Below, piece after piece: positions 1-35,359 of a DNA stretch of 35,359 bases. The position numbers and the translations under genes were made by a program. This DNA is from a virus. How positions within the stretch are numbered: the stretch's first letter is position 1; each line of letters starts with the position of its first letter. The notes beneath the pieces are model-generated. The model saw nothing but the letters and a program-made list of their open reading frames with translations. It was not told where the DNA came from and made no database searches. The stretch is taken from the IMG/VR virus record IMGVR_UViG_3300043778_000176, positions 1-35,359 of that record. The stretch is one strand, 5' to 3'.

Positions 1-132
1 CAGGAGGCACAGCGGGACATCAGCCACTACCTGATGCACCGGTACAACTGGATACGGCCGCATCAGTTCAATGACGGACTGGCGCCGGCGGTTGCGGAAG
101 AAAAACTTAATGCAGTGTCCGGGATTAGTTGA
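1..132 (+). CDS. IS3-family transposase OrfB, C-terminal fragment (5' end outside window)
   Basis: The frame is open from base 1 and ends in TGA at 130-132, giving 43 residues. The motif YNWIRPHQFNDGLAP is the hallmark C-terminal segment of the rve (DDE) integrase core of IS3-family OrfB (consensus YNxxRPHxxNxGLxP), which lies just after the catalytic glutamate. The DDE residues themselves are upstream of the window. OrfB normally acts as an OrfAB fusion made by programmed frameshifting and cuts and joins the IS ends. Its presence here marks an insertion at the boundary of, or next to, the prophage. Whether the element is intact is unknown. Confidence 0.85.
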   Translation, partial: QEAQRDISHYLMHRYNWIRPHQFNDGLAPAVAEEKLNAVSGIS

Positions 133-140
133 CCACTACA
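1..140 (+). mobile_element. Right end of an IS3-family insertion sequence
   Basis: The window opens inside an IS3-family element. The transposase 3' end occupies 1-132. Positions 115-140 (GTGTCC...CACTACA) look like the right terminal inverted repeat: IS3-group repeats read outward from GTGTCC to a terminal CA, and the transposase stop codon usually lies inside or close to it. The left end and the matching repeat are outside the window, so completeness of the element and any target duplication cannot be judged. The repeat assignment is by resemblance to the IS3 pattern, not by comparison with a named element. Confidence 0.7.
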
Positions 141-353
141 GTCGGAAATCCCGCTCGCATTCGCGGATACCACATCACCACAACGATCCGGCGCATAGAC
201 GGTACGCCAGTACGAGGGCAGTTTCGGAGCGAGATTCGACATGTCGGCGGAACTGGATTGTCTCTGGAGCAGGCCCTCGATTATGGCCAACGGTTCGCGA
301 TGGCTTTGATCGAACACGGCTTCCCAGAGAACAACGATTTTTGGAAAGAGTGA
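141..353 (+). pseudogene. 5'-truncated small hypothetical gene cut by the IS3 element
   Basis: An open frame runs to a TGA at 351-353 and encodes a plausible globular protein end (GYHITTTIRR near the start, EQALDYGQRFAMALIEHGF near the end). The only upstream start-like codon in frame is TTG at 129, which lies inside the putative IS terminal repeat, so the native start has probably been lost to the insertion. No close family is recognised. It could still be translated from TTG 129, which overlaps the transposase stop codon, giving a 74-aa hybrid product; that reading is less likely. Confidence 0.45.
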
Positions 354-478
354 AATCAAAGTGAGTGGCCTGACGAAGGAGGAACTAGCGAACTTTTGAT
401 TGGTGCAGCCTGACCTTGACGGTTTACCTCCGCGACGCGTATGCGTAGGCTAACTGCTCTGATCTCTTGGGGCACGTA

Positions 479-1648
479 ATGGCAGACGCGATCACATTCG
501 AGCGCAAGGCACTCTACGATGAGGTATGGACCGACCCGATTGCCATCGTGGCTAAACGTTACGATCTGCCGGACGGCGCCCTTCGGAAAATATGTCGAGA
601 ACTCGCGGTGCCAACTCCATCCCAGGGATACTGGCCATCTCTGCGAATGGGCAAAGTGAAGCCCGAGCGAACTGCACTCCCTGCATTTAAAGGGCCCAGC
701 ACATACGCGTACACAGCGGATGCGAAGCGCCTAGCGATCCAAGCGGATGCTCGGCGCATTCGACAAGAAGAGTCGGCTCCCGAGAATCGAGTTGTCCCGA
801 ACGCAGATGGCCCGCTTAAAGATCCACTGGTGAAGGCTGTTGCGAAGTATCTAGACACTGCGGTGAAACATCTCGAGATGCGCAAGCGACCAGGATGGCG
901 TCCGGCAACTTCAGCGGGTTGGATGCATGTGTTTATGACTCACTCAGGATGCGTCGATCCCGAGCACGAGTATCTACGCATCATCGTTACACCACCAATG
1001 CGCCGGCGCGCCGTATATATCGCGGATGTATTTATGTGTGCGGTACGGGCACATGGGTTCGTTGCGCGGCCCACAGAGAAGGGTGTGGAAATAGAATGTA
1101 AAGACGTCGTGATGCGCATCCGGCTGACTGAACTCGAGCGACAAGAGGCTACGGCCGACGGCCAGTCCTGGGTCGCGCTGGGCCGGTTACGGCTATCTTT
1201 GCGGCGCGTTCAATATGAGCATGGCATACCGGACGGAATTAGTATCACCGATGCGCCAGGCAAGCCAATTGAAGAGCAACTAAACGACCTGATCGCGAAG
1301 CTACGCGTTCTGGTCTTGGGGGCTGACGGCAGGGAGGAGCAACGTAAGCTAAGCGCGATCGAGCGCGAGGCGCACCGAATCAAGATCGAAGCGGAGGTGC
1401 GTGAACGTCTACGACAAGCCGAGGAAGCAAAGCGCGATGCTGATTGTGTCGATGGGCTCTTTTCTGAAGCTGATCGCTGGAGCGTGATTGAACGACGTCG
1501 ACACTACCTAGATTGCGTCGAACGTGCAGCTCAAGATCAGGGAGTCGACTTGTCTATCGGATCGCCCTTACATAGTTGGCTATCGTGGGCGCGTGGTGTG
1601 TGTGATAAACATGACCCATTACGAGCACGATTGGGTTCAATCGCGTGA
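479..1648 (+). CDS. Hypothetical protein with putative HTH-like N-terminal domain
   Basis: This encodes 389 aa from ATG 479; an in-frame TTG at 467 is possible but less likely. The N-terminal 50 residues (LYDEVW near residue 12, then AKRYDLPDGALRKICRELAVP and GYW) read like a short helix-turn-helix: a helix, a turn at LPDGA, and a recognition-like helix. I have seen this opening in conserved uncharacterised proteins of proteobacteria, but no function is established. A charged coiled-coil stretch lies around residues 285-320 (rich in ERE, EAEVRERLRQAEEAKRD). Nothing enzymatic is visible. GC content is lower than in the phage structural genes, which suggests separate acquisition. It lies alone between the IS remnant and the leftward DUF4224 gene, so it may be cargo rather than a core phage gene. 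Confidence 0.75.
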   Translation: MADAITFERKALYDEVWTDPIAIVAKRYDLPDGALRKICRELAVPTPSQGYWPSLRMGKVKPERTALPAFKGPSTYAYTADAKRLAIQADARRIRQEESAPENRVVPNADGPLKDPLVKAVAKYLDTAVKHLEMRKRPGWRPATSAGWMHVFMTHSGCVDPEHEYLRIIVTPPMRRRAVYIADVFMCAVRAHGFVARPTEKGVEIECKDVVMRIRLTELERQEATADGQSWVALGRLRLSLRRVQYEHGIPDGISITDAPGKPIEEQLNDLIAKLRVLVLGADGREEQRKLSAIEREAHRIKIEAEVRERLRQAEEAKRDADCVDGLFSEADRWSVIERRRHYLDCVERAAQDQGVDLSIGSPLHSWLSWARGVCDKHDPLRARLGSIA

Positions 1649-1711
1649 TGGCCCAGAATGGGCGTATCGCACTGGACCATCAGCAAGAAGACGGTTTTCA
1701 TATGCCCCTCT

Positions 1712-1969
1712 CTACGGTTTCAGCGCATCGGGCTTCATCAGCGCCTGAGGTACGGACTTCGGTCTGGTAGGTGGCTCGGTCTTCTCCCCGGTGATTCTCG
1801 CGCGTGCAATGATCGGTCGGCCGCGTGCGTTTACCCAGAAGGGGATGCCTGATGTACGTAACCACGCGACCTGCAGTTCCTCACGCGACTTCCCACGCTT
1901 GCCAATGAGAATCCCCGTGAGTTCACCGACTTCCTCGGCCGTGAGGAACAAATCACTTTTCGTTTCCAA
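1712..1969 (-). CDS. DUF4224 domain-containing protein
   Basis: This is an 85-aa leftward gene. It starts at TTG 1969 with a GAGAGG ribosome-binding site just upstream; no in-frame ATG gives a sensible start. The core FLTAEEVGELTG...SREELQVAWLRTSGIPFWVNARGRPIIARA matches the DUF4224 family, a small probable DNA-binding domain common in proteobacterial phages. Such genes often sit immediately before a tyrosine integrase and are suspected to be excision or integration accessory factors, but that role is not proven. Here no integrase follows on its strand: the only integrase is at the other end of the window. The four-residue extra loop ILIGKRGK within the first helix pair is slightly unusual for the family. 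Confidence 0.8.
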   Translation of the reverse strand: METKSDLFLTAEEVGELTGILIGKRGKSREELQVAWLRTSGIPFWVNARGRPIIARARITGEKTEPPTRPKSVPQALMKPDALKP

Positions 1970-2140
1970 TCTAGCCTCTCTGTCGAAATCCTGTCATGTA
2001 TTCTGTTCGTGAAGAGCCGGCGCAACCACAGTCCGTAAAGTTATCACCTTGACCTGCGGCGGGATATTGTGACCAATCAGGCAGTGAGTCGCCTGTTGAC
2101 CATAAACGCCCAAAGTGGCGGACAGTTTACAAAATTCCGC

Positions 2141-2167
2141 TTGACGTCGAAGCGCGTGGGACATAAT
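2141..2167 (+). promoter_or_regulatory. Candidate sigma70-type promoter
   Basis: TTGACG at 2141-2146 matches the -35 consensus at five of six positions. CATAAT at 2162-2167 matches the -10 at five of six but with a short 15-base spacer; TAATCT two bases later gives a 17-base spacer with a poorer box. It lies directly upstream of the folded element ending at the 2231-2255 terminator, so it could drive a short RNA or the leader of the following genes. There is no experimental support. Confidence 0.35.
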
Positions 2168-2169
2168 CT

Positions 2170-2256
2170 CGAATTGCGCTTGAAACAACAAGCGCCGGGC
2201 CTGGAAACCCGAGAGACACAGGCGGATGAGACCGCCGCCCTAGGCGGTATTTTTTC
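2170..2256 (+). ncRNA. Candidate small RNA or attenuator: three hairpins ending in a terminator
   Basis: Three stems follow the candidate promoter: GCGCTTG 2176-2182 with CAAGCGC 2189-2195 (7 bp, loop AAACAA), CGGG 2196-2199 with CCCG 2208-2211, and the terminator stem ACCGCC 2231-2236 with GGCGGT 2243-2248 followed by ATTTTTT. A second GGCGG at 2221-2225 can instead pair with CCGCC 2232-2236, which would block the terminator. The layout therefore fits either a discrete RNA of roughly 85-90 nt or a transcription attenuator for the genes from 2414. No known Rfam family is recognised. Confidence 0.4.
2231..2255 (+). terminator. Rho-independent terminator
   Basis: The stem ACCGCC (2231-2236) / GGCGGT (2243-2248) has a 6-base loop and is followed by an A and a run of six T at 2250-2255. 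It is a strong hairpin on the plus strand, and it competes with an upstream GGCGG copy at 2221-2225. Confidence 0.75.
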
Positions 2257-2286
2257 GTCCGTAGTATCGTTGCGCACTCATCTTTT

Positions 2287-2413
2287 ATGGGTGGGCCATG
2301 GTGGGGAGGCGCTTGCGCCTGCCGGTTCCTGTGTTCCGGTTTTCCAGCCCCGCCATGTGCCCGCCCACCCCACCTGGAAATGGGATGCGGGCTCTCTCAA
2401 CACAGGAGCCATC
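2287..2413 (+). promoter_or_regulatory. Structured 5' leader with three-way junction and a partly hidden ribosome-binding site
   Basis: The outer stem is GGGTGGGC 2289-2296 with GCCCACCC 2363-2370 (8 bp). After a 5-base bulge it continues as CATGG 2297-2301 with CCATG 2353-2357, a U-G pair, and GGGG 2303-2306 with CCCC 2348-2351. Inside are AGGCG/CGCCT closed by a CTTG tetraloop (2307-2320) and CCGG/CCGG (2322-2339). A separate stem, GGCTC 2390-2394 with GAGCC 2406-2410, covers part of the AGGAG ribosome-binding site of the gene at 2414. This is a candidate cis-regulatory RNA; what it senses is unknown. I recall similar GC-rich leaders before small phage genes in proteobacteria but cannot name a family. 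Confidence 0.5.
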
Positions 2414-2731
2414 ATGTCTCACCATCTGAAAGCTGCAGCTGATCTCAACCGCGTCTTCGATCGTATTGGGCCACACGGGCTCGACACGGATTACGCTGGC
2501 CGTACCCTGAACACGATCTACCGCGGTCTGTCCGGTATCCGCGCGATTTCCCAAATCCTTACGGCGAGCAGCGTAGCCGAAGACTGTGATGAGCAGCCGC
2601 TAAAGCCGGTGCTGGCCGGCGGATTGCTCGATGCGGTATCTGCGCTCTCGTCGCTGATGGTTTCGGAGATCGATAGCTTGGCAGATCACGCCTATGGCCG
2701 TGCGCAATCTGTGGAGGTGCATCATGGCTAA
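2414..2731 (+). CDS. Small hypothetical phage protein (105 aa)
   Basis: The start is ATG 2414 with AGGAG at 2404-2408. The frame is open further upstream to 2069, but that stretch crosses a terminator and a folded leader and is not coding. The protein is mostly alpha-helical by composition, acidic in its second half, with no signal peptide and no catalytic motif. It ends eight bases inside the next gene, so the two are probably translated together. Its expression is likely controlled by the leader described at 2287-2413. I do not recognise a family with confidence; small proteins of this size and position occur in Burkholderia prophages without assigned function. Confidence 0.7.
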   Translation: MSHHLKAAADLNRVFDRIGPHGLDTDYAGRTLNTIYRGLSGIRAISQILTASSVAEDCDEQPLKPVLAGGLLDAVSALSSLMVSEIDSLADHAYGRAQSVEVHHG

Positions 2732-3005
2732 GCGTACCTTGTCTCCGGGATATCGGGCCGGTGCCGCGACGTTGGTGGCGATGCTTCACGAATTGGAGAC
2801 ATTGAAAAATGTCGGTCCATTCATGACCGGACAAAAGATTTACGCTACTCGTTCTAGTATGGATGACGTGCGGCGTGCAGGATTTGATGACACCTTGGCA
2901 CTCTGGATACACATGAATCTGGTCGAGGGAGTTTGTCCATGCCTCGACCGTTGGGATCCGATCAAGGAACTGAAGGATACAGATTACTGGCAGCCGGAGC
3001 AGTGA
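2724..3005 (+). CDS. Small hypothetical protein (93 aa)
   Basis: ATG 2724 is preceded by GGAGGTG at 2713-2719, a strong ribosome-binding site, and overlaps the end of the previous gene by eight bases. An in-frame ATG at 2694 exists but lacks such a site. The product is a compact protein: a basic N-terminus (MAKRTLSPGYRAG), a helical segment AATLVAMLHELETLKNVGPF, and a C-terminal half with DDVRRAGFDDTLALWIHMNLVEG that could form a winged-helix-like pair. No function is recognised. It shares an operon with the gene at 2414. Confidence 0.65.
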   Translation: MAKRTLSPGYRAGAATLVAMLHELETLKNVGPFMTGQKIYATRSSMDDVRRAGFDDTLALWIHMNLVEGVCPCLDRWDPIKELKDTDYWQPEQ

Positions 3006-3083
3006 TTTAGTGCGTCGCAACATGCCGCACGAAATCGGAGTGCTGGTTGAACCGAGGGCCCGATACTGTCTCGCTGGCCCAGA

Positions 3084-3098
3084 GAGAACATCGTTCTC
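3084..3098. promoter_or_regulatory. Perfect inverted repeat, possible operator
   Basis: GAGAAC (3084-3089), three bases, GTTCTC (3093-3098) form a perfect 6-bp inverted repeat 40 bases before the gene at 3138, followed by the AT-rich stretch AGTATATTTTTCG. It could be a repressor-binding site or a small hairpin. No second copy was noticed, so this stays tentative. Confidence 0.25.
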
Positions 3099-3137
3099 GG
3101 AGTATATTTTTCGAATCCTGTGCCGTAGGAGAAGAGG

Positions 3138-3500
3138 ATGTCAGGAGAAGGGCAAGCAGTAAACCTTCAACTTATCGAAGACGTCAACGCCGGCTGCATA
3201 GTGGTGTTTGTCGATGAATGGGGCAACTCGCGAACTCTTGAGGCTCGCGCTGTATGCCGGGTATCGGGGAAAAATGCGATGCTCGTTGGCTATCAAATCG
3301 ACGCTCGGTACGGGATTGCGCCGGAGCAACTCTGGAAGCGGATAGCGGTATCGAGGCACATAGGTTTCGTCAGAGCCGCGCCCGATTTGTCGGCCAGATC
3401 GATACCGTCACAGTACACCGAAAACGTCTTGGAACTTCTCGCGATGGCTCCGAATACCGGATGGGACCAGACGCCGAGCCAGTTCGACGACGATGATTGA
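3138..3500 (+). CDS. Hypothetical protein (120 aa)
   Basis: ATG 3138 has AGGAGAAGAGG immediately upstream, a good ribosome-binding site. The first half (QLIEDVNAGCIVVFVDEWGN, then TLEARAVCRVSG and AMLVGYQID) alternates hydrophobic and polar residues like a beta-rich domain. The second half carries an IAVSRHIGFVRAAPD segment and the protein ends in an acidic DDDD tail. No transmembrane segment, signal peptide or known motif is visible. It stops one base before an in-frame ATG of the next gene, so the two are likely co-transcribed. Function unknown. Confidence 0.7.
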   Translation: MSGEGQAVNLQLIEDVNAGCIVVFVDEWGNSRTLEARAVCRVSGKNAMLVGYQIDARYGIAPEQLWKRIAVSRHIGFVRAAPDLSARSIPSQYTENVLELLAMAPNTGWDQTPSQFDDDD

Positions 3501-3590
3501 ATGTCTAGTCTTATCCTAGCTCGACGGAGCGAAAGCAGGGCTCCCTTACCCTGTTGGCGCGGTTCCCAATATGGGGTGCGTGAGGACGCA

Positions 3591-4772
3591 ATGGCGAATG
3601 AATCGAATAAGCCGAGCCGGAGAGAGCATACGTACCGGATTCGGGCAGAACGAAAACATTATCAGCAGCCTTCTCTTAAGGATGAGGCGAAAAAGCTTGC
3701 CAAAGAGCGAGGCATGACTCTAGACGAGGCCACCGACGCAGTCCTTGCGGCTAGGCGGGACCATGCTCGGCAACTGACTGAGGATGCCAAGATCCGGCGT
3801 TCTGCCGGCCGCGGAACCAGAAAGCAGAAAGTGGATACGAATGACCCGGCGCAGGTGAATGCAATGAGGCCGATAAGATTTGATTCGATTGATAGTCCTG
3901 CTGGTAGACCCGATCCACAAAAAAAAGCTCCTGTGTTTTACGACTTGGACCCTGCGCAAGTGACACTCGCTGAAGCCGAAAAAATAGAGGCGAGGAAAAA
4001 GTTCGAAAAGGAGCGGGCACGGCAGCAACGGATTGAGCTTCGGGATTCCCTAGTCCTTCGTGCGGACGCATTTGCTGCTTTCGTTCTCATAGTAGAAAAG
4101 AAAGGGTTGCCTGCTCACGTCATAGACGAGAGGAAGTTTGCGGCAATTACGACGCAAAAACGATGGGATTTGGTGCCCAACGTTTTAGCGTGGTTGATCC
4201 GAGAAGATTCGGAAGTGAGGGTCGCGTTCGATGCATTTTCTGATGCCGCCAAACGATGCACGGAGAACCTACGCGTAGGAGCGAGCAAAGTGAGCGGCCA
4301 CGCGAGCGAAATCATTTCCGAAAAGTATCGAGAGATGTTTTTGCAAGCTGCGTCAATCTACGCGCGAAAGCTGAGTCATCTAGAGTCGTCGCTTGATCGA
4401 CTCGACGTGCTTCCGGCTGAAGAGTTGCAAAGACTGGTTGAGGACGGGGATGAACTCTCAAGGCGCATTGCCGATCTCAGTCTGCGAGTGGCTGCCGAAC
4501 TGAAGAGTAGAAGTGCACGGGAAGGCAAAGCTGCACAAGACGCTCAATGGGTCCCGATTAGGAAATTCGCAGTTGACCTGGCTAGCCAGCGTCCGTACCC
4601 AAGTTTAAGGAACGCTGCGCTTTCGATAAGTAAGGAAGTCCTCGGGTTTGCCAAGACGCTGGGCATCACGATGAGCGAGTCTCAGGCTGAGAAAACCATA
4701 ACTTCATACTTGAAGGATGGCGGATGGACGCCTACCCCGTCTGCGAGCAAACGGGGTACGTCGGCAAGCTAA
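3591..4772 (+). CDS. Large basic helical hypothetical protein (393 aa)
   Basis: The preferred start is ATG 3591 with GAGGA at 3582-3586. The frame also has ATG 3501, directly after the previous stop, but the 30 residues between are unlike the rest. The protein is strongly charged and helical: a Lys/Arg-rich N-terminus (SRREHTYRIRAERKHYQQ), a helical segment LAKERGMTLDEATDAVLAARRDHARQ, coiled-coil-like stretches near residues 150-180 and 275-340, and a C-terminal region ending in SQAEKTITSYLKDGGWTPTPS. It is a candidate nucleic-acid-binding or structural protein. No domain family is recognised. Codon use is less GC-rich than in the late genes, suggesting accessory cargo. Confidence 0.7.
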   Translation: MANESNKPSRREHTYRIRAERKHYQQPSLKDEAKKLAKERGMTLDEATDAVLAARRDHARQLTEDAKIRRSAGRGTRKQKVDTNDPAQVNAMRPIRFDSIDSPAGRPDPQKKAPVFYDLDPAQVTLAEAEKIEARKKFEKERARQQRIELRDSLVLRADAFAAFVLIVEKKGLPAHVIDERKFAAITTQKRWDLVPNVLAWLIREDSEVRVAFDAFSDAAKRCTENLRVGASKVSGHASEIISEKYREMFLQAASIYARKLSHLESSLDRLDVLPAEELQRLVEDGDELSRRIADLSLRVAAELKSRSAREGKAAQDAQWVPIRKFAVDLASQRPYPSLRNAALSISKEVLGFAKTLGITMSESQAEKTITSYLKDGGWTPTPSASKRGTSAS

Positions 4773-4864
4773 CGAGCGACTTCGGCTGGCTAACGGCCTA
4801 CCGAGACTAGTCCGCGACGGCCATCATTAGCTCACCAAGTTGAACCACCGACGACCAGGATCTG

Positions 4865-4893
4865 TTGCACGGAAATTTCCCGCTGCCTAGATT
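4865..4893 (+). promoter_or_regulatory. Candidate promoter with palindrome in the spacer
   Basis: TTGCAC at 4865-4870 and TAGATT at 4888-4893 are 17 bases apart, a weak promoter-like pair. The spacer contains the perfect 10-base palindrome GGAAATTTCC at 4871-4880, placed where a repressor would block RNA polymerase. The gene at 4923 lies 30 bases downstream. This is pattern-based only. Confidence 0.3.
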
Positions 4894-4922
4894 GAGGTTG
4901 TCGTCAGTCCAGGTGAGCGAAC

Positions 4923-5189
4923 GTGAAAAAGACAGCGGTGCAGGCCGACTCCGGCCGTCCGATCGAGCCGACCCTTCCGTGGGTCGGCCTCTCCAAATGG
5001 GCCCAGATCGCGCCCTTTATCCCGATGTGCCGCGAGAGCTGGCGAAAGCTGGGTCTCGCCGGCAAGGCTCCCCAGCCGATCCGGATGAGTCGGACGCACT
5101 CGGTATACAGCAACGCCGAGGTGCATCGCTGGCTGGCGGATCCGCTTGGTTACGTCGTGCCGGCTCAGGAAGAGCAGGAGGCGGCGTGA
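4923..5189 (+). CDS. AlpA-like small helix-turn-helix protein (possible regulator or excisionase)
   Basis: This is 88 aa from GTG 4923. The core LPWVGLSKWAQIAPFIPMCRESWRKLGLAGKAPQP followed by YSNAEVHRWLADPLGYV has the order of AlpA/MerR-like winged-helix proteins: a helix, SRESWRK-type recognition helix, a wing with a proline, and a C-terminal helix in which the residues after 'NAEVHRWL' correspond to the usual 'wxxxdvxaWl' signature. Family members act as prophage regulators or excisionases. The gene lies tail to tail with the leftward gene ending at 5192, two bases apart. It is the only obvious small DNA-binding protein in the control region, so it could serve as Cro-like regulator or Xis; the sequence cannot decide. 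Confidence 0.7.
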   Translation: MKKTAVQADSGRPIEPTLPWVGLSKWAQIAPFIPMCRESWRKLGLAGKAPQPIRMSRTHSVYSNAEVHRWLADPLGYVVPAQEEQEAA

Positions 5190-5191
5190 AG

Positions 5192-5734
5192 TCAGGACCC
5201 CATCCAACTGTTGGGCCCGCCACCACCTCGTCGTGCATTGATGGGCTGGGCCTGGCCGGGAAGCTTGATATCGGTGTTGCAGACGGGGCAGTGCCACCAT
5301 CCGATGGTGTACTGGGTCGTCGGGTGGAGGCGCAGGACGGCCTTGCGCCGCTCGGGGCCGTCGAAGCAGGGCTGACAGATGTAGTGCTCAGGCTCCGCCG
5401 CGGATGGATTACCGGGTGCGGTGCCAACTGGCCGGGCATCTGCGCGATAAGCGAAGCTGCCCGGAACGAGTTCGAACAGCACGTAGGAGCCCTTCTCCGC
5501 GAGAGCTTCTTTGGCTTCGGCCAATTCCTTTGTGGTCTTGAGATACTCCTCCTGGAACGTCAGGAGGGCGGTGTTGTGCGCGAGCAGTCCTTGTTGGGCC
5601 TTGATCAGCGCCTCGTTCAACTCGCTGAGCTTCGCTGCCGACTGGTTGAAATCTCGAAGTCCGAGTGCGGCTCTACCGAGTGCAACAGCGGCGTTCAAGG
5701 ATGTGACAGCGCTACTGATATCCGAAAAGTCCAT
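5192..5734 (-). CDS. Coiled-coil and zinc-ribbon hypothetical protein (180 aa)
   Basis: The start is ATG 5734 on the minus strand with GGGGGA just upstream; the frame is open to 5836 but the added residues look non-coding. Residues 1-35 (MDFSDISSAVTSLNAAVALG) and the following 60 residues form a long helix or coiled coil (KLSELNEALIKAQQGLLAHNTALLTF..., KTTKELAEAKEALAEKG). The C-terminal half has two CxxC pairs, YICQPCF and WWHCPVC, that should bind one zinc ion as a zinc ribbon. Proteins of this design are frequent in Burkholderia prophages and islands with no known role. It is the only leftward gene in the control region and diverges from the small ORF at 5824, so a bidirectional promoter probably lies in 5735-5823. 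Confidence 0.8.
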   Translation of the reverse strand: MDFSDISSAVTSLNAAVALGRAALGLRDFNQSAAKLSELNEALIKAQQGLLAHNTALLTFQEEYLKTTKELAEAKEALAEKGSYVLFELVPGSFAYRADARPVGTAPGNPSAAEPEHYICQPCFDGPERRKAVLRLHPTTQYTIGWWHCPVCNTDIKLPGQAQPINARRGGGGPNSWMGS

Positions 5735-5823
5735 GGGAATCCCCCGGATGGTGGTCGCGTCGATTGTGGTGATCACGATTCTACTGCCGGTGCGGATTCC
5801 CGCCCGAACGATGGGGAGGCGGC
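5735..5823. promoter_or_regulatory. Divergent intergenic region with inverted repeats
   Basis: This 89-base gap separates the leftward zinc-ribbon gene from the rightward small ORF. It holds GGGAATCC at 5735-5742 and its inverted copy GGATTCCC at 5794-5801, plus the perfect 8-base palindrome GTGATCAC at 5769-5776 midway between them. This symmetric arrangement would suit an operator between divergent promoters. No convincing -10/-35 pairs were found, so the role is inferred from layout. Confidence 0.3.
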
Positions 5824-5997
5824 ATGCCAGAACCATTAGGAGTGGTTTTCGGTGAGTTCGTCAACGATATTGCTGGCGACGTGCTGGTCGGCAAACCCAC
5901 GTCTAGCGCGGTTCTCCCGGATCTGCAGGCTGAGAAAGTGGTCGTTTCCCATTTGAACGGCCCTTCGCCGCGAGAAATATACGGGAAACCGGTATAG
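5824..5997 (+). CDS. Small hypothetical protein, 57 aa
   Basis: ATG 5824 is preceded by GGGGAGG at 5813-5819, one of the best ribosome-binding sites in the region, at normal spacing. The frame runs 57 codons to TAG at 5995-5997. The product starts MPEPLGVVFGEFVNDIAGDV and has a balanced composition (hydrophobic N-terminal half, then KVVVSHLNGPSPREIYGKP), unlike a random GC-rich frame. It diverges from the zinc-ribbon gene, the position usually taken by an early rightward gene such as cro or N, but no HTH or Arg-rich motif is visible. Function unknown. Confidence 0.5.
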   Translation: MPEPLGVVFGEFVNDIAGDVLVGKPTSSAVLPDLQAEKVVVSHLNGPSPREIYGKPV

Positions 5998-6005
5998 CTT
6001 AAGCA

Positions 6006-6128
6006 CGTCGATTGGTCATCGACGAGCAAGAGAGGCGCCCCGCGTTTGTGGGGAGTGAGGCGAGCCGAACCTCTCCGGCAAACCGATCCGACTGACCATC
6101 GGCACTCCCCAGAGGCGCGGGGATTTTT
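6006..6128 (+). ncRNA. Structured RNA element ending in a terminator
   Basis: First comes a perfect hairpin, CGTCGAT 6006-6012 with ATCGACG 6018-6024. Then a long stem: CCCCGCG 6038-6044 with CGCGGGG 6116-6122, and TGGGGAGTG 6049-6057 with CACTCCCCA 6103-6111, joined by a 4-by-4 internal loop that can form U-G and U-A pairs. It encloses two small hairpins, GCCG/CGGC (6064-6079) and CCGAT/ATCGG (6083-6102). TTTTTTAT follows directly at 6124. This fits a folded antisense or attenuator RNA between the control region and the replication operon. Phage C4 antisense RNA is one family to test; I cannot assert a match from memory. Confidence 0.55.
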
Positions 6129-6176
6129 TATAGCCATTTAGTAATCCTTAGTGGATTTTTGGCAAGGATGGTAAGC

Positions 6177-6503
6177 ATGAAAGCCGCCATTGAAAGTGAT
6201 GTGATCGTTGCGGACCCGCCGTGTCAGTCGTATTCGGCGCCGCGCTGCCTGAGACGATTCAGCGTTCCGAATTTCGTCAGTTGGTCGATCAACCAGGTCG
6301 AGCACATCGAGGTGACAGGGCAGCGCCGACACGACTGCGAGCGTGAGGCTCGCATCTCCCAGCTCGGCGTCTTACTGGAGTCGCCAGTCGCTACGCCGCT
6401 ATGGCGGCGCGTGTGCAAGCACGCGATGTACGGCGAGATCCGTGCACGTAGCGCCGATCAAAGACTCGTCATGGAACTGGCGATCCAGGAGTCCATGCGA
6501 TGA
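6177..6503 (+). CDS. Small hypothetical early protein (108 aa)
   Basis: ATG 6177 has AAGGA at 6164-6168; an in-frame ATG at 6168 also exists. The stop overlaps the start of the initiator gene (ATGA at 6500), so the two are translationally coupled and this is the first gene of the replication operon. The middle segment (SVPNFVSWSINQVEHIEVTGQRRHDCEREARISQLGVLL...) is helical and charged. There is no recognisable domain. By position it could be a lambda CII- or replication-accessory-like protein, but the sequence itself does not show an HTH clearly enough to claim that. Confidence 0.6.
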   Translation: MKAAIESDVIVADPPCQSYSAPRCLRRFSVPNFVSWSINQVEHIEVTGQRRHDCEREARISQLGVLLESPVATPLWRRVCKHAMYGEIRARSADQRLVMELAIQESMR

Positions 6504-7378
6504 GCTTCCAAGCGATGACATGGGCTGTCGAGCAGGATCTGCCGGCACTGCAGAAGCTCGTTTTGCTGATGCTGGCGAACTGTACCAACTCGCACACCGG
6601 GCGCTGCGATCCCTCGCATGAACGGCTGGCCAAAGAATGCGGCATGAGCCGTGATTCCGTGCGGCGGGCGATCGCCGAGTTGGAAAGACGAGGTTTGATC
6701 GAGATCCAGAGGCAGCTCCAGAACGGCGTAAATCTCCCGAACCAGTACGTCCTGAGGGTGGGGGCATCCGTGGGGGTAGTAGGTGCTGAGAGCACCGACG
6801 GGTATGTGCTGTCAGCATCTACGGTAGGTGCTGACAGCACCTGGGGTAGGTGCTCACAGCAGGGAGGGGTAGGTGCTGACAGCACCACAAAACAGGAAGT
6901 TAAACCAGGAAGTAAACCTAAAACCCTTTCGGCTGACGCCGATGTGCGTGCAGGCAAAGATTTGCAATCGGGCAACGATCCGAAATTCGAGGAAGCGTGG
7001 GGGCAGTATCCGAAGCGTGAAGGCTCGAATTCGAAGCAGGCTGCGCAGCGGGCGTGGAGCGCTCGAATCCGCGAAGGCATCGATCCCGAGGTGCTGGTTG
7101 CGGCAGTGGCCGCCTACGCGGTGGCGATGAAAGTTGCAGGCAACATCGGCACGCCGTACGTCAAGCAGGCGTCGACGTTCTTCGGCAGCGATCGGCATTT
7201 CGAGGAATACGCCAAGCCGAGCGCCTCGAGGAGCGATCTTTTCGATGGCCCGGGCCGGGAGATGCCGTGGTGGAAGGCTGCGGGATTCGCGTACCAGTGG
7301 CAGGCGACCAATGCGGGCTGTAGCGAGCGATCGTCGTACCTTTGGGCGGATGGCGTTCGTCGGGAGCTGCGAGCATGA
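6500..7378 (+). CDS. Phage replication initiator, winged-helix, O-like
   Basis: This is 292 aa. Residues 15-75 form a typical HTH_36-type winged helix: LQKLVLLMLANCTN, then HTGRCDPSHERLAKECGMSRDSVRRAIAELERRGLIEI, as in lambda O and plasmid-type initiators. Residues 93-130 are translated iterons (GAEST, GADST) and form a linker. The C-terminal half begins with FEEAWGQYPKREGSNSKQAAQRAWSARI, the usual C-terminal domain of phage replication proteins of this class, which is thought to contact the helicase or loader. The protein should bind the iterons within its own gene and start replication. It is coupled by 4-base overlaps to the genes before and after it. The final 45 residues (WWKAAGFAYQ...) are unassigned. 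Confidence 0.8.
   Translation: MSFQAMTWAVEQDLPALQKLVLLMLANCTNSHTGRCDPSHERLAKECGMSRDSVRRAIAELERRGLIEIQRQLQNGVNLPNQYVLRVGASVGVVGAESTDGYVLSASTVGADSTWGRCSQQGGVGADSTTKQEVKPGSKPKTLSADADVRAGKDLQSGNDPKFEEAWGQYPKREGSNSKQAAQRAWSARIREGIDPEVLVAAVAAYAVAMKVAGNIGTPYVKQASTFFGSDRHFEEYAKPSASRSDLFDGPGREMPWWKAAGFAYQWQATNAGCSERSSYLWADGVRRELRA
6781..6930 (+). other. Putative origin of replication: five palindromic iterons and AT-rich tract
   Basis: Five copies of a 15-base palindrome, consensus GGTGCTGACAGCACC, lie at 6782-6796, 6805-6819, 6827-6841, 6849-6863 and 6872-6886. Centre spacing is 23, 22, 22 and 23 bases, about two helical turns. Copies 3 and 5 are perfect; copies 1, 2 and 4 have one to five changes. 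Because the spacing is not a multiple of three, copies 2 and 4 are read in other codon frames, so selection acts on the DNA. The following 6887-6930 is A-rich (ACAAAACAGGAAGTTAAACC...), a likely unwinding element. The plan is that of lambda ori inside gene O. Confidence 0.8.
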
Positions 7379-9213
7379 ACGCCCGAGAACTCGTCGAACG
7401 GATGGCGGAAAACTCGCAGGCCATCGCCGAGCACCTCTTGCCGAATGGCCGAAAGGCGGGCAAGGAATGGAAAACCGGCAGCACGGCTGGCGAGAAGGGG
7501 CAGAGCCTGTCGGTGTGCCTGGCCGGCGCGAAGCGGGGCGTTTGGAAGGACTTCGCCAGCGGAGAGGCAGGAGATCTTCTGGACCTTTGGCGCGCCTGCC
7601 GATCGTTGTCGGTGGCCGACGCCATGCGCGAGGCGAAGCAGTTCCTCGGCATCAGGGACGACATGCCGAAGCGGCAGGCACCGGCATATCAGCGTCCGGT
7701 GCGGCCGAAGGCTACTCGCCCGACAAGCCTGTTGGACGAGTGGTTCGGTAGCCGGGGAATCACGAATGAAACCGTCAAGGCATTCCAGATCGCCGAACAG
7801 ACGCACGGCTCGAAGACGCACATCGTCTTCCCGTATCTCCGCGGTGGTGAACTGATCAATGCCAAGTACCGGAACATCGCAGACAAGAAGGACATGCGGC
7901 AAGAGGCCGGCGCCGAGCCGTGCCTGTTCGGCTGGAACCTGATCGACCCGGCGGCGCGTGTCGTTACTATCGCAGAGGGCGAGATCGACGCCATGACGCT
8001 GCACCAGATCGGAATCCCAGCTCTGTCGGTGAACGCCGGCGCTGGTAATCACCAGTGGATCGATAGCGACTGGGAACGGCTCGAACGTTTCAGTGAGATC
8101 TTGCTCTGCTACGACAACGACGAGGCCGGCCGGAAAGGCGCGCAGGAGGTCGCAAACCGACTCGGTATCGAACGTTGCCGAGTCGTGTTCTTCGATGAAT
8201 CAAAGGATGCCAATGAATACCTGTTGTCGGGTGCTACGGCCGCGGATTTCCGTCGTTGTTGCGATCAGGCAGCGGGCTTCGACCCGGATGAGCTCAAGTC
8301 GATCGAGCGCTTCTGGTCGAATGTCAAATCGATGTTCTATCCGGCACACGAGGACGCGAACTGGCCGTATCTGTCGTTCTGTGGCCGCAATGAACTCTGG
8401 TTCGAATTCCGCCCGGGCGAGGTCACGGTCTGGACGGGTATCAACGGACATGGGAAGTCATTGCTGCTCGGCCAAGTGCTGCTCGGTCTGATGTGCCAAG
8501 GGGAACGCGCGTGTGTTTTTTCGGGCGAGATGAAACCGGAGATGCAGGGCAAGCGTATCGCCAAGCAACTGGGCGGTCTCGACCGTCCTACCCCGGAATA
8601 CCTCGACCATATGGGTACATGGTTGCACGATCGGATGTGGGTCTTCGATCTCGTCGGCGTTGCTGCGATCGAACGCTTGGTGACCGTCTTCACCTACGGC
8701 TTCAAGCGCTATGGGATCCGCCATTTCGTGATCGACAGCCTGATGATGACCGACGTCCCCGAAGACGGTCCGGGCGCCATGACGGCTCAGAAGGAAGCGA
8801 TGCGGATACTTGCCAACTTCGCTCGTCAGTACAACGTTCATGTTCATCTCGTCGCCCATCCCCGCAAAGGCCAGGACGAAAAGCGCATCCCGGGAAAGAT
8901 GGACGTCGGCGGCAGCGGGAAGATCACTGACGCCGCAGACAACGTGTTTTCTGTCTGGTCGGCGCAAAAGGACCAGGACGACGAGAGTGTCGACGAGCCG
9001 GACGCGTTTCTGACGCTGCTGAAAGCTCGGAACGGCGAAACGCAACGCAGGTCGCTCGCGCTGTTCTTCAACCGAGAGTGCATGCAGTTCGGGCCGAGCG
9101 AGAGTCGCCGTCCCTACACCTATCTACCCTACAGCCGCAACGCCGAAACCATCGCAGATCTCACCGGCAGGAGCCGAAGCCATGACCCAGATGACCGAAC
9201 CGTCGACCTTTAA
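7375..9213 (+). CDS. Phage primase-helicase (TOPRIM plus DnaB-like RecA domain)
   Basis: This is 612 aa, starting at ATG 7375 in a 4-base overlap with the initiator. The TOPRIM primase domain spans about residues 195-285, with EGE at 201-203 and DND at 247-249. The hexameric helicase domain of DnaB/T7 gp4 type spans about 345-580, with Walker A GINGHGKS at 355-362, Walker B HFVIDSL (Asp 454) and the HLVAHPRK motif at 491-498. The N-terminal 90 residues resemble the primase N-terminus seen in Twinkle-like proteins but carry only one Cys, so the zinc ribbon of T7 gp4 is absent. It should unwind DNA at the fork and may prime the lagging strand. A zinc motif is encoded by the next gene. Confidence 0.9.
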   Translation: MNARELVERMAENSQAIAEHLLPNGRKAGKEWKTGSTAGEKGQSLSVCLAGAKRGVWKDFASGEAGDLLDLWRACRSLSVADAMREAKQFLGIRDDMPKRQAPAYQRPVRPKATRPTSLLDEWFGSRGITNETVKAFQIAEQTHGSKTHIVFPYLRGGELINAKYRNIADKKDMRQEAGAEPCLFGWNLIDPAARVVTIAEGEIDAMTLHQIGIPALSVNAGAGNHQWIDSDWERLERFSEILLCYDNDEAGRKGAQEVANRLGIERCRVVFFDESKDANEYLLSGATAADFRRCCDQAAGFDPDELKSIERFWSNVKSMFYPAHEDANWPYLSFCGRNELWFEFRPGEVTVWTGINGHGKSLLLGQVLLGLMCQGERACVFSGEMKPEMQGKRIAKQLGGLDRPTPEYLDHMGTWLHDRMWVFDLVGVAAIERLVTVFTYGFKRYGIRHFVIDSLMMTDVPEDGPGAMTAQKEAMRILANFARQYNVHVHLVAHPRKGQDEKRIPGKMDVGGSGKITDAADNVFSVWSAQKDQDDESVDEPDAFLTLLKARNGETQRRSLALFFNRECMQFGPSESRRPYTYLPYSRNAETIADLTGRSRSHDPDDRTVDL

Positions 9214-9736
9214 GCGCCCGGAATGGTCTCTTGGGGCGCTTACGCAGCATTGGGTCGAGGCGCTTTTTTCGAAGATGGCGCCCTTCTACGGTTCCCGATT
9301 CGCCTCCATGTGGACGGGCGTGAGCGTCGGAGAGGTGCAAAAGGCGTCGGGGCTCGAGCTCGCCAAGCAGTTCGCGGTCGAGCCGGCGCAGCAGGGCGAC
9401 GCACTGTCGCCGCGCCAGCGCGGACCCCGCGTTGTGGCGCCGGATGCGGTGGCCGACTGTCTGCGTGGCGAGGGGCTGGTGCTCGGCGAGGACCGCGAGG
9501 GCGCGCTGCGGATCGCCTGCCCGTGGCAGCACGAGCACACCACGGGCGAGCCGGACGACGGCTCGACGGTCTGGTTCCCGGCCGGCACGAGCGGTTACGA
9601 CCGCGGGCATTTCAAATGCCTGCACGGGCACTGCACTGGGCGCGGCGGCGGCGAGTTCCTCGAGGTGGTTGGCTACGCCAAGACCGCGACTACGCGCAAG
9701 CGCGCGCAAGGTCGCAAACATCGGAGCAAACCATGA
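9182..9736 (+). CDS. Replication-associated zinc-motif protein (184 aa)
   Basis: ATG 9182 has AGGAG at 9169-9173 and overlaps the helicase gene by 32 bases. The N-terminal 65 residues (WSLGALTQHWVEALFSKMAPFYGSRF...) are helical with an aromatic pattern found in phage replication accessory proteins. Residues 111-153 carry CPWQHEHTTG, a strand (STVWFPAG) and FKCLHGHCTGR; C113, H117 or H119, C146, H150 and C151 could bind zinc. The same C-x-x-H...C-H-x-H-C layout occurs in the C-terminal part of larger phage primases, so this may be a detached zinc module working with the primase-helicase. The basic tail (TRKRAQGRKHRSK) would favour DNA binding. Confidence 0.7.
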   Translation: MTQMTEPSTFKRPEWSLGALTQHWVEALFSKMAPFYGSRFASMWTGVSVGEVQKASGLELAKQFAVEPAQQGDALSPRQRGPRVVAPDAVADCLRGEGLVLGEDREGALRIACPWQHEHTTGEPDDGSTVWFPAGTSGYDRGHFKCLHGHCTGRGGGEFLEVVGYAKTATTRKRAQGRKHRSKP

Positions 9737-10269
9737 CTGAAAACCAAACCCAGCAACCGCAGAGCATCGTCGGCGAGATCGTCGAAGGGCTGCACAACCT
9801 CGAGCAGAAGGTCGATCACCTGATCCATCCGACGGATGCGGTGCCCAGCAGCACCGAGCCCGCATGGGAACCGAATGCCACGCAACTGGCGGCGATCGCG
9901 ATGGGTACGAATACGCAAACAACGCAGGAGGCTGGCAGCGCCGTGCTGGGAGAGCCGACGGCAACTGGTGCCACGGACGCGGGCGCCGCATCGGCGGACT
10001 CGTCCTCTGTCGCCGCCGTGGCTACGCCGTCTGATGCTTTGGCAGTGGGAACGCCCACGCCGCCGGCGTCAAGCGACGCGAACGCCGCGTCGCCCGCGTC
10101 GCCGACGGACGATGTCGCTGCTCACGCGCCGCTGATCCCTTCCCTGACCGCTATGGCGGCCGAGATCCGCACGCGCCTGCGCAACATCAAGTCCGTCCTG
10201 CACGGCACCGAGGACTCGGTCGCCGCGGTGATTCAGGCCGAGCTCGCAGCCATCGAGCGCGCGCTTTAA
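9733..10269 (+). CDS. Hypothetical protein with Ala/Ser/Thr/Pro-rich linker (178 aa)
   Basis: It starts at ATG 9733 in a 4-base overlap with the previous stop. The frame is open much further upstream because of GC bias, but that part overlaps the zinc-motif gene and is not used. The order is: a short helix (IVGEIVEGLHNLEQKVDHLIHP), about 100 residues of low-complexity Ala, Ser, Thr and Pro, then a C-terminal helix pair (LTAMAAEIRTRLRNIKSVLHG...VIQAELAAIERAL). Two interaction helices joined by a flexible tether are suggested. No family is recognised; its place in the replication operon is the only clue to its role. Confidence 0.65.
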   Translation: MTENQTQQPQSIVGEIVEGLHNLEQKVDHLIHPTDAVPSSTEPAWEPNATQLAAIAMGTNTQTTQEAGSAVLGEPTATGATDAGAASADSSSVAAVATPSDALAVGTPTPPASSDANAASPASPTDDVAAHAPLIPSLTAMAAEIRTRLRNIKSVLHGTEDSVAAVIQAELAAIERAL

Positions 10270-10283
10270 GAGGGGGACTGAGC

Positions 10284-10658
10284 ATGGATCGCATCGACGA
10301 AGTGCTGTTGACGTGGTACGCCTGGACGAACGACTACACGCCAAAGCTCGGGTACGGGTCATGCGATCCAGCCTGCCGCAGTTTTCGCTCGACCCGGCAG
10401 TGGATGACGCTCGACGAGCTAGGCGACGAGGTCGACGCTACGATGCGCGCGTTAATTGGCGCCGCCGTCGAGCCCCTCGTCGGCGAGCTCGGCCTGCGCG
10501 AGCGCGTCGCCGTGAACGTGGCAATGCGTAACCAGCAGGCGGGCGCCATCGTCTGGCGCAACCCCCGCTGGCCAGAGACGCAGGAAGAGGACTACAATCG
10601 CGCGAAGACGCAGATCGAGCCGAAGCTGCGCGCCGCGGGGCTACTGGATAACCCATGA
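10284..10658 (+). CDS. Conserved phage protein in the late-regulator position (124 aa)
   Basis: ATG 10284 has an AGAGGGGG site upstream. The protein opens with DEVLLTWYAWTNDYTPKLGYGSCDPACRSFRSTRQWMTLDELGDEVD and ends with a helical segment (EEDYNRAKTQIEPKLRAAG). The two Cys in CDPAC are separated by three residues. It is the last gene of the early operon and precedes two tandem terminators and the packaging genes, which is where antiterminator Q sits in lambdoid phages; it could therefore be the late regulator. That is inferred from position only, and no Q-family motif is evident. Confidence 0.65.
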   Translation: MDRIDEVLLTWYAWTNDYTPKLGYGSCDPACRSFRSTRQWMTLDELGDEVDATMRALIGAAVEPLVGELGLRERVAVNVAMRNQQAGAIVWRNPRWPETQEEDYNRAKTQIEPKLRAAGLLDNP

Positions 10659-11038
10659 AGCGACTTGTCTTGCTGCTGACCGCCTGCTTGGCGGGATGCG
10701 CGACCTACCAACTCGACCTGATGCCGCGCGGAGCCGGCGCCATGGCGCACGGCGAAGCCCATCAGATCGACAAGTCGGTGGCCATCACGATCGGCAGTGA
10801 GACGTATCACGGTCGCTACGCTTACGTGCAGGGCGGCGCTTATTCGCTCGCCACGATGGGTGGCACCACGACGACAGCATTGGGCGTGAGCGCGGTCGGC
10901 AATGGCAACATGCTTGCGTCGGCAGCCGACGGCCACAACCTGCGTTGCGTGTTTTCGTTCAGTGGCTGGTCGCAGCAAGGTGCGGGCGAGTGCCTCACCG
11001 ACGGCGGGCAGCTTTACGACCTGCAGATTTCTCGCTAA
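10655..11038 (+). CDS. Predicted lipoprotein (127 aa)
   Basis: This overlaps the previous gene by four bases (ATGA). A clear type II signal peptide begins the protein: MKRLVLLLTACLAGC with lipobox LAGC and acylated Cys at residue 15. The mature part has Gly/Ser-rich beta-like strands (AITIGSETYHGRYAYVQGGAYS, then RCVFSFSGWSQQGAGECLTDGGQLYDLQI). The two downstream Cys may form a disulfide. A phage-coded surface lipoprotein at this place could act in superinfection exclusion or host-surface change; neither is shown. It is not an Rz1-like outer spanin, being long, without a Pro-rich region and far from the lysis genes. Confidence 0.8.
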   Translation: MKRLVLLLTACLAGCATYQLDLMPRGAGAMAHGEAHQIDKSVAITIGSETYHGRYAYVQGGAYSLATMGGTTTTALGVSAVGNGNMLASAADGHNLRCVFSFSGWSQQGAGECLTDGGQLYDLQISR

Positions 11039-11040
11039 CC

Positions 11041-11103
11041 ATGCTCCATACGATCGCCATCATCCTGTTCGTCGCTCTGGTGACATACGCCTTAGTTGAC
11101 TGA
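11041..11103 (+). CDS. Possible 20-aa hydrophobic peptide
   Basis: ATG 11041 to TGA 11101-11103 encodes a single hydrophobic helix (IAIILFVALVTYALV) two bases after the lipoprotein stop. There is no ribosome-binding site, so translation would depend on coupling to the upstream gene. Small membrane peptides are common in phages, but a 20-codon frame can occur by chance. Confidence 0.22.
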   Translation: MLHTIAIILFVALVTYALVD

Positions 11104-11160
11104 CCTCTGTTTTTCTGTTTGAATGCACTTCGTGGGGCAAGTTGCGCCCTGACGAAACGT

Positions 11161-11185
11161 AAAGCCCGCCTAGTGCGGGCTTTTT
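11161..11185 (+). terminator. Rho-independent terminator
   Basis: AAAGCCCGC (11161-11169) pairs with GCGGGCTTT (11175-11183) around a 5-base loop, followed by T to 11185. It is a strong 9-bp hairpin ending the early operon or acting as the late-operon antitermination target. Confidence 0.8.
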
Positions 11186-11218
11186 GCATTTCTCCGCCCG
11201 CTGATGAGAGCGACGTTT

Positions 11219-11250
11219 GGCCCGGTTCCGCTCGGGCCTTTTCTTTTTCT
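11219..11250 (+). terminator. Second, tandem rho-independent terminator
   Basis: GGCCCG (11219-11224) pairs with CGGGCC (11233-11238), followed by TTTTCTTTTTCT. With the hairpin 40 bases upstream it forms a tandem pair just before the late genes, as expected where a Q-type antiterminator controls read-through. Confidence 0.75.
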
Positions 11251-11261
11251 GGAGCCGGTTC

Positions 11262-11459
11262 GTGGCCAAGCTCAGCACGTTGGCGCGCAAGCGCCTGTCA
11301 CCGAAGGACTTCGCGGATCCTAAGGACCGCAATTTTCCGCTCGAGGACAAGGCGCACATCCGCGCGGCGGAATCGTACGAGCGCTACGCCACGTCAGGTG
11401 AACGCAAGAAGATCGCCGCGGCCGCGCGCCGCGCCTTCAGCAAGAAGGGCGCACGATGA
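11262..11459 (+). CDS. Small basic phage protein (65 aa)
   Basis: GTG 11262 is preceded by TGGAG at 11250-11254; the longer frame from 11217 would start inside the terminator. The sequence is VAKLSTLARKRLSPKDFADPKDRNFPLEDKAHIRAAESYERYATSGERKKIAAAARRAFSKKG in short segments: a basic N-terminus, a FADPKDRNFPLEDKAHIRAA core, and a basic C-terminal helix. The phrase FALPxxRxYPIxDxxHAxxA occurs widely in phage and Gram-positive head-region proteins (DUF6582-like), so it is a real conserved module though of unknown function. It overlaps the co-chaperonin gene by four bases. Confidence 0.75.
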   Translation: MAKLSTLARKRLSPKDFADPKDRNFPLEDKAHIRAAESYERYATSGERKKIAAAARRAFSKKGAR

Positions 11460-11758
11460 TCCAGCCGACGGACGATCGCATCGTCGTACTGCCGGACGAG
11501 CTGCGCGACGACGTCACGAGCGCGGGCATCGTGGTTGCGGTGCGTCAGAACATCGAAAGCCAGCGTCACCTGGGCGGCACCGGCACCATCGTGGCCGTAG
11601 GCCCCGGCAAGCGCGGCCGTGATGGCCTGCGTATGCCGCTCGTCGTCGAGCCGAGCCAGCGCATCGTGTTCGGCGAGTTCCAGCACCGCGAATACCACGA
11701 GGACGGTAAGTGCTACTTGATCATGCAGGAAGCCGACGTGTGCGGGGTCATCGAGTGA
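11456..11758 (+). CDS. GroES-like co-chaperonin (Cpn10)
   Basis: This is 100 aa, coupled by ATGA overlap to the gene before and GTGA overlap to the gene after. The whole Cpn10 fold is visible in order: N-terminal strand IQPTDDRIVVLPDE, mobile loop SAGIVVAVRQNIESQ with the GIVV tripeptide corresponding to GIVL of GroES that docks on GroEL, GTIVAVGPGKRGRDG, IVFGEF in the position of IVFNDG, and the C-terminal YLIMQEADVCGVIE matching VLIMSESDILAIVE. It should form a heptameric lid on host GroEL. T4 gp31 and RB49 CocO are known phage co-chaperonins needed for coat folding, and P22 coat folding also uses GroEL/ES, so a role in coat folding is likely. Confidence 0.88.
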   Translation: MIQPTDDRIVVLPDELRDDVTSAGIVVAVRQNIESQRHLGGTGTIVAVGPGKRGRDGLRMPLVVEPSQRIVFGEFQHREYHEDGKCYLIMQEADVCGVIE

Positions 11759-11946
11759 AACCGGAAGCCACGCACGTGATCTGCTGCCCGACGAGTCCGA
11801 ACGACGGGAAGCACGTGCGTATCGTTTCCGAGCACGGCTACAACCCGCGCACTGATGCGTACGAGCAAGGGTTCGTCGAGGTCGAGCTGCTCGACACGGG
11901 TATCGTCGGCTCGATCGACCGGCGATTCCTGACGGCGGTGCAGTGA
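11755..11946 (+). CDS. Small hypothetical protein (63 aa)
   Basis: GTG 11755 overlaps the stop of the co-chaperonin gene (GTGA). The product has a beta-rich pattern: THVICCPTSPNDGKHVRIVSEHGYNP, then GFVEVELLDTGIVGSIDRRFL. It is a small single-domain protein with a CC pair near the N-terminus and no known motif. It ends one base into the small terminase gene. Packaging-adjacent position suggests a head-assembly accessory role, but nothing in the sequence confirms it. Confidence 0.65.
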   Translation: MKPEATHVICCPTSPNDGKHVRIVSEHGYNPRTDAYEQGFVEVELLDTGIVGSIDRRFLTAVQ

Positions 11947-12404
11947 TGCGCATCGAGTTCTCGCCCGAGATCTTCGATCGCATTTGCGACGAGATTGCGA
12001 CAGGCAAGAGCCTGCTCGAAGTGTGCCGACAACCGGGCACGCCGAACCGCCGGACTTTCGAGCGTTGGTGCGAGCGCGATCCTGCATTGAAAGCGAGATA
12101 CGACGATGCATGCCGCGCGCGCGAAGATGTGATCTTCGAGGAAATCCTCGAAATCGCGGATGACACGACGCACGACACGACCGTCACCGACCACGGCGAA
12201 CAGCCGAATAGCGAGTGGATCTCGCGCTCGCGTCTGCGCGTCGACGCGCGCAAATGGGTGCTCGCGCGCATGAACCGCAAGAAGTACGGCGACAAGGTCG
12301 ATTCCGAAATAGATGTGAAGGGCGAGATCAAGACGATCACGCGTCGTATCGTCGACCAGAAGCGGGATGACGAAGATCCTGAAAGCGTTGCCGACCTGGT
12401 ATGA
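11946..12404 (+). CDS. Terminase small subunit (gp3 position)
   Basis: This is 152 aa from ATG 11946, in a TGATG overlap; a GTG three bases earlier is also in frame. The N-terminal HTH is clear: FSPEIFDRICDEIATGKSLLEVCRQPGTPNRRTFERWCERDPALKARYDDACRARED. The central and C-terminal parts (NRKKYGDKVDSEIDVKGEIKTITRRIVDQ) match small terminase subunits of proteobacterial phages. It recognises phage DNA and loads it on the large subunit. The length is close to the 162 aa of P22 gp3. It overlaps the large subunit gene by four bases. Confidence 0.85.
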   Translation: MRIEFSPEIFDRICDEIATGKSLLEVCRQPGTPNRRTFERWCERDPALKARYDDACRAREDVIFEEILEIADDTTHDTTVTDHGEQPNSEWISRSRLRVDARKWVLARMNRKKYGDKVDSEIDVKGEIKTITRRIVDQKRDDEDPESVADLV

Positions 12405-13642
12405 CCGCCGACCTGGTGATCGAGACGCCGCGGGTGTTCCTGCCGCTGCTCACGCCCGCTCGCTATAAGGGTGCGCACGGCGGGCGCGGCTCCGGAAAGT
12501 CGCATTTCTTCGGCGAGATGATCATCGAGCGCTCGGTGCTCGAGAAGACGGACATCGTCTGCGTGCGCGAGCGGCAAAAGTCGCTGCAGCAGTCGGTGAA
12601 GAAGCTGCTCGAATCGAAGATTGAGAGCCTGAACGCGGGCTATTACTTCGACGTGCTCGACGCCGTGATCAAGAGTCGCCTCGGCGGCCGGATAATCTTC
12701 GAAGGGATGGCGAATCACACGGCCGAGTCGATCAAGTCGCTGGAAGGCTACGACATCGCGTGGGTCGAGGAAGCGCAGACGCTGTCGCAGAAGTCGCTCG
12801 ACATGCTGCGCCCGACGATCCGCAAGCCGGGCAGCGAGCTCTGGTTCTCGTGGAATCCGCGCCACGCGACCGACCCGGTCGATGCGCTGCTGCGCGACGA
12901 CAACCCGCCGCCCGACGCGGCAGTCGTGCAGGCGAATTACGCCGACAACCCATGGTTTCCGGATGTGCTGCGCGCCGAGATGGAGTATGACCGGGCGCGC
13001 GATCCGGACAAGTATTCGCATATCTGGCTCGGCGCGTACCAGCAGAGCAGCGAAGCCCGTGTGTTCCGCAACTGGCGCATCGAAGAATTCGAGCGGCCGG
13101 CGGGCACGATCTTCCGCCTGGGCGCGGATTGGGGCTTCTCGGTCGATCCGAGCGCGCTGGTGCGCTGCTCGATCGACGGCAATGCGCTGTACGTCGACTA
13201 CGAGGCGTATCAGATCGGCTGCGAGATCGTGAATCTGCCCGAGCTGTTCATGGGCGTGCCAGATGCCGAGAAGTGGCCGATCACAGCCGACTCGGCACGG
13301 CCCGAAACGATCAGCTACATGCGATCGCACGGTTTCCCGCGCATCCAGTCGGCGGTGAAAGGCGCAGGCAGCATCGCCGAAGGTGTCCAGTTTCTGCAGT
13401 CGTTCGACATTATCGTGCACCCGCGCTGCAAGCACCTGATCGACGAACTCACGCTGTACCGCTACAAGAGCGATCCGCTCACGGATCAGGTGCTTCCCAT
13501 TCTTGAGGACAAGGACAACCACGTGATTGATGCGCTTCGCTATGCGTGCGAGGGCGCGCGGCGCGCCGTCAAGCGCGTCGTTGCGGTCCAGCCGGTACAG
13601 CCCGTGATGCCCGCGTTCCCCGGTAGCTGGATGGGGGGCTGA
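12401..13642 (+). CDS. Terminase large subunit (ATPase and nuclease)
   Basis: This is 413 aa of the PBSX-type Terminase_3 family. The ATPase has Walker A GGRGSGKS at residues 27-34 and Walker B DIAWVEEAQ with the acidic pair at 123-124, followed by FSWNPRHATDPVD (coupling motif). The nuclease domain begins at FRLGADWGFSVDPSALV with Asp 243 as first metal ligand, and later ADSARPE and DKDNHVIDALRYA supply the other acidic residues. It pumps DNA into the procapsid and cuts the concatemer. It is shorter than P22 gp2 (499 aa) and of a different terminase subfamily, so the packaging module is mosaic with respect to P22. ATGA overlap with the small subunit. Confidence 0.95.
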   Translation: MTADLVIETPRVFLPLLTPARYKGAHGGRGSGKSHFFGEMIIERSVLEKTDIVCVRERQKSLQQSVKKLLESKIESLNAGYYFDVLDAVIKSRLGGRIIFEGMANHTAESIKSLEGYDIAWVEEAQTLSQKSLDMLRPTIRKPGSELWFSWNPRHATDPVDALLRDDNPPPDAAVVQANYADNPWFPDVLRAEMEYDRARDPDKYSHIWLGAYQQSSEARVFRNWRIEEFERPAGTIFRLGADWGFSVDPSALVRCSIDGNALYVDYEAYQIGCEIVNLPELFMGVPDAEKWPITADSARPETISYMRSHGFPRIQSAVKGAGSIAEGVQFLQSFDIIVHPRCKHLIDELTLYRYKSDPLTDQVLPILEDKDNHVIDALRYACEGARRAVKRVVAVQPVQPVMPAFPGSWMGG

Positions 13643-13644
13643 TC

Positions 13645-15744
13645 ATGGCCAGCACTTCGACTCGTACGCGCCGCGTCACCAGCAGCGACTCGGGTGCAGG
13701 CATGAATGCGGTCATCAAGGAAGCGCAGGAGTGCCTCAAGATCGCGATCGAGGCCGAAACGCAGAACCGCTCGGAAGCGCTGAGGGACCTGAAATTCGCG
13801 GCCGGCGACCAGTGGCCCAGCATGATCCAGACGCAGCGCCAGCTGGAGCACCGACCGTGCCTGACGGTCAACAAGACCGACAGCTTCGTGCGCCAGACGG
13901 TCAACAACATGCGCGAGCAACGTCCGCGCATCCAGGTGCATGCCGTCGCAGACGGCGCGGACAAGCAGAAGGCGGACGTGATCGCAGGTCTTATGCGTCA
14001 CATTCAGGTCGCGAGCAATGCGGACGTTGCTTACGACACCGCGGCCGATTTTCAGGTGCGTATGGGATGGGGCTACTGGCGCGTTGCGGCGCGCTACACG
14101 CGGTCCGACAGCTTCGATCAGGAACTGTACATTGACCGCGTGCGCAACCCGTTCACGGTCTACATGGACCCGTCACATACGCTGCCGGACGGGTCGGACG
14201 CGAACTGGTGCGTGATCACGGACCTGATGACGCGCAAGAAATTCGAGCGCAAATGGCCGAAAGCGCGCTGGGTCGACCTGCGTGCGCTCGGCGCGGGCGA
14301 CGATCTGCACCAGTGGGCGACGAAGGACGAGATCCGCGTCGCCGAATACTGGAAGGTCGAGCACGTGCGGGACACGCTGCTGATGTTCTCGAATGGCGAG
14401 ACGCATTACCGCAGCCAGATCACGCAGGACGATCTCGACCGAGCGGCCGGCAACGGCCTGACTGTCGTGCGCGAGCGCGACACGGTGCGCCGCTCGGTGA
14501 AGTGGTACAAGCTGACCGCGCTGGAGATCCTCGAGGAGCGCGAGTGGCCCGGGAAGTGGATCCCGGTCGTGCCGGCCTACGGCGCCGAGTACGAGCTCGA
14601 AGGCAAGGTCATCCGCTACGGCATGGTGCGCATGCTCCAGGATCCGCAGCGAATGTACAACTTCTGGCGCACCGCCGAAGCCGAGCTCGTCGCGCTCGCG
14701 CCGAAGGCACCGTGGCTTATCGCGGAAGGGCAGATTGAAGGGCAGGAAAACGTCTGGAACCAGGCGAACCAGCGCAGTTTCGCGTACCTGCAGTACAAGC
14801 CGCAGTCGCTCGATGGCCAACCCGTTCCGCCACCTCTGCGGCAGCAACCGCAGGGCATGCCGGAAGCGCAGGTCAATGCGGCGATGGGCGCGAGCGAGGA
14901 CATGAAGGCCGTGGCCGGCATGTTCGACCCGGCGCTTGGCGCCGAGGGGCAGGAGACGTCGGGGGTGATGGTGCAGCGCCGGCAGCAGCAGTCGGATCGC
15001 TCCAACTTTCATTTCTACGACAACCTCTGCCGCTCGATCCGCCATACCGGCAAGATCCTGCTCGACCTCATCCCGCATTACTACGATGTCGAGCGCACGG
15101 TACGCATCATTGGCGAGGACGGCGTCCCCGATAGCGTGACGATCAACCAGAAGCAGGTCGATCCGCAGACGCAGGCGGTGCAGCAGGTGCTCAACGACGT
15201 GACGATCGGCGAGTACGACGTCGTGATCGATACGGGCCCGGGCTATCAGACGAAGCGCGAGGAAGCGGCCGAGCACATGCTCCAGTTGCTGGCCACACCG
15301 CTCGGCCAGAAGGTCGCTATGCTCGCCGACGACGTGATCCTGCGGCAGTTCGATTGGCCGGGCGCCGACCAGATCGCCGACCGCATGGCGGCGGCGAACC
15401 CGATCGCGCAAGCTGAGCAGCAACTGCCGGATAACGTGCCGGACGAGGCCAAGGCCATGATCGCGCAGCTGCAGACCCAGCTCAAGCAGGCCACCGGCCT
15501 GGTGCAGCAGCTGCAGACCGACCTGAAGTACAAGCTGACCGTCGAACAGACCCGGCAGCAGGGCGAGATGCAGCGCGCGCAGATGCAGGACGACACGAAG
15601 CGGCACGACGTCGAGAGTCGCGACGCGACGGCACGCGACATCGAAGAGATCAAGGGCCACGTCGCACTTCTGCTTGCGCACATGGAAGGCAAGCGCGAAA
15701 TACGCGCTGTCGAGGCAGCGGCGAAGAACGACGCAACGCATTGA
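13645..15744 (+). CDS. Portal protein, P22 gp1 family
   Basis: This is 699 aa against 725 for P22 gp1. N-terminal region: VIKEAQECLKIAIEAETQNRSEALRDLKFAAGDQWP, the standard start of P22-type portals, then LTVNKTDSFVRQTVNNMREQRPRIQV. The stem region has YMDPSHTLPDGSDANWC. The C-terminal 150 residues are a long coiled coil (LQTQLKQATGLVQQLQTDLKYKLTVEQTRQQGEMQRAQMQDD), corresponding to the barrel of the P22 portal. Twelve copies form the DNA channel at one vertex. It follows the large terminase by two bases and precedes the scaffold gene. Confidence 0.93.
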   Translation: MASTSTRTRRVTSSDSGAGMNAVIKEAQECLKIAIEAETQNRSEALRDLKFAAGDQWPSMIQTQRQLEHRPCLTVNKTDSFVRQTVNNMREQRPRIQVHAVADGADKQKADVIAGLMRHIQVASNADVAYDTAADFQVRMGWGYWRVAARYTRSDSFDQELYIDRVRNPFTVYMDPSHTLPDGSDANWCVITDLMTRKKFERKWPKARWVDLRALGAGDDLHQWATKDEIRVAEYWKVEHVRDTLLMFSNGETHYRSQITQDDLDRAAGNGLTVVRERDTVRRSVKWYKLTALEILEEREWPGKWIPVVPAYGAEYELEGKVIRYGMVRMLQDPQRMYNFWRTAEAELVALAPKAPWLIAEGQIEGQENVWNQANQRSFAYLQYKPQSLDGQPVPPPLRQQPQGMPEAQVNAAMGASEDMKAVAGMFDPALGAEGQETSGVMVQRRQQQSDRSNFHFYDNLCRSIRHTGKILLDLIPHYYDVERTVRIIGEDGVPDSVTINQKQVDPQTQAVQQVLNDVTIGEYDVVIDTGPGYQTKREEAAEHMLQLLATPLGQKVAMLADDVILRQFDWPGADQIADRMAAANPIAQAEQQLPDNVPDEAKAMIAQLQTQLKQATGLVQQLQTDLKYKLTVEQTRQQGEMQRAQMQDDTKRHDVESRDATARDIEEIKGHVALLLAHMEGKREIRAVEAAAKNDATH

Positions 15745-15759
15745 GAACAGCTTCATCCT

Positions 15760-15796
15760 CGCTCGCACGGCTTCCCCAAGGCCGAGCGGGCGTTTT
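15760..15796 (+). terminator. Terminator-like hairpin between portal and scaffold
   Basis: CGCTCG (15760-15765) pairs with CGAGCG (15783-15788) and CTT/AAG closes the inner loop; GGGCGTTTTCATTTGGGG follows. The T tract is short, so it may be a weak or processing hairpin rather than a full terminator. Confidence 0.4.
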
Positions 15797-15822
15797 CATT
15801 TGGGGATTCGTGGAGTAGATCC

Positions 15823-16734
15823 ATGTCCGAAACTCGCACTGTTGTCACTTCCGAAACGCTGATGCAGCAACTGACCGGCGCGCCCCCGGCCCCCGAAGTC
15901 AAGATGCCCGATCATGCGGGCGACGATGGCGCGGGCGCTGTCGCCGCGGCGGATGCTCAGCAGCAACCGAAGAAAAAGCCATTGGTCGAGGAACTCGTGC
16001 GCACGCGCCATGAGCGCAATGCTGCGCGCGGCGAGGCCGAAGAAGCATCCGCGCGCGCCGCGCGCCTGGAAGCCGAATTGGTCGAGCTGAAGCAGCAGTT
16101 GCATGCCTCGCAGGCGCAGCCCGCGCCGAAAGACCTTGATCCGAAGCCGGAGCGCGCCCAGTTCGTTAGCGATTCTGACTTCATGGAAGCGCTCGCGGAA
16201 TGGACGGCCGACAGGAAGTTGGAAGAACGACAGCAGGAAGCGCAGCAAGCTCGCGCGGCCGCTGTGCAGGAACAGTTGATCGATGACTGGCAGCGCCGGC
16301 TCGATCTGGCGAAGGCCGATCTGGCCGACTTCGACGAAGTGGTCGGCAAGTCCGAAATCGACATGCCGAATCACCTGTATTTTGCGATCGTCGAGAGCGA
16401 TGTCGGCCCGCAGCTGGCGTACTACTTCGCGAAAAATCCCGACGAAGCGCGGCTGTTGAAGGGCATGAGCCCGACGGCAGCGCTGCGCACGCTCGGCAAA
16501 CTCGAGGACCGTCTGTTAGCTGAACAAGCCACGGCGATAATGTCCCCCGAGAAGAAAGATCCGGCTCCTGCTGCGGCCGCAAGCGCGCAGAAAACCCCCG
16601 AAGTTTCGAAGGCGCCCCCGCCGATCGACCCGCTGCGGGACGCATCCACGCCCGTCGAGAAACCGACGTCGCAGATGACGTTCCAGGAATACAAGGCGCA
16701 CCGCGCCGCCCAGCAGGCCGCTCGCCGACGGTAA
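15823..16734 (+). CDS. Scaffolding protein, P22 gp8 position
   Basis: This is 303 aa, exactly the length of P22 gp8. It lies between portal and coat genes. The sequence is highly charged and helical: a coiled-coil region at residues 45-105 (VEELVRTRHERNAARGEAEEASARAARLEAELVELKQQL), a central helical part, and a Pro/Ala-rich C-terminal tail ending in a basic helix TFQEYKAHRAAQQAARRR. In P22 the basic C-terminal helix-turn-helix contacts coat, and the last residues here have the same charge pattern. Scaffold guides coat assembly and leaves the procapsid. There is no protease motif. Confidence 0.85.
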   Translation: MSETRTVVTSETLMQQLTGAPPAPEVKMPDHAGDDGAGAVAAADAQQQPKKKPLVEELVRTRHERNAARGEAEEASARAARLEAELVELKQQLHASQAQPAPKDLDPKPERAQFVSDSDFMEALAEWTADRKLEERQQEAQQARAAAVQEQLIDDWQRRLDLAKADLADFDEVVGKSEIDMPNHLYFAIVESDVGPQLAYYFAKNPDEARLLKGMSPTAALRTLGKLEDRLLAEQATAIMSPEKKDPAPAAAASAQKTPEVSKAPPPIDPLRDASTPVEKPTSQMTFQEYKAHRAAQQAARRR

Positions 16735-16751
16735 CGCCCAGACCAATCCGT

Positions 16752-16774
16752 AAAACCCGCTTCGGCGGGTTTTT
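16752..16774 (+). terminator. Terminator between scaffold and coat genes
   Basis: AAAACCCGC (16752-16760) pairs with GCGGGTTTT (16765-16773) around a TTCG tetraloop, with T to 16774. A very stable hairpin in the middle of the late operon. Confidence 0.8.
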
Positions 16775-16792
16775 GCATTTCTGGAGCTTGAA

Positions 16793-18109
16793 ATGAGCAA
16801 CAACCAGCTTACCATCAGCGATATCACGAACGAAGCGCTGATGGTTCTCGAAAACGAGCTGACCTTTACCGACAAGGTCAACAAGGAATACGACGACAAG
16901 TTTGCGATTCCCGGCGCGAAGATCGGTTATACGGTCAACGTCCGCAAGCCGGCGCGCTTCAAGGGCACCGTCGGCCCGGCGCTGAACGTCGAAGACTTCG
17001 TCGAATCGAGCGTGCCGGTCACGCTGAGCACGCAGTTCCACGTCGATACGCAGTTCACGATGGCCGATCTGCTGTTGTCCATGGACGATTTCTCGCGGCG
17101 CCTGATCAAGCCGGCCGTTGCGGCAATCGCCAACAAGATCGACTTCGACGGTACCACGTTCGCGTACCAGAACACCGCCAACGCGCTCGGCACGCCGGGC
17201 ACGAAGCCGACGGACCTGCTCCCGTTCCTGAACGCGGGCGCCACGCTTGATTCGGAAGGCGTGCCGCGCGACGGCGAGCGTTACATCTGCCTCGACCCGT
17301 TCACGATGGCCAACACCGTGAACGTCCTGAAGGGTCTCTTCAACCCGCAGGCGCAGATCGGCGAGCAGTACAAGAAAGGCCTCATGGGCCGCGACACCTG
17401 CGGTTTCGACTGGTACCAGGATCAGAACGTGGTCTCGTACAAGGTCGGTGCCCAGGGCGGCACGCCGGTGTTCTCGACCGCGGGCATCTCGTCGGCGCTG
17501 ATCACGTCCGGCTGGCAGGACAACGGCACGCTGTACACGACCGGCTGGACGGCGTCGACCAACGTCCTGAACGTGGGCGACATCATCACGATCGCTGGCG
17601 TGTATGCGGTCAACCCGCAGAACCGCGCCGCCTGGGGCACGCAGACGTTGCGCCAGTTCGTGGTGCGCCCGGCGGTCGGGACGCCGTCGAACGGCACGTT
17701 CACGCCGATCACCAACAGCTTCGGCCAGGTGGTGGGCGGTTCGTACACGTCGGACGGCAGCGGTGTGCTGCAACTCACGATCGCGCCGGCGATCATCAGC
17801 GCGGGCCAGTTCCAGAACGTGATCGCGGCGCCGGCCAATAGCGCCGCGATCACAGTGTTCGGCGCCGCCAACACGCTGTCGCCGCAATCGCTGGCCTTCC
17901 ACCGCGATGCCTTCACGCTTGCATCGGCCGATCTCGAATTGCCGGATGGCGTGCACTTCGCCGGTCGCGCGGCCGACAAGCAGACCGGCCTTTCGATCCG
18001 CGTGGTGCGCCAGTACACGATCAACAACGATGCCATCCCGACGCGTCTCGACGTGCTCTACGGATGGGCGTCGTTGTATCGCGAAATGGCCGTGCGCATC
18101 GCTGCGTAA
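16793..18109 (+). CDS. Major capsid (coat) protein, P22 gp5 family
   Basis: This is 438 aa against 430 in P22. The N-terminus TISDITNEALMVLENELTFTDKVNKEYDDKF and the segment KIGYTVNVRKPARFKG match P22-type coat proteins of the HK97 fold. A central block (about residues 225-365, GGTPVFSTAGISSA...NSAAITVFGAANT) corresponds in place and size to the P22 insertion domain. It is followed by SLAFHRDAFTLASADLELPDG and a C-terminal ISIRVVRQYTINNDAIPTRLDVLYGWASLYREMA-type beta-hinge. 415 copies would build a T=7 shell if it follows P22. ATG 16793 follows a CTGGAG site. Confidence 0.93.
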   Translation: MSNNQLTISDITNEALMVLENELTFTDKVNKEYDDKFAIPGAKIGYTVNVRKPARFKGTVGPALNVEDFVESSVPVTLSTQFHVDTQFTMADLLLSMDDFSRRLIKPAVAAIANKIDFDGTTFAYQNTANALGTPGTKPTDLLPFLNAGATLDSEGVPRDGERYICLDPFTMANTVNVLKGLFNPQAQIGEQYKKGLMGRDTCGFDWYQDQNVVSYKVGAQGGTPVFSTAGISSALITSGWQDNGTLYTTGWTASTNVLNVGDIITIAGVYAVNPQNRAAWGTQTLRQFVVRPAVGTPSNGTFTPITNSFGQVVGGSYTSDGSGVLQLTIAPAIISAGQFQNVIAAPANSAAITVFGAANTLSPQSLAFHRDAFTLASADLELPDGVHFAGRAADKQTGLSIRVVRQYTINNDAIPTRLDVLYGWASLYREMAVRIAA

Positions 18110-18117
18110 CCCAGATT

Positions 18118-18141
18118 GCCCCGCCTCGCGCGGGGCTTTTC
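18118..18141 (+). terminator. Terminator after the coat gene
   Basis: GCCCCGC (18118-18124) pairs with GCGGGGC (18130-18136), loop CTCGC, then TTTT. It is a compact stem eight bases after the coat stop codon. Confidence 0.75.
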
Positions 18142-18159
18142 CCTTTCTAGGAGAAGGAA

Positions 18160-18540
18160 ATGCCGAACACCAATCCGGGCCCGGCGGTCACCTCGAGCAA
18201 TACCTCCGTCGCCGCCACCGGCAACCTCGCCAACGAGTGGGTGCTCTCGCTCGTTCCCGGCCTCACCACGTCGATTCCCGCGGCTTCGTCCGCTGAAATC
18301 TCCGTGACGGTTCAGGGCCTCGCGCTGAACGACTTCGTCGAGGTCAACAAGATGAACCACATTGCCGGTCTGTCCGTCGGCAATGCGCGGGTCTCGGGCG
18401 CCAACACGCTGGCGATCCAGATGGTGAACTCGACAGCGGCGCCGATTGCGCTTCAGGCAGCAGATTCCTATCTGCTGTCGGTCGAGCGTCCGCTTGCTGC
18501 GCAGGCGTCGACGAGCCTGCCGACCAGCATCCCGTCGTAA
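18160..18540 (+). CDS. Probable head decoration or head-associated protein (126 aa)
   Basis: ATG 18160 has AGGAGAAGG at 18149-18157. The protein is Ala/Ser/Thr/Val-rich and predicted beta (LTTSIPAASSAEISVTVQGLALNDFVEVNKMNHIAGLSVGNARVSGANTLAIQMVNSTAAPI). It has the feel of a small capsid-surface protein in the slot just after the coat gene, where decoration proteins lie in many podoviruses. It carries no enzymatic motif. P22 itself has no gene here, although related phages such as L do (Dec, at another place), so this is family-level inference rather than homology that I can name. Confidence 0.6.
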   Translation: MPNTNPGPAVTSSNTSVAATGNLANEWVLSLVPGLTTSIPAASSAEISVTVQGLALNDFVEVNKMNHIAGLSVGNARVSGANTLAIQMVNSTAAPIALQAADSYLLSVERPLAAQASTSLPTSIPS

Positions 18541-18547
18541 TCGACCT

Positions 18548-18569
18548 GGGGCGCCGAGGCGCCCCGTTT
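18548..18569 (+). terminator. GC-rich hairpin, weak terminator
   Basis: GGGGCGC (18548-18554) pairs with GCGCCCC (18559-18565) around CGAG, followed by only GTTTC. The stem is strong but the T tract is weak, so partial termination or RNA stabilisation is as likely as full stop. Confidence 0.5.
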
Positions 18570-18585
18570 CCACTGAGGTTCCGCG

Positions 18586-18777
18586 ATGGAATACCCGAAG
18601 ATGATCTACAAGGCAGCGGCGCCCGTTGCCGATCAAGAAGCGCTTAAGGCCGCACTGGCCTCGGGCGAAGTGCAGACGCGCATCGTGAACTCGGTGCGCG
18701 AAGAAAAGGCCGCAACCGGCTTTACGGCCGATCTGGCCTCGCTGGTCGCGAAGTCGGCTGCTGACGATCTGATCTGA
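18586..18777 (+). CDS. Small hypothetical head protein (63 aa)
   Basis: ATG 18586, TGA 18775-18777 overlapping the next start (TGATG). The sequence begins MEYPKMIYKAAAPVADQEALKAAL and is helical afterwards. Similar small proteins starting with a Tyr-Pro-Lys-Met-hydrophobic-Tyr segment, often with the pattern 'YPKMLYKG', occur before gp4-like genes in phages, so it is a real gene of unknown role. It belongs to the head-completion group by position. Confidence 0.7.
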   Translation: MEYPKMIYKAAAPVADQEALKAALASGEVQTRIVNSVREEKAATGFTADLASLVAKSAADDLI

Positions 18778-19721
18778 TGGCTACCGCGCTCGATGTGATT
18801 CAAGGTGCGCTGAAGCGCATCAACGCGTACGCACCGGGCGAAGTGCTGGACAACGCAGATGCGCAGGATGCGCTCGTTGTGCTCAACGACTTGCTTGATA
18901 GCCTGTCGAACGAGCATCTCGCATGCTACCAGCGCGTCGAGAACATCCTGCAGCTGCAGTCGGGCAAGAACATCTACACGATCGGCAACCCGGTTGGCGG
19001 CACGCTGCTCGGCACGACCGTGCAGGGCACCAACGTGATTTCGGGCGTGATCGCGATGCCGTCGAACATCCAGCTCGGCGGGGCGCTGACGGGCGCTGGC
19101 ATCCCGACCGGCGCGACGGTATCGGCAATCGGCGCGAACACGATCACGATGTCTGCGGCGGCAACGGCCACGTTCGCGCAGCTTGAGCAGATTACTTTCA
19201 CGACGCCCGGCGACTTCGCGGTGCAGCGGCCGTTGCGCGTCGTCAACGGTTTTACGCGCCTGACGACGAGCGGCATCTCGCAGGTCGATTACCCGATCGA
19301 GATCATCTCGGTCGATCAGTGGTCGGCAATTGGCCTAAAGAACCAGCCCGGTCCGTGGCCGAAGGTCGTCTATTACGATGCCGCGTTTCCGCTCGGGACG
19401 ATGTATTTCTTTCCGAATCCGTCGCAGGGCGGTGAGTTGCATCTCTGGACCGACAACCTGTTCACAGACTTCCTGACGCTTACCACGCAGGTGAGCCTGC
19501 CGCAGGGCTACGTGCGGTTCCTGAAACTCGCGCTTGCGCTCGAACTGGCACCGGAATACGGCAAGCAGCCGTCGCCGCTGCTCGTCGGCCAATACATTCA
19601 GGCGAAGACCGCCGTGAAGGCGCTGAACACGCAGGCGCAGAGTATCGCGACGTACGACCGCGCGATTGCGGGCGGCGCGCGCAGCGATGCCGGTTGGATC
19701 TTGCATGGGGGCTTTCAGTGA
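18777..19721 (+). CDS. Head completion / tail accessory factor, P22 gp4 family, with inserted domain
   Basis: This is 314 aa, almost twice the 166 aa of P22 gp4. Residues 1-70 (ALDVIQGALKRINAYAPGEVLDNADAQDALVVLNDLLDSLS...YTIG) are the conserved helical core that binds under the portal. Residues 71-142 are a separate beta-rich, Gly/Thr-rich block (VISGVIAMPSNIQLGGALTG, then GIPTGATVSAIGANTITMS), interrupting the core at the usual YTIG/PGDF joint. From residue 144 the family sequence resumes (PGDFAVQRPLRVVNGF...) and continues with LWTDNLFTDFLTLTTQVSLPQGYVRFLKLALALELAPEYG. The protein attaches the tail hub to the portal. It starts one base inside the previous gene. Confidence 0.82.
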   Translation: MATALDVIQGALKRINAYAPGEVLDNADAQDALVVLNDLLDSLSNEHLACYQRVENILQLQSGKNIYTIGNPVGGTLLGTTVQGTNVISGVIAMPSNIQLGGALTGAGIPTGATVSAIGANTITMSAAATATFAQLEQITFTTPGDFAVQRPLRVVNGFTRLTTSGISQVDYPIEIISVDQWSAIGLKNQPGPWPKVVYYDAAFPLGTMYFFPNPSQGGELHLWTDNLFTDFLTLTTQVSLPQGYVRFLKLALALELAPEYGKQPSPLLVGQYIQAKTAVKALNTQAQSIATYDRAIAGGARSDAGWILHGGFQ

Positions 19722-21157
19722 GCCAGTTTCCGTTCGTAGGGCAGGCCTACGAGGCGCCGATGCTCCTGCAAGATGCAGAGAAGTGCGTCAACTGGTATCC
19801 AGAAGTCAGCCAGAACAGCGATTCAAAGACGCCTGTCGCGCTGCTCGGCGCGCCGGGGCTCGTGCAACTAGTTGTATGCGGCTCGGGCCCGGTGCGCGGC
19901 TGCTGGGTACTGCCCGGCGGTCTGCAGGCGATCGTGGTCTCGGGCAACGCGGTTTTCATGGTTTCGTCGGCGTTCGTCGCGACTCAGATCGGCACGCTAC
20001 AGTCGACGACCGGCCCCTGCGTCATTCGGGACAATGCCGCCGGCGGTATCGCGGTGATCTCAGACGGCCCGAACGGCTATGTCGTGAACATCGCGGGGCA
20101 GACCGTCAAGCAGATCGGCGACCCGGCATGGATGGGCGCGGCACGTATCGCTTTCATCGATGGCTGGCTGATCTTCAATAAGCCGGGCTCGCAGACGTTC
20201 TACACGTCGCCGCTGTATTGGAACGGCACGGATCTGATGGACCCGACGTACTTCGCACTGAAGGATTCCAGCACCGATAGGCTGGTGACGATGCTCGAGA
20301 ACATGCGCGAGCTCTGGCTGGTCGGAGAGCGCACGTCAGAGGTATGGTTCGACGCCGGCGGCGGGTTTTTCCCGTTCTCGCGTCTGCAAGGCGTGACGCC
20401 GCAGCATGGCTGCGCAGCTCCGCATAGCATCGCGCGCGTGGGCGATTCGCTGGTATGGCTCGGCAAGAACGAGCAGGGGCAGAACGTCGTAAAGCGGACA
20501 GTCGGCTATCAGATCGAGAATTTTTCCACCATCGGCGTCAATCATGCGATCGCCGGGTATTCGATCACGAATGACGCGATCGCGTATGCCTATCTCGAGG
20601 ACGGCCACCTGTTCTACGTGCTGACGTTCCCGACGGCAGACCACACGTGGGTGTTCGATGCGCAGACCAGTATGTGGCACGAGCGCGCCAGCTACGACCC
20701 GGTGGCCGGGCTGTTCCATCGGCACCGCAGCAATTGCCACATGAACTTCCAGAACATGACCGTGGTCGGCGATAGTTCAAGCGGCGCGCTGTTCCAGCTA
20801 TCCCGCAAGGCGTACACGGATGCCGGCGCGCCGCTCGTTGCCTGGCGCCGCACGCCGCACATTTGGGACAAGAGCAATCGCGAGCGCGTTTTCCATTCGC
20901 AGCTGCAGATCGAATTCGCGCCCGGCGTGGGATTGCAGACGGGGCAGGGCAACAATTCGCAGGCGGTCTTGAGCTGGTCGGATGATGGCGGTCAGACGTG
21001 GGGCAATGAGCATTGGCGCTCGATCGGCCTCGCGGGGCAGACGAAGAATCGCGCCATCTGGCGGCGGCTCGGCACGGCTCGCGATCGCGTCTATGACGTG
21101 AAATTTTCTGACCCAGTGCCGCGAGACGTAGTGGGCGCGAGTTTGGTTGACGCATGA
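19718..21157 (+). CDS. Packaged DNA stabilization protein, P22 gp10 family
   Basis: This is 479 aa against 472 in P22. GTG 19718 overlaps the previous stop; the frame opens at 19694 but VSQFPFVGQAYEAP is the natural start. N-terminal AYEAPMLLQDAEKCVNWYPEV and later SFYTSPLYWNGTDLMDPTYFALKDSSTDRLVTML with ELWLVGERTSEVWFDAGGGFFPFSR and GCAAPHSIARVGDSLVWLGKNEQG are typical of the hexameric gp10 tail hub, a beta-propeller-like protein. It binds under gp4 and holds the packaged DNA with the needle. ATGA overlap with the next gene. Confidence 0.9.
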   Translation: MSQFPFVGQAYEAPMLLQDAEKCVNWYPEVSQNSDSKTPVALLGAPGLVQLVVCGSGPVRGCWVLPGGLQAIVVSGNAVFMVSSAFVATQIGTLQSTTGPCVIRDNAAGGIAVISDGPNGYVVNIAGQTVKQIGDPAWMGAARIAFIDGWLIFNKPGSQTFYTSPLYWNGTDLMDPTYFALKDSSTDRLVTMLENMRELWLVGERTSEVWFDAGGGFFPFSRLQGVTPQHGCAAPHSIARVGDSLVWLGKNEQGQNVVKRTVGYQIENFSTIGVNHAIAGYSITNDAIAYAYLEDGHLFYVLTFPTADHTWVFDAQTSMWHERASYDPVAGLFHRHRSNCHMNFQNMTVVGDSSSGALFQLSRKAYTDAGAPLVAWRRTPHIWDKSNRERVFHSQLQIEFAPGVGLQTGQGNNSQAVLSWSDDGGQTWGNEHWRSIGLAGQTKNRAIWRRLGTARDRVYDVKFSDPVPRDVVGASLVDA

Positions 21158-21870
21158 ACGATACCGTCTTCACCACCGGCGATCTGCCGAATCATGCGAT
21201 TCCGCCGATCGGTCCTGATGGCCGATGGACGCGTGAATGGTGGATGTTCCTCGTCGCGATTTTTAATCGGACCGGTGGCGCGGGTTCACCGATCGACATC
21301 AATACACTGCAGCAAGCCGACGATATCTCTCAGGGCGTGCCGTCGACCACGCAGGCTACGCAGGATGCTCTATATGGGGTAGAGCAGCTTTGGCATGAGC
21401 TATCGCCCCCGCCGACAGTGAATCTGTCTGCCGTGTTGACGCGGCTGGATATGCTCGAGACAGCACTTCAGCTGACCTCTGATTTTTCCGCGGTTCTGCA
21501 GCGCATCGGGGAAGTCGAGTCGCAGCTGGTCGAGCCGAAAACGACAACCGCGCCGATGCTCGAGCAATGGAATGCGCCGGCCTTGCTCAATTCCTGGGTT
21601 AATTATGGCGGCGCATTCAATCCGGCTGGGTATTGGAAAGATCCATTTGGCGTCGTTCATCTGAGAGGTCTGGTGAAATCCGGGACGGTTGGCCAAGCAA
21701 TTTTCACGCTCCCAAAAGGGTATCGCCCGGCGAACACGGAAGCAATTTCCGTCGCATCTGCCGATGCGTTTGGTGAACTTCGGATTGACGGCACTGGAAA
21801 TATCGTCGCATTCGTCGGAAGCAATACCTGGATGTCGATGGATAGCGTAACGCTCAGGGCTGCGCAATGA
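21154..21870 (+). CDS. Tail needle-position protein with C-terminal knob-like domain (238 aa)
   Basis: It occupies the P22 gp26 slot and has nearly the same length (gp26 is 233 aa). N-terminal 45 residues hold the phage motif HAIPPIGPDGRWTREWWMFLVAIFNRTGG. Residues 80-135 are a heptad-like helical stretch (NLSAVLTRLDMLETALQLTSDFSAVLQRIGEVESQL). Residues 140-238 form a beta domain (NSWVNYGGAFNPAGYWKDPFGVVHLRGLVKSG, then FTLPKGYRPANTEAISV) found at the tips of many phage fibres. It should be a trimeric needle or fibre closing the gp10 hub. Actual homology to gp26 is not visible, so the equivalence rests on position and architecture. Confidence 0.65.
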   Translation: MNDTVFTTGDLPNHAIPPIGPDGRWTREWWMFLVAIFNRTGGAGSPIDINTLQQADDISQGVPSTTQATQDALYGVEQLWHELSPPPTVNLSAVLTRLDMLETALQLTSDFSAVLQRIGEVESQLVEPKTTTAPMLEQWNAPALLNSWVNYGGAFNPAGYWKDPFGVVHLRGLVKSGTVGQAIFTLPKGYRPANTEAISVASADAFGELRIDGTGNIVAFVGSNTWMSMDSVTLRAAQ

Positions 21871-21896
21871 TCCGATTTCTCAATTTCGGGTAAATC

Positions 21897-22241
21897 ATGG
21901 CAATCACGTATCAGAAATTTTTTCAACCGGTTCAACTTGGTACCGCCCTGGCGACAATCTACACGGCGCCATCGCAGCCCGTTGGTGTGTTGCTGCGCGG
22001 CGGCCGTGTGCGGTTGACGAATACGACGGGCTCTGCGGTGTCGGCGCAGTTGAATGCGGTGCCCGCCGGCGGTACGGCCGGAGCGGGGAACCAACTGGTA
22101 CCGACCAACTATACGGTCCCGGCCAACGGCTGGATCGACATCGATCTGCCAATCATGGCGGCCGGCGATATTTTGCAGGGCCTCGCTGGTGTCGCCAATG
22201 CGATCACGGTCCATGCGATGGCCGGCGGCCTCTTCTCGTAA
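21897..22241 (+). CDS. Small beta-rich virion-associated protein (114 aa)
   Basis: ATG 21897 follows a TAAATC spacer with weak ribosome-binding site. The sequence is a small beta sandwich by pattern: LATIYTAPSQPVGVLLRGGRVRLTNTTGSAVSAQLNAVPAGGTAG, NYTVPANGWIDIDLPIMAAGDILQGLAGVANAITVHAMAG. The layout of fill-in receptor- or fibre-linked proteins with 'GGRVRLTN' resembles small tail accessory modules seen next to fibre genes in proteobacterial phages. No P22 counterpart. Role presumed structural. Confidence 0.7.
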   Translation: MAITYQKFFQPVQLGTALATIYTAPSQPVGVLLRGGRVRLTNTTGSAVSAQLNAVPAGGTAGAGNQLVPTNYTVPANGWIDIDLPIMAAGDILQGLAGVANAITVHAMAGGLFS

Positions 22242-22254
22242 AGCGGAGAGATCC

Positions 22255-22746
22255 TTGAATATCGCCATCGAAACTTTCACGCGCGAACTCGCAGAAGAGA
22301 TTATCCCGCTTGGTCAGCAAAGTTGGGATGAGTGTTCGGAGATTAAAAGAGACACCTGTGCTTACCACGGGCAGCGCGGACTCGCGATTGATCCCGACAT
22401 TGATCAGTTTCTCTACCTTCAGGACCATCAGTCGCTAGTAACAATGACTTTGCGCGACGCCGCCGGCGTCTTGCGCGGGTACGCATTGCTCATCCTCTAC
22501 AAGAGCCTGCACCTGAGAACCGAATTGTGTGGGAACGTCGATACGTTCTATGTGCAGCCAGATCATCGGCTTTCCATGTGGCGTTTTATGTCGCATATCG
22601 AAGACGAGCTCCACGATCGAGGCGTCAGTATCGTTGGATGGCCGGTTACAAGGGATGGGAAGCTATACGAGATTCTCCAGCGACGCGGCTACATCGCCGA
22701 TGACGTGGTGATGGAACTCAAGCTCAAAGATCTTCCGAAGGAATAG
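22255..22746 (+). CDS. GNAT-family N-acetyltransferase (163 aa)
   Basis: The start is TTG 22255 with GGAGAG at 22245-22250, seven to nine bases upstream; upstream codons in this frame are inside the previous gene. Residues 1-60 are helical; then strands VTMTLRDAAGVLRGYALLILYKSLHLRTELCGNVDTFYVQPDHR, the helix LSMWRFMSHIEDELHDRGV and GWPVTRDGKLYEILQRRGYIADDVVMEL complete a GNAT fold. The acetyl-CoA loop (Q/R-x-x-G-x-G/A) appears degenerate (VQPDHRLSMW), which is common in phage members. Such genes occur inside the virion operon of several podoviruses; the substrate is unknown. Four bases before the next start. Confidence 0.75.
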   Translation: MNIAIETFTRELAEEIIPLGQQSWDECSEIKRDTCAYHGQRGLAIDPDIDQFLYLQDHQSLVTMTLRDAAGVLRGYALLILYKSLHLRTELCGNVDTFYVQPDHRLSMWRFMSHIEDELHDRGVSIVGWPVTRDGKLYEILQRRGYIADDVVMELKLKDLPKE

Positions 22747-22748
22747 CC

Positions 22749-23513
22749 ATGTGCGTTGCAGCAGCAATTGCCGGAGGTGCCGTAGCGTCGGCCGGTATCG
22801 GAGCCGTGTCGTCGCAGTCCGCCGCGAACACGCAGGCCGACGCTGCGAACAACGCGACGAATGCCCAATTGGGCATGTTCAACACGACGCAACAGAACCT
22901 GCAGCCGTACATGAGCGCCGGCAGCAATGCGCTGTCCACCTTGACCGGGCAATTGCCGTCGTTGAACACGCCGATGGCGATCCAGCCGTCGATCAACAAT
23001 ACAAACTGGCAGCAGTACATGTCGCCTGCGTACAACTTCCAGTTGCAGCAGGGCCAGCAGGCGTTGCAGAACAGCCAGGCGGCGCAGGACGGTGTACTAT
23101 CCGGCGCCGCGCTGAAGAGCCTGGTCAATTACAACCAGAACATGGCGGGGACCGCGTTCCAGAACGCGTTCAACGACTACCAGACGCAGTACGGCAACCA
23201 GTTCAACCAGTACCAGACGCAGAATCAGAACATCTACAACCGGCTGTCGAATCTCGCGAACCTCGGAGAAAACGCGGCGGCGAACGTGGGGCAGGCGGCC
23301 ACGCAAACCGGTGCGAACGTGGCGAATACGACGATGGCTGCTGGCAATGCGCAGGCGGCCGGCACGATGGGGATGAACAACGCGATCACGGGCGCAGTGA
23401 ATAACGGCATGGGCTACTACATGCTGAACTCGCTCGCCAATCCGTCGGCGGCATCAGGCGGCATGTGGACGCCCGCGACGGCCACCGGCGCTTCTGCATG
23501 GGGGCTTACGTAA
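22749..23513 (+). CDS. DNA ejection protein, gp7 analogue (254 aa)
   Basis: The N-terminus CVAAAIAGGAVASAGIGAVSSQSAANTQADAANNAT is a hydrophobic Ala/Gly helix typical of phage internal ejection proteins. The middle is Gln/Asn-rich with repeats of the type QYQTQ (near residues 145-165: FNDYQTQYGNQFNQYQTQNQN), and the C-terminal part is Ala/Gly/Asn-rich. Length is close to P22 gp7 (229 aa) and it leads the three-gene ejection block. It should leave the capsid before the DNA and help build a channel across the cell envelope. TAATG overlap with the next gene. Confidence 0.75.
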   Translation: MCVAAAIAGGAVASAGIGAVSSQSAANTQADAANNATNAQLGMFNTTQQNLQPYMSAGSNALSTLTGQLPSLNTPMAIQPSINNTNWQQYMSPAYNFQLQQGQQALQNSQAAQDGVLSGAALKSLVNYNQNMAGTAFQNAFNDYQTQYGNQFNQYQTQNQNIYNRLSNLANLGENAAANVGQAATQTGANVANTTMAAGNAQAAGTMGMNNAITGAVNNGMGYYMLNSLANPSAASGGMWTPATATGASAWGLT

Positions 23514-25051
23514 TGGCTACGCTCGATACCTCAATCCCGCTGCAGGCGCAGCAGTTCAATCCGTTCCAGTCGATGGGGCAGGCCACGCAGGCACTGTCCG
23601 GCCTTGCGCAGCTGCAGAACATTCGGCAGCAGAATCAGCTGATGCAGGCCGAGACGACGAACCTAAACAACCAGGCCGACCAGACGACCCAGCAAAACGT
23701 CGAGTGGAAGGCGTACGCGGATCTCCTGAAGAACGATCCCGATCACCTGATCCACGACCCGAATACGGGGTTGCTGGACACGCAGAAGGCGCAGCAGTGG
23801 CAGATGAATAACATGCCGCTGACCGGTGCGCAGTTCGGTGATGCGCTCGTGAGCCACATGAACACGGTCAACCAATGGCGCACGAACGTAGCGAATACCA
23901 GCGACCAAGACCGCGCGCGCATCGCGTCGACGGCCAGCGCGTTCATGGGGCCGAACGGCGTTGTAGGCACGCCCGAGCAAATTGGGAATGCTTTCAATAC
24001 GCTGCGCGGCCAGCTCGCATCGGATGGCGGTCAGGCGACGTGGAATATGGCGATGCAGGGCCTGCACAACGTGCAGAACAACCCCGCGGGGATGCAGATG
24101 CTTCTTGGCTCGATCTCCAGAATCGGCACGCCCGCAGCGACCCAGGCCGCTGCGCGGCAAAGCGCTACCTCGTTCATCAACAACGGCGCCACGACGATGC
24201 CAGTCGCGAATACGAGCGACTTCGGCGCTGCGCCGGGCACCGTGACTGGCGTTGGCGTCAATAACCAGCTCGGCCCGGGCGAACGCCAGCAGGTCGGTAC
24301 GAACCAGCTTACGGGCGGCCCCACCGTGATCAGCCGCGATGCGAACGGCAACGTCACCAGCATCACGAATGCGCCGACGCAGGGCGTTTATGTGCCGCAA
24401 CCGGGCGATGCTCAGGCGCTGCCTGTCCTGCAGAACGAGCGCGACGCCGCGCGCGTGCAGTTCGCGAATGCAGGGCTGCAGCATACGAACAACCAGATTG
24501 TGCTCGACAATATCGATAACGTCGGCGCGACCGGGGCCGCCGGGCAGGCGTTCCGCAACATCGCAAGTGCATTCGGGTTCAACGCGGGCGACGCCAAGGA
24601 TTCCGCGACGGCGTACGATCTGGTCGGCAAGGGGCTTGAGCGCTCCGCGCTGCAGGCCGCGCAGTCGATGGGGCCGCAGACGAACGCCGGCCTTGAGGCG
24701 CAGATCAAGGCGAATGGCTCGCTATCGTACACGCCCGAGGCGATCAAGCAGGTTACGCGCCTGAACGACGCCATCACGTCCGGTACGCAGGCGTACCAGC
24801 CGGGTCTCGAGCGCGCGATCGCGGCGAATCCGTCGGCGGGGGTTTTCGCGAAGCGTCAGTTTGACCAGGCATGGGGCGCGAACTTTGATCCGCGTATCTT
24901 CGAGATGTACAACGCTGCGAAGGGCGGTGACACCGCGACCGTAAATTCGATCGTCAGCGGCCTGGGCGGCAAGAATTCGGCGCAGTTCAAGTCGCTGATG
25001 AAGAAGGCCGCAAACCTCACGCAGCTGAGCAACGGCGGGAGCCTCGAATAA
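23513..25051 (+). CDS. DNA ejection protein, gp20 analogue (512 aa)
   Basis: ATG 23513 lies in a TAATG overlap. It is Gln/Asn/Ala-rich and mostly helical: ALSGLAQLQNIRQQNQLMQAETTNLNNQADQTTQQN near the N-terminus, similar to other phage internal proteins. Length is close to P22 gp20 (471 aa) and its position is right. Middle region around residues 240-300 is Gly/Thr/Asn-rich and loop-like; the rest includes KDSATAYDLVGKGLERSALQAAQSMGPQTNAGLEAQI and a basic-hydrophobic C-terminus (LMKKAANLTQL). Enzymatic motifs are not seen. TAATG overlap with the following gene. Confidence 0.75.
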   Translation: MATLDTSIPLQAQQFNPFQSMGQATQALSGLAQLQNIRQQNQLMQAETTNLNNQADQTTQQNVEWKAYADLLKNDPDHLIHDPNTGLLDTQKAQQWQMNNMPLTGAQFGDALVSHMNTVNQWRTNVANTSDQDRARIASTASAFMGPNGVVGTPEQIGNAFNTLRGQLASDGGQATWNMAMQGLHNVQNNPAGMQMLLGSISRIGTPAATQAAARQSATSFINNGATTMPVANTSDFGAAPGTVTGVGVNNQLGPGERQQVGTNQLTGGPTVISRDANGNVTSITNAPTQGVYVPQPGDAQALPVLQNERDAARVQFANAGLQHTNNQIVLDNIDNVGATGAAGQAFRNIASAFGFNAGDAKDSATAYDLVGKGLERSALQAAQSMGPQTNAGLEAQIKANGSLSYTPEAIKQVTRLNDAITSGTQAYQPGLERAIAANPSAGVFAKRQFDQAWGANFDPRIFEMYNAAKGGDTATVNSIVSGLGGKNSAQFKSLMKKAANLTQLSNGGSLE

Positions 25052-27627
25052 TGGACGATCTGCTCGCGACGCTCGAGCAGGCGACGGGTGCCCCGCCGGT
25101 ACAGTCGCCTCGGGGCGGGGTGTCGGCATTCGACCCGGCGAAGAATTACGGCACGCCCGCGCAGATGCTGGACAACCTCCAGAACCAGGAGAGCAGCGGG
25201 GGCAAGAATCTCGTGAACCCGACGACGGGTGCGATGGGTCCGTATCAGTTCCTGCCGTCCACGCTCGCGACGCTGCGCAATCAAGGCATCAAGTTCGATC
25301 CGTTCGACCCGCAGCAATCGCGCGCGGCTGCCGACTGGTACATCCAGAAGTTGAAGCAGCAGAACGGCGGCACGTACCAGGGTGCGCTCAAGGCCTATGG
25401 CGGCTTCGTGCACGCAGATCCGACGCAGTACATCGACCATGTGATGAACGGCGTGCCGGGGTTCCAGAGCAGCGTGCCGGCGGCCACGACGCCCGGTCAG
25501 TCGAGCGTCGGCCAACAGCCATCCGGCTATAGCGGCCCGACGTCGGACCTGGTGAGCACGCTGCAATCGGCCATCGACACGCCGCAGCAAGCTGCGAAAG
25601 CGCCAGCGCTGCCGCCGCAAGCGCAGCCTCAGCAGGAAGCCAGCGCGCTCAGCACGTTCGGGCATGGGCTCGCTGGCCTTGCCGATACGGTACTGAGCGC
25701 GCCGGGCGCGGCGATGCAGGCCGGCGATTACGCCGTACGCCGCGCGCTCCAACAGACGCCGCAGCAGGCCGAGCAAGGTGCGGCCGGCGACTTCGGCGGT
25801 TCGATCCATCCGGTCGGCAACTTGTTCGGTGTTACGAACACGGCGGGCTATCAGAACGAAGGTTCACAGCAGCTTGCGCAGCTCGCGGGCGGCGCGCTTA
25901 ACAAGGGCGCGACTGCCGTCGCTAACGCAACCGGATTGCCGCAGCAGGACGTAACGAACATGGCCGGCTCGCTCTCGATGCTCGCGCCGGGTGCGGTCAA
26001 GGCCGTGGCGCCGGTCGCGCGCGATGCCGCGCTGGCGACTGCTGCCGAGGACGTGAACGCACGCCTGGCAGCTGCGCCTCATCCGACCGGCCCTGAGATG
26101 CAGCCGCGCCCCGTAGTGGGCGGCGGCGCGGCGTCGACCAACCTTAATCCGTACCCCGTTCTGACGGGCGAGGACGTATCGCGCGGCGCGTTCCCGCAGG
26201 TCAAGCTCTCGAAGATTTCGCAGGACGTGACGCCGCAGGAGCAGTCGGTGCGTGCGGGCATCGTCAATCAGATCATGGGCGACAACGCTGGAAGCGTGCG
26301 CACCGGCGTGATCACGGGCAACGAGAACACGCTACGCGACGAGTACGCCGCCGCGAAGTCACCGATCCAGACACCGGCGTCGCAGGCGATGAAGGCGCAG
26401 ATCGCGAACGAACAGCAGGCGCTCGCTGACTACGCGCAGCAGCGCGTCGATGCGACCGGTGCGAGCCCGAATATCCTGAGCAACGAGGAGCGCGGCCGCG
26501 TCATCAACGACGCGCTCTACGGTCCCGACGATAGCCTGACGTCTTACCTGCGCAATGCGAAGCGCCACATCTATGACGAGGCACGCGCGACGGCGGGCGA
26601 CAACGCAATCGAAACCTCGCACGTCGATGCGCTGCTAGGTGATCCGCAGTTTCAGGCTGGCGTGCGCCTGAGCGGCAACGAAGGCACCGTGGGCGGCGCA
26701 GCCGACCTGATCAATCTAGCGCGCACGACCGGCTTTCGCGATCCCGTTTCGGGCGACATGTACGCGCCGAACAGCGTGGCAGCGTGGGATGCGGTGCGCA
26801 AATCGATCAACAGCGAATGGAGCCCGGCGAACCGCAATGTGGTGCGCCAGATCAACGGAGCGATCGACCGCGACATCGCGGCGGCCGGTGGCCAGGAGCT
26901 CTACAAACTCGGCGATCGCATTCACCAGGCCGAGCAGACGTTGCTCGATTCAAAGGGCATCGGCTCGGCGCTCGGGGAATATGACGCGAACGGCATCAAA
27001 ACAGGCCCGTCGCTCGAGAGCATCCCGCAGAAACTCAATACGCTGCCGCTCGATCAGTGGCAGCACATCCACGACACGCTCGACGAGCTGTCACGCGGGC
27101 AGATCCGTGGCGCGCCGGATGGCATGCCCCCCGTTCCCGACGAGGTCATGCAGAGCGCGGCCGCCGCGCGCGATGAGATGAACGGTGCGCTCGCGCGTTC
27201 GGTGTACGAGGCCGGCGCGGCGAAAGCCGGCGTCTGGAACCAGAACGCCGTCAATAAGGTGCTGAATTCGTCGGTCGGACAGAAGATCATGCGTAACTTC
27301 TCGCCCGAGGAAGCGCAGGCCTTCCACACGCTCAATTATGGCGGCCAGATCATGCCGGGCGTGCATTCGTACGAGGGCGCGGGCAACCAGCTATCGCGCC
27401 TCGCGAAACCGGGATTCGTCGAGAAGTATGCGCCGAGCGTTGGCGTGAACGCCGGTCACGCCTTAGGTGCGGCGATGGGCATCCCTGGCGCGCGCTGGCT
27501 CGGTTCACTCGCCGGCGAGCGCGCCGGCCGGAAGCTGTCCGACCTCGCGGAAGGGCGGCGTGCGCAGAAGCAATACACGAACGTCGTCAACGAGATGCGC
27601 CGCAACGCGCAATCGGGCAACCGATAG
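25051..27627 (+). CDS. Ejection protein with lytic transglycosylase domain, gp16 analogue (858 aa)
   Basis: Residues 35-145 form an SLT-type domain: MLDNLQNQESSGGKN with probable catalytic Glu 47, NPTTGAMGPYQFLPSTLATL (the GxMQ/P-x-T region), and AAADWYIQKLKQQNGGTYQGALKAYGGF. It would open peptidoglycan locally for DNA entry. The remaining 700 residues are long helices broken by Ala-rich linkers, with a Pro/Gln-rich linker near 150-200 and a membrane-active-looking region at 470-500 or 790-825 (HALGAAMGIPGARWLGSLAGER). It is larger than P22 gp16 (609 aa), which lacks such a domain in this position. It is the last gene before the tailspike. Confidence 0.85.
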   Translation: MDDLLATLEQATGAPPVQSPRGGVSAFDPAKNYGTPAQMLDNLQNQESSGGKNLVNPTTGAMGPYQFLPSTLATLRNQGIKFDPFDPQQSRAAADWYIQKLKQQNGGTYQGALKAYGGFVHADPTQYIDHVMNGVPGFQSSVPAATTPGQSSVGQQPSGYSGPTSDLVSTLQSAIDTPQQAAKAPALPPQAQPQQEASALSTFGHGLAGLADTVLSAPGAAMQAGDYAVRRALQQTPQQAEQGAAGDFGGSIHPVGNLFGVTNTAGYQNEGSQQLAQLAGGALNKGATAVANATGLPQQDVTNMAGSLSMLAPGAVKAVAPVARDAALATAAEDVNARLAAAPHPTGPEMQPRPVVGGGAASTNLNPYPVLTGEDVSRGAFPQVKLSKISQDVTPQEQSVRAGIVNQIMGDNAGSVRTGVITGNENTLRDEYAAAKSPIQTPASQAMKAQIANEQQALADYAQQRVDATGASPNILSNEERGRVINDALYGPDDSLTSYLRNAKRHIYDEARATAGDNAIETSHVDALLGDPQFQAGVRLSGNEGTVGGAADLINLARTTGFRDPVSGDMYAPNSVAAWDAVRKSINSEWSPANRNVVRQINGAIDRDIAAAGGQELYKLGDRIHQAEQTLLDSKGIGSALGEYDANGIKTGPSLESIPQKLNTLPLDQWQHIHDTLDELSRGQIRGAPDGMPPVPDEVMQSAAAARDEMNGALARSVYEAGAAKAGVWNQNAVNKVLNSSVGQKIMRNFSPEEAQAFHTLNYGGQIMPGVHSYEGAGNQLSRLAKPGFVEKYAPSVGVNAGHALGAAMGIPGARWLGSLAGERAGRKLSDLAEGRRAQKQYTNVVNEMRRNAQSGNR

Positions 27628-27650
27628 GCCAGCTACCACACGGGTACCGA

Positions 27651-27677
27651 AGCCGTCCTCGAGGCGGTTTTTTCTTT
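27651..27677 (+). terminator. Terminator between ejection genes and tailspike
   Basis: A short GC stem (GCCG at 27652 paired with CGGT at 27665-27668, with CCTCGAGG inside) is followed by TTTTTTCTTTTT. The T run is clear; the stem is modest. Confidence 0.6.
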
Positions 27678-27690
27678 TTGGGGATCGGCA

Positions 27691-29721
27691 ATGACCGTAC
27701 AGCTTGCGCCGTTGGCCTTCCAGCGGTTCTGCGACAACAATGGCAACCCGTTGGCTGCGGGGCAACTCTGGACCTATGCGGCGGGGACGACCACGCCGCA
27801 GGCGACGTACACGGATAGTACGGGGACGACGCCGAATCCGAATCCGGTGCCAATCAACGCCCGCGGCGAGGCCTCTGTCTGGCTGACGCCGGGGCAGGCG
27901 TACAAATTCGTTCTCAACGACGGCTTCGGCAATCTGATCTGGACGCAGGATCAGGTTTCAGGCGCGGTCGGAAGCGCCGCGCTAGCGGCCACCGGCACCC
28001 CCTCCGGCGCATCCTATATCGGCTTCGACGGAACGACGCTCGACCAGATACTGGAACTGCGTCTTAATCGCGTCGTCGATTCGATCGCGGCGCTGCGTGC
28101 GCTTTTACACCTCATCTACTCGCGCGCTTTTGTCACGGGCTACTATGCGCCGCACGATGGGGGTGGCGGGGCGTATCAGTACGATCCGACTGATACGACG
28201 AGCACGGACAATGGCGGCACGATCATCGTCGCGACGGATGGTGGTCGGTGGAAGCTTCAGATATTCGGCGGCGTGACGCCCTATCAGTTCGGTGCGAAAG
28301 GCGATGGATCGACGTCAGATGACACGCCGTTCAATAACGCGCTGGCGTGGTGCGCATCGGCTCGAGTGCGTCTTGACATCCCTCAACCCGCATCGTTCTA
28401 CAAAATCACGACCGGCATCTCAAGTGGGGGGGCTATCACGGTTCGCGGGAGCGGCATGTCAAATACGCCGATCCGATTTTTCAACAACTCGAACTGGACG
28501 CACACGGGCGGGACGCTACTAACCTATCCGACGAATCAATTCAACTTGCGTGAGGTATCGCTACAGTCGGGTGATACGCTCAACACCAGTACGGCAATCC
28601 TGAACATTTCATACAGTAGCGGCAGTAACGGTTCAACTGTGCGCGCCGTCACGATCGAGGATGTCGAGGTGTGCGGCGCCACACTGGCGAACGGGTTCAA
28701 CGGCGGGATTCGCCTATACAACGCGACTTCTCTGAAGGTCTGCCGCGTTCGAATCGCGAATTCGAACGCGCCAGCGGTTGGCTACACGACGGGCAGCTTC
28801 GGGATCAAGGTTGACACTGATTCCCAAGCGGGTGACTGGTACATCGAGCAGACGAATATCTATTTCTGCGACAGCGCGATTAATTGCAACGGGCAGGGGA
28901 CAGGACAGGGTTTCGAAGGGCTTAACGTTCAGCAGTGCCTGCTCGTCGCGAACAACATCGGCGTCAACGTGGTGTCGAGCGTTGAGCATCTGTTCGTGCG
29001 TGTCGGTTCCTGCAATATCAACTGTATCGCCATCGATATAGCGGTACAGAACATGATGTGGGTCGACATCCAGGAGAACCTCCTTTACGCCTACGACAAT
29101 GGACTGACGCAGACGAGCTGGACGGCGATCAACTTCACGATGAACGACATCAACCACGGTCTTTGGTCGTCAAACCGGATTTGCAACAACGTAATGTCGG
29201 GGCTTACCACAACGCATGCCACGACGCGTTATGGAATCGCGTTTCAGAATGATCCAAACGGTCTCATCACGCAGACGCTTATCGATGCAAACTCGTTCGC
29301 GAATCTCGAATATGGCCTCGTCCTGTTCACCGGCAACAACAACATCACCTTCACCGACGCGAATGTAATGGATTCGGTGGCGACGCCGATATCCGATTCC
29401 AGCGGGCAGACCAACAATATTTTCGCGTTCGGAACAGCCGGCAGTCCGGGGTCGCGGCGCGACAACTTCGGAATTGAGGAAAAGTGGGCGGCGAATGCCG
29501 CGGTGCCCCTCACCGGTGGTTCTGGGTCAGTTACATTCCCGCAGCCCTTCAAGAATGGTTGCGATTCCGTTATAGCAATCAACGGGAATCCCGCGGGATC
29601 TTTTGGAAATGCAGTGGTGAGCGTGGTGAATTCTTCCGTTAGCGCAAGCGGATTCGGCATTTCGGTAGAAGGGGCAACTACCGGGACCATCACCATCAAC
29701 TACATCGCCAAGGGCCATTAA
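27691..29721 (+). CDS. Tailspike with beta-helix, probable host-polysaccharide depolymerase
   Basis: This is 676 aa (P22 gp9 is 667). Residues 1-95 (FQRFCDNNGNPLAAGQLWTYAAGTTTPQATYTDSTGTTPNPNPVPINARGEASVWL) form the head-binding domain widespread in podovirus spikes. From about residue 193 (TPYQFGAKGDGSTSDDTPFNNALAWC) the pectate-lyase-3 parallel beta-helix begins and runs to about 590, with many small, polar repeats. The C-terminal 90 residues (VPLTGGSGSVTFPQPFKNGCDSVIAI...) form a small beta cap that likely sets trimerisation or adhesion. It should bind and cleave O-antigen or capsule and fix host range. Catalytic residues cannot be picked by eye. Confidence 0.85.
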   Translation: MTVQLAPLAFQRFCDNNGNPLAAGQLWTYAAGTTTPQATYTDSTGTTPNPNPVPINARGEASVWLTPGQAYKFVLNDGFGNLIWTQDQVSGAVGSAALAATGTPSGASYIGFDGTTLDQILELRLNRVVDSIAALRALLHLIYSRAFVTGYYAPHDGGGGAYQYDPTDTTSTDNGGTIIVATDGGRWKLQIFGGVTPYQFGAKGDGSTSDDTPFNNALAWCASARVRLDIPQPASFYKITTGISSGGAITVRGSGMSNTPIRFFNNSNWTHTGGTLLTYPTNQFNLREVSLQSGDTLNTSTAILNISYSSGSNGSTVRAVTIEDVEVCGATLANGFNGGIRLYNATSLKVCRVRIANSNAPAVGYTTGSFGIKVDTDSQAGDWYIEQTNIYFCDSAINCNGQGTGQGFEGLNVQQCLLVANNIGVNVVSSVEHLFVRVGSCNINCIAIDIAVQNMMWVDIQENLLYAYDNGLTQTSWTAINFTMNDINHGLWSSNRICNNVMSGLTTTHATTRYGIAFQNDPNGLITQTLIDANSFANLEYGLVLFTGNNNITFTDANVMDSVATPISDSSGQTNNIFAFGTAGSPGSRRDNFGIEEKWAANAAVPLTGGSGSVTFPQPFKNGCDSVIAINGNPAGSFGNAVVSVVNSSVSASGFGISVEGATTGTITINYIAKGH

Positions 29722-29735
29722 AGGAGGAATGGTCG

Positions 29736-29939
29736 ATGAAAAACGAATTGATTTCAAACGCTGCTAGCGCAGTCACGAACGCCACGTCGCCGATTGCGAC
29801 ACCCGCCGGCGGCATGGTGGCGCTCTGGACATGGCTGAACGGCCACGACATTTCATGGTGGGTCGGAGTGCTAACGATCATCGTGCTGCTGCTGCAGATC
29901 CGAGATCGGCTTTTCCCGCGGAAAGGAAGCATGCGATGA
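29736..29939 (+). CDS. Small holin-like membrane protein (67 aa)
   Basis: ATG 29736 has AAGGAGG at 29721-29727, the strongest ribosome-binding site of the lysis block. The hydrophobic part has GGMVALWTWLNG and WWVGVLTIIVLLLQIRDRLFPRK: one clear TM helix and a shorter Trp-rich hydrophobic segment before it, with a positive C-terminus. Size and place at the head of the lysis cassette fit a small class II or III holin. It overlaps the next gene by four bases (ATGA). A second candidate holin lies at 30791. Confidence 0.7.
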   Translation: MKNELISNAASAVTNATSPIATPAGGMVALWTWLNGHDISWWVGVLTIIVLLLQIRDRLFPRKGSMR

Positions 29940-30325
29940 ATGATGATCAAAATATCCATTGGCTCGACGAGCCCGAACAGCACGACTACACCGCAGCGCT
30001 CTCGTTCCTATCGTTGCACTTCTCGGTGGAATGCGCGGCCGACCTGGTGCATGAGCTGCGCGCTGCGCCGGTTTGCCAGTGGGCTGCGAAGGACATCATT
30101 CGCGCGTCGGGTCTCGAGGTGCTCGGCAAGCACAACAGCCACGTCGAGCGTAACCTCCGCAAGATTCAGGATGGCAAGAAACTTTCGCCGATCCTGCTCG
30201 TGCGGACGGCCGATAGGCTGCTGATCGCGGACGGATACCACCGGGCTTGCACGGTCTACCTGTATGGCGAGGATGATCCGGTGGCAGCCAAGATCGCTGG
30301 AGAAGGGCATGAGCAGCTTCGATGA
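29936..30325 (+). CDS. ParB/Srx-like domain protein in the lysis cassette (129 aa)
   Basis: It starts in an ATGA overlap with the holin-like gene. Residues 85-125 contain SPILLVRTADRLLIADGYHRACTVYLYGEDDPVAAKI, which is the core signature of the ParB/sulfiredoxin fold (hydrophobic strand, DG-x-HR-box). N-terminal 80 residues are helical and not recognised. Family members bind nucleotides and DNA (ParB) or act as enzymes; for phage versions in this position no role is known to me. It overlaps the endolysin gene by 17 bases, so it is made together with the lysis proteins. Confidence 0.7.
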   Translation: MNDDQNIHWLDEPEQHDYTAALSFLSLHFSVECAADLVHELRAAPVCQWAAKDIIRASGLEVLGKHNSHVERNLRKIQDGKKLSPILLVRTADRLLIADGYHRACTVYLYGEDDPVAAKIAGEGHEQLR

Positions 30326-30791
30326 TGCGTTCGATGCGTTGATCGGGAACGAGGGGGGCTATTCGAACAACCCGCGTGACCCGGGTGGCGAAACGATGTG
30401 GGGTGTCACGGCGCGCGTGGCGCGTGCTTCTGGATACACCGGCGCGATGCGCGAGATGCCGCGCGACACCGCGAAGGCGATCGCGAAGCGACTGTACTGG
30501 GATCCGCTGCATCTCGATCAGTTCGATGCGCGTGTGGCGTTCCAAATCTTCGATGCGAACTACAACGGCGGCCACCCGGTGATCTGGATGCAGGCTGCTG
30601 CCGGCGTGTCGGTCGATGGCCTAATCGGCCCGCGTACGATCGCCGCAGTGCAAGCCGTTGACCCGCTGCGCTTCATGATGCGCTGGAACGCGCTGCGCAT
30701 CCGCTATTTCACTTCCCTCAAGACGTGGCTCACCTTCGGCAAAGGATGGGTGCTGCGCGTCGCCAACAATCTCATGAAAGGGGCTGAATAA
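30309..30791 (+). CDS. Endolysin, glycoside hydrolase family 108
   Basis: This is 160 aa from ATG 30309 with GGAGAAGGG just upstream; the frame is open to 30264 but that part overlaps the previous gene without a site. The N-terminus has IGNEGGYSNNPRDPGGETMWGVT, the catalytic signature of GH108 with Glu 15 as acid. The C-terminal half (NYNGGHPVIWMQAAAGVSVDGLIGPRTIAAV) matches the linked peptidoglycan-binding domain PG_binding_3. It should cut glycan strands of murein. No N-terminal signal-anchor is present, so release depends on a holin. TAATG overlap with the next gene. Confidence 0.9.
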   Translation: MSSFDDAFDALIGNEGGYSNNPRDPGGETMWGVTARVARASGYTGAMREMPRDTAKAIAKRLYWDPLHLDQFDARVAFQIFDANYNGGHPVIWMQAAAGVSVDGLIGPRTIAAVQAVDPLRFMMRWNALRIRYFTSLKTWLTFGKGWVLRVANNLMKGAE

Positions 30792-31393
30792 TGCCGCTGA
30801 TTCCTATCGCGATGGCGCTCGCCCAGTTTGCGCCGATGATAGCCGGCTGGCTCGGCGGATCGAAAGCCGAAGACGTCGCCTCAAAAGTGGTCGGCGTCGC
30901 CCAAGCCGTTACTGGACAATCTGCGCCCGATGCTGCACTCGCGGCAATCCAAGCCGACCCAAACCTTGCGCTTCAATTTCAGAAAGCTGTGCTCGAGCAA
31001 CAGGTTCAACTTGCCCAGATCAACACGCAATCAATCCAGGCACAACTTACGTATGAGAAGGACATCTACAGCGCAGAAGCGGCAGACCGCGATAGCGCGC
31101 GTAAGCTCGCGGCTCAGCAACCCAATGACTGGATTCGCCCTGCGGTGACGATGGCCCTTCTCCTCGGGTGCCTAGCAGTCGTTTTCGTGATGCTCGACGG
31201 TCGAGCGTTGCAAGTGATGAAAGACCCCACTGCGGCCGGGACGTTGGGTATCGTGATCGGCTATATGTTCAATGAGCTGAAGACGGCTCTTGGGTTCTAC
31301 TTTGGGATGACGAAAGACGCATCATCCCAAACCCAGACGATCACGCAATTCGCGGTCTCACCCGGCACCGTCACCCATGACGACATGAAGTGA
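30791..31393 (+). CDS. Holin of the 3TM / GTA type (200 aa)
   Basis: It overlaps the endolysin gene by one base. N-terminal hydrophobic segment IPIAMALAQFAPMIAGWLGG, then a soluble helical part (AALAAIQADPNLALQFQKAVLEQQVQLAQINTQ) and the charged box SAEAADRDSARKLAAQQPNDWIRPAVTMALLLGCLAVVFVML followed by AGTLGIVIGYMFNELKTALGFYFG. The RDSARK-WIRP-TM layout is that of the GTA_holin_3TM family. It is the second membrane candidate of the lysis cassette and may be the actual holin, with the 67-aa protein as partner or antiholin. Convergent with the leftward PIN gene 55 bases away. Confidence 0.8.
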   Translation: MPLIPIAMALAQFAPMIAGWLGGSKAEDVASKVVGVAQAVTGQSAPDAALAAIQADPNLALQFQKAVLEQQVQLAQINTQSIQAQLTYEKDIYSAEAADRDSARKLAAQQPNDWIRPAVTMALLLGCLAVVFVMLDGRALQVMKDPTAAGTLGIVIGYMFNELKTALGFYFGMTKDASSQTQTITQFAVSPGTVTHDDMK

Positions 31394-31447
31394 CTGGCGT
31401 CATTGTGCTGGCGGGGTTGTCTGTCCGAACTGCCATCGAGAGATGAA

Positions 31448-31906
31448 TTACGGAAGATTGGAGTGAGTGTCCGATGTGTTTCCGAGATTCCGGAGTTTCT
31501 CGCAGAAGTCGTTGTAGCGCATGGGAGTACAGCGAACTCCATTGGGAAAGCGCCGTAGACTGCGTCGGTCCTCTGAGACGAACCAGTCGGCAACCATCGC
31601 AGCAACATCGACGATGAACGCATCTGCTTCGCTATTGGATGTGCCGCGATGAGCGTCATAGATTTTGCCCGAACCTAAATAGTCTCCGGCGCGCATGATG
31701 TCAGCCCGTGCAACCGCGTGGCCGATGATCTCGACGGGAAACAGATCTGGAAATCCGGCCGAGCGCTTATGCAGTTCTTCCGCTATTTGGCGCGGCATCA
31801 GAACCGCAGTCGCTTGCTGCTCAATCAGGCCGCGTAACAACTTCAGGCTCGCCGTATCCTGCTCGAGGAGATCGTAGATGTTTGAATCGAGGATGATCTG
31901 AATCAT
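31448..31906 (-). CDS. PIN-domain protein, probable ribonuclease (152 aa)
   Basis: This is a leftward gene. N-terminal strand IIQIILDSNIYDLLE with Asp 7, EEL near 43, SEADAFIVDVAAMVADWFVSEDRR with Asp 95, Asp 100 and Asp 113: the metal-binding acid quartet of PIN domains is complete. PIN nucleases are mostly VapC-like toxins or RNA-processing enzymes. No VapB-like antitoxin lies beside it: the neighbour upstream on the same strand is a two-TM protein. The gene is AT-richer than the late operon and convergent with it, a typical moron setting. Confidence 0.75.
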   Translation of the reverse strand: MIQIILDSNIYDLLEQDTASLKLLRGLIEQQATAVLMPRQIAEELHKRSAGFPDLFPVEIIGHAVARADIMRAGDYLGSGKIYDAHRGTSNSEADAFIVDVAAMVADWFVSEDRRSLRRFPNGVRCTPMRYNDFCEKLRNLGNTSDTHSNLP

Positions 31907-31921
31907 CGGAGCATGGGGAAT

Positions 31922-32329
31922 TTATGCGGCCGTTGAAACCAAGCGCGCAACGTTATTTAACAGGATGTCGCCGTAGGCCCAAACGATGGTTCCAATAATC
32001 GTGAGGCAGGTGGAAAGCCATAGACCCCACTCCTGTCTTGGAAGATACCGAGATCTCAGCGCCATAATCTCCGGGGTACTGAATGTCCCAGGGGTGATCA
32101 GATCACCTAGGTGACTCGCTTTGTTCTGCGCCAAGAAGGCAAATATCGTGACTGGCGCACCGGCTCGTTGGAACCATTGAGCCATCGAGTCACTCGCCGG
32201 GCGTAGAAGATCGGTACACGGTAGCGCGATCAGCAGGAGGGCTGCGAATCCAAGCAGGCATGCGACGGAGCGCCATGTCGCCTTAACCTTCCGCTCGTGT
32301 TCCTGCCAAAATTCTGACGCTGATGACAT
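31922..32329 (-). CDS. Two-TM membrane protein of the moron cluster (135 aa)
   Basis: A leftward gene 15 bases upstream of the PIN gene. A cytosolic N-terminus (SASEFWQEHERKVKATWRS) precedes TM1 at about residues 22-42 (SVACLLGFAALLLIALPCTDLL) and TM2 at about residues 101-122 (WGLWLSTCLTIIGTIVWAYGDILL), with about 60 extramembrane residues between. No known family. A membrane effector next to a nuclease is a common plan for phage-exclusion modules, but this is inference. Ribosome-binding site not strong. Confidence 0.65.
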   Translation of the reverse strand: MSSASEFWQEHERKVKATWRSVACLLGFAALLLIALPCTDLLRPASDSMAQWFQRAGAPVTIFAFLAQNKASHLGDLITPGTFSTPEIMALRSRYLPRQEWGLWLSTCLTIIGTIVWAYGDILLNNVARLVSTAA

Positions 32330-32348
32330 TGACGATCCCGTGACGCTG

Positions 32349-32849
32349 TCAGGCGGCTCGATGCGCGAATGCTTGGATAGCTTGCAATGCCACCGGCCAG
32401 TTCGAGAGCCCAGCGTCCACTAGCTTCAGGGTGAGGTGCTTGATTGCTTCACCCGGAAGTGACTTGAGCTGATCGAGGAGCTGAGACTTATCGGGTTCGA
32501 GCAAGTCGGACTCAGCGATCCGTTGGCCGATCAGTTCCTTCAGCGTGTCCTCGCGGAGCTTGACGGTCATGACACCCAAGATTTCGGACAAGCCACCGTC
32601 GTCGGCGAGGAAGTCCATCCCGCGAGCCGTGATACTCGGGAGCCCCCAAGCCTTTGTCTCTCCGGGGCCAAATGAATGGGCGGGGCAGTCGACCAGCCCA
32701 TGTTGATCCAGGTAGGCGATGTTTGCGATGTATCGGCGGGTCGCCTCGGCCCCTTCAGGCTGCAGGAGCGTCCGGTTATCAACGTAATTGGGATAGACGT
32801 GAGCAAGTTCTTCCAGTAGCTCTCGCTGGTAGGTGCGGTCAAGGTTCAT
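32349..32849 (-). CDS. Hypothetical protein with winged-helix-like N-terminus (166 aa)
   Basis: The first gene of the leftward trio, start ATG 32849 with GGAGGG upstream. MNLDRTYQRELLEELAHVYPNYVDNRTLL...TRRYIANIAYLDQHGLV...ITARGMDFLADDGG has the layout of a winged-helix pair followed by a helical C-terminal half (MTVKLREDTLKELIGQRI...PGEAIKHLTLKLVDAGLSNWP). Similar uncharacterised proteins occur in proteobacterial prophages. It could be the regulator of the trio or an adaptor. Spacing to the next gene is 19 bases, so a shared transcript is likely. Confidence 0.7.
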   Translation of the reverse strand: MNLDRTYQRELLEELAHVYPNYVDNRTLLQPEGAEATRRYIANIAYLDQHGLVDCPAHSFGPGETKAWGLPSITARGMDFLADDGGLSEILGVMTVKLREDTLKELIGQRIAESDLLEPDKSQLLDQLKSLPGEAIKHLTLKLVDAGLSNWPVALQAIQAFAHRAA

Positions 32850-33167
32850 TCACCCTCCAATTATTCTTCGCTGGGATGTGTGGCTTTGTCTGTAGATTCT
32901 GACACTTTTACTTTCCGGATCGTAGCCTGGACTCGTTCCACAACGGGCACCCTCATGAGATGGGTACTCGACGGAGATCAGGGGGTGGTATGACTGACCT
33001 ACAGAGAAGGCAAGCGCAATGTACCGCTTGACACTGGCAAATGTATCTAGACGGGCAACTACTGGTTGTTTTTTTGATCGGAGACAATATAACGAATCCT
33101 ATAGATGGGATGCTCGTTACAATCGCCTCGCTCCCTCAACGGGACCACTAACGGGGGATGGGTATAT
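32850..33167. other. Divergent intergenic region between two accessory gene groups
   Basis: This 318-base gap separates the leftward trio from the rightward pair. It is AT-richer than the late operon and must hold both promoters. A candidate rightward promoter is listed at 33066-33093. A perfect TTGACA occurs at 33028-33033 without a good -10 at the right distance. A pair of start-like GGAGGG signals belongs to the gene at 32849. No ORF, tRNA or strong repeat was noticed. Confidence 0.5.
33066..33093 (+). promoter_or_regulatory. Candidate sigma70-type promoter
   Basis: TTGTTT at 33066-33071 and TATAAC at 33088-33093 with a 16-base spacer. The -10 box fits five of six, the -35 three of six. 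It lies 75 bases before ATG 33168 and would allow independent lysogenic expression of the pair 33168-33991. Confidence 0.4.
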
Positions 33168-33725
33168 ATGACTGGTTCGGCAGCAGCCGATGAGAGCCAA
33201 GGTATAAACCCGAAAATTTGGCGTGTCGTGGTCTATGGCGGCATGGGGTTGTTGCTTGTTGTCCTTACAGCTTGTTTCGGATTAACGGGTTGCAGTGAGA
33301 TGCAAGGAATTCGTCGGTGGATGGAGTTGATGAACGGCGCAACATGGCCAGATCAACCGGCGGCATTGTGCGATTCGAAGCCTTGGCTGTTTAGTTTTTT
33401 TCTTGCATTGCGGACAATGTTGAATTTGGGGTCAGTATTTGCCGCCGTCGTTGTGGTGCTCGAGTTGTTCATCTTCCGGAGGAAGAAGATCATGAATGTT
33501 CGCCAATTACTTAAAAGTCGGGAGTTGGCAGCTCTCCAGGCTGTTGAGTTAGCGCTCAGTTCTTCGCCGCCTGAGACTCGGGAAGCCGCTCTCGCCGCAG
33601 TCAAGAATGCAGGGAAAGATTGGGATAACGATTACCTCCCGACCATACTTGGCACAGATGAGGCAGAGGATGTCTTGGGGCACGTGATTCGTCATCGTGG
33701 CCGTGGCCATTCTGCGAGCGTCTGA
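33168..33725 (+). CDS. Two-TM hypothetical membrane protein (185 aa)
   Basis: ATG 33168 after GGGGGATGGG; an upstream in-frame extension to 33105 covers the promoter and is not used. TM1 at about residues 17-42 (IWRVVVYGGMGLLLVVLTACFGLTGC), a periplasm-sized loop of about 30 residues (Cys in the loop), TM2 at about 75-103 (FFLALRTMLNLGSVFAAVVVVLELFIF) followed by RRKK. The C-terminal 80 residues are helical and acidic at the end (NDYLPTILGTDEAEDVL). LTGC resembles a lipobox but sits inside a membrane helix with a long N-terminus, so it is not a lipoprotein. Unknown function; likely lysogenic cargo. Confidence 0.7.
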   Translation: MTGSAAADESQGINPKIWRVVVYGGMGLLLVVLTACFGLTGCSEMQGIRRWMELMNGATWPDQPAALCDSKPWLFSFFLALRTMLNLGSVFAAVVVVLELFIFRRKKIMNVRQLLKSRELAALQAVELALSSSPPETREAALAAVKNAGKDWDNDYLPTILGTDEAEDVLGHVIRHRGRGHSASV

Positions 33726-33727
33726 GC

Positions 33728-33991
33728 ATGAACGCTGCGCTTCCTCTCCAACCAGGTACCGTAGCCCATAAGCACTTGCAGCAGACCCTTGATGACGTGA
33801 AGGCGATGGTGAGTTGTCACAATAGAAGGGTTGATGCGATACATGCCCGTGCAGAATCGCTAGCGAGAAGATACGGTGTTCCTCCAGCAGCCGATGTCAG
33901 GCAAGTTACTTCGTTCATCGCAAGTAACTTGAATGAGTTGGATTGCAACTGTCCCGGCATTTGCGCAATTCCTCGTTCATATAGCTACTAG
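33728..33991 (+). CDS. Small hypothetical protein (87 aa)
   Basis: It starts two bases after the previous stop, so it is probably co-translated. The sequence is helical (HKHLQQTLDDVKAMVSCHNRRVDAIHARAESLARRYGV) and ends with a Cys-containing segment (LDCNCPGICAIPRS). The three Cys near the end could bind metal. No known family. Partner of the two-TM protein by organisation. Confidence 0.6.
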   Translation: MNAALPLQPGTVAHKHLQQTLDDVKAMVSCHNRRVDAIHARAESLARRYGVPPAADVRQVTSFIASNLNELDCNCPGICAIPRSYSY

Positions 33992-34129
33992 CCGCGTGTA
34001 GCCTGTTGCGCATATGAAGGGGCGGGAGGCGAAGGTGCACCAGCATTTCCTATACGCGAAGGTGCGAAACAGCGCCACGGGCAACACGGTTTTCTAGATT
34101 GCTCGTCAGGCTCCACGCCGACCAAGTCC

Positions 34130-35359
34130 CTATCGCCCGACGTTGATCGGGATGACCGCGGCACCTGTCTCCAGTGCGTCGAGGTGATCTGCCCAGTGCT
34201 GCATCATCTTCCGGCGCTCGGGCAAAAACTCGGCGTGCACGTACGCTGCAGTGACCTGGTTGCGTTCCGCGTGGGCGAGCTGGCGGTCGACGACATCGCG
34301 GCTATAACCGAGTTCGCGAAGCACGGTTGCAGCCAGCCCCCGAAACCCGTGGCCGGTCATCCGAGACTTGTAGCCCATGCGGTAGAGCGCGTAGAGCATC
34401 GTGTTGTTAGAGATGTGGCTCCGGCCTTGAACGCTGTAAAAGACATGCCGATGGGTGCCGTTCAGCTCACGCAACGCGGCCAATGTGTCGAGCGCCTGGC
34501 GCGACAGCGGGACGATATGCGGATCGCGCATCTTCATCCGCTCGGGCGGAATCCGCCATTCGGCGGCGCGTTCGTCGAACTCATCCCATTCGGCGTTGAT
34601 CATCTCGGTTGTCCGAGTGAACGTCAGAGCCATGAAGCGAAGCGCCAGCCGCGTGACGAGATCGCCTTGGTATGCGGATATGTCTCGCATGAGCTGCGGA
34701 ATTTCGACGGGCTTGACCCGCGCCATGTGTTGGACGCCGGCCCCTTTCTTGAGAACTGTCTCGGCATCGATGTCCGCGGCCGGATTGCGGGGGCATTTCC
34801 CGGTCATGATTCCGTACTGGAACACCGCCCGTGAGCGCTGGAGGATGCGCTTTGCTGTCTCGCGCACGCCGCGGGATTCGACAGCCCTCAGGATCTCCAG
34901 CATGTCGGGCGCCTCGATATCTCGTATCGGGCGATGGCCGATTCGGGGGAAAACATCGACCTCCAGCGAGTTGATCACCTTGCCCGCATACACTTCGGTC
35001 CAGCCATCCTTCTGGGTCGTAAACCACTCGCGCGCGACAGCCTCAAACGTCGACGCTGCTGCGATCGCCCGAGTGCGTTTGACTTCCCGCTTCTGTTCGG
35101 TCGGATCGGTGCCGGCGGCGAGTTGCTTTCGTGCATTGAGGCAGGCTTGCCGAGCCTCGGCCAGTGTCACTTCGGGATAGACGCCGAATGACGCAAGCTT
35201 TTCCTTTCCGTCAAATCGATACTTCATGCGCCAGTACCGAGAGCCGTTCGGCATGACCTGCAAATAGAGCCCCTTGCCGTCAGCTAAGCGGTAAGGCTGT
35301 TCGGCGGCCTTGGCACGGCGCACCTGCAGTTCAGTTAGCGGATCAGTTCGCTTCGGCAT
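34130..35359 (-). CDS. int: Tyrosine-type integrase, P4-like
   Basis: This is 409 aa; the ATG is the last codon of the window (35357-35359). N-terminal arm-binding domain of the DUF4102 / Arm-DNA-bind type (LTELQVRRAKAAEQPYRLADGKGLYLQVMPNGSRYWRMKYRFDG), core-binding SAM-like domain about 103-190, and catalytic domain with Arg 249 (TFTRTTEMINAEW), the Lys region 275-277, HGFR 337-340, His 363 and Tyr 373. All catalytic residues are present, so the enzyme should be active. P4-type int genes commonly start near the tRNA-borne att site, so attR is expected just right of the window. No promoter can be seen since the upstream sequence is absent. Confidence 0.95.
   Translation of the reverse strand: MPKRTDPLTELQVRRAKAAEQPYRLADGKGLYLQVMPNGSRYWRMKYRFDGKEKLASFGVYPEVTLAEARQACLNARKQLAAGTDPTEQKREVKRTRAIAAASTFEAVAREWFTTQKDGWTEVYAGKVINSLEVDVFPRIGHRPIRDIEAPDMLEILRAVESRGVRETAKRILQRSRAVFQYGIMTGKCPRNPAADIDAETVLKKGAGVQHMARVKPVEIPQLMRDISAYQGDLVTRLALRFMALTFTRTTEMINAEWDEFDERAAEWRIPPERMKMRDPHIVPLSRQALDTLAALRELNGTHRHVFYSVQGRSHISNNTMLYALYRMGYKSRMTGHGFRGLAATVLRELGYSRDVVDRQLAHAERNQVTAAYVHAEFLPERRKMMQHWADHLDALETGAAVIPINVGR

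Follow-up and report, generated by a model that had tools for sequence, protein, structure and literature searches.

A few lambdoid phages are the textbook cases of a replication origin situated within the gene for its own initiator. In oriLambda, located in gene O, four iterons about 20–24 bp apart occupy the middle of the initiator gene, each an imperfect 15-bp dyad with a central A, and are followed by an A-rich tract that carries a repeated unit (ACACAAAAGA). The N-terminal domain of O belongs to the Phage_rep_O family (PF04492), and the partners of this origin are the loader P and host DnaB. A division of labour is known for lambda O, in which the winged helix deals with the iterons and the C-terminal domain with the helicase, and the lambda origin also has an inverted repeat. 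To our knowledge, the step at which the melted strand is held is known in lambda only as binding to AT-rich single strands. O proteins have been reported to form dimers and to bind AT-rich single-stranded DNA (PMC7466680), and the presence of repeats in the AT-rich region of lambda has already been stated (PMC4081077). In P22, whose initiator also has a Phage_rep_O domain, the origin in gene 18 contains in-gene iterons and the next gene encodes the phage's own DnaB-type helicase (gp12), which lacks a TOPRIM primase part. The replication proteins of SfV and ST64B belong to PHROG 270; their genes hold in-gene iterons (GTGCA...TTCAC) followed by AACCAGTCA units, and no TOPRIM-DnaB gene lies beside the initiator in either phage. 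The plasmid origins RK2 oriV and F oriS, with their initiators TrfA and RepE, combine a winged-helix protein with iterons adjoining an AT-rich element that contains short repeats. TrfA reads the RK2 13-mers as single strands, and plasmid Rep proteins read the repeats of the unwinding element (DUE) in a sequence-specific manner (PMC4081077). In the DnaA-trio and oriC 13-mers, short repeats are likewise placed at a fixed distance from the last double-strand site (PMC10797057).

The window analysed here, the whole of a 35,359-nt viral sequence (IMG/VR record IMGVR_UViG_3300043778_000176), contains two elements of the lambdoid in-gene class, a dyad array at 20–24 bp spacing within the initiator gene and an A-rich tract on the C-terminal side of the iterons, the latter at nearly the same distance as in oriLambda. 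However, it has five iterons rather than four, an A-rich unit of the type A[AC]CAG[GT]NA, an HTH_36 rather than a Phage_rep_O initiator and, as partner, a TOPRIM-DnaB fusion. Unlike the RK2 and F origins, it lies inside the initiator's own gene, and it differs from the DnaA systems in its initiator class, with single-strand reading a putative role. As judged from sequence, the site is probably the phage's replication origin, placed lambda-O-style within its own initiator gene (probability about 0.86), and that it works like oriLambda is strongly supported.

The initiator gene and its iteron array

The replication genes and the array comprise the following features.

6500–7378, + strand: initiator gene, 292 aa, O-like replication initiation protein (PHROG 270)
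6500–6763, + strand: winged helix-turn-helix (HTH_36), codons 1–88, from Pfam and the AlphaFold2 model
6773–6967, + strand: predicted disordered linker (pLDDT), codons 92–156; its DNA holds the putative origin
6782–6796, + strand: iteron 1, GGTGCTGAGAGCACC, centre 6789
6805–6819, + strand: iteron 2, TGTGCTGTCAGCATC, centre 6812; degenerate, codon phase shifted
6827–6841, + strand: iteron 3, GGTGCTGACAGCACC, centre 6834; perfect dyad
6849–6863, + strand: iteron 4, GGTGCTCACAGCAGG, centre 6856; right arm degenerate, codon phase shifted
6872–6886, + strand: iteron 5, GGTGCTGACAGCACC, centre 6879; perfect dyad, from which the register of the second repeat is set
6977–7219, + strand: helical C-terminal domain, codons 160–240, confident in AlphaFold2
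7375–9213, + strand: primase-helicase with TOPRIM and DnaB C-terminal domains (Pfam; PHROG 239)

The best PHROG match of the initiator is to the 'replication initiation protein' family 270 (E 5.4e-48 over aa 1–244), which spans both the N- and C-terminal domains. Its winged helix matches HTH_36 in Pfam (7.9e-15, 54.8 bits against a cutoff of 25) and is modelled confidently by AlphaFold2 (pLDDT about 77–94 over aa 1–90), with the recognition helix at about aa 51–63 (MSRDSVRRAIAELERR). The pLDDT lies below 50 over nearly all of aa 92–156, and the DNA encoding this predicted disordered linker is the exact site of the iterons and the A-rich stretch. The C-terminal domain resembles DnaD-like helicase loaders (PHROG 1701, 18526 and 26426). 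Only HTH_36 and generic HTH models were returned by the Pfam search, whereas lambda O and P22 gp18 match PF04492 at 5.7e-36 and 6.9e-38; since this defining domain is absent, the initiator is placed outside the lambda O family. Pfam and NCBIfam searches gave no match to plasmid Rep families. Generic winged helices were the best matches both in a PDB sequence search (E 0.058) and in Foldseek (E 8.8e-3), and neither search turned up a close solved homologue or an initiator–DNA complex.

At its 3′ end the initiator gene overlaps, through an ATGA, the next gene (7375), which encodes TOPRIM and DnaB_C domains, as the first-pass annotation had supposed, and not a P-type helicase loader; PHROG names the two families replication initiation protein and primase/helicase. 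The window also encodes terminase, portal (PHROG 156), scaffold, major head and head-closure proteins and an integrase, which fit a temperate podovirus. Its close relatives are prophage-like contigs, for one of which a host, Paraburkholderia tropica, is named (L079). The GC skew does not switch at the iteron site, an observation that in a 35-kb phage counts only weakly against an origin. Immediately before the replication genes, at 6030–6135, G+C-rich inverted repeats and a T run after them look terminator- or attenuator-like, and an ORF on the − strand (5192–5836; PHROG 1244, function unknown, 1e-23) precedes the module at a position that would suit a repressor.

The array itself consists of five copies of a 15-bp dyad, GGTGCTG-A-CAGCACC, at 6782–6886. 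With up to three mismatches, GGTGCTGACAGCACC is matched on the + strand at all five iteron starts and on the − strand at four of them, a total of nine against 1.08 expected, which none of 100 shuffles reached. When the entire window is scanned for dyads at regular spacing, the array ranks first, scoring 46.8 against 19.3 for the runner-up and at most 33.5 in local shuffles. Start-to-start spacings of 23, 22, 22 and 23 put the iterons in codon phases 0, 2, 0, 1 and 0. The first-pass annotation had described five 15-base copies at 22–23 base spacing, each an inverted repeat and the second and fourth out of codon phase with the others, and all the details of this that could be checked are borne out. 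One small correction concerns the dyads: the mean match over the five is 83%, and the 7+1+7 symmetry is perfect in copies 3 and 5, but copies 2 and 4 are degenerate. At 6756–6769, a further spacing ahead of iteron 1, GGGTGGGGGCATCC resembles a decayed sixth iteron, and similar remnants are seen in L001, L007, L008 and L079.

Because three of the copies encode the peptide VGA(D/E)ST, the repeats might be thought to reflect a repetitive protein linker of this type with no role for the DNA. Copies 2 and 4 are read in other frames, however, and in 200 synonymous-codon shuffles that kept the protein the array score averaged 5.0 and never exceeded 15, compared with 28 in the gene; the encoded peptide VGADST is therefore no explanation for the repeats. 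In relatives, moreover, the dyads persist while the encoded peptides change. The protein-level explanation is accordingly rejected as extremely improbable, and selection at the DNA level, as first proposed, is upheld by the codon phases and the shuffles.

Conservation, co-variation and natural domain swaps

Relatives were drawn from 72 viral loci, nine genome loci obtained by a genome-contig search and phage records. Nearly every full-length relative has three to seven spaced dyads at about nt 255–430 of the ORF, spaced 20–25 bp apart with a mode of 22/23, and a clear array was missing only in remote or partial relatives (e.g. L066 and L070–L072). Relatives with the same initiator but without repeats at this place, which would have told against an origin, were not seen, as every close full-length relative has the array. 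The half-sites vary widely and include GGGTCTG, GGGTCAC, GGTCAGA, GGTCGCC, GGCCGCC, GTGCAnn, GTGAAnn, GTGACAC, GTGTCAC and GTAGCTn. Two solutions to spacing occur among these loci (L049, L054, L029 and L077 compared with the window): in one the iterons share a single codon phase and lie 21/24 bp apart, in the other the phases alternate and the distance is 22/23 bp, the mean being about 22.4 bp in both.

A comparison of iterons with initiators across relatives had been suggested at the outset, and the two do co-vary. Among 40 non-redundant loci, half-site distance correlates with recognition-helix distance (aa 49–61) at r 0.753 and with the rest of the winged helix at r 0.512; in partial Mantel tests the helix given the rest of the domain yields 0.649 (p 2e-4), and the rest given the helix 0.12. 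Relatedness was controlled in this test through the rest-of-domain distance only. The dyad axis was placed by hand from the dyad scan in L010, L019 and L021, and the set was confined to loci with an unambiguous array, lambda and P22 excepted.

Natural exchanges separate the two ends of the protein. In L010 the C-terminal domain (82% identical) and the primase-helicase (92%) are those of the window, but the N-terminal domain is only 42% identical and the iterons are unrelated (GTGTCACGGTGACAC). Conversely, L008, L009 and L011 have the same iterons and an N-terminal domain 83–91% identical, with another C-terminal domain and a helicase just 28–29% identical. These swaps imply that iterons and winged helix move together, as do helicase and C-terminal domain, in line with the division of labour in lambda O. 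The pairing of this C-terminal domain with this primase-helicase recurs in 15 fetched relatives (L001–L007, L010, L012, L013, L016–L018, L024 and L079), which indicates a stable partnership. The earlier suggestion of a mixed replication module, made because the fusion accompanies P22-like head genes, is thus not sustained; in P22 and HK97, too, the partner of an O-type initiator is a DnaB-type helicase that the phage itself encodes. The broader claim of a lambda O-like origin stands with respect to its plan, shared with lambda and P22, the retention of the array in relatives, the co-variation with the recognition helix and the swaps, but not with respect to family, since the initiator falls outside that of lambda O.

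The A-rich tract and its second repeat

Downstream of the last iteron, the A-rich stretch noted in the first-pass annotation is present, the 60 nt after the iterons being 55% AT compared with 39% in the ORF. It contains the following features.

6887–6926, + strand: A-rich tract, putative DNA unwinding element, at the same place in relatives
6891–6898, + strand: second repeat, unit 1, AACAGGAA, +12 from the centre of iteron 5
6904–6911, + strand: second repeat, unit 2, ACCAGGAA, +25 from the centre of iteron 5, in a different codon phase
6929–6942, + strand: small inverted repeat, TCGGC-TGAC-GCCGA, just past the A-rich tract

Over the first 100 nt beyond the last iteron, the motif A[AC]CAG[GT][ACT]A has a density of 13.3 per kb, compared with 0.26 per kb elsewhere in the same ORFs. 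Its copies number 68 against 13.1 expected under synonymous shuffling, distributed over codon phases 2, 1 and 0 as 34, 27 and 7. Whatever the iteron sequence, 39 of 40 curated loci have the start of the first unit at +12, counted from the centre of the last iteron; with fully automatic placement of the axis this holds for 28 of 35, against a background per offset of 0.07–0.12. The second unit lies mostly at +24 to +27, and the unit spacing is 12–13 nt. A column-wise comparison of positions +11 to +19 gives A A M C A G K A A, even though the codon phase of a given column varies among loci. Only the A/C-rich character remains in the diverged relatives L053 and L010. Past the tract, 39 of 40 relatives have a best stem score above the mean of the shuffles, and the inverted repeat at 6929–6942 recalls that of the lambda origin. 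A literature search for the letters AACCAGTAACC returned only unrelated papers, and the unit and register of the HTH_36-type initiators were not found described.

As an independent test, viral contigs were searched for two such units, blind to both protein and iterons, which gave at least 120 stretches for each of two patterns. Among the matches listed, 134 of 238 usable hits lie in proteins matching the profile of HTH_36-type initiators, and a strong dyad array lies directly upstream in 112 of the 238, a score threshold that shuffled controls passed in two of 238. Of these 112 listed arrays, 78 have an offset of +12 and 10 an offset of +11. Many of the remaining listed hits are simple repeats. 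At least 18 of the listed ORFs look DUF1376-like by sequence motif, and three of three tested match PF07120. Genes for DUF1376 phage proteins with no HTH_36 match have mid-gene AACCARK runs of period about 7 nt (TNQEPVTSNQEPVT) at L111:1004-1801, L116:2521-3372 and L129:4391-5218, and also in L106, L149, L163 and L166; the runs sometimes follow spaced dyads of their own (L111). These DUF1376 genes may contain in-gene origins with the same A-rich unit.

Similar behaviour is seen in lambda-type phages. Close relatives of lambda O in viral contigs are nearly identical and thus uninformative, so diverse lambdoid phages were taken from records. In lambda, P22, HK97, SEN22, RCIP0114, Midgardsormr38, ev243 and Paraburkholderia phage IPK the iteron sequences differ, and ACACAAAAGA or a close variant is common right after the last iteron; phi80 and Meifeng depart from this pattern. 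The Phage_rep_O-type loci L088, L089, L413, L415–L419 and L423 also have varied iterons followed directly by ACACAAAAGA or a close variant. Together, the HTH_36-type and lambda-type data indicate that in both initiator classes the A-rich unit next to the iterons, together with its register, is retained as the iterons themselves turn over.

This register also bears on whether the array is an operator, through which the winged-helix protein would repress or activate transcription from repeats in its own gene, the origin lying elsewhere. Most of the similar winged helices in the Pfam and PDB comparisons belong to regulators, and some public records label relatives 'transcriptional regulator'. An operator is nevertheless unlikely, given an A-rich tract conserved in fixed register, a helicase gene directly downstream, a C-terminal domain like those of helicase loaders and the agreement with the annotated lambda iterons and the P22 rep_origin. 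Autoregulation could exist beside origin function.

The second repeat is read here as a putative unwinding and single-strand recognition element, with a binding partner that we infer. An alternative is that the origin holds, but that the AACCAG-type units are a host-factor site or merely an A/C-rich, easily melted, unstructured strand that looks like a repeat. The similar AACCARK runs of the unrelated DUF1376 proteins and the bare A/C-rich character retained in L053 and L010 are in keeping with units that the initiator does not read, and this alternative is a real possibility, although we consider it less than probable. Against it, the letters are conserved across hosts and the +12 register is fixed, which a bare melting element would not need; O proteins are reported to bind AT-rich single-stranded DNA (PMC7466680) and Rep proteins read DUE repeats (PMC4081077). 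A role as primase start sites (CTG on the complementary strand) was considered and dropped, because diverged units retain AACC and not CAG. More generally, it is proposed tentatively, at a little short of even odds, that the A[AC]CAG[GT]NA units constitute a sequence-specific single-strand recognition element for an entire class of phage initiators, a phage counterpart of the DnaA-trio that stays fixed while iterons and winged-helix specificity turn over, and that is also used by the structurally unrelated DUF1376 initiators.

A proposed mechanism and its implications

Under the origin reading, dimers of the N-terminal winged helix would bind each iteron, one monomer per half-site, as suggested by the dyad symmetry and the precedent of lambda O dimers (PMC7466680). 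With a site-to-site distance of about two helical turns (22–23 bp), bound dimers could stack into an O-some-like complex, the strain from which would melt the adjoining A-rich tract. The AACCAG-type units might then serve to retain one exposed strand, as the examples of TrfA with the RK2 13-mers (PMC4081077) and of O with AT-rich single-stranded DNA (PMC7466680) suggest. Finally, the C-terminal domain would recruit the phage's own primase-helicase, encoded just downstream, as the natural swaps suggest; the TOPRIM-DnaB protein (7375–9213) is likely to be the helicase loaded at the in-gene origin. Placement of the origin in linker DNA would make iteron specificity and helicase partner exchangeable by recombination on either side.

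The probable window origin is a variant of the lambda-type plan with a new second element. The in-gene plan of lambda is now seen in a different initiator family (HTH_36/PHROG 270) and across many phages. As iterons and recognition helix change together, these loci offer a natural data set from which a specificity code between initiator and origin could be tested by swaps, and the second repeat provides a candidate, defined letter by letter, for the means by which O-type initiators keep hold of the melted strand.
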